From Palleronia caenipelagi (GTDB taxonomy: Bacteria > Pseudomonadota > Alphaproteobacteria > Rhodobacterales > Rhodobacteraceae), in contig NZ_VFSV01000025.1 of the NCBI RefSeq assembly GCF_007004065.1, positions 1-48,649 of the forward strand: DNA of 48,649 bases, read 5' to 3'. A program made the translations under genes and the position numbers. Below are positions 1-48,649 of this stretch, one piece after another; within the stretch, counting starts at the first letter, position 1; the number at the start of each line of letters is the position of its first letter. The notes under the pieces were generated by a model. The model searched no databases. It saw nothing but the letters and a program-made list of their open reading frames with translations, and was not told the origin of the DNA.

Positions 1-336
1 ATAATTCTCGGTTATCGTTACAGCGGCAAAACAGCTTGGCCGCTTACAGGGCGTCGTGCGATCGCCTATGCGCGTGACGGAGCGCGAGCGATCATAGTCG
101 AGGATGGGCTGATCCGTGCGCTCTGGACGCGGGCCGCCAGCATCGCTCACCTGCCCGGAATTCTTGCAAACCCGTTCCCTATCGCCAAGGACATCGATCA
201 GTCCTGGATGGCGGAATCCTGCGACTCCGTGCCGGGCATGTCGGACTGGGACTGCTCGGGGGATCGCGTGGAGTATTGTGTAGACCTTTTCCTGGACATG
301 CTCGAATACGTGGTTGTGCACAACCGTGTTGCATAA
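1..336 (+). CDS. 3' part of an unrecognised gene, cut by the window edge
   Basis: Frame 1 is open from the first base for 111 codons to a TAA, and its codon choice looks coding (G or C often in the third position). No start codon is convincing, so the 5' end probably lies outside the window. The peptide begins IILGYRYSGKTAW and ends VEYCVDLFLDMLEYVVVHNRVA. A GxxxSGKT-like string near the left edge resembles a P-loop but lacks enough context to call. The IS5 remnant begins about 40 bases further on, so the gene may have been truncated by that insertion. I do not recognise the family and assign no function. Confidence 0.35.
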   Translation: MILGYRYSGKTAWPLTGRRAIAYARDGARAIIVEDGLIRALWTRAASIAHLPGILANPFPIAKDIDQSWMAESCDSVPGMSDWDCSGDRVEYCVDLFLDMLEYVVVHNRVA

Positions 337-374
337 ACCATTCGTTGAACGCAGCTCCCCCTTTCCCCGCCGGT

Positions 375-716
375 TCAGATGACACGCTCGTAGGCCGCGC
401 GACCGAGGTCGGTCATGCGGTTGAGGGCTTTGACGGCGATTAGAGTCTCGGTCGTCTGGCTCTCCATATTTCGACCTCGTAGCGCGGGTCCGATCACCTG
501 CTTGTAGCGACCGATCTGGGCTTCGACACGGGAGCGCTGACCGTAGCCGGTCGCCTTTTGCCATGCGATGCGACCGTGGTCGGCGTTCATCTGGATATGG
601 ACATTGCGGGTCGCGCAATCGCCCGCGACGGCGTTGCCCGGTGGCGGAATGATCACCTCCACATCCGGCCAGAAGACATCTCCGCTTGTGAGGCAACTCG
701 GAACGGCACGCTTCAC
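375..716 (-). pseudogene. IS5-family transposase, C-terminal fragment
   Basis: The minus-strand frame encodes the C-terminal third of an IS5-type DDE transposase: a VEVIIPPPGNAVA block, then NADHGRIAWQKATGYGQRSRVEAQIGRYK, which carries the last catalytic Glu in the RxxxE region, then a tail ending ALNRMTDLGRAAYERVI before TGA. The N-terminal DDE residues are absent; homology fades upstream of about 690, where a different gene remnant begins on the other strand. It is therefore an inactive IS relic. Its outer end probably lies between 337 and 374, beside the stop of the left-edge frame. Confidence 0.8.
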
Positions 717-787
717 CTAGCTCACGCCGCCTCAGGCTGTCTGATCTGCAGAGCCGCTTTCGTCAGGGCAACCGCATCGGCGCGCCA

Positions 788-1633
788 GTGAGGCTTCTGG
801 ACCGGGCCGAAACCGCGCGCCGCACCGGGTCGATGGCCTTCCACGGCAGCCTCTTCGATCCGCGCGCCGGCACCGCGCAGCCGTTGGCCTATTGCCGCGG
901 CCTTGCACAGGCGGCGCGGCGGGCAGGAGCCCGCATTTTCGAGCACGCCCCGATCACCCGGATCGGCCATGACGGCATCGACTGGATCGTCGTTGTTCGA
1001 GGCGACGCAGTCTACGCGACCCATCTGCTGCTCGCGACGAACGCCTATGCTGAGGCACTGGAAGGCGCGCCGGACCCGGCCTTCGTTCCGGTGTATTTCA
1101 GCCAGTTTGCCACGGCTCCGCTGACGGGGGCGCAACGGGCCACGATCCTGCCCGGCGGCGAAGGCTGCTGGGATACGGGCAGGGTCATGAGCTCGCTGCG
1201 GCTTGACCGGGACGGACGGTTGATCATCGGCGGGGTCGGCAATGTCGCCGGGCCGCAAGGCGCTGTGCATCGGGCCTGGGCTGCGCGCAAGCTGGCGCAG
1301 ATCTACCCGGAGCTGGCCGGAACGCCATTCGAGCACGAATGGTCCGGAGCGATTGCCATGACTGCCGATCACCTGCCAAAAGTTGTATCGATTGGGCCAC
1401 GTGCGCTGTCCGTTTATGGCTATTCGGACCGGGGGATCGCTCCGGGGACGGTGTTCGGCCGAGCGGCTGCCCGGGCGCTGTTGCATGGGGACCCAACCGC
1501 GTTACCGCTCGCCATCGCGCAGAACCATACCGAGCGCTTCAAGACCCTGCGCACCCTCTCATATGAAGTAGGCGCGACAGCGATGCACGCCACACGCCCT
1601 GCACCGTTTCTGACTCACAGACATCCACGATAG
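788..1633 (+). pseudogene. Truncated FAD-dependent amine/amino-acid oxidoreductase (DAO family)
   Basis: This is the C-terminal two thirds of a D-amino-acid-oxidase/PuuB-like flavoprotein. Visible blocks are RLLDRAETARRTGS, SLFDPRAGTAQPLAYCRGLA, a substrate-domain segment, and the late FAD-binding motif YGYSDRGIAPGTVFGR near residue 215. The N-terminal GxGxxG dinucleotide fold that every family member needs is missing. The frame stays open upstream of the GTG at 788 to about 692 and still reads family-like (FRQGNRIGAPVRLLDR), so the gene was cut rather than restarted. The IS5 fragment abuts the break. Related intact enzymes oxidise gamma-glutamylated polyamines or amino acids; this copy should be inactive. 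Confidence 0.75.
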
Positions 1634-2127
1634 TATCGACAAGAAAGGAACGTGATCCGGCAGTTCCGGATCCTGATAGAGACCGCCCACGGTACCTTCA
1701 CATATTATGAGATTTAACTCGATATGTGCAAGATATGGCATTTATGCACACAACTAGAGAGCCATTGATCACCGACTCCATCGGGCTCCTTCCCAGACCA
1801 ATCTCTTCCGCCTTATCCCCCGCCCTGATCGCGCTCCGCCTAGAAAAACAAGGCCCCTGCCCCTCTGCTCAAAGCCAGAGCCACCCCTTGCACTCATTTG
1901 CAATCGACCGTTTACTAACGATACCTGTGATTGCAGGACCTGCTTAACTGCGCTCCGACAAGCATGATGATTGTTCTCCATGGCCTGATGAACTCACCGT
2001 CGTCAGATCAATTTGGCGCGGAACATATCCTTCGTGTTGACGACCGGGATGAACGGCCCGTGATGAGGACATCGGTGGCTTTGGGGCCACCAATTTCAGT
2101 TTACGTCAAAGTCCCGCTTCGCCACGC
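1634..2127. other. 494-base gap without a convincing gene
   Basis: Short frames exist on both strands but none shows a family motif, a sensible start or coding-like codon use. The left part is AT-richer than its surroundings. No inverted repeat strong enough to call a terminator was seen. It is probably decayed DNA between the oxidoreductase remnant and the parDE module. Confidence 0.5.
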
Positions 2128-2481
2128 TCAAACGCGACCCGTCCGGATCCGGGCGAGCACGTGGGAGTGGTGGTCCTGGCCACCGTAGAAGACGGCGAGA
2201 ACCCGGAGTTCCTCTAGCGCTTCGGTGAGGGTGAAGTAAAAGATCGCCCGATCTTTCGTCACGTGTCTCATCCCGCTTAGGATATCGTCGTGACGCTCGC
2301 CCTGAAACGCAGCCGTGCCCAGCGCCTCCATTGTGGTTTCAACCTTGCGCAGACGATCTGCCGCTCTGTCGAAAGCCTCGGATGGGCTGTCGCCAAAATC
2401 CTGATAGGTTAGAAAGAGATGATCGAAGATCGCCTCAAGATCGTCATCACAGGCGGTGCTGCGGACAACCCTAAAGGCCAT
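2128..2481 (-). CDS. parE: ParE/RelE-type toxin of a type II toxin-antitoxin system
   Basis: The 117-aa product begins MAFRVVRSTACDDDLEAIFDHLFLTYQDFG and carries the ParE pattern: paired N-terminal helices, AADRLRKVETTMEALGTAAFQGERHDDILSGMRHVTKDRAIFYFTL, and a final beta strand RVLAVFYGGQDHHSHVLARI. ParE toxins typically poison DNA gyrase; RelE relatives cut mRNA, and sequence alone does not settle which applies. An upstream in-frame start would add 24 residues but would lie deep inside parD. The chosen ATG overlaps the antitoxin stop by 11 bases, the usual translational coupling. It should stabilise the plasmid by post-segregational killing. Confidence 0.85.
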   Translation of the reverse strand: MAFRVVRSTACDDDLEAIFDHLFLTYQDFGDSPSEAFDRAADRLRKVETTMEALGTAAFQGERHDDILSGMRHVTKDRAIFYFTLTEALEELRVLAVFYGGQDHHSHVLARIRTGRV

Positions 2482-2740
2482 GTTGGAGGCGCTTGCGGGC
2501 GAGCATCGTCTCGGTCCGGCAGCGGCCGTCCTCGGCCGGGACAAAATCGCCATCCGCCCGCGCCTGGAAAAAGGCCCGAAGCGCGTTCAGCTCGGCCTCT
2601 TCCCGCTCGGCTTCGGCCCGCAAAAGTTCCAGACCGCGCTGCACCACCGCACTGACGCTGGCATATTTGCCATCCGCGACGAGGGCGCGGGCGAAGCTGT
2701 CCTGTTGCTCGGATAAGGAAACGGAGGCTTTGACAGACAT
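2471..2740 (-). CDS. parD: ParD-type antitoxin
   Basis: The 89-aa protein has an N-terminal ribbon-helix-helix of ParD type (MSVKASVSLSEQQDSFARAL, then a VADGKYASVSAVVQRGLELL helix) followed by an acidic/charged helix (REEAELNALRAFFQARADGDF) that usually wraps the toxin. It lies first in the operon, and the toxin start lies inside its last codons. Family members bind and neutralise ParE and repress their own promoter through the RHH domain. The promoter must lie between here and the divergent gene starting at 2856. A GGAG-like ribosome site (AGGAGCTCACCC in mRNA sense) precedes the ATG. Confidence 0.85.
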   Translation of the reverse strand: MSVKASVSLSEQQDSFARALVADGKYASVSAVVQRGLELLRAEAEREEAELNALRAFFQARADGDFVPAEDGRCRTETMLARKRLQHGL

Positions 2741-2855
2741 GGGTGAGCTCCTTTTATGCTACTCAGTAGTAATTCTATTTCCCTCTTCATTCAAGGGATC
2801 TGGCCAACCGGCGCCGTTTGCGATTTGTATCAGGCGGAGCAAACAGGGAGTCCTC

Positions 2856-4148
2856 ATGAGCGGTCGCATTGATCTCTCCGCCCTCCTCAACTTCATTGCA
2901 CAGGAGCAACTGTGGCACGACCGTTTACAGGAGGTGGTCGGCGAGCATCCGCATCCCACGATGGAGGAGTTCGACCTCGGGTCAGAGGATCTCGAGGAAC
3001 TGCTGGGCGAGTCCGCGACGATGCTGCTCTGGGGCTGCGGGTTTGAGGACTTTCTCGCCCGGCGCTACCCGGACGGAAATATCATCGATCTCTATCTCAA
3101 GCGCCGGGGTTGGGCCGAGACCGAAGCAAACCGCGCCTATTTTGCGGCGCTCCGGGACACGCCTGTCAGCCTTTACGAGGTCAGTGACGTGCGTCCCGGA
3201 CACTCCATGGTGCTGCGCGACCTGCTGACCGGCGCGGATCCGGTAGCCGTGCAGGAGAAGAGCGCGACCCAGAGCCTGCATCAATGGGACCGAATTGCGG
3301 TGCGCGTGGTCCCTTGGGAAGATCACTTTGTCATGTCCGGGGCCGCCCTACCCTACACCGCCGACGCCACCGCGATGCTCCTTGACGCACTCCGCGACGA
3401 GGATGGCAGCCCCGTTCAGATCACGCGCGAGATCCTGTTCGGCCTCGCGTCGCTCTTCACCGGGATCTGGCTCGGAACCGAACTGGAGCGGATGCTGGAT
3501 CAGGAGGAGCCGGAAATCCTTAATCGCGACGGCGATCCGCTGATGTTCCACGAGCTGCGCTTTCCCTTTGCCAAGGGCGTCACCCAAAAGCAGATCGCGC
3601 CTGTGCTGAACAAACGCCGTGACATGATGTCGGAGGGATCGAAATCATGGGTCTGGATTGAGACAGGCAAGATCCGGCACAGCACCGCCAGCGAAGGCTA
3701 TCCGGTCTTCGGCTCGGTGGAGCTGAAGGGCCGCGCGCTAATCGTGAATGTCGATTCCGCGGCCCGCGCCGCCAAGGCCGAAGCCGTGATCACCGACCTT
3801 CTGGGCGAGGTCCTGCGCCCGCCTTTGACAAGCATCGAAACCGTTGGACAAGTCAGCGCAGCGAACGACGCCACTGCCTGTGACGACGGCGCGATCCCAC
3901 CTGAACTGGTGCAGCAGATCCTTCAGGAGCAGATGGACCTGCATTATCGCAGCACCCTCGACAGCCCGCTGCCGATGCTCGACGGCCTTTCCCCCCGAGA
4001 GGCCGCCCGCGATCCGTCAACGCGGGATAAGGTGGTCGGCTGGCTCAAGCACCTCGAAAACGGTAGCGCCCGGAGCAACGCTGCCATCGCGGGCTATGAC
4101 TTCACCTGGATGTGGCACGAGCTCGGAGTGATGGACGGCCGTCGATAA
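2856..4148 (+). CDS. Hypothetical protein, 430 aa, acidic, function unknown
   Basis: The start was chosen at ATG 2856 because AGGGAG precedes it by a few bases; the frame extends upstream but there runs through the parD region. The protein is soluble, acidic and rich in Asp/Glu and Leu, with no signal peptide or membrane segment. Its last 60 residues (LPMLDGLSPREAARDPSTRD, then WLKHLENGSARSN and YDFTWMWHELG) match a C-terminal module I remember from SEC-C/MbcA-like bacterial proteins; this is recollection, not a search result. It is divergent from parDE and about 360 bases upstream of repA. No catalytic motif was found, so no role is assigned. Confidence 0.7.
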   Translation: MSGRIDLSALLNFIAQEQLWHDRLQEVVGEHPHPTMEEFDLGSEDLEELLGESATMLLWGCGFEDFLARRYPDGNIIDLYLKRRGWAETEANRAYFAALRDTPVSLYEVSDVRPGHSMVLRDLLTGADPVAVQEKSATQSLHQWDRIAVRVVPWEDHFVMSGAALPYTADATAMLLDALRDEDGSPVQITREILFGLASLFTGIWLGTELERMLDQEEPEILNRDGDPLMFHELRFPFAKGVTQKQIAPVLNKRRDMMSEGSKSWVWIETGKIRHSTASEGYPVFGSVELKGRALIVNVDSAARAAKAEAVITDLLGEVLRPPLTSIETVGQVSAANDATACDDGAIPPELVQQILQEQMDLHYRSTLDSPLPMLDGLSPREAARDPSTRDKVVGWLKHLENGSARSNAAIAGYDFTWMWHELGVMDGRR

Positions 4149-4508
4149 GCTACCGCCGGACCGCTCAGCGGGAAAGGGGTGCAAAAATTGCGCTCCGGAT
4201 GTCTGAGGGCCCGCAGGAACAAATCCCAGAATCACCCCGCCACGCGACCTTCTGCAACCGTGACAGACGAAGCGGGCCAAAGATTGATGAAAAAGGAAGA
4301 GAAATTTCGCAGCGTGATCTTGTGCCTCGCGATGGTTCTTTTTCCTCTCACAATCAGCGCATTAGGAACACATAGTGTCACAGTCAGCTTTGACGCTGTG
4401 GATAACTTTCCGCCATCTTTATATTTTTCTTGCCGGACTCAGATGTTCGTGGCATTTCAGTTCTGACAGTAAAAAGCGTCAGACAGGGCTTTTACCGTCA
4501 AAACGATA
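4149..4508. other. 360-base leader region of the repABC operon
   Basis: No gene is seen here. The right half is AT-rich and probably holds the repA promoter and its operator. An imperfect inverted repeat, CACAGTCA / TGACGCTGTG, spans 4379-4400. A TTGACG (4390-4395) is a possible -35 element, but no well-spaced -10 follows, so I do not call a promoter. In repABC plasmids RepA with RepB represses the operon from this region. Only short overlapping frames cross it. Confidence 0.5.
4397..4405 (-). promoter_or_regulatory. DnaA-box consensus upstream of repA
   Basis: The plus strand reads TGTGGATAA, whose complement TTATCCACA is a perfect match to the classical DnaA box. It sits in an AT-rich tract about 100 bases before repA. 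A single box can occur by chance, and the replication origin of repABC plasmids normally lies inside repC, so any role in initiation or operon control is inference. Confidence 0.45.
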
Positions 4509-5744
4509 ATGAGCCTTAAAAAAGGCCATGACAGGCGGCAGAGCATGGACGATGCGAACAAAAGCTATGCGCAAGGCATAGGGTCTTCGGATATAGGGAA
4601 ATTTGCCGACAGTCTTGCGGAATCGCTAGACCGGCAGATGAAGGTTGCATTCGAACCAGAGGAACGGAAATCCTTGCGCCGCTTCAGTTCCACAGAGGTT
4701 GCCGAATTATTACGCGTCAGCACATCAAACCTACGCAATCGCCACAAAGATGGCAGCTTCCCGGAAGTTCACACAGACGGGCGCGGCCACAGATTTTACA
4801 CGGCCGAAGAAATTGACGAACTTCGCAACATTTTGACGCGGACAGGGAAGAACGCTGACGCGTACCGACCCGGGCGCCGCAGCAACGACAGCCTTCAGAT
4901 CATATCAGTCGTTAATTTCAAAGGCGGAAGCTCGAAGACGACAGCGACGATCCATTTGGCACACAGGTATGCGCTCCGCGGTTACCGGGTTCTGGTGCTG
5001 GATCTTGATCCGCAAGCCAGCTTAACAACCTTTTTCGGCTTCCGTCCGGAACTAGAGTTTGTGGAAGGTGGTACGATTTATGATGCTTTGAAGTATGAAG
5101 ATCAGGTCCCCCTCTCAGAGGTAATTCAGAAAACATACTTTCATAACCTCAACATGGTCCCGGCTGGCTTGATGCTGTCTGAATACGAAACCGAGACAGC
5201 AAACGCACTGGCAAACCGCGTTCAACCAATATTTGCCGAGCGTTTGGCGTTAGCGTTGGAAGAAGTTGAATCTGGCTACGATATTGTGCTGATCGATTGC
5301 CCTCCGCAGTTGGGCTTTCTGACATTGACCGCTTTGGCGGCGTCTACGGGTCTGCTAGTGACCGTGGTTCCTGGCATGCTAGACATCGCCTCAATGAGCC
5401 AGTTTCTCAAGCTTGCTTCGGAAACCGTCAAAGCCGTCGAAGAGGCGATTGGGCGACATGTCACTTGGGACTTCGTAAAGTTCCTGATCACACGGTACGA
5501 GCCCTCGGACGGGCCGCAAACGCAAATGGCTGGGTACCTACGTTCAATCCTTGCTGGCCAAGTCATGACTGAACCGATGCTGAAGTCGACAGCAATTTCT
5601 GACGCAGGCATGACTCAGCAAACGATATACGAGGTAGACCCGAGCCAGCTCATTCGGAAGACCATTGATCGGGCTTTGACCAGCGTAAATAGCGTTGCCG
5701 ATGAGCTGGAGCAGACAATCCAAATGGCATGGGGACGTCGCTGA
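4509..5744 (+). CDS. repA: Plasmid partitioning ATPase RepA (ParA family)
   Basis: This 411-aa ParA-type protein drives segregation of repABC plasmids and, with RepB, represses the operon. A helix-turn-helix-like segment (SSTEVAELLRVSTSNLRNRH) lies near residue 60. The deviant Walker A FKGGSSKTT is at about 137-145, followed by VLVLDLDPQASLT and the Walker B region VLIDCPPQLGFLT near 263. Length fits the family. No strong ribosome site marks ATG 4509; ATG 4545 (MDDANKSYAQG) is a credible alternative. The stop overlaps the repB start by one base (TGATG). Codons are less GC-rich than the flanking plasmid genes. Confidence 0.95.
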   Translation: MSLKKGHDRRQSMDDANKSYAQGIGSSDIGKFADSLAESLDRQMKVAFEPEERKSLRRFSSTEVAELLRVSTSNLRNRHKDGSFPEVHTDGRGHRFYTAEEIDELRNILTRTGKNADAYRPGRRSNDSLQIISVVNFKGGSSKTTATIHLAHRYALRGYRVLVLDLDPQASLTTFFGFRPELEFVEGGTIYDALKYEDQVPLSEVIQKTYFHNLNMVPAGLMLSEYETETANALANRVQPIFAERLALALEEVESGYDIVLIDCPPQLGFLTLTALAASTGLLVTVVPGMLDIASMSQFLKLASETVKAVEEAIGRHVTWDFVKFLITRYEPSDGPQTQMAGYLRSILAGQVMTEPMLKSTAISDAGMTQQTIYEVDPSQLIRKTIDRALTSVNSVADELEQTIQMAWGRR

Positions 5745-6712
5745 TGGCCCGAAATATCTTCAACCAACCCCGGAAGGACGAGGAAGAGTCGGCAGGCCCC
5801 TCCCCTGCCCCGATCAAGTCCTCGAAGCTACCTGGCTCGGTTGGTGGATTGCGGGAATCTCTCCGAGAGATCACTGCCAATTCGATCCGAGATATCGATC
5901 CCGATCGGATCGATATGGATGGTCTTCGAGATCGCCTGATCCTGGAAGACAGTAGCATAGAAGATCTCGCAGAGAGCATTCGTAAGCATGGTCAGCAAGT
6001 GCCGATCATGGTTCGCCCCTCTGACCAACCGGATCGATATCGCATCATCTACGGACGTCGTAGACTTGCAGCCATTCGAAAATTTGGTGGAACCGTCAAA
6101 GCGATCGTTCGAACACTCGATGACGATGCTTCTCTGATCGCCCAAGGTCAGGAAAACAACCTGCGTCTGGATCCGTCCTTCATTGAAAAATCTCTTTTTA
6201 TCAGAGAGATGCAAGAAGCCGGTTACAAGCCCAGTGTCATTCAGGACGCTCTGGGCCTCACCCGACAAGGTGTGTCGAACCATCGTGTAGTCTTAGAGCA
6301 ACTGCCTGACGAGCTTATCCGACTTATCGGTCCGGCTCATGGCATCGGTCGACGCCAATGGGGTGATCTCGCGGCCCTTTCAGAGAAGGTTCCGCTTGTT
6401 GACATTGCACGTGAGATACTTGCCGGTCTCCCTGACACCACTCCAAGCTCAGACAAGTTTCAAACTATCTACGTCGCTTGCACCAGCGAGGCGCGTGGAA
6501 CGACCAACCAAAGCGCCCGCAGCCAAACGACCGTGGTAAAGGACAAAAGTGATCGTCCTGTCGGCACACTTTCGGTCGATGGCAAATCTATCGCTATCAA
6601 AATCACCCGCAAGGACAATCCAGGATTCTGCCAATGGCTCGAAGAGCGCGCGGCAACCACGCTGCAAGAGCTTTTCGAACAATGGCAGAATGAGAGAGGC
6701 TCGGGGAACTAA
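5744..6712 (+). CDS. repB: Plasmid partitioning protein RepB (ParB family)
   Basis: The centromere-binding partner of RepA, 322 aa, begins MARNIFNQPRKDEEE as most RepB proteins do; an in-frame ATG 15 bases earlier is less typical. The ParB N-terminal domain shows LAESIRKHGQQVPIMVRP, then YGRRRLAAIRKFGG and QGQENNLRLDPSFIEKSLF. The DNA-binding helix-turn-helix follows (KPSVIQDALGLTRQGVSNHR). RepB binds parS and spreads; the two identical 16-bp palindromes in and after repC are candidate targets. It is translationally coupled to repA. Confidence 0.95.
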   Translation: MARNIFNQPRKDEEESAGPSPAPIKSSKLPGSVGGLRESLREITANSIRDIDPDRIDMDGLRDRLILEDSSIEDLAESIRKHGQQVPIMVRPSDQPDRYRIIYGRRRLAAIRKFGGTVKAIVRTLDDDASLIAQGQENNLRLDPSFIEKSLFIREMQEAGYKPSVIQDALGLTRQGVSNHRVVLEQLPDELIRLIGPAHGIGRRQWGDLAALSEKVPLVDIAREILAGLPDTTPSSDKFQTIYVACTSEARGTTNQSARSQTTVVKDKSDRPVGTLSVDGKSIAIKITRKDNPGFCQWLEERAATTLQELFEQWQNERGSGN

Positions 6713-6920
6713 TCCCCGGTCGCAACCAAAACACGAGCAGAGGAGAAAGGCGAAGACCAAAAAGAAAGAGCCCCCCAAGGTTTCCCCCGGAGAGCCCTCA
6801 TCATCTGATTAGCATCTTTGATGTAGCAATCTCCGACATAGCGGTCAAGGGTCACCGATTCGGTGGACACTGTTTTATTGCCTCTTCTTGCCACGACCGG
6901 CGTGAAGTGTCGGGGAAGTT
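6713..6920 (-). ncRNA. Probable counter-transcribed RNA locus between repB and repC
   Basis: repABC plasmids carry a small antisense RNA in the repB-repC gap that limits RepC synthesis and sets incompatibility. This 208-base gap has the expected size. Read on the minus strand it contains a weak GC hairpin (CTCTCC pairing with GGGGGG, around 6767-6800) followed by CTCTTTCTTTTT, which could be the RNA's terminator. Boundaries and promoter are not resolved, so the coordinates are simply the gap. A half-palindrome CGGTGGAC at 6861-6868 resembles the candidate parS half-site. Confidence 0.35.
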
Positions 6921-8006
6921 ATGGGTCGCAATGGTCGTCGTTCAACAAACATGGCATTTACAAAGCTCTCAGTTCAGACCTCCGACGAAGACAAGGGCAT
7001 CCCTGTCGCGTCAACACCTGAAACCGACATCTGGGCAGTCTTCCGCGCACTCAGAGACGCGCGCAGCCTGTTCGGTCTCCGTCCAGGTCATGTTCAAACA
7101 CTCCAAGCGATGCTGAGCTTTCTCAGGCCTGGACACGGGGATACAGTTTTCGCTTCCAACGACCAAATATGCCGCCGAATTGGTGGGATTGATGAACGTA
7201 CCCTCCGTAGGCATATTGATCGCTTTGTCGAACTTGGTTTAATGGCGCGCCACGACAGTCCTAATCGCAAGAGATATCGAGTGAAATCCTCCGGTGGTCA
7301 GTCCATTAGCTATGGCCTGTCGCTAACTCCGTTTCTGGCGCGTGCCGACGAACTACTTGCAGCAGCCCAAGAAATGGAAAACTCACGTCGTGATCGCGTC
7401 TTCTTGCGGAAGCAAATACTAACCAGACTTGCACAACTCGATGAATTTGATCCCGAGAACGAACTCTCTGTTCACGTGCGCAGAGTTCTCCGCCGGAAAC
7501 TCTCGGTCGCAGAATATCGTGCTTTCCTCGATGAGGTCAAAGCTCAATGTGAACAGATGTCCACCGCGGTGGACCTGCCAAAAGCAACGAAACTGCCCGC
7601 CAACGACGGACAAACTGTCCGCCACCAATCTAAGTCTAAAAAAGAACAAAAAGATTCAGAAAGACCGAGCGACAAGACAATACCGCCCGTCGAGCAACTC
7701 ACATCAGTTTGCGAACAAGCCGCGTCTTTTGCTCCAACTCCACTCAGAAACTGGCATGACGTCGAAAGACACGCCAGAACACTCGCTCCAATGATGGGAA
7801 TCCACGAAAGCACCTTTGATAAGGCTACAGCAAAGGTAGGATCCAAAAACGCATCATGCGCAATATTCATAATTCTACAAATGAGTAATGGCATCCGACA
7901 TTTAGCAGCGTACTTTCACAGCATCACCCTCGGTCGCAGAGAATCTGACTTCCATCCAACCCTGCTGCTCGAGCGGCTGTCTCGCTCAGATCAAGCTAAT
8001 GCATAG
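6921..8006 (+). CDS. repC: Replication initiator RepC
   Basis: This 361-aa protein is the limiting initiator of repABC plasmids, acting at an origin normally within its own coding sequence. The N-terminal winged-helix region is clear: FRALRDARSLFGLRPGHVQTLQAML, then FASNDQICRRIGGIDERTLRRHIDRFVELGLMARHD. The C-terminal domain (WHDVERHARTLAPMMGI to SNGIRHLAAYFHSIT) is the usual second half. ATG 6921 is preceded by GGGGAAG at good distance; an internal ATG at 6951 (MAFTKLSVQ) is possible. The coding sequence contains a perfect 16-bp palindrome at 7559. Confidence 0.95.
   Translation: MGRNGRRSTNMAFTKLSVQTSDEDKGIPVASTPETDIWAVFRALRDARSLFGLRPGHVQTLQAMLSFLRPGHGDTVFASNDQICRRIGGIDERTLRRHIDRFVELGLMARHDSPNRKRYRVKSSGGQSISYGLSLTPFLARADELLAAAQEMENSRRDRVFLRKQILTRLAQLDEFDPENELSVHVRRVLRRKLSVAEYRAFLDEVKAQCEQMSTAVDLPKATKLPANDGQTVRHQSKSKKEQKDSERPSDKTIPPVEQLTSVCEQAASFAPTPLRNWHDVERHARTLAPMMGIHESTFDKATAKVGSKNASCAIFIILQMSNGIRHLAAYFHSITLGRRESDFHPTLLLERLSRSDQANA
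7559..7574. promoter_or_regulatory. Candidate parS, copy 1 (inside repC)
   Basis: GTCCACCGCGGTGGAC is a perfect 16-bp palindrome within repC, repeated exactly just after the gene. Palindromes of this length are known RepB-binding centromeres of repABC plasmids and differ between compatibility groups. An identical pair at this locus is unlikely by chance. RepB binding is inferred. Confidence 0.65.
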
Positions 8007-8007
8007 T

Positions 8008-8023
8008 GTCCACCGCGGTGGAC
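8008..8023. promoter_or_regulatory. Candidate parS, copy 2 (after the repC stop)
   Basis: This is the second exact copy of GTCCACCGCGGTGGAC, starting two bases after the repC TAG, 449 bases from the first. Its position directly downstream of repC is a common place for parS in this plasmid class. No third full copy was noticed in the window. Confidence 0.65.
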
Positions 8024-8725
8024 ATTTCGAGAGACAAAAAGCTGTAAAAAAAGGAGGGGTAATATCCCAAGAGCAGCTTCCGTCAACCGTCGTGGGGAAA
8101 ACCTGATCACAAAATCGCTGAGAAAATCACTAGGTCGCCGTTCCGGAGAACCCCATCGACAAACTCACTCTCAGCCACTCCAACGCCAGCGCATCAAGGC
8201 CTACATTCCGGTCCAGGAACTCGCCGAAGACATCGTGTGCCACAGGTTAATACAGATCGTGATCGTCTACCCCGTTTTGCCTGATGGTGGGTCTGAGACC
8301 GGTGAGTTAGAAATCTGTGCTCCCGGTCGCCCCGTTCGTCGCGGCAAAGGTCACTAAAGAAGCTCACAACATTGAGGTCCCGCCCCTGCCCTCCTCGAGA
8401 TCGATGACAAGGACAAAATAACGTGGGATTTACTCTTCACTTGGCACTGTCACAGACGTTGGCAGTCCTTTGCTTCCAGCGGGCTGTATCGCAATGCGTG
8501 CGACCCCGTCGAAATCGCTGAAAACTGATATCCGGTGGGTTCGGCCGTCATCACCAACCTAATGCCGGTCTCAGCTTGTATGACATCTCCGGTAAAACCA
8601 CCTTCGCAGACGTCACTCTCGTCCGGCTCGGCCACGACGCCTGGGCGTTTCAATGTCGAATGCCTGTCCTGCAGAATGGCCCCGTCAGGACGGGCGACGC
8701 AACAGGCGCATGATGCGCCCGGGTT
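8024..8725. other. 700-base gap downstream of repC
   Basis: No intact gene is seen. One short frame near 8398-8528 reads LEIDDKDKITWDLLFTWHCHRRW and looks protein-like, but it has no start and I do not recognise it; it may be the relic of a lost gene. Codon use elsewhere looks random. No clear terminator hairpin follows repC. Confidence 0.45.
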
Positions 8726-9820
8726 TCACCGCCCCTCCGATACGTCCAGAAAGAGGTTCACCAGAGCGACGTTGACAAAGTAGTTGTGCTTTCCCGACCG
8801 GTGTTTTTCGACGAAACCAGTTTCAGCCAGGGCATCGAGATATTTGGCGGCGGTCTGGCGGCTGACTGACAGATCCCGCTGAAGGTACTCGATCCGGGTA
8901 TAGGGATGGCGGAACAGGTTGTTCAGAAGGTCCTGGCTGTAGATTTTCGGCATCTCGCGCCGAAGCCGGTGTTTCACCTCCGTCATCTGCTGGCGGATCT
9001 CCGCGACAATCTCGGAGGTCGTGGCGGAGGTCTCGGTCACAGCGTCCAACATATAGACGACCCAGCTCTCCCAGTCTCCGGTGTCCCGAACGGCTTGCAG
9101 GTGATGATAGTAGTCCCCCTTGTTCCGAGTGATGAAGCGCGACAGGTACAGCACGGGAATGTCCAGTAACCCTGTTCGGGTCAGGTAAAGGACATTGACG
9201 ATGCGCCCAATGCGTCCATTGCCATCGGCAAACGGATGGATGCTTTCAAACTGATGATGAATGAGCGCCATTTTGATCAGGGGATCCAGGTCGCAGAGAT
9301 CATCGACGTTGATGAACTTTTCGAGCGCCGTCATGTGTTCGATGATCTCGCGGGCGTCCTGGGGTGGAACAAAGACGATCTGGCCGGTTTGCTCGTTCTT
9401 GAGTGCCGTCCCCGGTTTCACGCGAAATCCGTCACTGCGTCCCTTCAGCAGACGGAACATGTCGATCAGCACTGAGTTCGGGATCAAGCCACCCGTATCA
9501 AGCAAATGGGCGTAACCCAGTCGCAGCGCATCGCGGTAAAGAGCGACTTCTTTGGCCGCCGGGGATTGCGGATCGTCCGGAAAGAGATCCGCCTGGAACA
9601 GCTCGTCCTGTGTGGTCACGATGTTTTCGACCTCGGAGGAGGCTTTGGCCTCCTGAAGGGCCAGCGTATCAATCAGGATGCCCTGGTTCGGGATTGTTTT
9701 TGCCTGTCCCTTGAGATCGGCGAGAGCACGGCTTGCGCGAGCGAGGGCTTTCAACACCGGAACGGTCTCGATATCGACCGCGGGAGGCAGAGGGGGGAGG
9801 GTGTAGGTCGGCTTTAACAT
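8726..9820 (-). CDS. Fic-domain protein with C-terminal winged helix
   Basis: This 364-aa Fic enzyme should transfer AMP (or another nucleotide) to a target protein hydroxyl. The catalytic loop HPFADGNGRIGR matches HPFx(D/E)GNGRxxR exactly. The N-terminal inhibitory helix motif SSEVEN fits (S/T)xxxE(G/N), making it a class II, self-inhibited Fic. The C-terminal part (HPYTRIEYLQRDLSVSRQTAAKYLDALAETGFVEKHRSGK) is a winged helix, suggesting autoregulation through repeated GTTAA boxes just upstream. It stands alone, with no short Phd-like antitoxin beside it. Target unknown. Confidence 0.92.
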   Translation of the reverse strand: MLKPTYTLPPLPPAVDIETVPVLKALARASRALADLKGQAKTIPNQGILIDTLALQEAKASSEVENIVTTQDELFQADLFPDDPQSPAAKEVALYRDALRLGYAHLLDTGGLIPNSVLIDMFRLLKGRSDGFRVKPGTALKNEQTGQIVFVPPQDAREIIEHMTALEKFINVDDLCDLDPLIKMALIHHQFESIHPFADGNGRIGRIVNVLYLTRTGLLDIPVLYLSRFITRNKGDYYHHLQAVRDTGDWESWVVYMLDAVTETSATTSEIVAEIRQQMTEVKHRLRREMPKIYSQDLLNNLFRHPYTRIEYLQRDLSVSRQTAAKYLDALAETGFVEKHRSGKHNYFVNVALVNLFLDVSEGR

Positions 9821-9834
9821 GATCTTCGCCTCAC

Positions 9835-9900
9835 GTTAAGAAATTGGACTTTCGTTAACACGATCTGTGGGCCGTGTCACAAAAATGCGGATCTCTTAAC
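9835..9900. promoter_or_regulatory. Three GTTAA(G/C) boxes upstream of the fic gene
   Basis: GTTAAG at 9835, GTTAAC at 9854 (19 bases apart) and an inverted CTTAAC at 9895 lie in the 80 bases before the fic start. Their spacing of about two helical turns and their place in the promoter region suggest an operator, perhaps for the winged helix of the Fic protein itself. No binding evidence is available. Confidence 0.4.
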
Positions 9901-10003
9901 CGGATGAGCCGGTCTGTCCGAGGGGTAGGGAAACAGCCCCTGTCTGCACGGTAGCCGTGTTGTGTCGGCCTTGATATCCTCTGTTATGGAGGTGCTGCGT
10001 GCG

Positions 10004-10273
10004 ATGTCTGACGATCCAAACCAGCTGGAGGTCTTCCCCACGGCGCTTGATCTCAAGCGGGTGGAGCTGACCCTGAATATGCGGCGGTTCTACCGGATGA
10101 GCGTGCAGCCTGATCTCTTTGGGGGCGCGAGCCTCGTGCGGGAATGGGGGCGGATCGGGTGTCGGGGCCGGGTGCTGATTGAGCACCACGCCGATGAGGG
10201 GCAGGCGGTGACGGCTTTGATGAAGCTGGCGGCGGTGAAAACGCGGCGCGGATACAGATCAGCGGACGGGTAG
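10004..10273 (+). CDS. WGR-domain protein, 89 aa
   Basis: The core RRFYRMSVQPDLFGGASLVREWGRIGCRGR is a standard WGR domain, a nucleic-acid-associated module also found in PARP enzymes and bacterial methyltransferase-linked proteins. As a free-standing small protein it is common on Rhodobacterales and rhizobial plasmids; its role is not established. ATG 10004 is chosen because GGAGG sits 11 bases upstream; earlier in-frame starts at 9962 and 9986 would place that ribosome site inside the gene. It points away from fic and lies just before the DUF6880-type gene in the same direction. Confidence 0.8.
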   Translation: MSDDPNQLEVFPTALDLKRVELTLNMRRFYRMSVQPDLFGGASLVREWGRIGCRGRVLIEHHADEGQAVTALMKLAAVKTRRGYRSADG

Positions 10274-10366
10274 GGCAGGGGCCTCCGGTGTCTGATCCGG
10301 ACCATCCCGCCTTGACCTCTCATCCCTCTCACGGTGGTATCGCTCAGAACCGAGAGGACCCCTGCC

Positions 10367-11800
10367 ATGGCCGCGAAGGCGTTGAACAAGAAGAACCTTG
10401 TGGGTCTCGGGGCCGAGACGCTGGCCGATCTGCTGCTGGAGGCGGTCAAGGGTGATGCGGCGCGGCAGCGGCGGGTGCGGATGGTGCTGAACGCGGAGCA
10501 GAGCCCGGCCGAGGCGGCGGCGGAGGTGCGTAAACGCTTCTCCCAGATCCGCCGCGCGAAGAGCTGGCTTGACGGTTCCGCCCAGCGTAAGCTTGCCCGC
10601 GAGCTCAAAGAGCTTATCGACCTGATCGGACAGCGGATCGGGCCGGAGGAGGCAAAGACCGGGTTCGAGCTCCTCTGGGCGCTGCTCGGCCTCTCGCCGC
10701 AGATCCAGGAGCGCACCGATGACAGTTACGGCGTCATCGGCGATGTGATGGACGCGGCCATGGAGGCAATCGCGGACCTCGCGCCGCGCCTGACCCTCGA
10801 TCCCGAGGAACTGGCAGGCACCGTCTTCGACGCGCTGATGGACAATGGCTACGGCGAATATGACGGTGCGATCCCGGCGCTGGGCGAGGCGCTGGGACCC
10901 AAGGGTCTCGCCCGGCTGAAAACGCTGGCCGAGGCGGCGCGCGCGGCGCCGGTCGAGCCGGTGGATGTGGAGGGCTGCGGCACTCTCGGTGACCCGGCCC
11001 GGATCTTCGAGATCCTGCGGGACAGACGGGGTCGCACGTTGGAGACCATCCTGCAGGACGTGGCGGATCTGGAGGGCGATGTGGACGCCTGGCTCGCCCG
11101 CTACACGCCCGAACAGCTGACCTATCACACCATCGCCCCCGCCGCCGCGCAGCGCTTGCTGGCCGCCGGTCGGGCGGAGGAGGCGCTGGCGGTCGTGCAA
11201 ACCTGTCTCGCCCGGCAGGAGGCGCGGGAGCGCGCGTTCGACATTCCCGATGTGGACGAGGCGCATTTCGCCTGTCTCAAAGAGCTGGGCCGGGAGGAGG
11301 AGCTGCAGGCCGCCCTCTGGACCCGGTTCGAGACCCGCCTCTGCGTGCCGACCCTGCGCGACTATCTCAAGCGCCTGCCCGATTTCGAGGATGACGAAGC
11401 CCTGATCCGGGCGCAGGAGCACGTGTTGGCCCATCCGTCGCTCTGGGACGCGCTGGCCTTCTGCCTCGAGTGGCCCGATCCGGCCCTCGGCGCGCGGCTG
11501 GTGCTCAGCCGGGCAGGGGAGCTCGATGGCAACGCCTACGAGATCCTCACCCCCGCCGCCGACGCCCTCGCTCCCGAGCACCCGCTGGCCGCGGTGCTGA
11601 TCTGGCGGTCGATGATCCTCTTCGCGCTGGAGAAAGCCCGCTCCAGCCGCTACGGCCACGCCGCCCGCCACCTCGCTTCCTGCGCCGCCGCTGAAGCCGC
11701 CATCGACGACTATGGTCCCCACCCGGATCACCAGAGCTTCGTCCGCTCCCTGCGCAAGGATCACGGCCGGAAGCACGGCTTCTGGGGCTGGGTCGACTGA
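10367..11800 (+). CDS. DUF6880-family helical-repeat protein, 477 aa
   Basis: This is a soluble, almost wholly helical protein that looks like a degenerate tetratricopeptide-type solenoid (repeated LAAGRAEEALAVVQTCLARQE, LKELGREEELQAALWTRFE and similar helices). It ends in a basic tail, KDHGRKHGFWGWVD. I recall this architecture as DUF6880. The N-terminus MAAKALNKKNLVGLGAETLADLL is typical, with GAGG ahead of the chosen ATG. The sequence is very GC-rich, which leaves a long open frame on the opposite strand that is only a shadow. Function unknown; a scaffold or interaction role is inferred from the repeats. Confidence 0.75.
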   Translation: MAAKALNKKNLVGLGAETLADLLLEAVKGDAARQRRVRMVLNAEQSPAEAAAEVRKRFSQIRRAKSWLDGSAQRKLARELKELIDLIGQRIGPEEAKTGFELLWALLGLSPQIQERTDDSYGVIGDVMDAAMEAIADLAPRLTLDPEELAGTVFDALMDNGYGEYDGAIPALGEALGPKGLARLKTLAEAARAAPVEPVDVEGCGTLGDPARIFEILRDRRGRTLETILQDVADLEGDVDAWLARYTPEQLTYHTIAPAAAQRLLAAGRAEEALAVVQTCLARQEARERAFDIPDVDEAHFACLKELGREEELQAALWTRFETRLCVPTLRDYLKRLPDFEDDEALIRAQEHVLAHPSLWDALAFCLEWPDPALGARLVLSRAGELDGNAYEILTPAADALAPEHPLAAVLIWRSMILFALEKARSSRYGHAARHLASCAAAEAAIDDYGPHPDHQSFVRSLRKDHGRKHGFWGWVD

Positions 11801-11848
11801 GCCGGGCAGGGGGCTCAACCCCTCCCATACCCCGTGCCGTAGCGTCAT

Positions 11849-11885
11849 ATGCTGCAATGCAGCATAGCGCTATTGCAGCGCAGCA
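11849..11885. promoter_or_regulatory. PhaR-type operator upstream of the phasin gene
   Basis: ATGCTGCAATGCAGCAT (11849-11865) is a perfect palindrome containing CTGCAATGCAG, which fits CTGC-N3/4-GCAG, the site known for PhaR of Paracoccus denitrificans. A second TGC-rich stretch, TGCAGCGCAGCA, follows at 11874. The location 65-100 bases before a phasin gene is exactly where PhaR represses. The repressor gene itself is not in the window. Confidence 0.7.
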
Positions 11886-11949
11886 TTCCGCCCCTATCTT
11901 CTGTCCCACAAGGACGCAAACACACAGATCCAACCGATAGGAGGCCCCC

Positions 11950-12354
11950 ATGGCTGCCACTGCTAAAAAAGTCGAAACCAAAGTCGAAAACGCCGCCGAG
12001 AAGGTGGAGAACAAGGTCGAGAAGCTCGCCGACCGCGCCAGCGCCAACCTGAACGCGGCGACCTCTGAGGCCCGCACCTTCGCCTCGCTCTACACGACCG
12101 CGCTGCGCAGCTTTGCCGAGGGAGTGATTGAGGTCGACAAGCTGATCCTGTCGAAGCTCAGCAACGCCGCTTCCGAGACCGTGCAGCAGGGCCAGCAGAT
12201 CCTGAAGGCCCGCGACGTGAAGACCGCCATCGCCATGACCACCGTCTCCACCCAGTCCACCCTCGACCGCAATGTGTCGGACACCAAAGAAGTCCTCGAC
12301 CTCGCCAATGCCCGCCTCCAGGAGAGCCTCGAGCCCTTCAAGACCTACGCCTGA
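11950..12354 (+). CDS. Phasin-family protein (PHA granule-associated)
   Basis: This 134-aa, entirely helical amphipathic protein has a Lys/Ala/Glu-rich start (KKVETKVENAAEKVENKVEKL) and the phasin core TTALRSFAEGVIEVDKLILSKLSNAASETVQQGQQILKARDVKTAI. Phasins coat polyhydroxyalkanoate granules in the cytoplasm and control their size. The PhaR-type palindrome upstream supports the assignment, because PhaR represses phasin genes until polymer is present. A GGAGG ribosome site precedes the ATG and a strong terminator follows, so it is a single-gene transcript. No other pha genes are in the window. Confidence 0.85.
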   Translation: MAATAKKVETKVENAAEKVENKVEKLADRASANLNAATSEARTFASLYTTALRSFAEGVIEVDKLILSKLSNAASETVQQGQQILKARDVKTAIAMTTVSTQSTLDRNVSDTKEVLDLANARLQESLEPFKTYA

Positions 12355-12387
12355 TCTAATTCCTCCCTGACGGATCAAGCACACACT

Positions 12388-12414
12388 CCGCCCGCGCAAA
12401 ACCTGCGCGGGCGG
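12388..12414 (+). terminator. Terminator of the phasin gene
   Basis: A perfect 11-bp stem (CCGCCCGCGCA / TGCGCGGGCGG) closes a 5-base loop 34 bases after the phasin stop. The T-run behind it is poor, but the stem is very stable. Confidence 0.75.
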
Positions 12415-12790
12415 TCGGCGTTTGGGGGGTAAGGTCGGTGTCTGACAGTCAAGGCGCTCGGGCTCGGACCCTTGACGGGTGATCGCTGCCAATGCCCCAC
12501 ATATTACCTATTTATGCGAATTTTGATGGCTAGATATTCGACAGAATGGGGCGGGAAGCTGCCATTCGCTGCTATCACCAACCAACCAGAGCGTCGAACT
12601 GGAAGCCGACATTCGTGCGACATTGAGACCGAATGGTTCCCTGCAACGCCGCAAAGCGGCTCAGAGCCCAAACTGACCGATTCTGCGGGATTGTATATGT
12701 TGGCAGTAGGGGACAACCTTTTTAGTGGCATGGTTAATGTTGGCGGATTTGAAAGCGCCTGCCTATCGGGCACAGCAGTGGCATCTATTG
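12415..12790. other. 376-base gap between the phasin terminator and tctA
   Basis: Frames on both strands are short, with no family motif or coding-like codon use. It is a convergent gap that should hold the end of the tctCBA transcript, but I see no strong hairpin beside the tctA stop. Confidence 0.5.
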
Positions 12791-14389
12791 TTATGCCTGC
12801 GTGCTGCCGGACCGTTTCTGCCGCAGTCCGAGCACAACGGTCACAACGGATCCAGCCAGAAAAAAGATGGCGATCCAGCTGGAAAACAGGAAATAAGGAT
12901 CTCCGCCCGTGGCCGAGAAGGCCTGACGCGCGCTGTTCTCAAGGCTTCCCCCCAAAACGAAAGCAATCACAAATGGCAAAGGCGACATGTCGACCTTGCG
13001 CATCAAATACCCCAAAATTCCAAAACCCAAGGTGAACCAAAGCGACTCCATGCTTGGTTCCTGGGCATAGACAGCCGTAAAGGTCAGCAGCAAAACAACC
13101 GGCAGCAAGGTTCGTTTGGGCACCCTCACCATGACAGTCGCAGCCCGCATGAACGCCCCGCCAAACGTCCAGTTGACGAAATTGGCAAACAGCATCGCAG
13201 TGAACAATCCAAATACAAGGACGAGCTCGGTGTTCACTACGCTTTCACTGAAGCGAAAGACCGAAGGTCCCGGGGTGAACCCCCCAATGGAATCCGTGGC
13301 GAGAATGATAAAGACCGCCGCCGCATTGCCTGGGATGCCCAAGCCAAGCACCGGAATCAGGTTCGATCCGGATACGGAACTGTTGGCGGCTTCAGTCGCG
13401 GCCACGCCCTCGATGGCCCCTTCCCCAAAAGCTGGCGCGCCTTCCGGGCGGCGACGCGCATAGCGCGCCCGTCCCAACTGGTAACCAAGCGCCGCTGCCA
13501 GCGTCGTTCCAATGCCGGGAAGGGCACCAATGATCGTGCCCACGAGGGATGACTGGCCGACATAGGGCGCAATGCGGAGGATTTCCGCGCGGGTTAAGCG
13601 CTGGTCTCCGTGGTCGATAATCCGTTCACGCGCTCCAAACAGATTGCTTTTGTGCCAGAGGTCTTCGTATTCCTTCAGGACCGCGCCGACGATCAATACC
13701 CCCAGAATTGCCGTCATAATGGAAAACCCGCCCGCCAAAGCGTCGGTTCCCAAAGACAGTCGTGGGTAGAAGTCCTCGCCACCCCCAATGAAAACAGCAA
13801 TCAATCCCATCGCGACCGAAATCAGCCCTTTGGCAGGAGAGCCGCCGATAACTGCTGCAATAAAACTGAGCGAGAGGATCAGAAGCGCGGTCTTCTCGGG
13901 AAAATCCAGATGCCGCTCGACCATCAAGGCAACAAATGGCGCGCACACGAAAAGCGCAATGTCGGAAAACGTGTCACCAGAGACTGAGGACAGATGTGCG
14001 ACCTTCAATGCCTTGCGGGACTGGCCCTTCTGCGTCAGAGGGTAGCCATCCAATGTGGTCATATAGGCATCCGGTGTCCCGGGGGTGTTGAACAGAATGG
14101 CTGGAACCGCCCCTCCGAGGGTCGCCCCTTTCATGATGCCGATCAGAAACCCCAAAACCGGCAGCAAGGCTTCGACGTTGTATCCAAAGAACGAAATCAG
14201 GATCGGAAGGGAGATCGCCATCGCCATCGGCCCGGCCAGACCGGGCGTTGCGCCAACCAAGATGCCAGTGACCACGCCAGCAAAGACCATCACCAGCGTC
14301 AGTGGGATTGGAACGCCGAGCAGCTCGAAAGCGGCCGGGCCAAAAATGACCGCCTGCATCCCGGCGACGACGTAGTCCAGAGGCTGCAT
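12791..14389 (-). CDS. tctA: TTT transporter large permease (TctA family)
   Basis: This 532-aa membrane protein has about 10-12 hydrophobic segments and both TctA signature regions: GVVTGILVGATPGLAGPMAMAI and VPAILFNTPGTPDAY near the start, and the related VGTIIGALPGIGTTLAAALGY and LIPVLGLGIPGNAAAV in the second half. It forms the channel of a tripartite tricarboxylate transporter that imports organic acids using periplasmic TctC. The start is the ATG sharing one base with the tctB stop (TGATG); an upstream TTG one codon earlier is not needed. It is last in the tctC-tctB-tctA operon. Confidence 0.93.
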   Translation of the reverse strand: MQPLDYVVAGMQAVIFGPAAFELLGVPIPLTLVMVFAGVVTGILVGATPGLAGPMAMAISLPILISFFGYNVEALLPVLGFLIGIMKGATLGGAVPAILFNTPGTPDAYMTTLDGYPLTQKGQSRKALKVAHLSSVSGDTFSDIALFVCAPFVALMVERHLDFPEKTALLILSLSFIAAVIGGSPAKGLISVAMGLIAVFIGGGEDFYPRLSLGTDALAGGFSIMTAILGVLIVGAVLKEYEDLWHKSNLFGARERIIDHGDQRLTRAEILRIAPYVGQSSLVGTIIGALPGIGTTLAAALGYQLGRARYARRRPEGAPAFGEGAIEGVAATEAANSSVSGSNLIPVLGLGIPGNAAAVFIILATDSIGGFTPGPSVFRFSESVVNTELVLVFGLFTAMLFANFVNWTFGGAFMRAATVMVRVPKRTLLPVVLLLTFTAVYAQEPSMESLWFTLGFGILGYLMRKVDMSPLPFVIAFVLGGSLENSARQAFSATGGDPYFLFSSWIAIFFLAGSVVTVVLGLRQKRSGSTQA

Positions 14390-14943
14390 CAATAGTCACC
14401 GTTGGGTGGCAGCAACAGATCGTCAAATGGCACGTCGACGAGCATAATCAAAATGAGTGTCGCCGCGACAGCAATAATGACGGTCCGCGCCCGCAGGCAT
14501 CCGGCGGATAAAGACGCCATCCCAACAATCATTGTGACACCGCCAAAGAAATAGCCGATGTATTTCCACGGGAAGGTTTCTCGTACCAGACGGTACTCGG
14601 TTTCTGCGGCGCCGAAACCTTCAGCTACAAGCAAAGCGCCCGGGCCTGCGTACCGCATCGTAAAAAGACTTAGGATAATGACTGAAACGATTGCGCCAGT
14701 ATGCAAAAATGGCGCCAACGTCACTTCGTTGTCAAAACGCTTGCGCGGCTCGATCAGCAGAAGCGCGCCGCCGATTGCCAGCAGGGTAAACGCGATGGTC
14801 GGCGCAAGTGCGTCGCCGATACTGACTTGCCGGCGGACGCGAACGATCAGGCCGGTGCCCGTGTCCTGAGGGACCCAAAGGAACAACCCGACCAGCGCCA
14901 AAAGCACCGCGCCACTCCCGATATAGATGTTTAATCGGTACAT
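14389..14943 (-). CDS. tctB: TTT transporter small permease (TctB family)
   Basis: This 184-aa integral membrane protein has four hydrophobic segments: GAVLLALVGLFLWV, IAFTLLAIGGALLLI, TGAIVSVIILSLFTM and VIIAVAATLILIMLV. The small TctB subunit is poorly conserved, so identity rests on size, topology and position between tctC and tctA. Its stop is fused to the tctA start by one base, and 62 bases separate it from tctC. It should help assemble the permease complex in the inner membrane. Confidence 0.85.
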   Translation of the reverse strand: MYRLNIYIGSGAVLLALVGLFLWVPQDTGTGLIVRVRRQVSIGDALAPTIAFTLLAIGGALLLIEPRKRFDNEVTLAPFLHTGAIVSVIILSLFTMRYAGPGALLVAEGFGAAETEYRLVRETFPWKYIGYFFGGVTMIVGMASLSAGCLRARTVIIAVAATLILIMLVDVPFDDLLLPPNGDY

Positions 14944-15005
14944 CCGGCATTCCTCACAACGATGTTGGCCGCGCCGGCCTCAGCTGGCACGGTCCAGAGG
15001 CAACA

Positions 15006-15956
15006 CTACTCGGACGCCGCCTGCATCAGTTCCTTGGCGGATACGAAGCTGTCGTCGATAAAGGTTTGGAGCGCCTCACCCGAAATGGCCTCACCGCCTC
15101 CAAAATTTGCCTGGAGCAGCGCGCCCGCTTTCGTGGTCTCGTCCAGCACAATCTCCGAGATTGATTGGGCCAACTGGGCCTGCGCCGCGCTGTCCATGTC
15201 CTTTGGTCCAAAGTACATGAAATAGATATCGAGGTTGTAGGGCACGCCGAGATCAGCCAACAACGGGGCATCCGGCGTCAGGTTCAGCGGGCGTGACATG
15301 CCCGAAACGAGCTCTACCAATTCGCCCGCTTTGACACCTTTTGAATGCGCCCCCGCAACAAATCCTGCATCAAGATCGCCCGCATAGAGCGCGTTTATCA
15401 TTCCGCTTCCGCCCTGTACCATCGTAATATTCATGTCGATGCCCGCTGCTTTCCCCAGCAGATAGGTCACGTCAGCGATTTTTGGGGTGATGGCGCCAAC
15501 TCTCAAAGTCTCGCCGGACTTGGCAGCCTCGACGAAATCATCGAAGGTTTCCCAACCTTTGGAGGCGGGCACGACGAACGCAACCTCAGCCAGCGTCGTA
15601 GTGACAATCGGGGTCACATCATCCGGTGTCATGCCTGCGGTTCCGTCTGCCATGCCGTAGTCAAGTGCTTCGGAAATACCTATGCCAAAGACGGTGCCAT
15701 CTGTCGGTGCATCCTGCATTTCTTTTGCCATGATAAGCCCCGCTTTCCCGGGCGTATTTTGCGGCGTGATCGTCCAGCCGAAGCGGTTCTCCAGTTCTTC
15801 TGCAATCAGCCGCGCCTGACTGTCTGAGCCTCCTCCGGGCGGAAACGCGATGTGCATCGTTATTGGCCCTGGAGGAGTCCAGTCTTCTGCGAGACTCGCC
15901 GTCGCTGCTATGGAATAGCCAAGCGCAATTGCTCCAATAGCGAGAAGCTTTTTCAT
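15006..15956 (-). CDS. tctC: TTT transporter periplasmic binding protein (TctC/Bug family)
   Basis: The first 23 residues (MKKLLAIGAIALGYSIAATASLA) form a Sec signal peptide, and the mature protein starts EDWTPPGPITMHIAFPPGGG. The PPGGGSD and NTPGKAG loops are the classical Bug-fold ligand contacts for carboxylates. Mature length is about 293 aa. The ATG at 15956 is preceded by a GGGAGGAA ribosome site; the frame continues upstream into the operator region but that part is not protein-like. It captures an organic acid for TctBA. Transcription runs away from marR, across an inverted-repeat operator. Confidence 0.92.
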   Translation of the reverse strand: MKKLLAIGAIALGYSIAATASLAEDWTPPGPITMHIAFPPGGGSDSQARLIAEELENRFGWTITPQNTPGKAGLIMAKEMQDAPTDGTVFGIGISEALDYGMADGTAGMTPDDVTPIVTTTLAEVAFVVPASKGWETFDDFVEAAKSGETLRVGAITPKIADVTYLLGKAAGIDMNITMVQGGSGMINALYAGDLDAGFVAGAHSKGVKAGELVELVSGMSRPLNLTPDAPLLADLGVPYNLDIYFMYFGPKDMDSAAQAQLAQSISEIVLDETTKAGALLQANFGGGEAISGEALQTFIDDSFVSAKELMQAASE

Positions 15957-16002
15957 GGTAGTTCCTCCCAAAATCTCCATGTTGGAGCGGTACCAGTATA
16001 AA

Positions 16003-16038
16003 ACCGGACATGTCAACCTTTTGCTGGACATGTCCGGT
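16003..16038. promoter_or_regulatory. Inverted-repeat operator between tctC and marR
   Basis: ACCGGACATGTC (16003-16014) and its exact complement GACATGTCCGGT (16027-16038) are separated by 12 bases. Each arm also contains the self-complementary core GACATGTC, so there may be two dimer sites two helical turns apart. It lies between the divergent tctC and marR starts and is the obvious target for the MarR protein. Confidence 0.7.
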
Positions 16039-16075
16039 ATATGCACGTATTGAACTATCACACGAAGGATCACCT

Positions 16076-16567
16076 ATGGAGCAAAAACATCCAAAACCGT
16101 TCGACACGACTGAGCCCCTTCAGGAATCTGTGACGTTCAAAATATCCCGTCTCAGTCAGAGACATGCATCTCAGGCTTCGAGGGTTTTAAGGGAATTATC
16201 GGGCCCGCCGCTTTCGGAATGGCGGGTCCTGATGCTGCTGGCCACCTACGGGCCCGGTACGGCCGCAGAAATCGCGAGATATCTGCAAAGCGATGACTCT
16301 TTGATCAGCCGAACCGTCAAAACGATGCAGGGCAAGGGTCTATTGCACAGCACGCCCGACCCGAAGGATCGCAGAGCCAGCAGGCTCTCCCTCAGCCAGG
16401 AGGGAAGCGATCTCTATGAGCGGATGCGACCAAGCATGCACCGTCGCCGGGTCGCCGTTCATGATGCTCTCAGCGAAGATGAGCGGAATACGTTAAACGC
16501 GCTGTTGGCCAAACTGGACAGGCGCATGGATGAAATTGATGAGGACTTACAGAGGTTCAATGAATGA
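16076..16567 (+). CDS. MarR-family transcriptional regulator
   Basis: This 163-aa winged-helix regulator shows the MarR core: LSEWRVLMLLATYGPGTAAEIARYLQSDDSLISRTVKTMQGKGLL, then the wing STPDPKDRRASRLSLSQEG, and a C-terminal dimerisation helix. ATG 16076 has AAGGA at proper distance. It shares four bases (ATGA) with the CoA-transferase start and is divergent from tctCBA, so it probably senses the transported acid or its CoA ester and represses both operons through the inverted repeat beside it. The ligand is unknown. Confidence 0.9.
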   Translation: MEQKHPKPFDTTEPLQESVTFKISRLSQRHASQASRVLRELSGPPLSEWRVLMLLATYGPGTAAEIARYLQSDDSLISRTVKTMQGKGLLHSTPDPKDRRASRLSLSQEGSDLYERMRPSMHRRRVAVHDALSEDERNTLNALLAKLDRRMDEIDEDLQRFNE

Positions 16568-17730
16568 CGAGCACGCGCCCCCACGTTTCGCAGTTGCCAC
16601 TTGAAGGCATAAGAGTTCTTGATCTGACCCATGTCATCGCTGGCCCGATGGCAACTCATCAATTGTGCATGATGGGGGCCGAAGTGATCAAAGTCGAACG
16701 TCCGGGGGAAGGCGACGGAATGCGGGCGCTGCGCACACAACCAGACCAAAATGGGGTGCCACCAGCGTTCCGTGCCCTGAACGCTGGAAAAAAGTCGGTC
16801 ACGCTGGACCTAAAAGTTGCAAAGGACCGCGATCATCTGCTCGCATTGGCCAGCTCGTGCCAAGTATTCGTCGAAAACTTCAGACCCGGTGTCGCTAAGC
16901 GCCTCGGCTTATCTGCAGGTGATATCCGGCGCGTTCGCCCCGATGTGATCTACTGCTCCATTTCGGGCTGGGGGCAAACCGGAGAACTGTCTGCCTTACC
17001 GGCCTACGATCATGTCATCCAGGCCGCCACGGGAATGATGGCGATGCAGGGCTCAGAGGGCCCACCGGTCAAAGTCGGTTTCCCGGTTGTCGATACGGCA
17101 ACGGGCATGTCGGCAGCCACTGCTATTCTGGCGGCTTTGTTGCGCCGCGCAAAAGGCGACACATCGGACGTCGAAATCGATGTTTCCATGGTCGACAGCG
17201 CGATGCTGCTGATGGCAACCGTCTATGCGCAGACAATCGCGACAGATGCCGCGCCCCCCCGCGTGGGCAATCGAGGATTTGTCGGCAGTCCGGGCGCGAG
17301 CACCTTCGAAGCCGCTGATGGCTATGTGTCGATTGCCGCCAATACAATGGGTCAGTTTCGAACATTGTGCAGCATCGTGGGCCGAGCGGACTTGGCACTG
17401 CCGCCCTACCTGCCAGACGGATTGTCCGACACCGATTTCTTGTTCAACCTTGCCAGCCCCGAACTTGGCTCTGAATTGTCAGCCGAAATTCGAAAACTGG
17501 AAGCAGCCGAGTTCGAAAGAGCGCTCATCGCGGGGGGCGTTGCAGCCGCGCGTGTTCGTGATCTTCACGAGTTTTTGACAGAGTTGTACCACAAGACACC
17601 AAGCTTGAATGTTCCTGAAGAACCAACGGCTCTTATGCCTGGTTTTCGCAGCGAAGGCGCTCTTAAAAAGGAAAGTTGTTACGCGCCACTGCTGGGTGAA
17701 CATACAAAAGTAACGCCTGAAACTGCTTGA
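16564..17730 (+). CDS. CaiB/BaiF-type (family III) CoA-transferase
   Basis: This 388-aa enzyme starts LPLEGIRVLDLTHVIAGPMATHQLCMMGAEVIKVERPGEGD, the family III hallmark. The VENFRPGVAKRLGL block and D177 in VVDTATG match the region of the catalytic Asp. Family III enzymes move CoA between acids such as oxalate/formate, carnitine, or C4-C5 dicarboxylates without a ping-pong release step. It is slightly shorter at the C-terminus than typical 400-430-aa members, yet still ends YAPLLGEHTKV, as the family does. With the divergent TTT transporter it suggests uptake followed by CoA activation of one organic acid. Confidence 0.9.
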   Translation: MTSTRPHVSQLPLEGIRVLDLTHVIAGPMATHQLCMMGAEVIKVERPGEGDGMRALRTQPDQNGVPPAFRALNAGKKSVTLDLKVAKDRDHLLALASSCQVFVENFRPGVAKRLGLSAGDIRRVRPDVIYCSISGWGQTGELSALPAYDHVIQAATGMMAMQGSEGPPVKVGFPVVDTATGMSAATAILAALLRRAKGDTSDVEIDVSMVDSAMLLMATVYAQTIATDAAPPRVGNRGFVGSPGASTFEAADGYVSIAANTMGQFRTLCSIVGRADLALPPYLPDGLSDTDFLFNLASPELGSELSAEIRKLEAAEFERALIAGGVAAARVRDLHEFLTELYHKTPSLNVPEEPTALMPGFRSEGALKKESCYAPLLGEHTKVTPETA

Positions 17731-17741
17731 CGTCTCCAAGA

Positions 17742-18550
17742 GGGATTGCCAACTTGCAGACGCGCCCGAGGGTGTTTAGCCGGTCGCCATGAATGTACCA
17801 GCTGAGATGCCGCGCCTGAAGGGCTATCGTTTTCCCCGTGAAGTCGTCGCCTATGCCGTTTGGGCCTATCATCGGTTCGCGCTGAGCACGGCGGATATAG
17901 AGGATCTGCTCGCCGAGCGAGGCGTCATCGTCAGCCGGGAAGCCGTTCGGAAATGGGTGAACCGGTTTGGTCGGCATTTCGCGCATTGCATCAAGCGCGA
18001 CCGGCCCGCAGCGTCAGATAAGTGGCACCTCGATGAGGTCGCCGTCCCGATCAACGGCATCAAGATGTGGTTATGGCGGGCCGTGGACGGGAACGGCGAT
18101 GTGCTCGACATTCTGGTGCAGCCGAGGCGGAACGCCAAGGCAGCCAGGCGGTTTCTGAAACAGTTGATCGCCCGGTTTGGCCAGCCTCGCGTTATCGTCA
18201 CGGACAAATTGCGCAGCTATATCAAACCGATCCGCCAGCTGGCTCCAGACGCAGATCACCGGGCTCATAAGGGCCTGAATAATCGTATTGAGGGCTCGCA
18301 CCGACCAACGCGGAAACGAGAAAAGCTCATGGGCCGGTTCAAGTCGGTCGGGCAAGCGCAGCGCTTCCTCTCCGCCCATGACCAGATCAATGTGATATTC
18401 AGACCCCGCCGCTACCGACTTTCAGCCATCTCTTACCGCCACGCCAGATCAGATGCCTTCGATCTGTGGCGCAGCTACGCCCTCGAAATGACCGCGTGAT
18501 CGGATCCGCGTAGGACTTTTACAATCGGTGCAGTACAAGTTGGCAATCCC
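17742..18550 (+). mobile_element. IS6-family insertion sequence (809 bp)
   Basis: Perfect 15-bp terminal inverted repeats bound it: GGGATTGCCAACTTG on the left and CAAGTTGGCAATCCC on the right, with a single intact transposase inside. Size and layout match IS6 elements. The eight bases outside each end (CTCCAAGA and CCCGCGCC) differ, so there is no target duplication. This points to later recombination between copies or a deletion next to the element. It inserted 11 bases after the CoA-transferase stop. Confidence 0.88.
17789..18499 (+). CDS. IS6-family transposase
   Basis: The 236-aa DDE transposase appears intact. A short N-terminal helix-turn-helix (STADIEDLLAERGVIVSREAVRKWVNRFG) is followed by the catalytic Asp in WHLDEVAV, the second Asp in VIVTDKLRSY, and the Glu in LNNRIEGSHRPTRKRE. 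It fills nearly the whole element between the inverted repeats. IS6 enzymes work by a replicative or conservative cointegrate path, which can join unrelated plasmid segments and delete neighbouring DNA. That is in keeping with the mixed gene content right of it. Confidence 0.92.
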   Translation: MNVPAEMPRLKGYRFPREVVAYAVWAYHRFALSTADIEDLLAERGVIVSREAVRKWVNRFGRHFAHCIKRDRPAASDKWHLDEVAVPINGIKMWLWRAVDGNGDVLDILVQPRRNAKAARRFLKQLIARFGQPRVIVTDKLRSYIKPIRQLAPDADHRAHKGLNNRIEGSHRPTRKREKLMGRFKSVGQAQRFLSAHDQINVIFRPRRYRLSAISYRHARSDAFDLWRSYALEMTA

Positions 18551-18659
18551 CCCGCGCCGCCTCTATCCGAGGCGTCATTTCTACCATCGACAATTTGTTA
18601 GTTTTGACGAGCTTGCAACGGGGCTTTATCGTAAAGACCAATATCCGCAATGACCCAAC

Positions 18660-19199
18660 TTACCTCACCCTCTTCACAGTTGCCGAACTGACTTTAAATA
18701 TCGCCGCAATGTCTTTGACCGCGCGGCCTTCAGCTTTCATGCGCAGAACTTCTCCTCGCTGATCAGGTGTCAGCGCTGGGGGTCTTCCCCCAACACGACC
18801 TTTCGCGCGGGCAGATTTCAGACCCTCCAGGGTGCGCTCGCGGATGCGTTCCCGCTCAAACTGTGCGATGGACGCAAAGACATGGAAGACCAGGCGGCCG
18901 GCTGGGGTCGTGGTGTCGATGTCTTCGGCCAGGGACCGAAATCCAGCGTCCTTGGCTTCGATGTTTGCGACGATGTCGAGCAGCTTGGGGAGAGATCGTG
19001 CTAAACGATCATACTTAGCCACGAGGACAACATCGCCGACCCGAAGTTGATCCAGCAAGCGGTTGAGCTCGGGCCGCGCTTTAGCGGTGCCGCTGATTTT
19101 CTCAGAAAAGATCCGCTCCGCGCCCGCCGCCTTCAGCGCGTCCAGTTGAGCATCAAGGTTCTGCTCCTCTGTTGAAACTCTGGCGTATCCGACGATCAT
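18660..19199 (-). CDS. Serine recombinase, Tn3-type resolvase
   Basis: This 179-aa resolvase has the catalytic Ser in MIVGYARVSTEEQNLDAQ (S9) and the arginines of VLVAKYDRLARSLPKLL. The E helix ERERIRERTLEGLKSARAKGR follows, with a C-terminal helix-turn-helix (GRAVKDIAAIFKVSSATVKRVR). It is full length and probably active. There is no Tn3 transposase beside it, so it is either a transposon relic or a plasmid multimer-resolution enzyme. Its likely res site lies in the AT-rich stretch immediately upstream (19200-19380). Confidence 0.88.
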   Translation of the reverse strand: MIVGYARVSTEEQNLDAQLDALKAAGAERIFSEKISGTAKARPELNRLLDQLRVGDVVLVAKYDRLARSLPKLLDIVANIEAKDAGFRSLAEDIDTTTPAGRLVFHVFASIAQFERERIRERTLEGLKSARAKGRVGGRPPALTPDQRGEVLRMKAEGRAVKDIAAIFKVSSATVKRVR

Positions 19200-19235
19200 G
19201 TTTTGACGGTATCAGAAACGTCTCAAAATACAAAA
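19200..19235. promoter_or_regulatory. Possible res subsite next to the resolvase
   Basis: An imperfect dyad (TTTTGACG ... CGTCTCAAAA) sits directly before the resolvase start, where Tn3-type enzymes have their recombination and regulatory subsites. Only this subsite is recognisable to me; the rest of the 200-base AT-rich gap shows no further clear dyads. Confidence 0.35.
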
Positions 19236-19456
19236 GGTTTTGCACCGGGGTTATGATCCAAAGAATGCCCTTGTGTCGTTGGAGGGCGTGAGAGGGATCA
19301 AAACCGACCGTTTTTTCACCCGCTTCGATTATTTTTTGTATTTGGATCAAAATTATGCTAATTTAGTGCTTTAAGAATTTGATTCCTTGAAAACTGGATC
19401 GATTGAATCTGGATTTTTCCGCTAGATCTCCCTGGCTGGGAGAGGAGCGGAATAGC

Positions 19457-19606
19457 ATGAAAGCATCGAGGTTCAGCGATGCCCGCGAAAATCTGGAGGA
19501 TTGGTGTAGACACTACAACGAGGTCAGACCCCATAGGGCGATCAGATACAACGTCCCGATTGCCCTGCACTATCCCAATGGCGTCACCAGCCCGTCATCG
19601 TGCAGG
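19457..19606 (+). pseudogene. IS3-family transposase OrfB, C-terminal remnant
   Basis: The frame reads FSDARENLEDWCRHYNEVRPHRAIRYNVPIALHYPNGVTSPSS, the last 45 or so residues of an IS3-type transposase (the RPHxAIxYxxPI ending). The catalytic core is gone and the usual stop is missing, so the frame runs on into the next segment. It marks the left border of the AT-rich tyrosinase island. A minus-strand copy of the same signature was not seen on the right side. Confidence 0.75.
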
Positions 19607-19654
19607 AGGCGGAGAAATATAGTTCCAGGCGACCCAGAGTTGGGGAGTATTGAA

Positions 19655-19669
19655 AGTAATATTATTACT
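19655..19669. promoter_or_regulatory. AT-rich palindrome ahead of the large island gene
   Basis: AGTAATATTATTACT is a perfect 7-1-7 palindrome 32 bases upstream of the large gene's start. It may be an operator or part of the promoter of the island operon. Only position and symmetry support this. Confidence 0.3.
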
Positions 19670-19700
19670 TCTGCGAGCAGTAGACTTTTTGGAGAGCAAT

Positions 19701-22700
19701 ATGAAACTTACAGCGTATTTAGTTGCAACAGATGCAGGAGATATTGAAAGTCAGTGGGTTTCTCTGTGGGTTGCAAGTGGAAATTTTACACCTGCAGTAA
19801 CTGATAAAGAGCTTTTTGACGCTTCATCCCGTTTGGGACATTCACGATCGGACAAGTTTGGCGTGGTTGAGTTTAGAGTTCCAAGCAATTGGTCGCAGAA
19901 TGTTGTCGCCCTTTTTGTTACAATCCATAAACGACAAGGTGATCCGATCAAAATCGCATGGGAAAACGCAACTAATCCAAACGAAATCACAATATTAATA
20001 GACAAGCTTCCGAACACTATCCCTAAAAAACGGGATTTTTGCGATTTTTACTTGGAAGACTGCGAGCTCGTGAATGAACAAAGATTTGTGCAGTTTGTTC
20101 GACTAGGTGTTCTGGACAAAGATACTGGTGAAGTACGACCACCCCATGTATCAAAATTCAATATCGTTGAAACAAAGCCTCTTACTGAAGCCGAAATTGC
20201 AGAGCTGAAGGAAGCGCAAACAAAAGCAGTTGATGACTGGTCCCCTTCATCGAAAGATGCTGTTGCCACTCCAGCAGTTGGTCACGCACAAGATGCGCAA
20301 GTCGAAGAGTTAAGCTCCCGAGTGGCACGCTCAGCGGGGAAAACCTCAGCTCAATCCGAGATGCAAGAGACCGTGCGAATGGTTGGGGAACCGGCTCTCA
20401 CCTTAGAGGAGTTTAGCCGCGTTCCAATTCCAACACCTGCGACAATGCAGTTAACGGGAACAATGGTGCAGGCTAATTATATGCGTCATACCTTGTCAGC
20501 ACTCGCAACAGCGTATGGTGCGATCAGAGATACCGTTCCAGTGCGGTATGAAATGGATTGTGACAACCCCATCGACTGGGATTTAACGCCAACGATCCGC
20601 CAAGCATGCGAGCCGTACTTTTTACATGCGATACATTTTTCTCAACGGGTTAAATATAAAGGCCCTTGCGCTGGAAAGGTTACATACACCTCGACGCTCT
20701 TGCCATGCCAAGAAAAGCAGATTGCTACTGTTAGCTGGAAACGAAACGAAGGAACTTCCCGTTCAGAAGAAAGAACGGCTATCGAGCGTTTAAGCAGTAC
20801 GATGTCGCGCTCCCGAGACATTGAGGACATACAAAAGGCAACTGTTCGAGAAGCGATGAAAGGGAATTCCACTTCAAGTACGGCAAGTATTTCTGCAAGC
20901 GTAAGCGCGCCACTAGGAAGCCTTCCAGTTAATGTAGGTGTATCGGGTGGTTTTTCAAAAACTAAATCCTCTGCGTCTCAGAATTCAAGTAGAGACATGA
21001 CCGCCCAAGCCAGCCAAAAATTGCGTGATAATTCGTTTCAGGCGGCTGAATCTCTTCGCTCACAAACCGTTACTGTTACCCACGAAGTTTCGCAAGAAGA
21101 AGCAGTTTCTGCCGTGACAGAGAATATAAAGAACTACAATCGAATGCACGCCATGCATCTCGTTGTGAAGGAAGTGAACAGTCGATACGAAATTGAACAC
21201 CTTCCTGTCGGCGTTGTTCCGACGGTTGCAATTCCGTTTGTCGCTTCAATGTTTGACGAGTTAAAAGTTCTTCGCTGGAGAAAATACCTTGAGCCAGCGG
21301 TGCATTACTCACTCATTCCTGCATTTGATGCGATTGAGCGCATAATGAACCAATATGCCAGTTCATCGTTGCCTCAAGGAAGGTTCGCAGACGCAACATT
21401 AAACGATATTTATGGAACAGTTGAAGCTGAATTTCGGATCGCGTCTCCTGATTTAGGTCAATTTGGAGCACCACAAGCAAACCAAACCATTTCTGATTTG
21501 ATAAAAGACAGATGGGGATGGTTCGGTATTATTCACGCTGAAAAACTACTAGATCGTTGGGAGAAAATCCAAGAAGGACGAGCAGAGTATTATCAAAAAC
21601 ATATTGCTCCACTTCTCGCGGCAAAACTTGCTAAACATGTCTATGTTCGTGCGCGAAACAAAAATCATACCCCAATTAATTTACCCATTGATTCAACGGC
21701 ACTTACGAAACTGAACAATGACGGTTTCATCAAGGTTGCGTTTAATTTGAACGGCTCAATAAATCATATTAAACGCTCCGATATAGCCTATTTGGAATTT
21801 TATCTTGCGGATGAGACGGGAAATGAGGTGTCTCTTGGCGACGTGTTGCCAGAAGGTTCACAAGTGATTTTCCATTCTGGGGAATTTGAATACTCCACAG
21901 ATTTTAGGAATGATCTTCTGTTTTCCTCTAATCGGATAAGAGATGATTTGGATTTAGGAGACACTGTCCTGGTGAGAACTCCGTTAAGTCCGAGTGAGCT
22001 CGAGGACCCAGTTGAAACAGATATCATCCTTAGAGACCGGTTGCTTCAAGTGCTCAATACAAATCTGGTTAGCGCGACAGAGGCCATTTTACAGCAGCTC
22101 GCTCAAAATGAACCATCCCATCTAAATATGTTATTGGATGCGATTAAAGTTCCCAACGACCCAAGCAGAACTGTCAGAGATATTATAGGAAACTTCGTCG
22201 GGGTCAGTGATTGTGCCCTTCTCTTCGAATTAGCGCCTGGATTTGATGAATTAACGGATGGAATGATTGATCTCGAAGATGGTGAAACGCTACTCGACCA
22301 CTACACTTCAGACACGCCGATTCAACCAACAACTGTTTCAGTTCCTACTGGCGCAGTGCACATGGAAGCCTATTTGGGCAAGTGTATTCTTCGTGAGAAA
22401 ATTGACCACTCCCGCGCCGTGGACTGGGATGCGCCGTGTGAAAGCAATATTACCCCCATTAATCCCGTTTCCACTGACACTCGCCGCGCTGACCCCGCCG
22501 ACACAACACCAACAGATTTCTCTCAACCGATAATTAATATGCAGGCCGTGCCAGCCGCACCTGATTATCAGGGGACATCTGCGTTGATATCGGCGATTAC
22601 TCAGCCCGATATTTTTAGAGATATTACTGGCCTTGACGGAACGCAAAAGAACACGATTGAAGCATTCAAGGAGGCTCTAAAATACGCTGATGGTGCAAGG

Positions 22701-23030
22701 TCAGAGGTCGCGCTTGCAGCTTCACGTATGGCTGAGCGCGAACAAGGTGTGAAGAATGTTGATCGTCTTGGCTCGCGTCTAAAAGATGCTGTGGAGGCGG
22801 GCCTAATAGACAAAGAGGAGGCTAAAAAAGTATATGGTGAGCAATTAAAAAGGGCATTGGGTGGTGTGCCTGAAAGAAGTGTACCAGTGTCTAACAATAT
22901 GCCAAAACATAGCCAATTAGTTGACACACTAATTGACGCATTTGGCCTTTCAAATGTTGACAGCGAATCTTCTGAGAATGCTTCCGAAGATGCGCTTATC
23001 TTCAGCTCAGGCCAGCATCATAGTTTGTGA
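19701..23030 (+). CDS. Large orphan protein, 1,109 aa, partner of the tyrosinase
   Basis: I chose ATG 19701 because GGAGAG lies just upstream; an earlier ATG at 19650 lacks a site. There is no signal peptide or long hydrophobic helix. Residues 1-110 look like a beta-sandwich (MKLTAYLVATDAGDIESQW). A charged linker spans about 190-225. A conserved-looking block (SWKRNEGTSRSEERTAIERL) is at 344. A Ser/Gly-rich alternating stretch (SVSAPLGSLPVNVGVSGGFS) covers about 394-423 and could form an amphipathic beta hairpin. YNRMHAMHLVVKEV is at 479, VPTGAVHMEAYLGKC near 880, and helical repeats ending SRLKDAVEAGLIDKEEAKKV near 1040. I recall similar blocks in large unassigned bacterial proteins. The sequence is AT-rich, unlike its neighbours. 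Function unknown; a pore, carrier or copper chaperone is speculation. Confidence 0.85.
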   Translation: MKLTAYLVATDAGDIESQWVSLWVASGNFTPAVTDKELFDASSRLGHSRSDKFGVVEFRVPSNWSQNVVALFVTIHKRQGDPIKIAWENATNPNEITILIDKLPNTIPKKRDFCDFYLEDCELVNEQRFVQFVRLGVLDKDTGEVRPPHVSKFNIVETKPLTEAEIAELKEAQTKAVDDWSPSSKDAVATPAVGHAQDAQVEELSSRVARSAGKTSAQSEMQETVRMVGEPALTLEEFSRVPIPTPATMQLTGTMVQANYMRHTLSALATAYGAIRDTVPVRYEMDCDNPIDWDLTPTIRQACEPYFLHAIHFSQRVKYKGPCAGKVTYTSTLLPCQEKQIATVSWKRNEGTSRSEERTAIERLSSTMSRSRDIEDIQKATVREAMKGNSTSSTASISASVSAPLGSLPVNVGVSGGFSKTKSSASQNSSRDMTAQASQKLRDNSFQAAESLRSQTVTVTHEVSQEEAVSAVTENIKNYNRMHAMHLVVKEVNSRYEIEHLPVGVVPTVAIPFVASMFDELKVLRWRKYLEPAVHYSLIPAFDAIERIMNQYASSSLPQGRFADATLNDIYGTVEAEFRIASPDLGQFGAPQANQTISDLIKDRWGWFGIIHAEKLLDRWEKIQEGRAEYYQKHIAPLLAAKLAKHVYVRARNKNHTPINLPIDSTALTKLNNDGFIKVAFNLNGSINHIKRSDIAYLEFYLADETGNEVSLGDVLPEGSQVIFHSGEFEYSTDFRNDLLFSSNRIRDDLDLGDTVLVRTPLSPSELEDPVETDIILRDRLLQVLNTNLVSATEAILQQLAQNEPSHLNMLLDAIKVPNDPSRTVRDIIGNFVGVSDCALLFELAPGFDELTDGMIDLEDGETLLDHYTSDTPIQPTTVSVPTGAVHMEAYLGKCILREKIDHSRAVDWDAPCESNITPINPVSTDTRRADPADTTPTDFSQPIINMQAVPAAPDYQGTSALISAITQPDIFRDITGLDGTQKNTIEAFKEALKYADGARSEVALAASRMAEREQGVKNVDRLGSRLKDAVEAGLIDKEEAKKVYGEQLKRALGGVPERSVPVSNNMPKHSQLVDTLIDAFGLSNVDSESSENASEDALIFSSGQHHSL

Positions 23031-23036
23031 GGTTTT

Positions 23037-24101
23037 ATGATAATTCGTCAAAATATTAAAGACTCGAACGTTGCAAAGATGTTTCAAACCAACTTCATCA
23101 ACAATCTTGTTGTAAAAAAGCCAAATGCGAGGCAGCAAGCGTTCATAGACAATTTTTTTGATAGTCCCATCGACCCGACGACTAGTATTTCAACAGAAGT
23201 GCCTTCGCTTTCAAATGTAATAGGATCTGGCCAGCAGCAAGTAGGAAGCTTTTTGGGAGAAAAATATACTAAGGTGACGTGTATTCACTATTTTGTATTA
23301 CTACACAAAGTTGCCAAAAGACATCATAACTCTGAAAACTTTCTACCCTGGCATAGAGCTTTTTTAGCCGAATTTGAAGAAGATTTAGGGATGCCGTTAC
23401 CCTATTGGGCTTGGTTTGACGAAAGTGGGGTAAATGATGTTCCAATCGAGCTGACCCTTTCAGAGCTTCAGAAAACAGCTGCGGATTTAGGTGAAACCAA
23501 CTATTTTGCAAACTTGAAAAGATTTAACCCTGATGGAAAGCTCGGCTCTCTATCGAAGGAAATTCAGCGCTTTTTCAAAGGTTTTTTGCAAGATGCAATT
23601 GCAAACAATACTGGTGTTATTTGGTTTAGTGACGATTCATCAAAGCCTGCATTTTCAGACTCCATTGAGCAAGGTACAGGTTCTATTTCGCCAGGTGGAA
23701 TGCATAATGCAATTCATGGAATGGTTGGGCGTTCTTCAAGTCCGAACACGTTGGGGCATTTATCACGAATTGCAGAATCTCCTTTTGACCCAATCTTCTG
23801 GTTGCATCACGCATATATTGACAAAATTTGGGCTAATCTTGATCAATTGTTTGCATTTTGGGATCAATTCTTCCCTCTGGAGAGTGGAACCAGAATGGCT
23901 AGCTTATATAAAGGTTATCCCAACTTTAACTATCCAAGCATTAACCCATTACCGTCGGGGGATTTGCCTCCGACTATCAAATCATCGAGTAACCTACGTT
24001 CAATTGCGACTTTAGACTATAATTATGATCATTCTTGGTTGGATCTTTGGATTAAACAAGCCCCAGGTTTTAAACCCCTTGTAGACCATATTGAGCCCTA
24101 A
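23037..24101 (+). CDS. Tyrosinase (type-3 copper oxidase), 354 aa
   Basis: All six copper ligands can be placed. CuA uses H84 (CIHYF), H97 (KRHHNSENF) and H106 (FLPWHRAFL, exactly nine after H97). CuB uses H223 and H227 (GMHNAIHGMV) and H257 (DPIFWLHHAYIDKIW). The family hydroxylates monophenols and/or oxidises o-diphenols to quinones with O2. The protein has no signal peptide or C-terminal lid domain. Its ATG lies six bases after the stop of the large gene (TGAGGTTTTATG), so the two are coupled. AT-rich codon use matches that gene and differs from the rest of the plasmid. Substrate unknown; melanin-type chemistry or protein crosslinking are options. Confidence 0.93.
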   Translation: MIIRQNIKDSNVAKMFQTNFINNLVVKKPNARQQAFIDNFFDSPIDPTTSISTEVPSLSNVIGSGQQQVGSFLGEKYTKVTCIHYFVLLHKVAKRHHNSENFLPWHRAFLAEFEEDLGMPLPYWAWFDESGVNDVPIELTLSELQKTAADLGETNYFANLKRFNPDGKLGSLSKEIQRFFKGFLQDAIANNTGVIWFSDDSSKPAFSDSIEQGTGSISPGGMHNAIHGMVGRSSSPNTLGHLSRIAESPFDPIFWLHHAYIDKIWANLDQLFAFWDQFFPLESGTRMASLYKGYPNFNYPSINPLPSGDLPPTIKSSSNLRSIATLDYNYDHSWLDLWIKQAPGFKPLVDHIEP

Positions 24102-24268
24102 TCTCAGTAGTAAAAAAGTTGGAAGTGTAGCTTAATCCGTGCAATGCGCTTTGGTTCAGCTCAAAGTATGCAAAAAATCCCCCTTGCCCACGCCCGCCAA
24201 TAAGCTAGCGTTAATAGTGGTTTGAAGCCCTTTTGAACCTCCGCTCGTAAGATCGAATAGGAGGTTCT

Positions 24269-24358
24269 ATGATTTTATGTTTTGGGGTTGAGGAGTATCT
24301 TGAGGGGTTGCTAGCAGACGGTATTTCGGCTCGCCCCGATTTCCAAACCGACTCATAA
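24269..24358 (+). CDS. Possible 29-aa small ORF right of the tyrosinase
   Basis: A textbook AGGAGG site precedes an ATG opening MILCFGVEEYLEGLLADGIS and ending at TAA. It may be a small gene or the first codons of a lost transposase or other gene, since the next bases (AAGATCGGGAATTCC) look like a junction. The rest of the 335 bases between the tyrosinase and brnA hold no other candidate. Confidence 0.25.
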   Translation: MILCFGVEEYLEGLLADGISARPDFQTDS

Positions 24359-24436
24359 GATCGGGAATTCCAATTGGAGTTCTCGGATCATTTCCCACCC
24401 CTAGATCTAATTCACCATAACGAACATTCTGCGTCG

Positions 24437-24697
24437 TCACTGGCGATGCGCATCGTAGTAGGATCGCAAGACGGCGTTCATGCGGGCCTGGTAGCCTCTG
24501 CCTTGCTGTTTGAACCACTCGACGACGTCGCTGTCGAACTTCGCGGTGACTTGGGTCAGGTTGCGCGCCACAGGCATCACCACTTTAGCGGTCGACCAGA
24601 AATCTTCAGTCAATTCGGGCTGGTCTGAAAAATCGATATCCTCGTCCTCCAGCGCGGCCAGCTCTTTCGGGGACAGGGGTCTGTCATATTTTGGCAT
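24437..24697 (-). CDS. brnA: BrnA-family antitoxin
   Basis: The 86-aa product has an acidic N-terminal region (PLSPKELAALEDEDIDFSDQPELTEDFWSTAK) that typically embraces BrnT, and a C-terminal ribbon-helix-helix (TAKFDSDVVEWFKQQGRGYQARMNAVLRSYYDAH), the usual BrnA order. It neutralises BrnT and represses the operon. It starts inside the last codons of brnT (14-base overlap), and the toxin-first order is characteristic of brnTA. Confidence 0.92.
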   Translation of the reverse strand: MPKYDRPLSPKELAALEDEDIDFSDQPELTEDFWSTAKVVMPVARNLTQVTAKFDSDVVEWFKQQGRGYQARMNAVLRSYYDAHRQ

Positions 24698-24956
24698 AGT
24701 AAAGCGCCCTTTCTTTCCGCGAGGCCCGCCGTGCTGAGATCAGGCGCGTTCGCCCATCTCTGGCGGTGTGGACAACGGTCAGCACGACGACGTTCTCGAC
24801 GATGCCCAGAGAGATGGTGCGTGTTTCCCCGTAGTCTCTGCGGTCGTCGACACGATCCAAACGGGGGTGATCGAAAATCTGGATGGCCAGCTCGAAACTG
24901 ACTCCGTGTTTCTCGATGTTCCGTTGGTTCTTCTCGTCATCCCACTCAAACTGCAT
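24684..24956 (-). CDS. brnT: BrnT-family ribonuclease toxin
   Basis: This 90-aa toxin begins MQFEWDDEKNQRNIEKHGVSFELAIQIFDHP, the BrnT signature, and continues DRRDYGETRTISLGIVENVVVLTVVHT before ARRASRKERALYYAKI. BrnT folds like RelE and cuts RNA independently of known ribosome recruitment details. ATG 24956 is preferred over the TTG two codons earlier. A TATAAT-like hexamer on the minus strand near 24985-24995 may be its promoter. Together with parDE it gives the window a second addiction module. Confidence 0.92.
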   Translation of the reverse strand: MQFEWDDEKNQRNIEKHGVSFELAIQIFDHPRLDRVDDRRDYGETRTISLGIVENVVVLTVVHTARDGRTRLISARRASRKERALYYAKI

Positions 24957-25229
24957 TTGCAATGCCTAACGTAATTACTTTTATAATTATAGCAAGCGTT
25001 CCTTTCCGAACCCAGCACCCGGCCCTGTGTGTCGCGGAGCCGTCACCGGGGTTAACCTTCAGACCCCGTACAGGTCACCCACATTCTGTCGCAGCGGTTC
25101 GTCCAAATGACGATCTACCTGATCTCGTAGATTTGGACGTTCGCTTCGAAGCAGCTGAGGCGACGTCGACCTTGACCATCCAAGGATAAGGATCGGGCCT
25201 CTGCACTACAGGACCGACAAAGAGCCCCC

Positions 25230-25409
25230 GTGGAGAGAGCAGCGATCATCTCAAGCGAAACCGGCAATCTCATAACGGGCGAGTTGTTGGACCGAACGTC
25301 CAACGGAAGGACGCTGATCCGCTCTGCGGGCGCCATGGTCCGGGACGGCCGCGAAGTCACTGTCGTACAGTTCATGTCCGCGGCCCGAAAGGGTCAATCA
25401 GTTCCGTGA
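25230..25409 (+). CDS. Possible small protein, 59 aa, GTG start
   Basis: The frame reads VERAAIISSETGNLITGELLDRTSNGRTLIRSAGAMVRDGREVTVVQFMSAARKGQSVP, with coding-like composition and balanced secondary structure. It is open upstream to about 25185 without an ATG, so it may be the tail of a truncated gene. It converges on the H-NS-type gene eight bases away. The family is not recognised. On the opposite strand a frame of similar length has no features. Confidence 0.35.
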   Translation: MERAAIISSETGNLITGELLDRTSNGRTLIRSAGAMVRDGREVTVVQFMSAARKGQSVP

Positions 25410-25417
25410 TCCGGAGA

Positions 25418-25747
25418 TCAGGCCGCGATCAGGAAGTCGTCGAGCGACTGTCCAGATTCCAGAGCCTCTGCAATCCAGCGCGGCTTGCGACCGCGACCGC
25501 TCCAGGTCAAAGACGGGTTTTCCGGATGGCGATATTTCGGCGGCAGGGCAGGGCGGGTTTTCGGGCCATTGGTCTCCGCCATAAGCTGATTGAGATCAAA
25601 CCCATGGTCCTTTGCTGCTAATTGCGCGGCCTTCAGAGCTTCCGCGCGCTTGCGGTCTTCAAACCCGTCAATTGCTCTGGTGACGGCCTTTTGGAGAGCC
25701 TTCAATTCCTGAAGATCCATTCCGTCGAGATCGAAGTCTTTGGTCAT
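25418..25747 (-). CDS. H-NS-family nucleoid-associated protein
   Basis: This 109-aa protein has an N-terminal oligomerisation coiled coil (LDGMDLQELKALQKAVTRAIDGFEDRKRAEALKAA) and the C-terminal H-NS DNA-binding motif NPSLTWSGRGRKPRWIAEAL. In alphaproteobacteria this is the HvrA/SpB-like branch, which binds AT-rich curved DNA and silences or modulates genes. ATG 25747 follows an AGGTAA site; an ATG six codons upstream lacks one. It sits beside the AT-rich tyrosinase island and next to the anti-defence block, so it may silence acquired DNA (inference). Confidence 0.9.
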   Translation of the reverse strand: MTKDFDLDGMDLQELKALQKAVTRAIDGFEDRKRAEALKAAQLAAKDHGFDLNQLMAETNGPKTRPALPPKYRHPENPSLTWSGRGRKPRWIAEALESGQSLDDFLIAA

Positions 25748-25939
25748 GTAATTTACCTGGTTCATTCGAGAGACCCGGAGCGGGTCTTTGCATCGTCTGG
25801 ATAAGTGCCACAGATCGCTGATTAGAAAAAGGGTGCCCGGAATTGGCCGCAGACTGTCGCCGGAGGTAATCCTGTAAACGGGTGCCTTTGGCGGCCGGAC
25901 GGCTCAGGAGCGGGGGCCGCGCTTTGGCCTGGCAGTCGG

Positions 25940-25961
25940 GCTGGGAGAGGGAAAAGCCAGC
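25940..25961 (+). terminator. Leader hairpin A0, before ardC
   Basis: GCTGG / CCAGC enclose a GAGAGGGAAAAG loop, followed by a T-rich tract (TTTCTGTCTTT). It lies 43 bases before the ardC start. The next 16 bases, TTTCTGTCTTTGGGAC, recur exactly after hairpin A3. It is the weakest of a seven-member family. Confidence 0.5.
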
Positions 25962-26003
25962 TTTCTGTCTTTGGGACATGAAACCCGAAGACAGGAGGGG
26001 CCC

Positions 26004-26966
26004 ATGGGAACCTGCGGCAAAACCGATCCGGCGACGGAAATCACCAACGAAATCATCGCGCTTCTGCAGACAGGCACAATGCCCTGGCGGCGCCCGTGGA
26101 AAATCGCCGGTGGCGGGATGCCGCTGCGCTCGACCGGCGACGCCTATCAGGGGATCAATGCCTTCCTTCTGGGGATCCGCGCCGCAATCCACGGTTACAG
26201 CTCGCCCTATTGGCTGACCTTCCAGCAGGCCAAAAAGCTCGATGCCCATGTGCGCAAGGGCGAGAAGTCCTCGCTGGTGGTTTATTATGGGACCGCCCGG
26301 AAACGCCGGGAAAGCGCGGATGGAGATGCCGGCGGCGAAGGCGAGGGGCAGGAGGCCGCAGTGGACAGCGACGGCTACCGCTTTCTGAAGTCCTACCGCG
26401 TCTTCAACGCCGCCCAGATCGAGGGGCTGGAGGCGGAGTGGCACCCGGAGCCGGAAGCGATGCCGAAAGCGGGAGCTGAGCCGATCCCGGAACTGCAAGA
26501 GTTCTTCGAGGCGATCGATATCGAGACACGGTTCGGCGGCAATCAGGCCTGCTATATTGCGGATCTCGACCTGGTTCGAATGCCGGAATTCGAACGGTTC
26601 GACTCCGCAAATCTGTTCTACGCGACATGGGCACATGAATTATCCCATGCCACAAAATCGCCGGGCAGGCTGAACAGAAGCTTTGGCGCGTCTTCCTTTG
26701 GAAATGAGCCTTATTCGAAGGAGGAGATTTGTGTGGAGTTCGCGGCGGTTCTATTGGGTCAAAGGCTCGGCTTTACCGGTGATCATATCGAAAATCACGC
26801 AGCTTATATCGGCTCTTGGCTCAAAATTCTTGGAGGGGATCGGCGGTTTCTGTTCACCGCCGCCGCCCACGCCCAGCGCGCCGTCGACTATCTCGTGGCA
26901 GCCTCGGAGTCCGGGCGCAAGGCGCAAGATCCTCTGACGTCAGATCGGGTCACCGAGGCTGCCTGA
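26004..26966 (+). CDS. ardC: ArdC-type antirestriction protein
   Basis: This 320-aa ArdC protects incoming plasmid DNA from restriction. The N-terminal ssDNA-binding domain is clear (TNEIIALLQTGTMPWRRPW, then YQGINAFLLGIRA and YWLTFQQAKKLDAHVRKGEK). The C-terminal zincin domain carries HELSH at about H211-H215 and a downstream Glu in ICVEFAAVLLG. A variable Gly/Glu-rich insert lies near residue 105. ATG 26004 has a strong AGGAGGGG site. It opens a one-directional block of plasmid genes, each with its own leader hairpin. Confidence 0.95.
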   Translation: MGTCGKTDPATEITNEIIALLQTGTMPWRRPWKIAGGGMPLRSTGDAYQGINAFLLGIRAAIHGYSSPYWLTFQQAKKLDAHVRKGEKSSLVVYYGTARKRRESADGDAGGEGEGQEAAVDSDGYRFLKSYRVFNAAQIEGLEAEWHPEPEAMPKAGAEPIPELQEFFEAIDIETRFGGNQACYIADLDLVRMPEFERFDSANLFYATWAHELSHATKSPGRLNRSFGASSFGNEPYSKEEICVEFAAVLLGQRLGFTGDHIENHAAYIGSWLKILGGDRRFLFTAAAHAQRAVDYLVAASESGRKAQDPLTSDRVTEAA

Positions 26967-27053
26967 GACCGATCATCAGGATCGCGCAACCGGGGACCTG
27001 CCCGGGAGGCTGACGGGAGCACCCGGACGTCAACGGCATCGCAGCGAGGAAGA

Positions 27054-27080
27054 GCTCCCGGCCCGAGAGGGGAAGGGGGC
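27054..27080 (+). terminator. Leader hairpin A1, before the 27124 gene
   Basis: An outer stem GCTCCC / GGGGGC, an inner CCC-GAGA-GGG hairpin with a GNRA-type loop, and unpaired GAA on the 3' side are followed by TTTTTT. It lies 88 bases after ardC and 44 bases before the next start codon. Confidence 0.7.
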
Positions 27081-27123
27081 TTTTTTCCGTGTGGTTTTCA
27101 CATTTTGGGAAAGGAACCACGCC

Positions 27124-27507
27124 ATGTCCAAAACCACCCTCGTTCACACAAAGCGGCTGTCCCCGACGCATATCCGGGAACTCCACGTCTATTACGAGCC
27201 CGGCCGGATCAACTATCTGACCTACGCCCAGAAGCCGAAGGGCATCTATTTCGATGCCAGGGTCTTTCAGCAAGCGCAGGGACAGAGCTTCAAGGTCCAC
27301 TCGATCCGGCCCTGCCAATCCGACCCCGGCGGATCGGGCTACCTGCTTGTCGCGCCTCTGACCACCTATCGCCCCTCGCTGCTGAAGGCCGTGCAGGCGC
27401 GCGTGGAAGAGACGGCAGAGCGGCTGCACGCGCTCTGCGATCGTCGCGGAGACGCCGCCTTTGCCGAGCTGAAAGCGCTCCTGTGCCTTGAGGAGGGCGT
27501 GTCATGA
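27124..27507 (+). CDS. Hypothetical plasmid protein, 127 aa
   Basis: The product begins MSKTTLVHTKRLSPTHIRELHVYYEPGRINYLTYAQKPKGIYF and ends in a helical tail (KAVQARVEETAERLHALCDRRGDAAFAELKALL). It is a small soluble alpha/beta protein with no catalytic motif I recognise. GAAAGGAA precedes ATG 27124, so an earlier in-frame ATG inside the leader is rejected. Its stop overlaps the next start by four bases (ATGA). It lies inside the ArdC/ParB-like block, so a role in plasmid establishment or anti-defence is possible but unproven. Confidence 0.75.
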   Translation: MSKTTLVHTKRLSPTHIRELHVYYEPGRINYLTYAQKPKGIYFDARVFQQAQGQSFKVHSIRPCQSDPGGSGYLLVAPLTTYRPSLLKAVQARVEETAERLHALCDRRGDAAFAELKALLCLEEGVS

Positions 27508-28013
27508 AGACGTGGATTCTGCGGGAACTGCGCGGCGCCGCCCAGAGATGGTGGGCCCATCAGGCGCTGCGGGATGCGGGCGAGGTGGCCGAGGCACGCC
27601 GACGCGAACATGGCAAAATTCGCTCAGATATGGAGATCATCCGCAACGCCCTCTCGACGACCGGGGCCTATATCTCGGTCGGGCGCGGCGGAGCCTATGT
27701 TCACTTCGGGCAGGGCTGCACGCTGTCCCATCCAGGGGGGCTGGAACATCTGGCCACGGCCCGGGTTCTCAGGCGCGCAGGCCTTCCCCTGATCGACACG
27801 ACCACGGTGGACAGGCCGGAACGGATCATGTCGCTGCCAATGGTGGCGGTGGGACGGGAGCCAGACCTGCCCCCGTGGCACGCTCTCAGCTACGTGCCGC
27901 TCTCGGCCTATGCCGCCCGGGCAATCAAGCTGGGCGCGCGGGTGGAGTCCCTCGAGACCCTCGAAGAGGGGACGGTTGAGACTGAGGGGGAGGTGCGTGA
28001 GGATGCCCCCTGA
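27504..28013 (+). CDS. Hypothetical plasmid protein, 169 aa
   Basis: It is translationally coupled to the previous gene. A basic, Trp/Arg-rich N-terminal helix (MKTWILRELRGAAQRWWAHQALRDAGEVAEARRREHGKIRSDME) precedes a compact domain with STTGAYISVGRGGAYVHFGQGCTLSHPGG and PWHALSYVPLSAYAARAIKLGARVE. The tail is acidic. I do not recognise the family. There is no signal peptide and no membrane segment. Codon use matches the neighbouring backbone genes. Confidence 0.7.
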   Translation: MKTWILRELRGAAQRWWAHQALRDAGEVAEARRREHGKIRSDMEIIRNALSTTGAYISVGRGGAYVHFGQGCTLSHPGGLEHLATARVLRRAGLPLIDTTTVDRPERIMSLPMVAVGREPDLPPWHALSYVPLSAYAARAIKLGARVESLETLEEGTVETEGEVREDAP

Positions 28014-28111
28014 TCGGGAGAGCCACAGGCTTCGCGGGGATCTTCGTCCTCGCGGGCCTCCTGGCCCGTTGGCACACCCGGTCCCTTGTAACAGCCCTAT
28101 CGCCCATCCTT

Positions 28112-28144
28112 GGCGTCGCCCTTCGAGAGTGAAGAGGCGGCGCC
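28112..28144 (+). terminator. Leader hairpin A2, before the DUF3768 gene
   Basis: GGCGTCGCC pairs with GGCGGCGCC (one T-G pair); an inner CTTC/GAAG encloses GAGAGT, with a single A bulged on the 3' side. There is no T-run after it, so it may not terminate well. It ends 36 bases before the start codon. Confidence 0.6.
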
Positions 28145-28179
28145 TCGTCGTGGTGGTTTCAGATGAGAGGAGAGAGACC

Positions 28180-28560
28180 ATGACCGACACCCTGACCGAA
28201 ATCGATCCCCGGAAGGTGGCCAGCCAGAATGATGCGTTCCGCCGCCATGTCTGTCTTGGAGCCGCTTGGCCGGAAGGGATCCCGGCGCTTGAGGGCCAGA
28301 TGGTGATGACGCCGGGCGTGAGGGCTTTGGGACGGCTCGCCGTCGAGGCCTGCCGCCCGATGGTCGGGAGGGCTGCGGAGTTCGATCCGGACAATGATCC
28401 CGATGGCTATCACGATTTCGGCGCGGTCGAAGTGTTCGGCACGAAGGTCTGGTGGAAACTCGATGCCCATGACCGGAATTACGCATTCGGGTCGGACGAC
28501 CCCTCCGATCCGGACCAGACGGCGCGGGTCCTGACGCTGTTGCTCCCCGGCGAGTGGTGA
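28180..28560 (+). CDS. DUF3768-family protein, 126 aa
   Basis: The centre shows the DUF3768 pattern: QNDAFRRHVCLG, then VMTPGVRAL, then EFDPDNDPDGYHDFGAVEVFGTKVWWKLDAHDRNYAFGSDDPSDPDQTARVLTLLLPGEW. The family is common on alphaproteobacterial plasmids and genomic islands and has no known function. ATG 28180 follows GAGGAGAGAG; the frame extends much further upstream but only as a GC-rich shadow through the leader hairpin. It is transcribed in the same direction as ardC and is flanked by leader hairpins on both sides. Confidence 0.88.
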   Translation: MTDTLTEIDPRKVASQNDAFRRHVCLGAAWPEGIPALEGQMVMTPGVRALGRLAVEACRPMVGRAAEFDPDNDPDGYHDFGAVEVFGTKVWWKLDAHDRNYAFGSDDPSDPDQTARVLTLLLPGEW

Positions 28561-28591
28561 GGTCGCGCAGAGCGCTTCTGCCGCGCTGACC

Positions 28592-28629
28592 AGAAGGGTC
28601 CCTCCTCGAGAGAGAAGAGGGGCCTTTCT
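28592..28629 (+). terminator. Leader hairpin A3, before the 28667 gene
   Basis: A 13-pair outer stem (AGAAGGGTCCCTC / GAGGGGCCTTTCT, two G-T pairs) carries an inner CTC-GAGA-GAG tetraloop hairpin and an AA bulge on the 3' side. The 16 bases TTTCTGTCTTTGGGAC at its foot are identical to those after A0. It ends 38 bases before the start codon. Confidence 0.75.
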
Positions 28630-28666
28630 GTCTTTGGGACCATCAGGAAGCGAGGGAGAGAGACAG

Positions 28667-28948
28667 ATGTTGCGCCAATATGAGCCGCAGAGGTTTCGCG
28701 ATCAGGTGATCCGGGGGAAAACCTGCCGTGTCGGCACCGTGGATGTCGGCTCGATCCGGATCGTCGGCGGCGTGAAGGTGATGGTCGAAGGCTGGATCCC
28801 CCGCGACTACGCCTGCCACATCAATGGTCGGTTCGTGACCAAGCGGATCCGGGGCGGACATCTGGCCCAGATCCGGGTTCTGCGGACCGGCCAGAAGAAG
28901 ATCCTGGCAGACCACTACCTCGTCAATGCCGACGAGATCCACGGCTGA
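28667..28948 (+). CDS. Hypothetical plasmid protein, 93 aa
   Basis: This is a small basic protein (MLRQYEPQRFRDQVIRGKTCRVGTVDVGSIRIVGGVKVMVEGWIPRDYACHINGRFVTKRIRGG). Alternating beta strands with many Arg/Lys suggest a compact beta fold that could bind nucleic acid; this is inference from composition. ATG 28667 is preceded by GGGAGAGAGA. No family is recognised. It stands as a single gene between hairpins A3 and A4. Confidence 0.7.
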   Translation: MLRQYEPQRFRDQVIRGKTCRVGTVDVGSIRIVGGVKVMVEGWIPRDYACHINGRFVTKRIRGGHLAQIRVLRTGQKKILADHYLVNADEIHG

Positions 28949-29012
28949 CCTCTCCCGAACGCGTAACCGGGGAGGGCAGCACGCCGATCCCACCACCACC
29001 GCGAAGACGAAC

Positions 29013-29041
29013 GGTCCCCCATCGAGAGATGAAAGGGGGCC
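29013..29041 (+). terminator. Leader hairpin A4, before the ParB-like gene
   Basis: GGTCCCC pairs with GGGGGCC; inside it ATC-GAGA-GAT forms a GNRA tetraloop hairpin, with unpaired GAAA on the 3' side. TTTTGTTTTTTT follows, the best T-run of the series. It ends 50 bases before the start codon. Confidence 0.8.
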
Positions 29042-29090
29042 TTTTGTTTTTTTGCGGCACTGGGACCGCGAGAGATGAAGGATACGGACC

Positions 29091-31160
29091 ATGACGAAAT
29101 CGGCTGACCTGACCCCGATGGAAATTGCGCTGAAGACCCTCGACCTGCACCCGCTGAATGCACGGGCCGGCGCTCCTGAAACCTATGAGGACGCAGACAT
29201 CGCCGTGCTCGCGGCCTCGATCGCGACGCTGGGGCTTCTGAACCCGATCATCGTGCAGAAGACCGGCAAGAGCTGGGGCGTGATCGCCGGGGGCCGGCGG
29301 CTCGCGGCGCTGCGGATGCTGGCGGACGACAAGAGCGCGAAGGGCTGGACCCTCACCTCGAAGATCTCCTGCCGCGCAATCCCTGAGGATGTGGCGGGGG
29401 CCACGGCGATTACGGTGGCCGAGAATGTCACCCAGAAGCCCATGAACCCCATCGATGAGTTCGAAGCCTTCGCGCGGATGATGGAAGAGGGCGGCCACGA
29501 CCCTGACAGCATCGCGAAGATGTTTGGCGTCGAGCGGCGGCGTGTGGTGGAACGCCTGCGCTATGGCCGCATTCACCCCGAGATCCGCGCCGCCGCGCGG
29601 GCGCAGGACATCACCCTCGATGTGATGAAGGCCTATGCCGAGCATCCCGATACCGAGGTGCAGAAGGCGGTCTTCGACGATCTGAAGGATCAGTATGTCT
29701 CGGCTTACATGGTGCGCAACAAGCTGACCGAGCGCGGCGTGAAGATCGGCGATCCTATCGGGCAGTTGGTCATCGAGGCCTACCGGGCGGAAGATGGCGA
29801 GATCGCCGCAGACCTCATCGAGGAAGACTCGGTGCTGACCGATCAGGAGCTTGTCGAGAGCCTTGTTATCGAGCGTCTGCAAAACGCGGCCGAAGCGGAG
29901 CGCAAGCGGCTGGGCTTCGCCTGGGCGGAAGGCCGGCGGACGGTGGAGTACGAGGATCTGCGCCCGTATGGCCGGGTCTATCCCGCGCAGATCGACCGCG
30001 ACGAGGCCGGCCCGCGCGCCAGTGAGATCGCCGACCGGATGGCCGAGATCGAAGAGATCGAGGAGATGTTCGACGGAACCGAGGGCGATCTCGATGCGCT
30101 GGAAGCCGAGTGGCAGCAGCTCGAAGCCGAATACGAAGATCTCGTCTCGCGCTACAGCGACGAAGATCTGGCCCTTGGCGGGGTGATCGCAACGTGGGAG
30201 CGGGGGCAGATCAAACTGATCGCCGGCCTGGTGCGTCCCGAAGACTTGCCCGGTGCAGGCGAGAAGACCGGCAGTGCCGCCAGCGGGGCAGGGGAGGCGG
30301 AGCCGCTTGCGCCCGATGCACCGCAGCCCCTTGGCTACTCACAAAGCCTGACCGATGACCTGAAGAGCGAGCGCTCCCAGGTGATCGGCGCGGCGCTGGC
30401 AGGCGCTCCGGACATTGCGCAGGATCTTCTGCTCTTCAAGATCATCGCTGATCTCATGGGCCGCACCGCCCGGGTCTCCTACGCCATGGGCATCAGCGGC
30501 ACGGTGGCAGTCCGCCCCCACGCGAAAGCCGAGGGCATCGATCCGCGCCCCGGCGAGACGCTCGAAGCGCTCCGGGCCGGGCTCGACCTGTCCTGGTGGG
30601 ATGCAGACACGCCCAGTCCCATGTCGGAGCGGTTCGACCGTTTCCGGGCACTGGATGCCGGCATGAAGGCGCAGATCGCGGCGGTGGCCCTCGCGGAGGC
30701 GATCCAGCCCTCGGCTCTCGGCCGGGGCGAAGAGCTGCTCGCCCATGTGGCGCGGCAGGTCATCCCGGATCTCCGCGCGGTCTGGCGCCCCACCGGCGAA
30801 GCCTTCTTCGGACGCCTGAAGAAGAGCGATCTGCTGGGACTTCTGGAGCGCGATCTTGGACAGCCGGAGGAAGCGCAACGCTTTGCCTCGAGCAAGAAGG
30901 GCGAGATCGTCGACTATCTCGACAAGCTCTTCGCCGCGCCCTTCGCGACGCTGACGCCGGAACAGCGCGCCGCCGTCGAAAGCTGGTGCCCGGACGCGAT
31001 GCGCCTGCCCGAGGCGGAAGACGGCCAGAGGACGGATCTCACCGGCCTCGAGGACGACGCGGAGACCGGGGATGTGTCTTTCGACGAGGACATCCCGTTC
31101 GAAGAGCCGGACGACACCGCGTCTGAACCGCAGGAAGAGGCCGAGATCGAGATGGTCTGA
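29091..31160 (+). CDS. Large ParB/Srx-domain protein, 689 aa
   Basis: The ParB-like N-terminal domain spans about 10-125: LKTLDLHPLNARAG, ATLGLLNPIIVQKTGK, the nucleotide-binding-type WGVIAGGRRLAALRML, and AENVTQKPMNPIDEFEAFARMM. A helix-turn-helix follows (DPDSIAKMFGVERRRVVERLRYGRIHPEI, about 140-170). The remaining 500 residues include an acidic coiled coil near 300-370 and a helical C-terminal domain; the tail is strongly acidic. It is far larger than partition ParB and has no ParA beside it, so it is an accessory ParB-like protein of the type found in plasmid leading regions. Possible roles are DNA binding, nuclease or CTPase-switch activity. Confidence 0.88.
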   Translation: MTKSADLTPMEIALKTLDLHPLNARAGAPETYEDADIAVLAASIATLGLLNPIIVQKTGKSWGVIAGGRRLAALRMLADDKSAKGWTLTSKISCRAIPEDVAGATAITVAENVTQKPMNPIDEFEAFARMMEEGGHDPDSIAKMFGVERRRVVERLRYGRIHPEIRAAARAQDITLDVMKAYAEHPDTEVQKAVFDDLKDQYVSAYMVRNKLTERGVKIGDPIGQLVIEAYRAEDGEIAADLIEEDSVLTDQELVESLVIERLQNAAEAERKRLGFAWAEGRRTVEYEDLRPYGRVYPAQIDRDEAGPRASEIADRMAEIEEIEEMFDGTEGDLDALEAEWQQLEAEYEDLVSRYSDEDLALGGVIATWERGQIKLIAGLVRPEDLPGAGEKTGSAASGAGEAEPLAPDAPQPLGYSQSLTDDLKSERSQVIGAALAGAPDIAQDLLLFKIIADLMGRTARVSYAMGISGTVAVRPHAKAEGIDPRPGETLEALRAGLDLSWWDADTPSPMSERFDRFRALDAGMKAQIAAVALAEAIQPSALGRGEELLAHVARQVIPDLRAVWRPTGEAFFGRLKKSDLLGLLERDLGQPEEAQRFASSKKGEIVDYLDKLFAAPFATLTPEQRAAVESWCPDAMRLPEAEDGQRTDLTGLEDDAETGDVSFDEDIPFEEPDDTASEPQEEAEIEMV

Positions 31161-31174
31161 CCCGGTGCGCAGAT

Positions 31175-31211
31175 GGCGCCGCCTCGCTCCAGAGAGAGCA
31201 AAGGCGGCGCC
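31175..31211 (+). terminator. Leader hairpin A5, before the methylase-helicase gene
   Basis: A perfect 10-bp outer stem GGCGCCGCCT / AGGCGGCGCC encloses an inner GCTC / GAGC hairpin with a CAGAGA loop and an AA bulge on the 3' side, followed by TTTTTTT. It begins 15 bases after the ParB-like stop and ends 41 bases before the next start. Confidence 0.85.
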
Positions 31212-31251
31212 TTTTTTTCGTGAACTTGATCCCTCACGGAAAGGACATCCG

Positions 31252-34200
31252 ATGAAGCGCCAGACCCTGATCCGTCTCCTCACCCAGATCGCGGGTGATA
31301 TCACGAACGGCACGCTTGACGCGGGCACGCTCTCGGCCCGGCTCACCACCGCCGCGGGCGGCACCGATGCCGCCGGGGCCTGGTCCTGGCGCCGGGCCTA
31401 TGACGTCATGCAGGCGGCCACGATCCTGTCAGATCGCAAGGAAGGGCAGGTCACCGCGCCGAAAGCAGGGCTGACGGTGCTTGAAGCGCTCGCCCGCACC
31501 CTGCCCACAGAGACGCGGCGCTCGGAGACCCAGATCCGCTTGCAGCAGTTCTCGACCCCGCTGCCCTATGCCCATGTGGCGGCGGTGGCCGCCGGAATCG
31601 GCGAGGGCGATATCGTGCTGGAACCCTCGGCGGGCACTGGCGCGCTGGCGCATATGGCTCAGCGCAGCGGCGCCACGCTGATGCTGAACGAGATCGATCC
31701 CTTCCGGGCCGCGCTTTTGCAGATCCTCTTCGGGGGACGGCCAACTGCCCATGACGGGGAGCATATCGATGATCTCCTTCAGAGCGCGCAGCAGGCAAGC
31801 GTCGTTCTGATGAACCCGCCCTTCTCGTCGAGCGTGTCCCGCAAGGAAGACCCCACGATTGCGCTGCGCCATGCGATCTCGGCGGCGAAGCGTCTGGTCA
31901 CCGGCGGGCGGCTCGTGGCGATCCTGCCGCGCGGCGCCTGCGAGCGGCGTCAGAGCGCGCTTTGGGGACGGCTCACCGAGATCGTCACGCCGCGCCTGCA
32001 TCTGGGATTGCCGGGGATCGTCTATCGCAAGATGGGCACCAGCGTGGATACGGCGCTGCTTGTCGCCGACCGCACCCCGGGCGGGACGCAGATCGATCTG
32101 CATGAGGTCGATGGCCTGCGCGCCGCGCTGGAGGTGATGGACCGCGAGCTGTGTGCGCGTGCGGAGATCGATGCCGCGCTTCTGCGCCCCGAGACCGCTC
32201 CCGTCCCGCAGACGGCCCGGGCGGCGTGGACACCCGTGCGCAAGGTGACACCGGCAGCGACACCCGCGCCCCGGGCGGTGGAGGCACCGCTCACCTATCG
32301 CGAGAGGGAGACGCCGGGCGAGAACGTGGCGGTCTCGGAGATCTACGCCCGCTACGCGCCGCAGCGCATCGAGATCGCGGGCGCCGTCGATCACCCCTCG
32401 CCGCTGGTGGAAAGCGTCGCCATGGCCGCCGTGATGCCGCCTCTGCCCCATGTGGTCCCGAGCCTGCCGGGCGGGCTCGTGGGCAATGGCGCGCTTTCGG
32501 GCGCGCAGCTCGAGACCATCATCATGGCGGAAGACGCCCATGCGCGGACCTTGCCGGGCAGTTTCACCGTGGCCGAGGACTGGACCGGCGCCGAGCCTGC
32601 GGGCGAGGGCGCCGACGGAGCGGTGCGCTACCGGCAGGGATTCTTTTTGGGGGATGGCACCGGCGCTGGCAAAGGACGCCAGGCGGCGGGCGTGATTTTG
32701 TCGAACTGGCTCGCCGGTCGGCAGCGCGCGATCTGGATCTCCAAGACCAAGACGCTGATGGAAGATGCGATCCGGGACTGGACCGATCTGGGTGGCTCCC
32801 CGGCCGATATTCACCCCATCGACCGCTGGAAGCCCGATGAGGCGATCACCCTGTCGCGCGGCATCCTGTTTCTGACCTATGCGACGCTGCGCAGCACCGG
32901 CAAGAGCGGAAACACGCGGCTTCAGCAGATCATCGATTGGGCGGGCGGCGCGTATGACGGCGCGCTGATCTTCGACGAGGCCCATGCCATGCAGAATGCG
33001 GCAGGCTCCAGCGAGGGCAGGGGGGCCGCACCCTCCCAGCAGGGCCTTGCGGGGCTGCGGCTGCAATATGCTCTGCCACGCGCCCGCGTGCTCTATGTCT
33101 CGGCCACAGGCGCCACCCATGTGGGCAATCTCGCCTATGCCACGCGGCTCGGCCTTTGGGGCGCAGGAGAGGACTACGCCTTCGCCTCGCGCGAAGACTT
33201 TGTCTCGGCCATGGAAGCCGGCGGTGTGGCGGCGATGGAGGTGGTGGCGCGGGATCTCAAAGCCCTGGGCCTCTACACCGCCCGCGCGCTGAGCTTCGAG
33301 GGCGTCGAGTATGACATCCTCGAGCACACCCTCTCCGAGGACGAAACCCGCGTCTATGACGCCTTTGGCCGGGCGTTCAAGGTGATCCACCAGAACCTGC
33401 GCAAGGCGCTCGAAGCGACCGGGATCGAGGACAAGGAGGCCGGGATTTCCGCATCGGCGGCCAAAGCCAGCGCGCTTTCGCGCTTCGAGAGCATGAAGCA
33501 ACGCTTCTTTTCCCATATTTTGAATGGCTTCAAGGCGCGCAGCCTGATCCCGGCTCTGGAGGCGGATCTGGCAGAGGGCTGGGCACCGGTGATCCAGATC
33601 GTCTCCACCGGCGAGAGCCATCTCGACCGCGCGCTTGACAGGCTTGAGGCGGGCGATGATCTGACCGAGGCGCATCTGACGCCCAAGGGCGCGGTGGTTC
33701 ATTGGCTCGAGACGGCGTTTCCGGTCGAGGCCCATCAGCTGATCGAGGTCGACGGCCAAACCATCAGCCAGCCGCTGCTCGATGCGGAGGGCAACCGCGT
33801 AATCTCGCGCGAGGCGGTGGCGCTGCGCGACGCTGCGCTCAATGAGATCTACACCATCGCGCCGATCCCTTCGGTGCTTGACCGTCTGATCTGGCATTTC
33901 GGGGAAAAGCGCGTGGCGGAGGTGACGGGCCGCTCGAAGCGCCCTGTGCGGACGGCCAGTGGTCAGCTGAAGATCGCCCCCCGCTCGGCCTCGGCCAATT
34001 CAGCAGAAAGCGCAGCTTACATGGCTGGCGCAAAGCAGATCCTGATCTTCTCGGATGCGGGCGGCACCGGGCGCTCCTATCACGCGGCGCGCACAGCCGG
34101 GAACACCGCGCGGCGGCGGCATTATCTCGTGGAACCCGGCTGGCGGGCAGATGCGGCGATTCAGGGGCTGGGGCGCACGCATCGCTCGAACCAGGTGAGC

Positions 34201-35463
34201 GCCCCGTTCTTCCGGGTGGTGACCACCAATGTGCATGGCGAGAAGCGCTTCACCTCCACCATCGCCCGGCGCCTCGACACGCTTGGCGCGCTCACCCGTG
34301 GCCAGCGCCAGACCGGATCGCAGAACATGTTTCGCGCCTCGGACAATCTCGAAAGCCCCATCGCACGGCGGGCGCTCATCGCCCATTACCGGGATCTGGC
34401 CTCGGATCGGTGCGACGCCATGAGCTACGACACCTTCACCGAGTGGACGGCGCTGAAGCTCACCGACCGCGAAGGCGTGATGCTCGAGGATCTGCCGCCG
34501 ATCCAGCGCTATCTGAACCGGCTTCTGGCGCTGCCGATCCACATGCAGAACGCGCTCTTTGCGGCGTTCTCCGAGCGGATCGAAGCGCAGACCGAGGCGG
34601 CGCGGGCCAGAGGGACGCTCGATGTGGGGATCGAGACCCTGCGGGCGGACCGCATCCGGGTCACCGGCGAGGACGATCTCTGGACCTGCCCCAAAAGCGG
34701 CTCGGTGACGCGCATGGTGACGCTTCAGACCGAGAGCCGCCTGACCTACCCGTCGGGCGCGGGCATCCTGTCCGACTACCGATCGCGCTTCGCGCCCATG
34801 CGCAACGCCGCCTCGGGCAAGGTGGCGATGATCTCGAAACGTCCCCAGACCGTCTATGACGATGACAGCTTTGCAGACCTGCGCGAGCTGCGGCGGCCCA
34901 CGGGGCGCTGGTCCGTTCTGGAAGAGGAGTTCGGCAAGTCCCATTGGGAGCCCGTCGATCCCGGGCGCTTCGTGGCGCTCTGGGACGCGGAGGTGGCCGA
35001 TCTGCCGACCTCGCAGACCGAGGAGATCGTGCTTCTCACAGGGCTTCTGCTGCCGATCTGGACATCGATCCCCTCGGACAACGAGCGGATCTGGCGCGTG
35101 CTGCCCGAAGATCATCCCTCGCTCATCGGGCGGGCGATCACGCCGCAGCAGGCTGTGGTGCTGCGCGGACGCTTTGGCGCCGGGCAGACCGACCGGCCCG
35201 AGGATATCGTGGCCATCGCGCAATCGGGCGAGGCCAGCGCCGATCTGGGGCAGGGGATGACCCTTTGCACCCGGCGCGTGGCCGGAGCGCCTCGGCTGGA
35301 GGTGCAGGGTTTTGCACCGGGCGCGGTGTCGGCCCTGAAAGGCGCCGGGTGCTTCACCGAGATCATTGCCCACCAGCTGCGGGTCTTCGTCCCCGTGGGA
35401 CCGGAGGCCGCAGAGGTCGTCGCCCGGATCAAATCGGGGGCCGCCGCTCCGAGCGGCGCGTGA
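31252..35463 (+). CDS. DNA methylase-strawberry notch helicase fusion, 1,403 aa
   Basis: An N-terminal adenine-methylase-like domain shows the SAM motif VLEPSAGTGALAHM (about 122) and catalytic-type NPPFSSS (about 188). A proline-rich linker near 320-340 leads to a strawberry-notch SF2 helicase: FFLGDGTGAGKGRQAAGVIL (Walker A, about 467), IFDEAHAM (575), VLYVSATGATHVGNLAYATRLGLWG, and the late motif QGLGRTHRSNQ (971). A C-terminal domain of 400 residues follows. GGAAAGGA precedes ATG 31252. Such giant fusions are typical of conjugative plasmids and phage-like elements, and are thought to protect or remodel entering DNA; the exact activity is not established. A very long open frame on the other strand is a GC shadow. 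Confidence 0.92.
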   Translation: MKRQTLIRLLTQIAGDITNGTLDAGTLSARLTTAAGGTDAAGAWSWRRAYDVMQAATILSDRKEGQVTAPKAGLTVLEALARTLPTETRRSETQIRLQQFSTPLPYAHVAAVAAGIGEGDIVLEPSAGTGALAHMAQRSGATLMLNEIDPFRAALLQILFGGRPTAHDGEHIDDLLQSAQQASVVLMNPPFSSSVSRKEDPTIALRHAISAAKRLVTGGRLVAILPRGACERRQSALWGRLTEIVTPRLHLGLPGIVYRKMGTSVDTALLVADRTPGGTQIDLHEVDGLRAALEVMDRELCARAEIDAALLRPETAPVPQTARAAWTPVRKVTPAATPAPRAVEAPLTYRERETPGENVAVSEIYARYAPQRIEIAGAVDHPSPLVESVAMAAVMPPLPHVVPSLPGGLVGNGALSGAQLETIIMAEDAHARTLPGSFTVAEDWTGAEPAGEGADGAVRYRQGFFLGDGTGAGKGRQAAGVILSNWLAGRQRAIWISKTKTLMEDAIRDWTDLGGSPADIHPIDRWKPDEAITLSRGILFLTYATLRSTGKSGNTRLQQIIDWAGGAYDGALIFDEAHAMQNAAGSSEGRGAAPSQQGLAGLRLQYALPRARVLYVSATGATHVGNLAYATRLGLWGAGEDYAFASREDFVSAMEAGGVAAMEVVARDLKALGLYTARALSFEGVEYDILEHTLSEDETRVYDAFGRAFKVIHQNLRKALEATGIEDKEAGISASAAKASALSRFESMKQRFFSHILNGFKARSLIPALEADLAEGWAPVIQIVSTGESHLDRALDRLEAGDDLTEAHLTPKGAVVHWLETAFPVEAHQLIEVDGQTISQPLLDAEGNRVISREAVALRDAALNEIYTIAPIPSVLDRLIWHFGEKRVAEVTGRSKRPVRTASGQLKIAPRSASANSAESAAYMAGAKQILIFSDAGGTGRSYHAARTAGNTARRRHYLVEPGWRADAAIQGLGRTHRSNQVSAPFFRVVTTNVHGEKRFTSTIARRLDTLGALTRGQRQTGSQNMFRASDNLESPIARRALIAHYRDLASDRCDAMSYDTFTEWTALKLTDREGVMLEDLPPIQRYLNRLLALPIHMQNALFAAFSERIEAQTEAARARGTLDVGIETLRADRIRVTGEDDLWTCPKSGSVTRMVTLQTESRLTYPSGAGILSDYRSRFAPMRNAASGKVAMISKRPQTVYDDDSFADLRELRRPTGRWSVLEEEFGKSHWEPVDPGRFVALWDAEVADLPTSQTEEIVLLTGLLLPIWTSIPSDNERIWRVLPEDHPSLIGRAITPQQAVVLRGRFGAGQTDRPEDIVAIAQSGEASADLGQGMTLCTRRVAGAPRLEVQGFAPGAVSALKGAGCFTEIIAHQLRVFVPVGPEAAEVVARIKSGAAAPSGA

Positions 35464-35489
35464 GGGACGCGGGGCAGGGAAAAGAGGGG

Positions 35490-35507
35490 AAAGGCCGCTT
35501 CGCCTTT
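35490..35507 (+). terminator. Short hairpin after the methylase-helicase gene
   Basis: AAAGGC / GCCTTT encloses a CGCTTC loop 26 bases after the stop. It is weaker than the GAGA-loop family and has no T-run. It lies 96 bases before the next start codon, so it may belong to the same punctuation scheme. Confidence 0.4.
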
Positions 35508-35602
35508 GGGTGATCCCTGCGGGGGTCGCGAGACCATCTTGGGCAGGTCGGACGCGCCGATCTGCCTCTTCCCCACCGATCAGGACACTGGGAGGACATG
35601 TC

Positions 35603-36091
35603 ATGAAGATCGAGCTGAAAGCGATCAAACACTCCGAGTTCGCGAGCCAGGAGACGAACTGCTACCAGGCCAATCTCTACGTGGACGGCAAGAAAATCGG
35701 CATCGTGTCGAACGATGGGCATGGCGGCTGCGACGCGTTTCACGGCGATGATGAGGCGTTTGCCCGCGCCAATGCGTGGTGCCGGGCCAATCTGCCGAAA
35801 TGGAAGATGGGCTTCGGACCCAATCCCGAGGAAGAGCGCGAGACCGATCTCGAGATGCACTGCGCCAGCCTGCTCAACGATCATCTCATGAAGAAGGACT
35901 ACACGCGGCTGGTCAGCACAAAGGTCCTGTTCACCAAGACAAAGGGACACGTCCTCTATGAAATAAAGCATCACGGTCAGGTGGACCTGACCGCGGCGCA
36001 GATCCGGGAGCAGCACCCGGATGGGACGATCCTCAATCTCCTGCCACCGGAGGAGGCTCTGGCAATCTTCCGCGCGGGAATGACGGGCTGA
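35603..36091 (+). CDS. Hypothetical plasmid protein, 162 aa
   Basis: The product begins MKIELKAIKHSEFASQETNCYQANLYVDGKKIGIVSNDGHGGCDAF. A mixed alpha/beta domain with a Gly/His-rich turn is followed by LEMHCASLLNDHLMKKDYTRLVSTKVLFTKTKGHVLYEIKHHGQVDLTAAQIREQHPDGTILNLL. GGGAGGA precedes ATG 35603. The pattern reminds me of small plasmid proteins that co-occur with DUF6878/DUF6915 genes, but I cannot name a family. It is cytoplasmic, with no membrane segment. Confidence 0.7.
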   Translation: MKIELKAIKHSEFASQETNCYQANLYVDGKKIGIVSNDGHGGCDAFHGDDEAFARANAWCRANLPKWKMGFGPNPEEERETDLEMHCASLLNDHLMKKDYTRLVSTKVLFTKTKGHVLYEIKHHGQVDLTAAQIREQHPDGTILNLLPPEEALAIFRAGMTG

Positions 36092-36120
36092 TCGAGGCCA
36101 TGCGAACAAACGCCTCAGAC

Positions 36121-36143
36121 AGCCGCTCCGGATCGGGGCGGCT
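36121..36143 (+). terminator. Leader hairpin B1, before the DUF6878-type gene
   Basis: AGCCGCTCC pairs with GGGGCGGCT (one T-G pair) around a GGATC loop, with TTTT behind it. The 20-base core is shared with hairpin B2. It ends 43 bases before the start codon. Confidence 0.7.
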
Positions 36144-36185
36144 TTTGTCATGGGCATCCACCATCCCGACGAGAGAGGACAGGCT

Positions 36186-36584
36186 ATGGCGACAGATCAG
36201 ACCGATATCATCGGCGAGGCGATCACGATGATGGAGAAATGGCGTCTCGAGCGCGAAGAGAAGCTGAAAGGAGACCGGGCGACCCTGCTTGAGCAGCTGC
36301 GGGAGATCGGACTGACCGAAATCACCGCCGAATATGAAGGATCTGGCGATTCCGGCCACGTGGGAGACATCACGGACCAACCTGCGGATCGCGAGGTGCC
36401 CGAAGATGTCATGGACCGGCTGAAAGATTTCGCGTGGGATGTCGCGTATGATCAGCACCCCGGGTTTGAGAACAACGATGGCGCTTACGGATCCGTCGAA
36501 TGGGACCTGACCGAAGACAGCATCACGCTCGATCACACAATGCGGTACACCGAAACCTGCAATACCTATCAGGAGGGGCTCTGA
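36186..36584 (+). CDS. DUF6878-type protein, 132 aa
   Basis: The N-terminal half is a charged helix (EAITMMEKWRLEREEKLKGDRATLLEQLREIGLTEITAEYEGSGDSG). The C-terminal half carries the block I remember as DUF6878: LKDFAWDVAYDQHPGFENNDGAYGSVEWDLTEDSITLDHTMRYTET. The YDQHPGFENNDG motif is striking, but no enzymatic role is known. ATG 36186 is chosen over an earlier in-frame ATG because GAGAGGAC lies before it. It is followed one base later by the next gene, forming a two-gene unit. Confidence 0.75.
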   Translation: MATDQTDIIGEAITMMEKWRLEREEKLKGDRATLLEQLREIGLTEITAEYEGSGDSGHVGDITDQPADREVPEDVMDRLKDFAWDVAYDQHPGFENNDGAYGSVEWDLTEDSITLDHTMRYTETCNTYQEGL

Positions 36585-36585
36585 T

Positions 36586-37032
36586 ATGGCCCATCCGTTT
36601 CATCATGCCGAAAGCTCGGCCCGGAAATACGGTGGCGATCCATCCGACTACCTTGCGGTGCATAGCTGGTTCGATGCGTCGAAAGCGCATCTCGCCCTCT
36701 TCACCCACCGAGCCGTTCGCCATAACACATTCGGCGTATTCGAAGCCGAGCGGATCTTTGGCGCTACGCTCACCAATTCCGACGGACGCAAAATACCGAC
36801 ACGCTTCATAGGCGAGCAGCACGTGAAGGAGGATTGTCAGGGGCGCATCCCGAGCCTTGCGGACTGGCTTGGCCGAATCCGGCCCGAGCCGTGGATGGCC
36901 AACGGTCACATCGATCTGAAGCCGGACCCATTGTGGCAGGATCCGCGCGATGTGTGGGTCAACGAGGTCGCAACAGGCAGAACGATCCTCGGCTTGCAGG
37001 ACTGGATCGCCGCGCGCAACCAGACAGGCTGA
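36586..37032 (+). CDS. DUF6915-type protein, 148 aa
   Basis: The sequence MAHPFHHAESSARKYGGDPSDYLAVHSWFDASKAHLALFTHRAVRHNTFGVFEAERIFG is the pattern I recall as DUF6915, with several conserved-looking His and Asp residues that could bind metal. The second half (WLGRIRPEPWMANGHIDLKPDPLW) is less distinctive. The family is found on plasmids and phages of many bacteria with unknown function. It begins one base after the DUF6878-type stop, with AGGAGG at that junction, so the two are co-translated. Confidence 0.78.
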   Translation: MAHPFHHAESSARKYGGDPSDYLAVHSWFDASKAHLALFTHRAVRHNTFGVFEAERIFGATLTNSDGRKIPTRFIGEQHVKEDCQGRIPSLADWLGRIRPEPWMANGHIDLKPDPLWQDPRDVWVNEVATGRTILGLQDWIAARNQTG

Positions 37033-37043
37033 GCCTTCACGAG

Positions 37044-37066
37044 GGCCGCTCCGGATCGGGGCGGCC
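37044..37066 (+). terminator. Leader hairpin B2, before the 37145 gene
   Basis: GGCCGCTCC pairs with GGGGCGGCC around the same GGATC loop as B1, followed by TTT. It starts 12 bases after the DUF6915-type stop and ends 79 bases before the next start codon. Confidence 0.7.
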
Positions 37067-37144
37067 TTTGACCCGTGTGACCGCCGCGGTGTTTGAAAAG
37101 AGAGTACCGGCTTGCGGAATCTCCCAACATCAAGAGGACCGATC

Positions 37145-37750
37145 ATGGGCTGGCTTTTCTACACCGACCAACGCGTGAAAACCTACGCGGACCAAAAAGC
37201 AGAGATCGAACGTCTCTGCACCTTCGAGACCGAAGACCGGACAACAGAATTGATCTGCGCGTCAAAGGTGGGGACGACCTGGTACGCGGCCGTGCGCGTC
37301 TCCATGAAGGACGGCAGTGAGATCGAAGACTTTACGTACAAAGCCAAAGAAGACGGATCGTTCACCTTCGCGGCGATCTTTCTCACCGCGTTCGACCAGG
37401 GCTGCTGGGGCTACAAGGACATGGAGGAAAGCGCAGGGCCGGTTCAGGCACGGGCGCCTGTCAGCCTGCTGAACCGCCTCTCCGAGTTGAAAGATCCTGA
37501 CAGCTACGCCCATGACTGGCGCAAGCGCTGCCGCGCTTGGGCCGACATCCCGACCTACAACGAGGGCGACACGATCAGACTAGCGAACCCCCTGAAGCTA
37601 GATGATGGGACCGAGTTCCAGATCGTGACGGCGACACGGTACCGGAGCGGACGGAGAATGCAGACCGGATATCGGATCAAAGACACCGGCGGGTTGGTAC
37701 GGCTTCCCAGGGGGTGTCTGGAGGGGTCGTCGCTCGTGACGACGGGGTGA
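37145..37750 (+). CDS. DUF6927-type plasmid protein, 201 aa
   Basis: The product begins MGWLFYTDQRVKTYADQKAEIERLCTFETEDRTTELICASKVGTTWYAAVRV; I recall this MGWLF opening as DUF6927. A beta-rich first half is followed by FAAIFLTAFDQGCWGYKDMEESAGP and a C-terminal part with a basic SH3-like stretch (EFQIVTATRYRSGRRMQTGYRIKD). Function unknown. It is the last gene of the rightward block; after it a strong bidirectional terminator meets the leftward TRAP operon. Confidence 0.68.
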   Translation: MGWLFYTDQRVKTYADQKAEIERLCTFETEDRTTELICASKVGTTWYAAVRVSMKDGSEIEDFTYKAKEDGSFTFAAIFLTAFDQGCWGYKDMEESAGPVQARAPVSLLNRLSELKDPDSYAHDWRKRCRAWADIPTYNEGDTIRLANPLKLDDGTEFQIVTATRYRSGRRMQTGYRIKDTGGLVRLPRGCLEGSSLVTTG

Positions 37751-37880
37751 GTTAGGAAGGGGCGGCGGAAAGTGTGAATTCGCTAAAGTGCGGCAAAAAT
37801 TGGGAAAATCGCCGAAGCTGACATTCGGATAGCCTTGTTCATAAGGGACGCAAACACCAGCCTTCCTTCTGCTACCCTCA

Positions 37881-37915
37881 CCTCTAGCCCGTTGGGTACC
37901 AAAACGGGCTAGAGG
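37881..37915. terminator. Bidirectional terminator between the plasmid block and dctM
   Basis: A perfect 13-bp stem (CCTCTAGCCCGTT / AACGGGCTAGAGG) encloses GGGTACCAA-A, in the 187-base gap between convergent genes. It can serve both strands. Confidence 0.85.
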
Positions 37916-37937
37916 TTATTCCTCCGACCTTCGCGCG

Positions 37938-39383
37938 TCAAACCTGACTAGGCAGCCATAGGACGATTGCCGGAAATGCAACCAACCCGGCAATTGTCAG
38001 GGCGTCCGCGATGAAAAAGGGCATCACACCGCGGAACACATCCTGTACGCTGAGATCGTCACGGACCCCGGCCACCACGAAGCAATTCAGGCCGATGGGC
38101 GGGGTGATTAGACAAAACTCGGCCATCTTGACGACGAGAATGCCGAACCAAATCGCGCACATCGGACCCGACATCCCGAAGGTGCTGTCGGCCGCCGACA
38201 CATCCAGCCCGCCATTGAGCGCCATCACCGCAGGAAACACCACCGGCAGTGTCAGAAGGAGCATGCCAATCGCGTCCATGAACATGCCCAGCACCGCATA
38301 GGCGAGCAGGATACAGATCAGGATTAGCATGGGCGACATGGTCAGGGATGTGATCCAGTCCGCGAAGGCACCCGGAAGATCAGCAAACCCGAGGAAGCGC
38401 ACGTAGATCAAAACGCCCCAGATGATGGTGAAGATCATCACGCTGAGCTTGGCGGTCTCGACCAGCGCATCGCGGAATTCCGACCAGCGCATGCCGCGAT
38501 AGAGGGCCATCAGGAACACGATGAAAGCACCGATCGCGCCGCCTTCGGTCGGCGTGCCCCAACTGTCGCCACCAAACGGGATGTCTATGACGCTGCCGCC
38601 GATTGCGACCTCGCCCGGTATCGGGTTGTAGACGAAAAACAGGATGATCACGACCACGGCGACGATCGGCAGGGCCGGCAGGAGCGCCGAGAAGCGTTCG
38701 CGCCAGGTAAAGCCTCCGACAGCCGGACCAAAGTTCTTGATGGTCATCGCAAGGCCCACAATGATCAGGCCGTAGACAATCGCGGAAAACGCGCCGGGCA
38801 CAAAGCCCGCCAAAAGCAGCATGCCGACATCTTGCTCGACGATGATGGCGTAGATGACGAGGATGGCCGAGGGTGGAATGAGCGAGGCCAGAGTGCCCGC
38901 AGCGGCCACCACCCCCGCCGCAAAGCGCTTGTTGTATCCGATTGCCAGCATCTCGGGGATTGCGATCCGCGCAAACACCGCCGATGTCGCCACAGAAGCC
39001 CCGGAGACCGCCGCGAACCCAGCGGTGGCGAAAACGGTCGAGACCGCCAAGCCCCCTGGCACCCAAGCGATCCAACGCTTGGCTGCCTCGAACAGGGCCT
39101 TTGTCAGCCCTGCGTAATAGGCCATATAGCCGATCAGGATGAAGGTCGGGATGAGGCTGAGCGCCTGACTGGCTACTTTGGCATGGGGCACCTGTCCCGC
39201 TGTTCCAACGGCAACACTTAGGGCCCATCCAAATTCGTCCCCGGCAAAGTCCTTGCGCGCCCAGAAGATGGCGATCAGACCAACAATGCCTGCAAGCCCG
39301 GCGGCAAAGGCCACCCGCATGCCAAGGATGACCATCACCAGAAGAAAGCAGGTCACCCAAATCCCGATATCGAGAGCTTCCAT
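37938..39383 (-). CDS. dctM: TRAP transporter large permease (DctM family)
   Basis: This 481-aa protein has about 12-13 hydrophobic segments. DctM landmarks include the GLTKALFEAAKRWIAWVPGGLAVSTVFATAGFAAVSGAS block, LIPPSAILVIYA, and the late FLITPPIGLNCFVVAGV loop. It forms the Na+-driven transport core for a carboxylate captured by DctP. A longer loop near residue 270 (VIDIPFGGDSWGTPTEGG) is seen in some TRAP subgroups. Its start overlaps the dctQ stop by one base. It is last in the dctP-dctQ-dctM order. Confidence 0.93.
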   Translation of the reverse strand: MEALDIGIWVTCFLLVMVILGMRVAFAAGLAGIVGLIAIFWARKDFAGDEFGWALSVAVGTAGQVPHAKVASQALSLIPTFILIGYMAYYAGLTKALFEAAKRWIAWVPGGLAVSTVFATAGFAAVSGASVATSAVFARIAIPEMLAIGYNKRFAAGVVAAAGTLASLIPPSAILVIYAIIVEQDVGMLLLAGFVPGAFSAIVYGLIIVGLAMTIKNFGPAVGGFTWRERFSALLPALPIVAVVVIILFFVYNPIPGEVAIGGSVIDIPFGGDSWGTPTEGGAIGAFIVFLMALYRGMRWSEFRDALVETAKLSVMIFTIIWGVLIYVRFLGFADLPGAFADWITSLTMSPMLILICILLAYAVLGMFMDAIGMLLLTLPVVFPAVMALNGGLDVSAADSTFGMSGPMCAIWFGILVVKMAEFCLITPPIGLNCFVVAGVRDDLSVQDVFRGVMPFFIADALTIAGLVAFPAIVLWLPSQV

Positions 39384-40027
39384 CAGTTCGCCTCCTCTTG
39401 CTCGCGGCTTGAGACCTGTTTGGCCTCCATCGCTGCTTGTGTGGCCACGTCTGCGAGCAACGGCACCGCGACTGGGCGTGCTTGATTGTGTTTGAAGGCG
39501 AGACTATAGGCCCACAGCTGCAAACACAGACGAACCACCAGAACCCCAAGCGCGACCGGCACCACCAGTTTCGCGGGCCAGATTGGCAAGCCAATATCCA
39601 TTGAGCTGTCGCGGCTCCACATCGGTTGGCTGATGTCGAAACTGCGCAGGAAATGCTCCCAACTGCCCCAAAGAAGCAGCATAGCGACCAGCAAGATTGC
39701 GAGTGTGGTCGCAAGTTCGGCAAGCCAAAGGGCCCGCCCCTTGAGCGCCCCGACGACGATGTCCATGCGGATATGCCCGCCTTCCCGGCGCACATAGGAC
39801 ACGCCGAACACCGCGATAACGGGCATGAGTTGTTCGATCCAGTCGACATATCCCGGCAGCGGCGCGTTCAGAAAATTCCGCCCACCGACCGAAAAGACCG
39901 CCAGCAACATCAGACCGAAGACCGTCAGGCCACCGACCAGGATCATTGCATATTCGACCCTGAGCAGAGACCGATCGATACGTGAGACAATGCTGTCATC
40001 GGACAGCACAAGAGACCCCGCAGCCAT
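39383..40027 (-). CDS. dctQ: TRAP transporter small permease (DctQ family)
   Basis: This 214-aa membrane protein has four hydrophobic segments (EYAMILVGGLTVFGLMLLAV, WIEQLMPVIAVFGVSYV, LATTLAILLVAMLLLWGS, KLVVPVALGVLVVRLCLQLWAY). The usual DctQ motif RREGGHIRMDIVVGALKG follows the second helix. It is a little longer than average because of extra N- and C-terminal tails. A terminator-like hairpin separates it from dctP upstream, so it should be expressed less than the binding protein. Confidence 0.9.
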   Translation of the reverse strand: MAAGSLVLSDDSIVSRIDRSLLRVEYAMILVGGLTVFGLMLLAVFSVGGRNFLNAPLPGYVDWIEQLMPVIAVFGVSYVRREGGHIRMDIVVGALKGRALWLAELATTLAILLVAMLLLWGSWEHFLRSFDISQPMWSRDSSMDIGLPIWPAKLVVPVALGVLVVRLCLQLWAYSLAFKHNQARPVAVPLLADVATQAAMEAKQVSSREQEEAN

Positions 40028-40061
40028 GCTAGGCTCCTATTTATTGGAAAATTGAAAAAGG

Positions 40062-40103
40062 GCGGGGCTGCGCTGGCGGGAGAAGAGGCCAACGCAGCCC
40101 CGC
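40062..40103 (-). terminator. Attenuating terminator between dctP and dctQ
   Basis: In transcript sense an 11-bp stem (GCGGGGCTGCG / CGCAGCCCCGC) with an additional inner TGGC/GCCA is followed by a CCTTTTTC tract. Placed between the binding-protein gene and the permease genes, it would keep DctP in excess over DctQM. Confidence 0.82.
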
Positions 40104-40117
40104 TTGGGGAGGAGGGC

Positions 40118-41128
40118 TTAGTTGCTCTCGGCGATCAGGCCGGTCACAAAATCATACAACTCTTGAGCAGGCAGGCCGCGCGCGGTGTTCTGCTGGATCC
40201 ACGCAGTGGCGGCAGGATCCGCCGCCGCAGCGCGGAACGCTGACAGTTCGGCGTCGCCAAAGGACACCTGCGCGATGCCCCGTTCCTCCAAGGCCGGGCC
40301 CCAGGCAGCCATGGTCTGCTCTTCATAAAAGCTCAGGTAGTGGTCGAGCGCCTCGTCAACGGCGCCCAGCAGCACCTCACGGTGCTCATCGCTCAGATCA
40401 ACAAGCGCATCCGAGTTCACCACGACCGGACAGTTGACCGTGCCCGGGTTGAGGTTGGTGGTCCACCAGGTTGCGTTTTCGATGGTCCCAAAGGACATGT
40501 GAGCATGAGGCGCGAAACTGACCGCACGCACGACGCCTGAATCCATGGCTTGGCGCACTTCGGTCGCGGACATGGATGTCGGAACCGCGCCAACGGTTTC
40601 CATAGCTGCACCGATGCCGCCCGTGGCCCTGACGGTCAGACCGTCGAAATCCGCCAGCGTTGCGGGCGCATCGCCAACGCCGACCAGATTGTACTGCGGC
40701 AGCGGTGACGGCATCAGCAGCGTCGCGTTCCAGCGGGCAAGATCGGCCACCACTGCCGGATGCTGATAAAGCGCCATAGACAGGTCGGATTCCTGCTCAA
40801 GGCTTGTGACGCCGAGGAATGGCAACTCAAGCACGGTGATGGATGGGTTCTTGTCGGCATGATACCCGGCGCAAAACTGTGCCATCTCGAAGGCACCGAT
40901 GGAGATGCCGTCGAGGTTTTCGCGGTTCGAGCTGAGCCCGCCATAAGAGATGTTGAGCGTGAATTCGCCATTGGTGCGTTCCGAAACCAGCTCGGCAAGG
41001 CGCTCTACATGCTCGGTAAAGGCGCGCCGCTGCCCCCAGAGTGAAACGCTCCATTCCGTGGCCATGGCCTCCGACCCGACTGTCAAGGCAAGGATTGCGA
41101 GCGCCGCGCGGCTGAGAAGTTTTTGCAT
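40118..41128 (-). CDS. dctP: TRAP transporter periplasmic binding protein (DctP family)
   Basis: A Sec signal peptide (MQKLLSRAALAILALTVGSEAMA) precedes the mature start TEWSVSLWGQRRAFTEHVERLAELVSERTNGEFTLNISYGG. The substrate-carboxylate contact is expected at the Arg of FDGLTVRATGG, a family constant. Mature size is about 313 aa. ATG 41128 has a GGGAGGTCC site; an earlier frame extension is not signal-like. It is followed by the attenuating hairpin and dctQM. Control by the adjacent dctBD system is likely. The substrate is a C4- or related carboxylate, not definable from sequence. Confidence 0.92.
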   Translation of the reverse strand: MQKLLSRAALAILALTVGSEAMATEWSVSLWGQRRAFTEHVERLAELVSERTNGEFTLNISYGGLSSNRENLDGISIGAFEMAQFCAGYHADKNPSITVLELPFLGVTSLEQESDLSMALYQHPAVVADLARWNATLLMPSPLPQYNLVGVGDAPATLADFDGLTVRATGGIGAAMETVGAVPTSMSATEVRQAMDSGVVRAVSFAPHAHMSFGTIENATWWTTNLNPGTVNCPVVVNSDALVDLSDEHREVLLGAVDEALDHYLSFYEEQTMAAWGPALEERGIAQVSFGDAELSAFRAAAADPAATAWIQQNTARGLPAQELYDFVTGLIAESN

Positions 41129-41229
41129 GAGGACCTCCCTAGTTGTCATGCAGATTGCTGTGGGAGGCAGTATTCTCGACCGGACGGTGTCTTGTTTATG
41201 AGGAAATCCGCGCCGACGCCGCCAATTTG

Positions 41230-41247
41230 CCTGCGGGTTTCCGCAGG
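41230..41247 (-). other. Hairpin at the end of dctD
   Basis: CCTGCGG / CCGCAGG with a 4-base loop lies directly after the dctD stop, in the 120-base gap before dctP. No T-run follows, so it may stabilise or process the mRNA rather than terminate it. No consensus sigma54 -24/-12 element was found in this gap. Confidence 0.4.
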
Positions 41248-41248
41248 G

Positions 41249-42589
41249 CTAAATCAGCCGTTCTTTTTCGAGACCCAGCTTGACGATCTTTTCGTTGAGG
41301 GTCCTTCGACCGATCCCGAGCGCCTCTGCCACGTCATCCATACGTCCAGCGTGGCTTTGAATGGCCCGGCTGATCATGTCCCGCTCAAGTGCTGCGACCG
41401 CCTCGCGTAAAGTCGTCGGTAAGGCTTCTGGGATAACTTGCGGGTTTATCGCCTCGGAAATCGTCCCATGTCCAAGCCGCGCCGCAATCAAGCGGCGCTG
41501 CGCAACGCTGCGCAACTCACGGACATTTCCAGGCCAGTCGTGGGCCAAAAGGGCTGCTAGATCGTCCGAAGTGATGGAGGGTGTGGCAACTTCATAGGCA
41601 GGCGCCAGTTTTTCAAGAAAGTGCATCAACAGCGGTTGGAGGTCGTCACGTCGCTCCCGCAAAGGCGGCAGCATCAGCGAGACTGTGTTGATCCGGAAAT
41701 ACAGGTCCTCTCGGAAGCGCTGCTGTGAAACGGCTTTCTCTATGTCTTCGTTCGTCGCACAAATAATGCGGAGATTGACAGGATGCGATCTGTCGCCCCC
41801 ATCGGGTGTCACGGCGCTGTCTTCAAGCACACGCAGAAACCGGGCCTGTATCTCTGGAGGGCAGGCACAAATCTCGTCCAGAAACAGCGTGCCGCCATCA
41901 GCTTGCTGAACTTTACCCGGCGGCCCACCAGCCACACCGAACATCTCAGCGGTGAAGCGTTCGGGCGTGAGAAGCGCACAATTGACGGCCACGAAAGGGC
42001 GCTCGGCAAAAGGTCCGATGTCGTGCAGGGCCCGCGCGACGACGTCTTTTCCGGTTCCCGTTTCTCCAAGGAGCAAAATCGACGCCGCCGAATCCGCGAG
42101 CGAGAGAATGCTTTGGCGCAACTTGAGAATGGCGGGCGTGTTGCCGATCAGGATACGATCCAAGCCAGATAGTTCCAGCAGCCGCTTGCGCAGTCTTGCA
42201 TTACTGCACTGGATGCGATTGCGCTCGCCTGCATTGCGAACAACGCTGAGCAGACGTCGCGGATCGTAGGGCTTTTCGATAAACGAGTAAGCCCCGTCCT
42301 GCATCGCCGATACAGCCATGGGGATATCCCCATGAGCCGAGATCAATACCAAAGGAATGTCGCTGACCGCGCGCACAGCCGCCAGCAAATCTAACCCGGA
42401 CATACCGGGCATGCGCACATCCGAGAGCACCACATCTGCCTCAAAGCGCTCAAGCGTGCTCAGGACACGGTCCGCCCGCGACAACGTTTCGACGCACCAA
42501 TCAGCGGCTTCCAGCAGATCAACCAAAGATCGTAACATCGCGCGATCGTCATCAACAACGAGGATGCGCAAGCGCGCTTCTGGTGTCAT
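41249..42589 (-). CDS. dctD: DctD-like response regulator lacking the GAFTGA loop
   Basis: This 446-aa NtrC-family regulator has a receiver with phospho-acceptor D57 (VLSDVRMPGMSG) and K106. The AAA+ core has Walker A GETGTGKD (175-182) and Walker B GGTLFLDE (232-239). A C-terminal Fis-type helix-turn-helix (RMDDVAEALGIGRRTLNEKI) follows. Where family members have ELFGHxxGAFTGA, this one reads EMFGVAGGPPGKVQQADGG, so the sigma54-contact motif is replaced and the loop shortened. It may work with another sigma factor, as the NtrC of Rhodobacter capsulatus does. Four bases overlap with dctB upstream. It probably controls dctPQM. Confidence 0.92.
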   Translation of the reverse strand: MTPEARLRILVVDDDRAMLRSLVDLLEAADWCVETLSRADRVLSTLERFEADVVLSDVRMPGMSGLDLLAAVRAVSDIPLVLISAHGDIPMAVSAMQDGAYSFIEKPYDPRRLLSVVRNAGERNRIQCSNARLRKRLLELSGLDRILIGNTPAILKLRQSILSLADSAASILLLGETGTGKDVVARALHDIGPFAERPFVAVNCALLTPERFTAEMFGVAGGPPGKVQQADGGTLFLDEICACPPEIQARFLRVLEDSAVTPDGGDRSHPVNLRIICATNEDIEKAVSQQRFREDLYFRINTVSLMLPPLRERRDDLQPLLMHFLEKLAPAYEVATPSITSDDLAALLAHDWPGNVRELRSVAQRRLIAARLGHGTISEAINPQVIPEALPTTLREAVAALERDMISRAIQSHAGRMDDVAEALGIGRRTLNEKIVKLGLEKERLI

Positions 42590-44331
42590 GCGGCAGCCTC
42601 CCCTTGGTCGTCTCTTGACGGCGTCACGCGCGGCAGAACGACCCGAAATGCTGCACCGCCCGAAGGCAGGTTCCGCGCTTCCAAGTGGCCACCATGATCC
42701 TTGAGTATCCCATCAGAAATAGCCAAGCCAAGCCCCATGCCATGGCCGCTGGCCCGCGTCGTCACAAACGGCTCCAGCAGATCATCAAGATGTGTATCCC
42801 CAAGGCCATGTCCATTGTCAGATACTTCGATCCAGACAATATCGGTGTCCTGTCCTGCATTGACATCGACGCTTGGATGGCACGTGTCATGCGTGGCGTC
42901 GATGGCATTTCGTAGCAGGTTGGTCAGGACTTGTTCGATGCGTAGACGCGCCCCGCGCACCATAAGGGCCTCGTCTCCGAGGTGAAGCCTGAGCCGTGTG
43001 TCGGCCTCATCAAACGTGGTTTGCATCAGCTCTTTCACCGAGACGACGCAGGCGCGCAAATCGACATCCTCGAAGCCTTCCGATCCGGATTTTGCAAAAA
43101 ACTTCAGCTGCGTCGTGATGCCTGCCATGCGATCCACAAGATCCGCAAGCGTGGAGGAAAGCGCGGTTTGGGTCCCGCTGATCTCGGCGGCGGCGAGATG
43201 GTTGCGCATCGCAGCAATCGGTTGGCCCAATTCATGGGTAACAGATGCGGAGAGTTGCCCAAGTGCGGCCAGACGGCTAGCGCGTGCGAGTTCCTCACGC
43301 GTCTTTTCCAACCGACGTTCGGCGCGCTTGCGGTCTTCGACTTCCTGTGCCAGCGCTTCATTGGCGCGACGCAACGCGGCCTCCTCCCGCTCCGACAAAC
43401 GTAAGGCGTTGTTCAAACGCTGGCCTCTTACATATTGAAACACGAGCAGGCCTGCCGCTGCGATCACGACGACAAATCCAGTGATCAGCGACGCCAGCGT
43501 GTAGGCTTGGGCCGTTGACGGCAGGTAATGAATGTTCCAGCCATGGGGCAACTCTGCGCTGACAAGATGTAGCCGCTCATACCCGTCTATGCGGACGCGG
43601 GGCCCATCGGTGTATGACCAGTCCGGAGGCTCAAGCGGTTGCTCGGCAAATTGCCGCGCTTCACGGATTTGCGCGCGCTCCAAGTCGGTAAGGGCCCGCA
43701 GAGATCGGTATCGCCATGTCGCCTCCGACGAGAGCAGAACGATTCCCCGTTCGTTTGACAGAAGAACAAGCTCGCCTGCGTCTCGCCAGCTTTGCTCGAA
43801 AGGGATGAGGTCGATTTTGATCGCTATGACCCCAATGATGCTCCCATCCGTCGCGCGCACCGGGTCCGCGATGAAATAGCCTGGAAGCCCCGTTGTCGCC
43901 CCAATCCCATAGAATGTGCCGGTTTCGCCCCTTATCGCGTCTTGGAAATAGGGTCGGAACGCGTAGTTCTGTCCTACGAAACTGTTTGGTGTGGCGGCAT
44001 TTGAGGCAGAAATTGTCCGCCCCGCCATATCCATCAAAAAAATCGCATCAAGACCAGATGCCTCAGCAAACCCGGCCAACCGACGATCCAAACTGTCAGC
44101 CCTACCGGTCGTGAGCGCATCAGACACAAACGGGTCTACCGCCAGAACCTTCGTCAGGTGGTTGAACCGGTCGACCTCTGCGATCACCGTAGATCGATAG
44201 AGCGTGAGACGCGCGCCCGCGCGCTGCGCTTCGTCAATCAGGAAATAGCGTAAGGACGCAAAAAATACGGCCGCCAGAAGGAGGGCCGCGATGACCGTGA
44301 TCGTCACGACAAACCTGCGCGGAAAGGTCAT
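42586..44331 (-). CDS. dctB: DctB-like sensor histidine kinase
   Basis: Two transmembrane helices (about 8-30 and 280-301) enclose a periplasmic double-PAS sensor with DctB landmarks (GLDAIFLMDMAGRTISASNAA, VGQNYAFRPYFQDAI, YFIADPVRA, GVIAIKIDL). A coiled coil (ALRRANEALAQEVEDRKRAERRLEKTREEL) leads to the H-box SASVTHELGQPIAAM with H366. N, G1 and G2 boxes follow (LRNAIDATHD, VSDNGHGLG, GHGMGLGLAI). It senses an external dicarboxylate and phosphorylates DctD. ATG 44331 follows GAGGTT; an upstream GTG is less likely. Confidence 0.93.
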   Translation of the reverse strand: MTFPRRFVVTITVIAALLLAAVFFASLRYFLIDEAQRAGARLTLYRSTVIAEVDRFNHLTKVLAVDPFVSDALTTGRADSLDRRLAGFAEASGLDAIFLMDMAGRTISASNAATPNSFVGQNYAFRPYFQDAIRGETGTFYGIGATTGLPGYFIADPVRATDGSIIGVIAIKIDLIPFEQSWRDAGELVLLSNERGIVLLSSEATWRYRSLRALTDLERAQIREARQFAEQPLEPPDWSYTDGPRVRIDGYERLHLVSAELPHGWNIHYLPSTAQAYTLASLITGFVVVIAAAGLLVFQYVRGQRLNNALRLSEREEAALRRANEALAQEVEDRKRAERRLEKTREELARASRLAALGQLSASVTHELGQPIAAMRNHLAAAEISGTQTALSSTLADLVDRMAGITTQLKFFAKSGSEGFEDVDLRACVVSVKELMQTTFDEADTRLRLHLGDEALMVRGARLRIEQVLTNLLRNAIDATHDTCHPSVDVNAGQDTDIVWIEVSDNGHGLGDTHLDDLLEPFVTTRASGHGMGLGLAISDGILKDHGGHLEARNLPSGGAAFRVVLPRVTPSRDDQGEAAA

Positions 44332-44635
44332 AACCTCAGGTCGCTGTAAAGAAATTGGCACGCACCTCGCTCGATCTATTCGATGTCATGGAACTGTTTC
44401 AGACCTGCTTAACTTCAGCAATGCTAAGGGCGATGCATGCGCTTAAGGAATCCGGATCTTTGCTGATCCAGGTCGTATTCATCTCTTTTTTTAGAGTACC
44501 AAGTACCCGGCGTAAGTTGGGTCGCGAAGGGCCGCTATCTCGAAGCCGCAACGCAGCGCTTGGACATCTGCAGAACGGCTGTTCTGGGCCGTTTGCAGAG
44601 CGATACTGTGCAGTGCTCGATGTCAGTCTGCGGCA
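44332..44635. other. 304-base gap between dctB and the GlxA-type gene
   Basis: Both neighbours are leftward genes, so this should hold the dctB promoter and the 3' end of the regulator transcript. No family motif is seen in the short frames. A CTGCAGAACGGCTGTTCTG segment near 44569 is a weak dyad. Confidence 0.4.
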
Positions 44636-45607
44636 TCAGCCCTGATCTCGAAACGCGGCTGCGTACTGTGCAAAACTGACGCCATAGCGGCGCTGGAACG
44701 CCCGACGCATACGTTGCAGATCGCCAAATCCAGCCTCTGCTGCCACGATTTTTGCAGGAAGGCTGGCTTCCAGCAGGCTTCGCGCATGATCGACGCGAAC
44801 CCGTTCGACGAACTGGGCGGGCGACGTTGCGAGGTGATCCTGGAACCGGCGCGAGAGGGTGCGCGGGTTCATGACCGATTCTCGCGCCATGCGATCAAGT
44901 GTCCAGGGTTGCTTCGGATTTGTTATAATTGCCTCAATCAGCTGCCCCAGAGTGTTTTCTTTTGTGAACTGACCGGCAAGATGCATGGCATACTGGCTCT
45001 GATTTCCTGTCCGGTGCAATTGGACAACAAGCTCGCGCGCGACGCGCAGAGCGGTAGCATTGCCGCAATCTGACCGGATGATCGAGAGCGCGAGGTCGAT
45101 GCCTGTGGTGACACCTGCCGATGTGAAGACGCGCGTCCGCTGGACAAAAAGCCGGTCAAGATCCCAGTCGATCTGTGCAAAGCGCCGGACATCCTGCTCG
45201 CGCGACCAGTGCGTCGTCGCCGGCCCACCGTCAAGCACGCCCGCTTCTGCCAGAACCAGCGCTCCCGAACAAATTGAGATTACGCGCGCTCCGGAGTCTG
45301 CCCTCAACCGCTCGCGCACTGCCGCAAGAACGGCCTCATTACCAAGCAAATCGTCGATACCATCGCCTCCTGGAACAAGGAGATCATGATCAGGATCGCA
45401 AGACCGGAGCGCTCCGTCAGCCCCCAGCAACATCCCGCAAGAGGCACGTACCGCCGTGCCGTCTACCGACACGTAGCGGAGCTTGTAGACTGCGCGATCT
45501 GCGAACCGGGCAGCATCAAAAGCCTGCACAGGCCCAGCGACGTCCAGTGCGTTCACACCATCGAAAAGCAGCACATCTATCGCGCGGATCTTTGGTCGAT
45601 TGTCCAT
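44636..45607 (-). CDS. GlxA-family regulator (DJ-1/PfpI domain plus AraC HTH)
   Basis: The N-terminal 190 residues form a class-I glutamine-amidotransferase-like DJ-1/PfpI domain (IDVLLFDGVNALDVAGPVQAFDAARF, LLVPGGDGIDDLL, VISICSGALVLAEAGVLDG, with C113 or so at the nucleophile elbow). Residues 220-320 are a double AraC helix-turn-helix (WTLDRMARESVMNPRTLSRRFQ, then VAAEAGFGDLQRMRRAFQRRYG). Such regulators often control nitrogen-compound or amine catabolism (glycine betaine, arginine, carnitine). It is divergent from the MFS gene by 30 bases, so it probably regulates that transporter. Confidence 0.92.
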   Translation of the reverse strand: MDNRPKIRAIDVLLFDGVNALDVAGPVQAFDAARFADRAVYKLRYVSVDGTAVRASCGMLLGADGALRSCDPDHDLLVPGGDGIDDLLGNEAVLAAVRERLRADSGARVISICSGALVLAEAGVLDGGPATTHWSREQDVRRFAQIDWDLDRLFVQRTRVFTSAGVTTGIDLALSIIRSDCGNATALRVARELVVQLHRTGNQSQYAMHLAGQFTKENTLGQLIEAIITNPKQPWTLDRMARESVMNPRTLSRRFQDHLATSPAQFVERVRVDHARSLLEASLPAKIVAAEAGFGDLQRMRRAFQRRYGVSFAQYAAAFRDQG

Positions 45608-45637
45608 TTTTGACGCCTGTTTGACATTCCAGACAGA

Positions 45638-46885
45638 ATGCTCGTCCGCTTAAGTCACGATGTCAACGACCATCAGATGGACCCCATGCTTATGCGCGAT
45701 GCTCAAAGCCGTCATGCTCACATCAACTTCGTCGGACTGATTGCCGCGAACACGATCCTCGTGTCGGTCATGCCGATGCTCATCATCATCGGCGGATTGG
45801 CAGGGCTGCTTCTCGCGCCAAGCCCCGCATTGGCAACACTGCCGCCATCTGTACAGACATTCGCGGGTCTCATTGCAACAGGGCCATTCTCCTTGTTGAT
45901 GGGGCGATACGGGCGTCGCGTCGGATTTGTTGTTGGCGGACTTGCGGCCTCGGCAGGAGGGGTAATCGGCGTATTTGCACTCCTCTGGTCCAGCTTCGTG
46001 CTTCTATGTGTTGCCCACGCTTTCCTGGGAGCGGCATTAGCCTGTTACCTCTATTTTCGGTTCGCCGCCGCGGAGGTCGTCGCAAGTAATTGGCAACCCA
46101 TCGCAATCTCGATCATGCTATCTTCGGGCCTCGTTGCGGCCTTCGTCGGGCCGCAGGTCTTCATCTGGACGAAAGACGTCTTCGCACCCGTCCCGCTGGC
46201 CGGCGCCTATGCCGCGATCACCTGCGTCACGCTCATCGGATTAGTGCCACTTGTCTTTGTCCGCATCCCTCGTTCAACCATGACAGCGAACAGGGCGACA
46301 CTGGACCGCGCAGCTATAGGCATCATCCTCAAACGGCGCCCGGTCTTGATTGCCGTTCTGGCAGCCGCAGTCTCCCAAGGCATCATGGTCCTGTTGATGG
46401 CACCGACGCCTCTGGCCATGACGGAGCACGGTTATTCTGAAACTTTGGCGAGCGACGTTGTCCGCTGGCATGTCGTTGCGATGTTCGCACCGTCCTTCTT
46501 CACTGGCTTTCTCATCCGGCGATTTGGCTCGGTTCCCATCGTGGCGACAGGGCTTACGCTGCTGACGGGGGCGGCTTTGGTCGCCGCCAGTGGCATATCG
46601 GTCCACCACTTCTACGGCGCGCTCGTTATGCTCGGGATCGGCTGGAATTTCGGGTTCATCGGAGCGACCAACCTCCTTTCCACCGCGATATCGCCCGAAG
46701 AACGGTCAGTCGTGCAGGGCACCAACGATACGCTGATCGCATTCGCCGCTACACTCTGTGCTTTTGCTTCGGGCGCGATCGTCACAGGCTTTGGATGGAC
46801 CGAACTGGCGCTGTCTTCCTCACCGCTTCTTGCAGTCGCGTTGATCTGGATACTTCTCTCGCGCCAGAGGACAGAACCTATTTGA
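45638..46885 (+). CDS. MFS transporter, 415 aa
   Basis: Twelve hydrophobic segments are visible. The loop between TM2 and TM3 carries LMGRYGRRVGFVVGG, the MFS signature (GxxxDRxGRR-like), and the sixth to seventh helix gap is long and basic. The second half contains FLIRRFGSVPIVATGL, the repeat of the same loop. Substrate unknown. The start could be ATG 45638 or the in-frame ATGs at 45677 (MDPMLM) and after; no strong ribosome site decides. It shares a 30-base promoter gap with the GlxA-type regulator and ends without a clear terminator. Confidence 0.85.
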   Translation: MLVRLSHDVNDHQMDPMLMRDAQSRHAHINFVGLIAANTILVSVMPMLIIIGGLAGLLLAPSPALATLPPSVQTFAGLIATGPFSLLMGRYGRRVGFVVGGLAASAGGVIGVFALLWSSFVLLCVAHAFLGAALACYLYFRFAAAEVVASNWQPIAISIMLSSGLVAAFVGPQVFIWTKDVFAPVPLAGAYAAITCVTLIGLVPLVFVRIPRSTMTANRATLDRAAIGIILKRRPVLIAVLAAAVSQGIMVLLMAPTPLAMTEHGYSETLASDVVRWHVVAMFAPSFFTGFLIRRFGSVPIVATGLTLLTGAALVAASGISVHHFYGALVMLGIGWNFGFIGATNLLSTAISPEERSVVQGTNDTLIAFAATLCAFASGAIVTGFGWTELALSSSPLLAVALIWILLSRQRTEPI

Positions 46886-47160
46886 ACCATAGCGGTTGCG
46901 CTGCACCAACAGGACCAGCAGGACTGCGAACCACGACAGCACTCCTGCGGAAAACTCCCGCGTCAATTTTGCCCGCTTTTCCGACCTTCGTCATGTGATT
47001 TTTCTGCACACCGTGTCGAACGGCAGGCAGCGCGGGCCGCGGCGCGGCATCTGAGTTGGCGATAGACGGCGGCTCCGGGCCGGTTGTCCCAGTAAAGCTA
47101 GGAAACTTCAGATCCTGTAACCCCGGTCTGGATCCGGCCAGGGGTCCCGCACGTGGTGAT
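46886..47160. other. 275-base gap at the right border of the TRAP/MFS insertion
   Basis: No gene is seen. The sequence changes here from transporter genes back to the hairpin-led plasmid backbone, so a recombination junction is likely, but no repeat shared with the left border at 37.75-37.9 kb was noticed. Confidence 0.4.
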
Positions 47161-47186
47161 GTCCCTCAGGAGAGATGAGAGAGGGC
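47161..47186 (+). terminator. Leader hairpin A6, before the 47229 gene
   Basis: GTCCCTC pairs with GAGGGC (one base bulged) around an AGGAGAGATGAGA loop that matches the GAGAGATGA core of A4, followed by TTCTTTTT. It ends 43 bases before the start codon, the same spacing as in the 26-31 kb array. Confidence 0.65.
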
Positions 47187-47228
47187 TTCTTTTTCGGTGA
47201 TTTTAACGTCATCGGAAAGGAAGAGATC

Positions 47229-47537
47229 ATGCCGGATCTGGATGTACGGCCCGACACACGAGACTGCGACAGCCTTATCGCAGAGATGGCTGAACGGCAG
47301 GCTGCTGAAACCTTGGGAATGTCGCTCGGCCGCCTGCGGTCGGTGTTGGGGGCGTCCGCTTGGGGCACGGCACATCAGATGCTTCGGCGGGAGTTCCGGG
47401 GACGGTACAAAGGCTATTACCCCAGCTGCGGAATGACCGATGACGGCGAGGGCGTGATCGCAGAAGTGTTCGACGCGCTGGCAGATGCCTGCGGAGGTCC
47501 ACGACGTGCTGTTCGCTGGGGGGTGCGTCATGGGTGA
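47229..47537 (+). CDS. Hypothetical plasmid protein, 102 aa
   Basis: The product MPDLDVRPDTRDCDSLIAEMAERQAAETLGMSLGRLRSVLGASAWGTAHQMLRREFRGRYKGYYPSCGMTDDGEG is largely helical, with a basic middle that could be a DNA-binding helix pair. The family is not recognised. GGAAAGGAAGAG precedes the ATG. The leader hairpin upstream and the small hypothetical gene downstream mirror the 26-37 kb block. It overlaps the next gene by eight bases. Confidence 0.7.
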   Translation: MPDLDVRPDTRDCDSLIAEMAERQAAETLGMSLGRLRSVLGASAWGTAHQMLRREFRGRYKGYYPSCGMTDDGEGVIAEVFDALADACGGPRRAVRWGVRHG

Positions 47538-47949
47538 GGGACTTTATTGGAGCCAGGACGGGCGCACCGTCTATGTCGAGCCCTTCGAGGGGCTCGACGC
47601 CGGGGATGCGGATCTCTGGGATTGGGCTTATGAGGATCTGATCGACGTCATTGGTACATGCCTGACAGAGAGATGGTCGGGCTGCGAAGGCGCGTGGCGG
47701 GACCACAAGAGCCGGATCGTGGCACGCAACACGCTGCACAAGATCTGGCTCACGCAGGACAGCTATGACCGCGTCCATGTGACCTTTGGGGTTCGCGAGC
47801 ATCTCTACGACCTCGATGCGTTGGCGCGCCATCACGTCGATGACCGGGCCGAGAGGTTCTTTGATCAGCTGCAAGAGCATTACGCGCTTCATGTGCGCAC
47901 GAGCCCGTGGAAAAGTGCGCCGCGGGACCGGCTGCAAATGGCTGGCTAA
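47530..47949 (+). CDS. Hypothetical plasmid protein, 139 aa
   Basis: ATG 47530 lies inside the end of the previous gene behind GGGGGGT, so translation is coupled. The product (MGEGLYWSQDGRTVYVEPFEGLDAGDADLWDWAYEDLIDVIGTCLTERWSGCEGAWRDHKSRIVARNTLHKIW) is acidic, Trp-rich and soluble. I do not recognise the family; similar small Trp-rich proteins occur in plasmid backbones. It is the last complete gene in the window. Confidence 0.7.
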   Translation: MGEGLYWSQDGRTVYVEPFEGLDAGDADLWDWAYEDLIDVIGTCLTERWSGCEGAWRDHKSRIVARNTLHKIWLTQDSYDRVHVTFGVREHLYDLDALARHHVDDRAERFFDQLQEHYALHVRTSPWKSAPRDRLQMAG

Positions 47950-48159
47950 GACAACCCCGTCTGGGTCAGTAATACTGACTTATTGCACATAAGACTGACT
48001 CTGGGCCTCGTATGACAGCCCGGGGGCGTGCGGCCTGAGGACGTCTGCGAACCCCCCCCATCCCTAACAACCCAAGCCCCAAGGAGGTCATCAGGCCGTT
48101 ACGTCGGGCGCGCCCGGTCGCCGTCCAACACTCCCCGACACGACAAGATAAGGTATGCA

Positions 48160-48290
48160 ACATGCGATATTCCGCGATCAAACAGGCCACCCGGGAAGGC
48201 CGCGATCACGGCGGCGATGCGCAAGCTCATCGTCCTCGCCAACACCCTGATCCGGGATCTTTGGAAATGGGCCGCAATCGCCCCTTGTTC
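48160..48290 (+). pseudogene. IS110-family transposase, C-terminal remnant
   Basis: One frame reads SNRPPGKAAITAAMRKLIVLANTLIRDLWKWA, the standard end of IS110 transposases (AAMRKLIVxANxxLR). The DEDD and Cys-containing core is missing upstream, so it is a fragment. Between 47950 and 48160 no gene is seen, only a small dyad GTCAGT/ACTGAC at 47965-47979. Confidence 0.65.
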
Positions 48291-48494
48291 AAAACGGATA
48301 CGACTGCAGTTCTGCTGTGTTCATCTTTCGCACAAGTGGTGAGTGCTTCAGGAACTCGACATCATCCTGAAGTTTGAGCGGCGGTAGCATGCAGACACCC
48401 GAAGCGCCGCACCAGCAAACCGCAAAGCCAGCCAGGGATGCGATATCTAAGGTCTCTGCCCTGTCAGGCTTTGCTCCCCTCAGCACCCAGGTGT

Positions 48495-48532
48495 GACATT
48501 TCTACTTTGCAGACCAAGGGACATTTCTACTT
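48495..48532. repeat. IS21-type terminal repeats
   Basis: GACATTTCTACTT occurs twice as direct repeats 25 bases apart (48495 and 48520). IS21-family elements carry such multiple repeats at each end with this type of sequence. The element would extend rightward beyond the window. Confidence 0.5.
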
Positions 48533-48569
48533 GGTCGCAACAACTTCAAGCCGCATGGCCTCCCTCTGA

Positions 48570-48593
48570 AGGGGCGGTTGTTTCACCGCCCCT
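48570..48593 (-). terminator. Terminator inside the right-edge IS element
   Basis: AGGGGCGGT / ACCGCCCCT form a perfect 9-bp stem around a 6-base loop, between the terminal repeats and the stop of the edge gene. Confidence 0.65.
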
Positions 48594-48609
48594 GTCCTGG
48601 CATTTTGGG

Positions 48610-48649
48610 TCACTCCAGCATTGGCTTGCCGTTGGAGCGGTGGCGGTAG
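48610..48649 (-). CDS. C-terminus of a gene cut by the right edge (probable IS21-type protein)
   Basis: On the minus strand the last codons read YRHRSNGKPMLE and a stop. Its place just inside IS21-like terminal repeats suggests an IstA/IstB-type product, but 12 residues cannot prove it. Confidence 0.35.
   Translation of the reverse strand, partial: YRHRSNGKPMLE

What the first reader, a model, noticed from the sequence alone, without database searches (positions are those of the whole stretch)
19701..24101. Two-gene AT-rich island: giant orphan protein plus tyrosinase
A 1,109-aa protein of unknown function is followed six bases later by a tyrosinase with all six copper ligands. Both share AT-rich codon use that contrasts with the GC-rich plasmid, so they likely arrived together, and the coupling implies joint function. 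Neither has a signal peptide. The large protein has a beta-sandwich start, a Ser/Gly-rich alternating stretch that could be a membrane hairpin, and conserved-looking blocks, but no known enzyme motif. Options (inference): a caddie-like copper loader, a carrier or pore delivering the oxidase, or an antagonistic or defensive quinone-producing system. I know of no described system with this pair.
Basis: partly seen in the sequence, partly recalled or inferred. Interest (0 to 1): 0.85.

Follow-up and report, generated by a model that had tools for sequence, protein, structure and literature searches.

The report
Modular carrier protein paired with tyrosinase
A plasmid of a bacterium carries a tyrosinase gene right behind a very large protein that turns out to belong to an unnamed, widespread family of modular proteins, some of which carry, or sit next to, quite different enzymes; the tyrosinase is probably one more such partner, but this exact pairing has been seen only once.

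Summary
In detail: an AT-rich two-gene unit (1,109-aa protein, 6 bp, tyrosinase with all six copper histidines) in a GC-rich plasmid contig. The large protein is not an orphan. Residues 285-985 match a core found in 96 other places (about ten phyla by record title, and haloarchaea), with no model in the libraries scanned. Its C-terminal tails are exchangeable: about a fifth of 84 match a peptidase or wall hydrolase (C70, amidase, GH25, M23, M15, Tae4); at least 56 match nothing. Short-tailed members more often have a tightly coupled downstream gene (7 of 14, window included, against 4 of 66; cut-off chosen afterwards, no contrast at a stricter one); two are caspase-like. The window protein has a short tail and the tyrosinase behind it. 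My reading: a carrier with its enzyme encoded in trans.

AlphaFold draws a very long hairpin with a low-charge Gly/Ser tip; Foldseek's top hits are aerolysin and lysenin pores, but superposition is poor and periodicity does not show beta strands. Pore or delivery function is inference.

Against: No immunity gene or secretion signal was found. The family matters more than the pair.

The parts
19448..19558 (+). 3' remnant of a transposase (IS3-type by recall) directly upstream of the unit
   Evidence: PF13683 rve_3, E 3.2e-9, residues 16-52 of the frame 19403-19744
19691..19694 (+). GGAG, probable ribosome-binding site of the large gene
   Evidence: read from the sequence
19701..23030 (+). large protein, 1,109 aa, member of the unnamed core family
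19701..20552 (+). variable N-terminal part (residues 1-284), no family match, low-confidence model
20553..22655 (+). conserved core (residues 285-985)
   Evidence: alignments A2, A6, A10; 107 matching frames in 99 other fetched loci, 96 after dropping L025, L084 and L105, which repeat places already held
20616..21236 (+). predicted long hairpin region (residues 306-512), six strands of 23-28 residues in the model
   Evidence: AlphaFold2, pLDDT about 70-90 at the base, 28-55 towards the tip; four strands, two of them of 66 residues, in the relative L031
20850..20993 (+). Gly/Ser/Ala-rich, low-charge tip (residues 384-431), candidate membrane-insertion segment
   Evidence: aligned segment in 59 of 59 cores, mean 57% G+S+A and 10% charged; alternation p 0.005 here, p < 0.05 in 9 of 59
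22656..23027 (+). short C-terminal tail (residues 986-1109), helical in the model, no effector domain recognised
23029..23032 (+). GAGG overlapping the stop codon, probable ribosome-binding site of the tyrosinase gene
   Evidence: read from the sequence
23037..24101 (+). tyrosinase, 354 aa, six copper-ligand histidines H90 H97 H106 / H223 H227 H258
   Evidence: PF00264 E 2.2e-27; alignment

Best explanation
The unit is a carrier protein and its enzyme. The large protein belongs to an undescribed modular family: a variable N-terminal part, a shared ~700-residue core, and an exchangeable C-terminal end that in some relatives is an enzyme that attacks cell walls or proteins (shown). In this member no C-terminal enzyme is recognised and a tyrosinase is encoded 6 bp downstream, so the enzyme is supplied in trans (arrangement shown, role inferred). 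The core most likely binds a membrane and inserts the low-charge Gly/Ser-rich tip of a long hairpin, as an oligomeric pore or anchor, which brings the bound enzyme to or across the target's envelope (inferred). The tyrosinase then oxidises phenols or exposed tyrosines to quinones, which cross-link and poison proteins (inferred from enzyme chemistry). The pair reached this plasmid as one AT-rich cassette beside a transposase remnant (likely). Neither protein shows a signal peptide, so release would need lysis or an injection device; the genome does hold an eCIS locus on another contig (shown), but no link is shown.
For: Core shared with 107 frames in 99 fetched loci. Of 84 tails scanned: Peptidase_C70 in 7, Amidase_2 in 3, GH25, DUF2272, OmpA and C39_2 in 2 each, and HH_signal, M23, Tae4, M15_4, M15_3, PG_binding_1, DUF922 among the singles. 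Sister cores L031 and L032 (support 99) and their close kin L028 and L033 have tails of 476, 95, 131 and 491 aa. Short-tailed members (<= 220 aa) have a tight same-strand downstream gene of 200 aa or more in 7 of 14, long-tailed in 4 of 66, p 2.5e-4; without the window 6 of 13, p 9e-4; also without the recurrent 323-335-aa partner 3 of 9 against 3 of 65, p 0.02. Downstream genes include caspase-like proteins in L042 (PF00656 7.7e-6) and L044 (PADLOC caspase 4e-4; no Pfam match). Shared composition and 6-bp spacing. Foldseek ranks aerolysin pores first for two models built from overlapping alignments, E 8e-7 and 6e-6.
Against: No other core locus has a tyrosinase in the flank held: 0 of 99 by phmmer, motif and a tyrosinase profile (flanks up to about 8 kb, but under 2 kb or cut short in about a dozen). 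4 of 46 core genomes hold a tyrosinase, none in the fetched core locus. At least 56 of 84 tails match no family, so an enzyme in every tail is not shown. At a tail cut-off of 150 aa the cis/trans contrast vanishes (2 of 8 against 9 of 72, p 0.30). For the pore-former hits TM-scores are 0.02-0.17 with rmsd 24-55 A, and long extended strands may inflate the E-values. The hairpin arms show no beta periodicity and, in one of six segments, a weak alpha one (p 0.04). No gene family recurs in more than 4 of 93 neighbours scanned, so no common immunity or export gene. No secretion signal. Model confidence for the window protein is low (mean pLDDT 60, pTM 0.47).
Confidence: 0.4

Rival explanations
1. 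Chance neighbours. The large protein works alone in its family's role and the tyrosinase is an unrelated passenger (pigment, stress protection or phenol oxidation) that came with the same donor segment.
For: Pairing seen once: none in 99 other core loci; no core in 18 genomes with tyrosinase matches; bacterial tyrosinases commonly act without such a partner (recalled).
Against: 6-bp same-strand spacing with an overlapping ribosome-binding site; the coupled-gene excess in short-tailed members.
Confidence: 0.32
2. Envelope scaffold, not a weapon. The core is anchored in the cell's own envelope and positions enzymes that remodel wall or surface; the tyrosinase cross-links surface material.
For: An OmpA-bearing gene directly upstream of the L001 core with BLAST relatives before the L043, L051 and L053 cores; HHH and OmpA matches in the L002 core protein itself, both just under Pfam's cut-offs; wall-hydrolase tails; no immunity genes seen.
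Against: These OmpA-type partners belong to one group of four cores (L001, L043, L051, L053); patchy distribution, 4 of 398 phylum genomes, with strong mixing of phyla in the tree; presence on plasmids.
Confidence: 0.15
3. Cargo of a contractile injection system (eCIS) encoded elsewhere in the genome.
For: The window's genome has an eCIS-type locus on contig C118: a sheath protein (PF04984), two eCIS_core proteins (PF13699) and, by eye, spike- and baseplate-like genes. eCIS_core in 15 of 54 other core-bearing genomes against 0 of 26 comparison genomes and 0 of 14 controls, p 0.002.
Against: 39 of 54 core genomes have no eCIS_core match; sheath proteins in 14 of 29 core genomes (window's own included) also ring in 3 of 14 controls and include prophages; no eCIS gene family was seen among core neighbours in the 25 families listed; the comparison genomes are all Pseudomonadota, so taxonomy and lifestyle confound the contrast; within the window's family it is 2 of 5 against 0 of 12, p 0.07.
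Confidence: 0.08
4. Caddie-like copper loader for the tyrosinase.
For: Some tyrosinases need a co-encoded helper (MelC1; recalled).
Against: No MelC1 among Pfam or NCBIfam hits; far larger than a caddie (recalled size about 120 aa); tails and partners of the family are unrelated to copper.
Confidence: 0.03

Closest known systems
Polymorphic toxin carriers such as the TANFOR class (PMC7073777, passages seen) and LXG or Rhs proteins (recalled)
   Same: shared carrier part with exchangeable C-terminal domains, some of them wall hydrolases
   Different: 0 of 59 core stretches match any NCBIfam model, the library that should hold TANFOR as TIGR02542; no signal peptide seen; no immunity-gene pattern; the enzyme can be a separate gene
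Aerolysin-like and binary-toxin beta pores (aerolysin, lysenin, protective-antigen type)
   Same: predicted long hairpin with a low-charge Gly/Ser tip; top Foldseek matches
   Different: no sequence match in the PDB, TM-scores under 0.2, longer hairpin, periodicity not beta-like
Bacterial tyrosinase / catechol oxidase (PF00264)
   Same: type-3 copper site with six histidines
   Different: 354 aa with a ~75-aa N-terminal extension before the domain; the best match by E-value is 37% identical over residues 96-267, short pieces up to 56%; best plasmid matches about 30%
Caspase-partnered pore formers (bacterial gasdermin loci, recalled)
   Same: candidate membrane-active protein with a caspase-like gene next door in L042 and L044
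   Different: no gasdermin among Pfam hits of the window protein; size and architecture differ; PADLOC finds only the caspase

Membership tests
Unnamed modular core family (defined here) | core profile match over the whole ~700 residues | tested here: met
   positions 31-786 of 789, E 1e-218 with A10 (the window was one of its 59 rows); phmmer with the window protein alone reaches L027 at E 1.5e-113
Unnamed modular core family (defined here) | Gly/Ser/Ala-rich low-charge tip between the conserved E..G.S and SR | tested here: met
   residues 384-431
Unnamed modular core family (defined here) | enzyme in the tail or as the next gene (not shown for most members) | tested here: inconclusive
   next gene is a tyrosinase; no other fetched member has one; at least 56 of 84 tails match no family
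Polymorphic toxin | related carriers with different C-terminal domains | tested here: met
Polymorphic toxin | immunity gene directly downstream | tested here: not met
   only 4 of 66 long-tailed members have a tight same-strand next gene of 200 aa or more (smaller genes were not counted); the next gene after the tyrosinase is on the other strand
Polymorphic toxin | export signal or secretion-system marker | tested here: not met
   0 of 101 frames of 800 aa or more with a strongly hydrophobic 19-residue stretch in the first 80 (crude scan); no marker domain
Aerolysin-like pore-forming protein | aerolysin fold | tested here: inconclusive
   Foldseek E 8e-7 but TM-scores 0.03-0.10 to aerolysin; low model confidence in the hairpin
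Aerolysin-like pore-forming protein | oligomeric membrane pore | not testable with these tools
   needs biochemistry
Tyrosinase (PF00264) | six copper-ligand histidines and family profile | tested here: met
MelC1 caddie | MelC1 family profile | tested here: not met
   no such match in Pfam or NCBIfam at E <= 1
TANFOR polymorphic toxins | TIGR02542 domain | tested here: not met
   whole window protein: 0 NCBIfam matches; 0 of 59 core stretches match any NCBIfam model. N-terminal parts of the other proteins were not scanned with NCBIfam
eCIS cargo | eCIS_core domain in the protein, or gene inside an eCIS locus | tested here: not met
   no PF13699 in the protein; the genome's eCIS_core genes lie on other contigs. 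Loading into particles was not testable

The most novel reading that the evidence does not exclude
The core is a new class of self-inserting protein translocator, spread across bacteria and archaea, that accepts interchangeable enzymes either fused to its end or docked from a separate gene; here it delivers a copper phenol oxidase, a chemistry that my paper searches did not show as a delivered effector.
Probability: 0.2. Interest if true: 0.88.

Novelty: new variant of a known kind. Interest (0 to 1): 0.64.

Why it matters
A protein family with 112 confirmed stretches in one scan of genome contigs, and with tails of at least six peptidase or wall-hydrolase kinds, matched no family model in the proteins that I scanned. 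If the core is a translocator, it would be a new carrier class with a ready catalogue of partners, and the window pair would be a simple two-gene test case. Tyrosinase as an effector would add quinone chemistry to the known means of attack.

Tried and rejected
Caddie role: rejected. Phage origin: no relatives among viral contigs in two pattern scans for the core and one for the tyrosinase; the one 'phage' record with a core (MT835996) is a human-faecal scaffold whose other frames look bacterial by eye. PHROGs: two weak matches of short stretches to families of unknown function for the window protein, E 0.004-0.005; PADLOC: none for the window pair, a weak PbeC match (E 0.0035) for L064. Flanking repeats that would mark a transposon: none of 16 bp or more with an 11-base seed in 17400-25600. 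Promoter and terminator scan: no excess over shuffles. Beta alternation of the tip as a family rule: only 9 of 59 at p < 0.05. A GH18-like reading of the gene after the L022 core and a metalloprotease reading of the one after L030 are by eye only: no Pfam match for either, no PDB match for L022, L030 not searched there. L044 partner: no PDB match at E <= 0.1; L046 partner: one at E 0.093.

Literature: search listings 78, 90, 92, 93, 98, 119 and 130, and passages of PMC12419801 and PMC7073777; no paper was read whole. None of the listed titles and abstract starts describes a tyrosinase as a delivered effector or this core family. The library is open-access papers only.
Full report
Observation. 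The window is a whole contig, G000:C111, of a Palleronia-like genome: the same-genus genome G010 carries the contig that the genome collection lists as Palleronia aestuarii. It holds a 1,109-aa frame at 19701-23030 and a 354-aa frame at 23037-24101 on the same strand, 6 bp apart. Both are AT-rich (GC 0.45 and 0.40; GC3 0.39 and 0.35) beside 17 other window genes measured, with GC3 0.48-0.82. The surroundings are plasmid-like: ParA-type and RepC-type proteins, an IS6 transposase, a resolvase, a BrnT/BrnA pair, ParB-like and H-NS-like proteins. A transposase remnant ends about 140 bp upstream of the large gene.

The tyrosinase. PF00264 E 2.2e-27. All six copper histidines are invariant in an alignment with ten others. 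It is the only PF00264 protein found in the genome and has no match in the 13 other genomes of the genus. In a sample of 398 phylum genomes 18 others have a match; the best by E-value is 37% identical over residues 96-267, with short pieces up to 56%. In the alignment 8 of the 10 others have a Glu four residues before the first CuB histidine; this one has Pro. That residue is recalled to help phenol deprotonation, so the enzyme may be more of a catechol oxidase.

The large protein is not an orphan. It has no family match above a cut-off in Pfam, NCBIfam, PHROGs or PADLOC; seven relatives scanned whole with Pfam show only accessory domains (OmpA, HHH, DUF2272, Tectonin), and 0 of 59 core stretches match NCBIfam. 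Translated searches find relatives on 25 plasmid records of Streptomyces, Haladaptatus, Caballeronia, Psychrobacter, Nostoc, Polaromonas and Embleya. A scan of genome contigs gave 112 confirmed relatives, of which the best 80, 79 distinct loci, were kept. A core profile built from eight sequences matched 107 frames in 99 of 100 fetched loci; three loci repeat places already held, so 96 places, and L040 and L041 share identical sequence. Record titles and the tree cover Pseudomonadota, Bacteroidota, Actinomycetota, Chloroflexota, Acidobacteriota, Cyanobacteriota, Bacillota, Verrucomicrobiota, Nitrospirota and Planctomycetota, plus a haloarchaeal plasmid; several are metagenome bins. It is rare within a group: 4 of 398 phylum genomes, 10 of 292 order genomes and 5 of 194 relatives, the window's own genome counted each time. 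In the tree phyla are mixed. The window protein sits in a supported set of 40 rows (SH-aLRT 100, quick method) but on a long branch of its own, apart from the P. aestuarii copy.

Modularity. The core is followed by tails of 38 to 673 aa. Of 84 tails scanned (of 90), 16 Pfam families were matched: Peptidase_C70 in 7, Amidase_2 in 3, GH25, DUF2272, OmpA and C39_2 in 2 each, the rest once, among them M23, M15, Tae4, PG_binding_1 and the Hedgehog signalling domain; the counts sum to 28, so at least 56 tails match nothing. Closely related cores differ in tail: L028, L031, L032 and L033 form one supported group with tails of 131, 476, 95 and 491 aa; by eye the L033 tail is the M23 peptidase. N-terminal parts are variable; only HHH-type motifs were recognised, in at most 4 of 66.

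Genes next door. In 80 members (window included) with a readable downstream neighbour, short tails (220 aa or less) go with a tight same-strand next gene of 200 aa or more in 7 of 14, long tails in 4 of 66 (p 2.5e-4). The cut-off was chosen after seeing the table; at 150 aa the contrast is 2 of 8 against 9 of 72, p 0.30. Leaving out the window gives p 9e-4, and leaving out also the recurrent 323-335-aa partner family p 0.02. The seven are the window, L042 and L044 (caspase-like), L046 (unknown) and L020, L096, L098 (the recurrent unknown partner); the four are L006, L027 (SH3-bearing), L030 and L095. L022, not in that table, has a 450-aa gene 3 bp downstream. Gene calling was a simple longest-frame rule. 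Among 93 of 200 neighbours scanned no family recurs more than four times, and the commonest are regulators.

Against the pair. No tyrosinase was found in the frames of the 99 other core loci by phmmer, by a copper-site motif or by a profile of 11 tyrosinases. As controls, phmmer found all 11 loci whose match lies on the strand translated (the other 8 of 19 lie on the other strand), and the profile found 9 of 9 loci that it was not built from, phmmer 7 of 9. Flanks were up to about 8 kb but about a dozen loci are under 5.3 kb in all. A Pfam search of 46 core genomes found tyrosinase in 4; the matches compared do not lie in the fetched core loci. Among 18 genomes with tyrosinase matches none has a core. 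So the pair is not conserved.

Structure. AlphaFold of the window protein (36 rows) has mean pLDDT 60 and pTM 0.47; the core base is confident, the N-terminus and the hairpin tip are not. With the more central relative L031 (59 rows) mean pLDDT is 77.5, pTM 0.54, and the hairpin becomes four strands of 28, 66, 66 and 28 residues, with pLDDT 37-61 along residues 131-230. Foldseek ranks aerolysin pores first for both, then lysenin, epsilon toxin, protective antigen and, more clearly for the second model, phage collar and tail proteins; the viral library gave one match at E <= 0.001, an ssRNA-phage maturation protein with probability 0.05. TM-scores to the pore formers are 0.02-0.17 and rmsd 24-55 A, so this is local likeness of long strands. 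Lipoxygenases and lipases with TM 0.09-0.19 may point to a PLAT-like lipid-binding domain (inference; aligned ranges were not given). Hydrophobic periodicity along the arms has no beta peak and a weak alpha peak in one of six segments. I hold the membrane-inserting hairpin as plausible and its beta nature as open.

Export. 0 of 101 core frames has a strongly hydrophobic stretch near its start, by a crude scan. The genome has an eCIS-type locus on another contig. eCIS_core occurs in 15 of 54 other core-bearing genomes and 0 of 26 comparison genomes (p 0.002), but the comparison genomes are all Pseudomonadota, so this is a lead, not a result. Sheath proteins ring in 14 of 29 genomes (10 over the cut-off), the window's own among them, and in 3 of 14 controls.

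Conclusion. Ordinary parts: the tyrosinase is intact and the two-gene unit is real. New: the large protein belongs to a broad, unnamed modular family whose ends are interchangeable and are sometimes enzymes. The likeliest role of the window pair is carrier plus trans-encoded enzyme; the once-only pairing keeps this below even odds.

Noticed in passing
L099:120-1022 and L103:4246-5082: Encapsulin-type shell genes (Linocin_M18, E 2e-16 and 5e-16) lie directly upstream of core genes in Methyloglobulus and an Anaerolineae MAG.
   Followed up: partly
L030, L040, L045, L047, L050: Two core proteins stand in tandem in five loci and in L041, which matches L040. In four of the five the second copy ends, by eye, in a papain-like peptidase.
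   Followed up: partly
L040, L041: Contigs filed under a Mesorhizobium and a Nitrospira MAG have the same length and frames and share identical sequence where compared: misbinning or recent transfer.
   Followed up: partly
L052:10155-12122: One tail of 84 matches the Hedgehog amino-terminal signalling domain (E 2.9e-40); by eye it is the Pseudonocardia one.
   Followed up: no
L020:5171-6169, L095:10787-11767, L096:10787-11767, L098:10647-11618, L101:3877-4884: A recurrent 323-335-aa partner of unknown kind follows one branch of cores, within 10 bp in four of five and after 89 bp in L101.
   Followed up: partly
G000:C118 (L148, L149): The window's genome carries an eCIS-type locus with two eCIS_core proteins and a sheath protein.
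   Followed up: partly
window 8726-9820, L002:11635-13218, L003:11428-12573: Fic-family genes lie on three of the plasmids that carry a core gene; whether this exceeds chance was not tested.
   Followed up: no
L009 (MT835996): A GenBank 'Bacteriophage sp.' scaffold holds a core gene and frames that look bacterial by eye; probably a mislabelled contig.
   Followed up: no
window 24437-24962: A BrnA/BrnT toxin-antitoxin pair on the opposite strand follows the unit.
   Followed up: no
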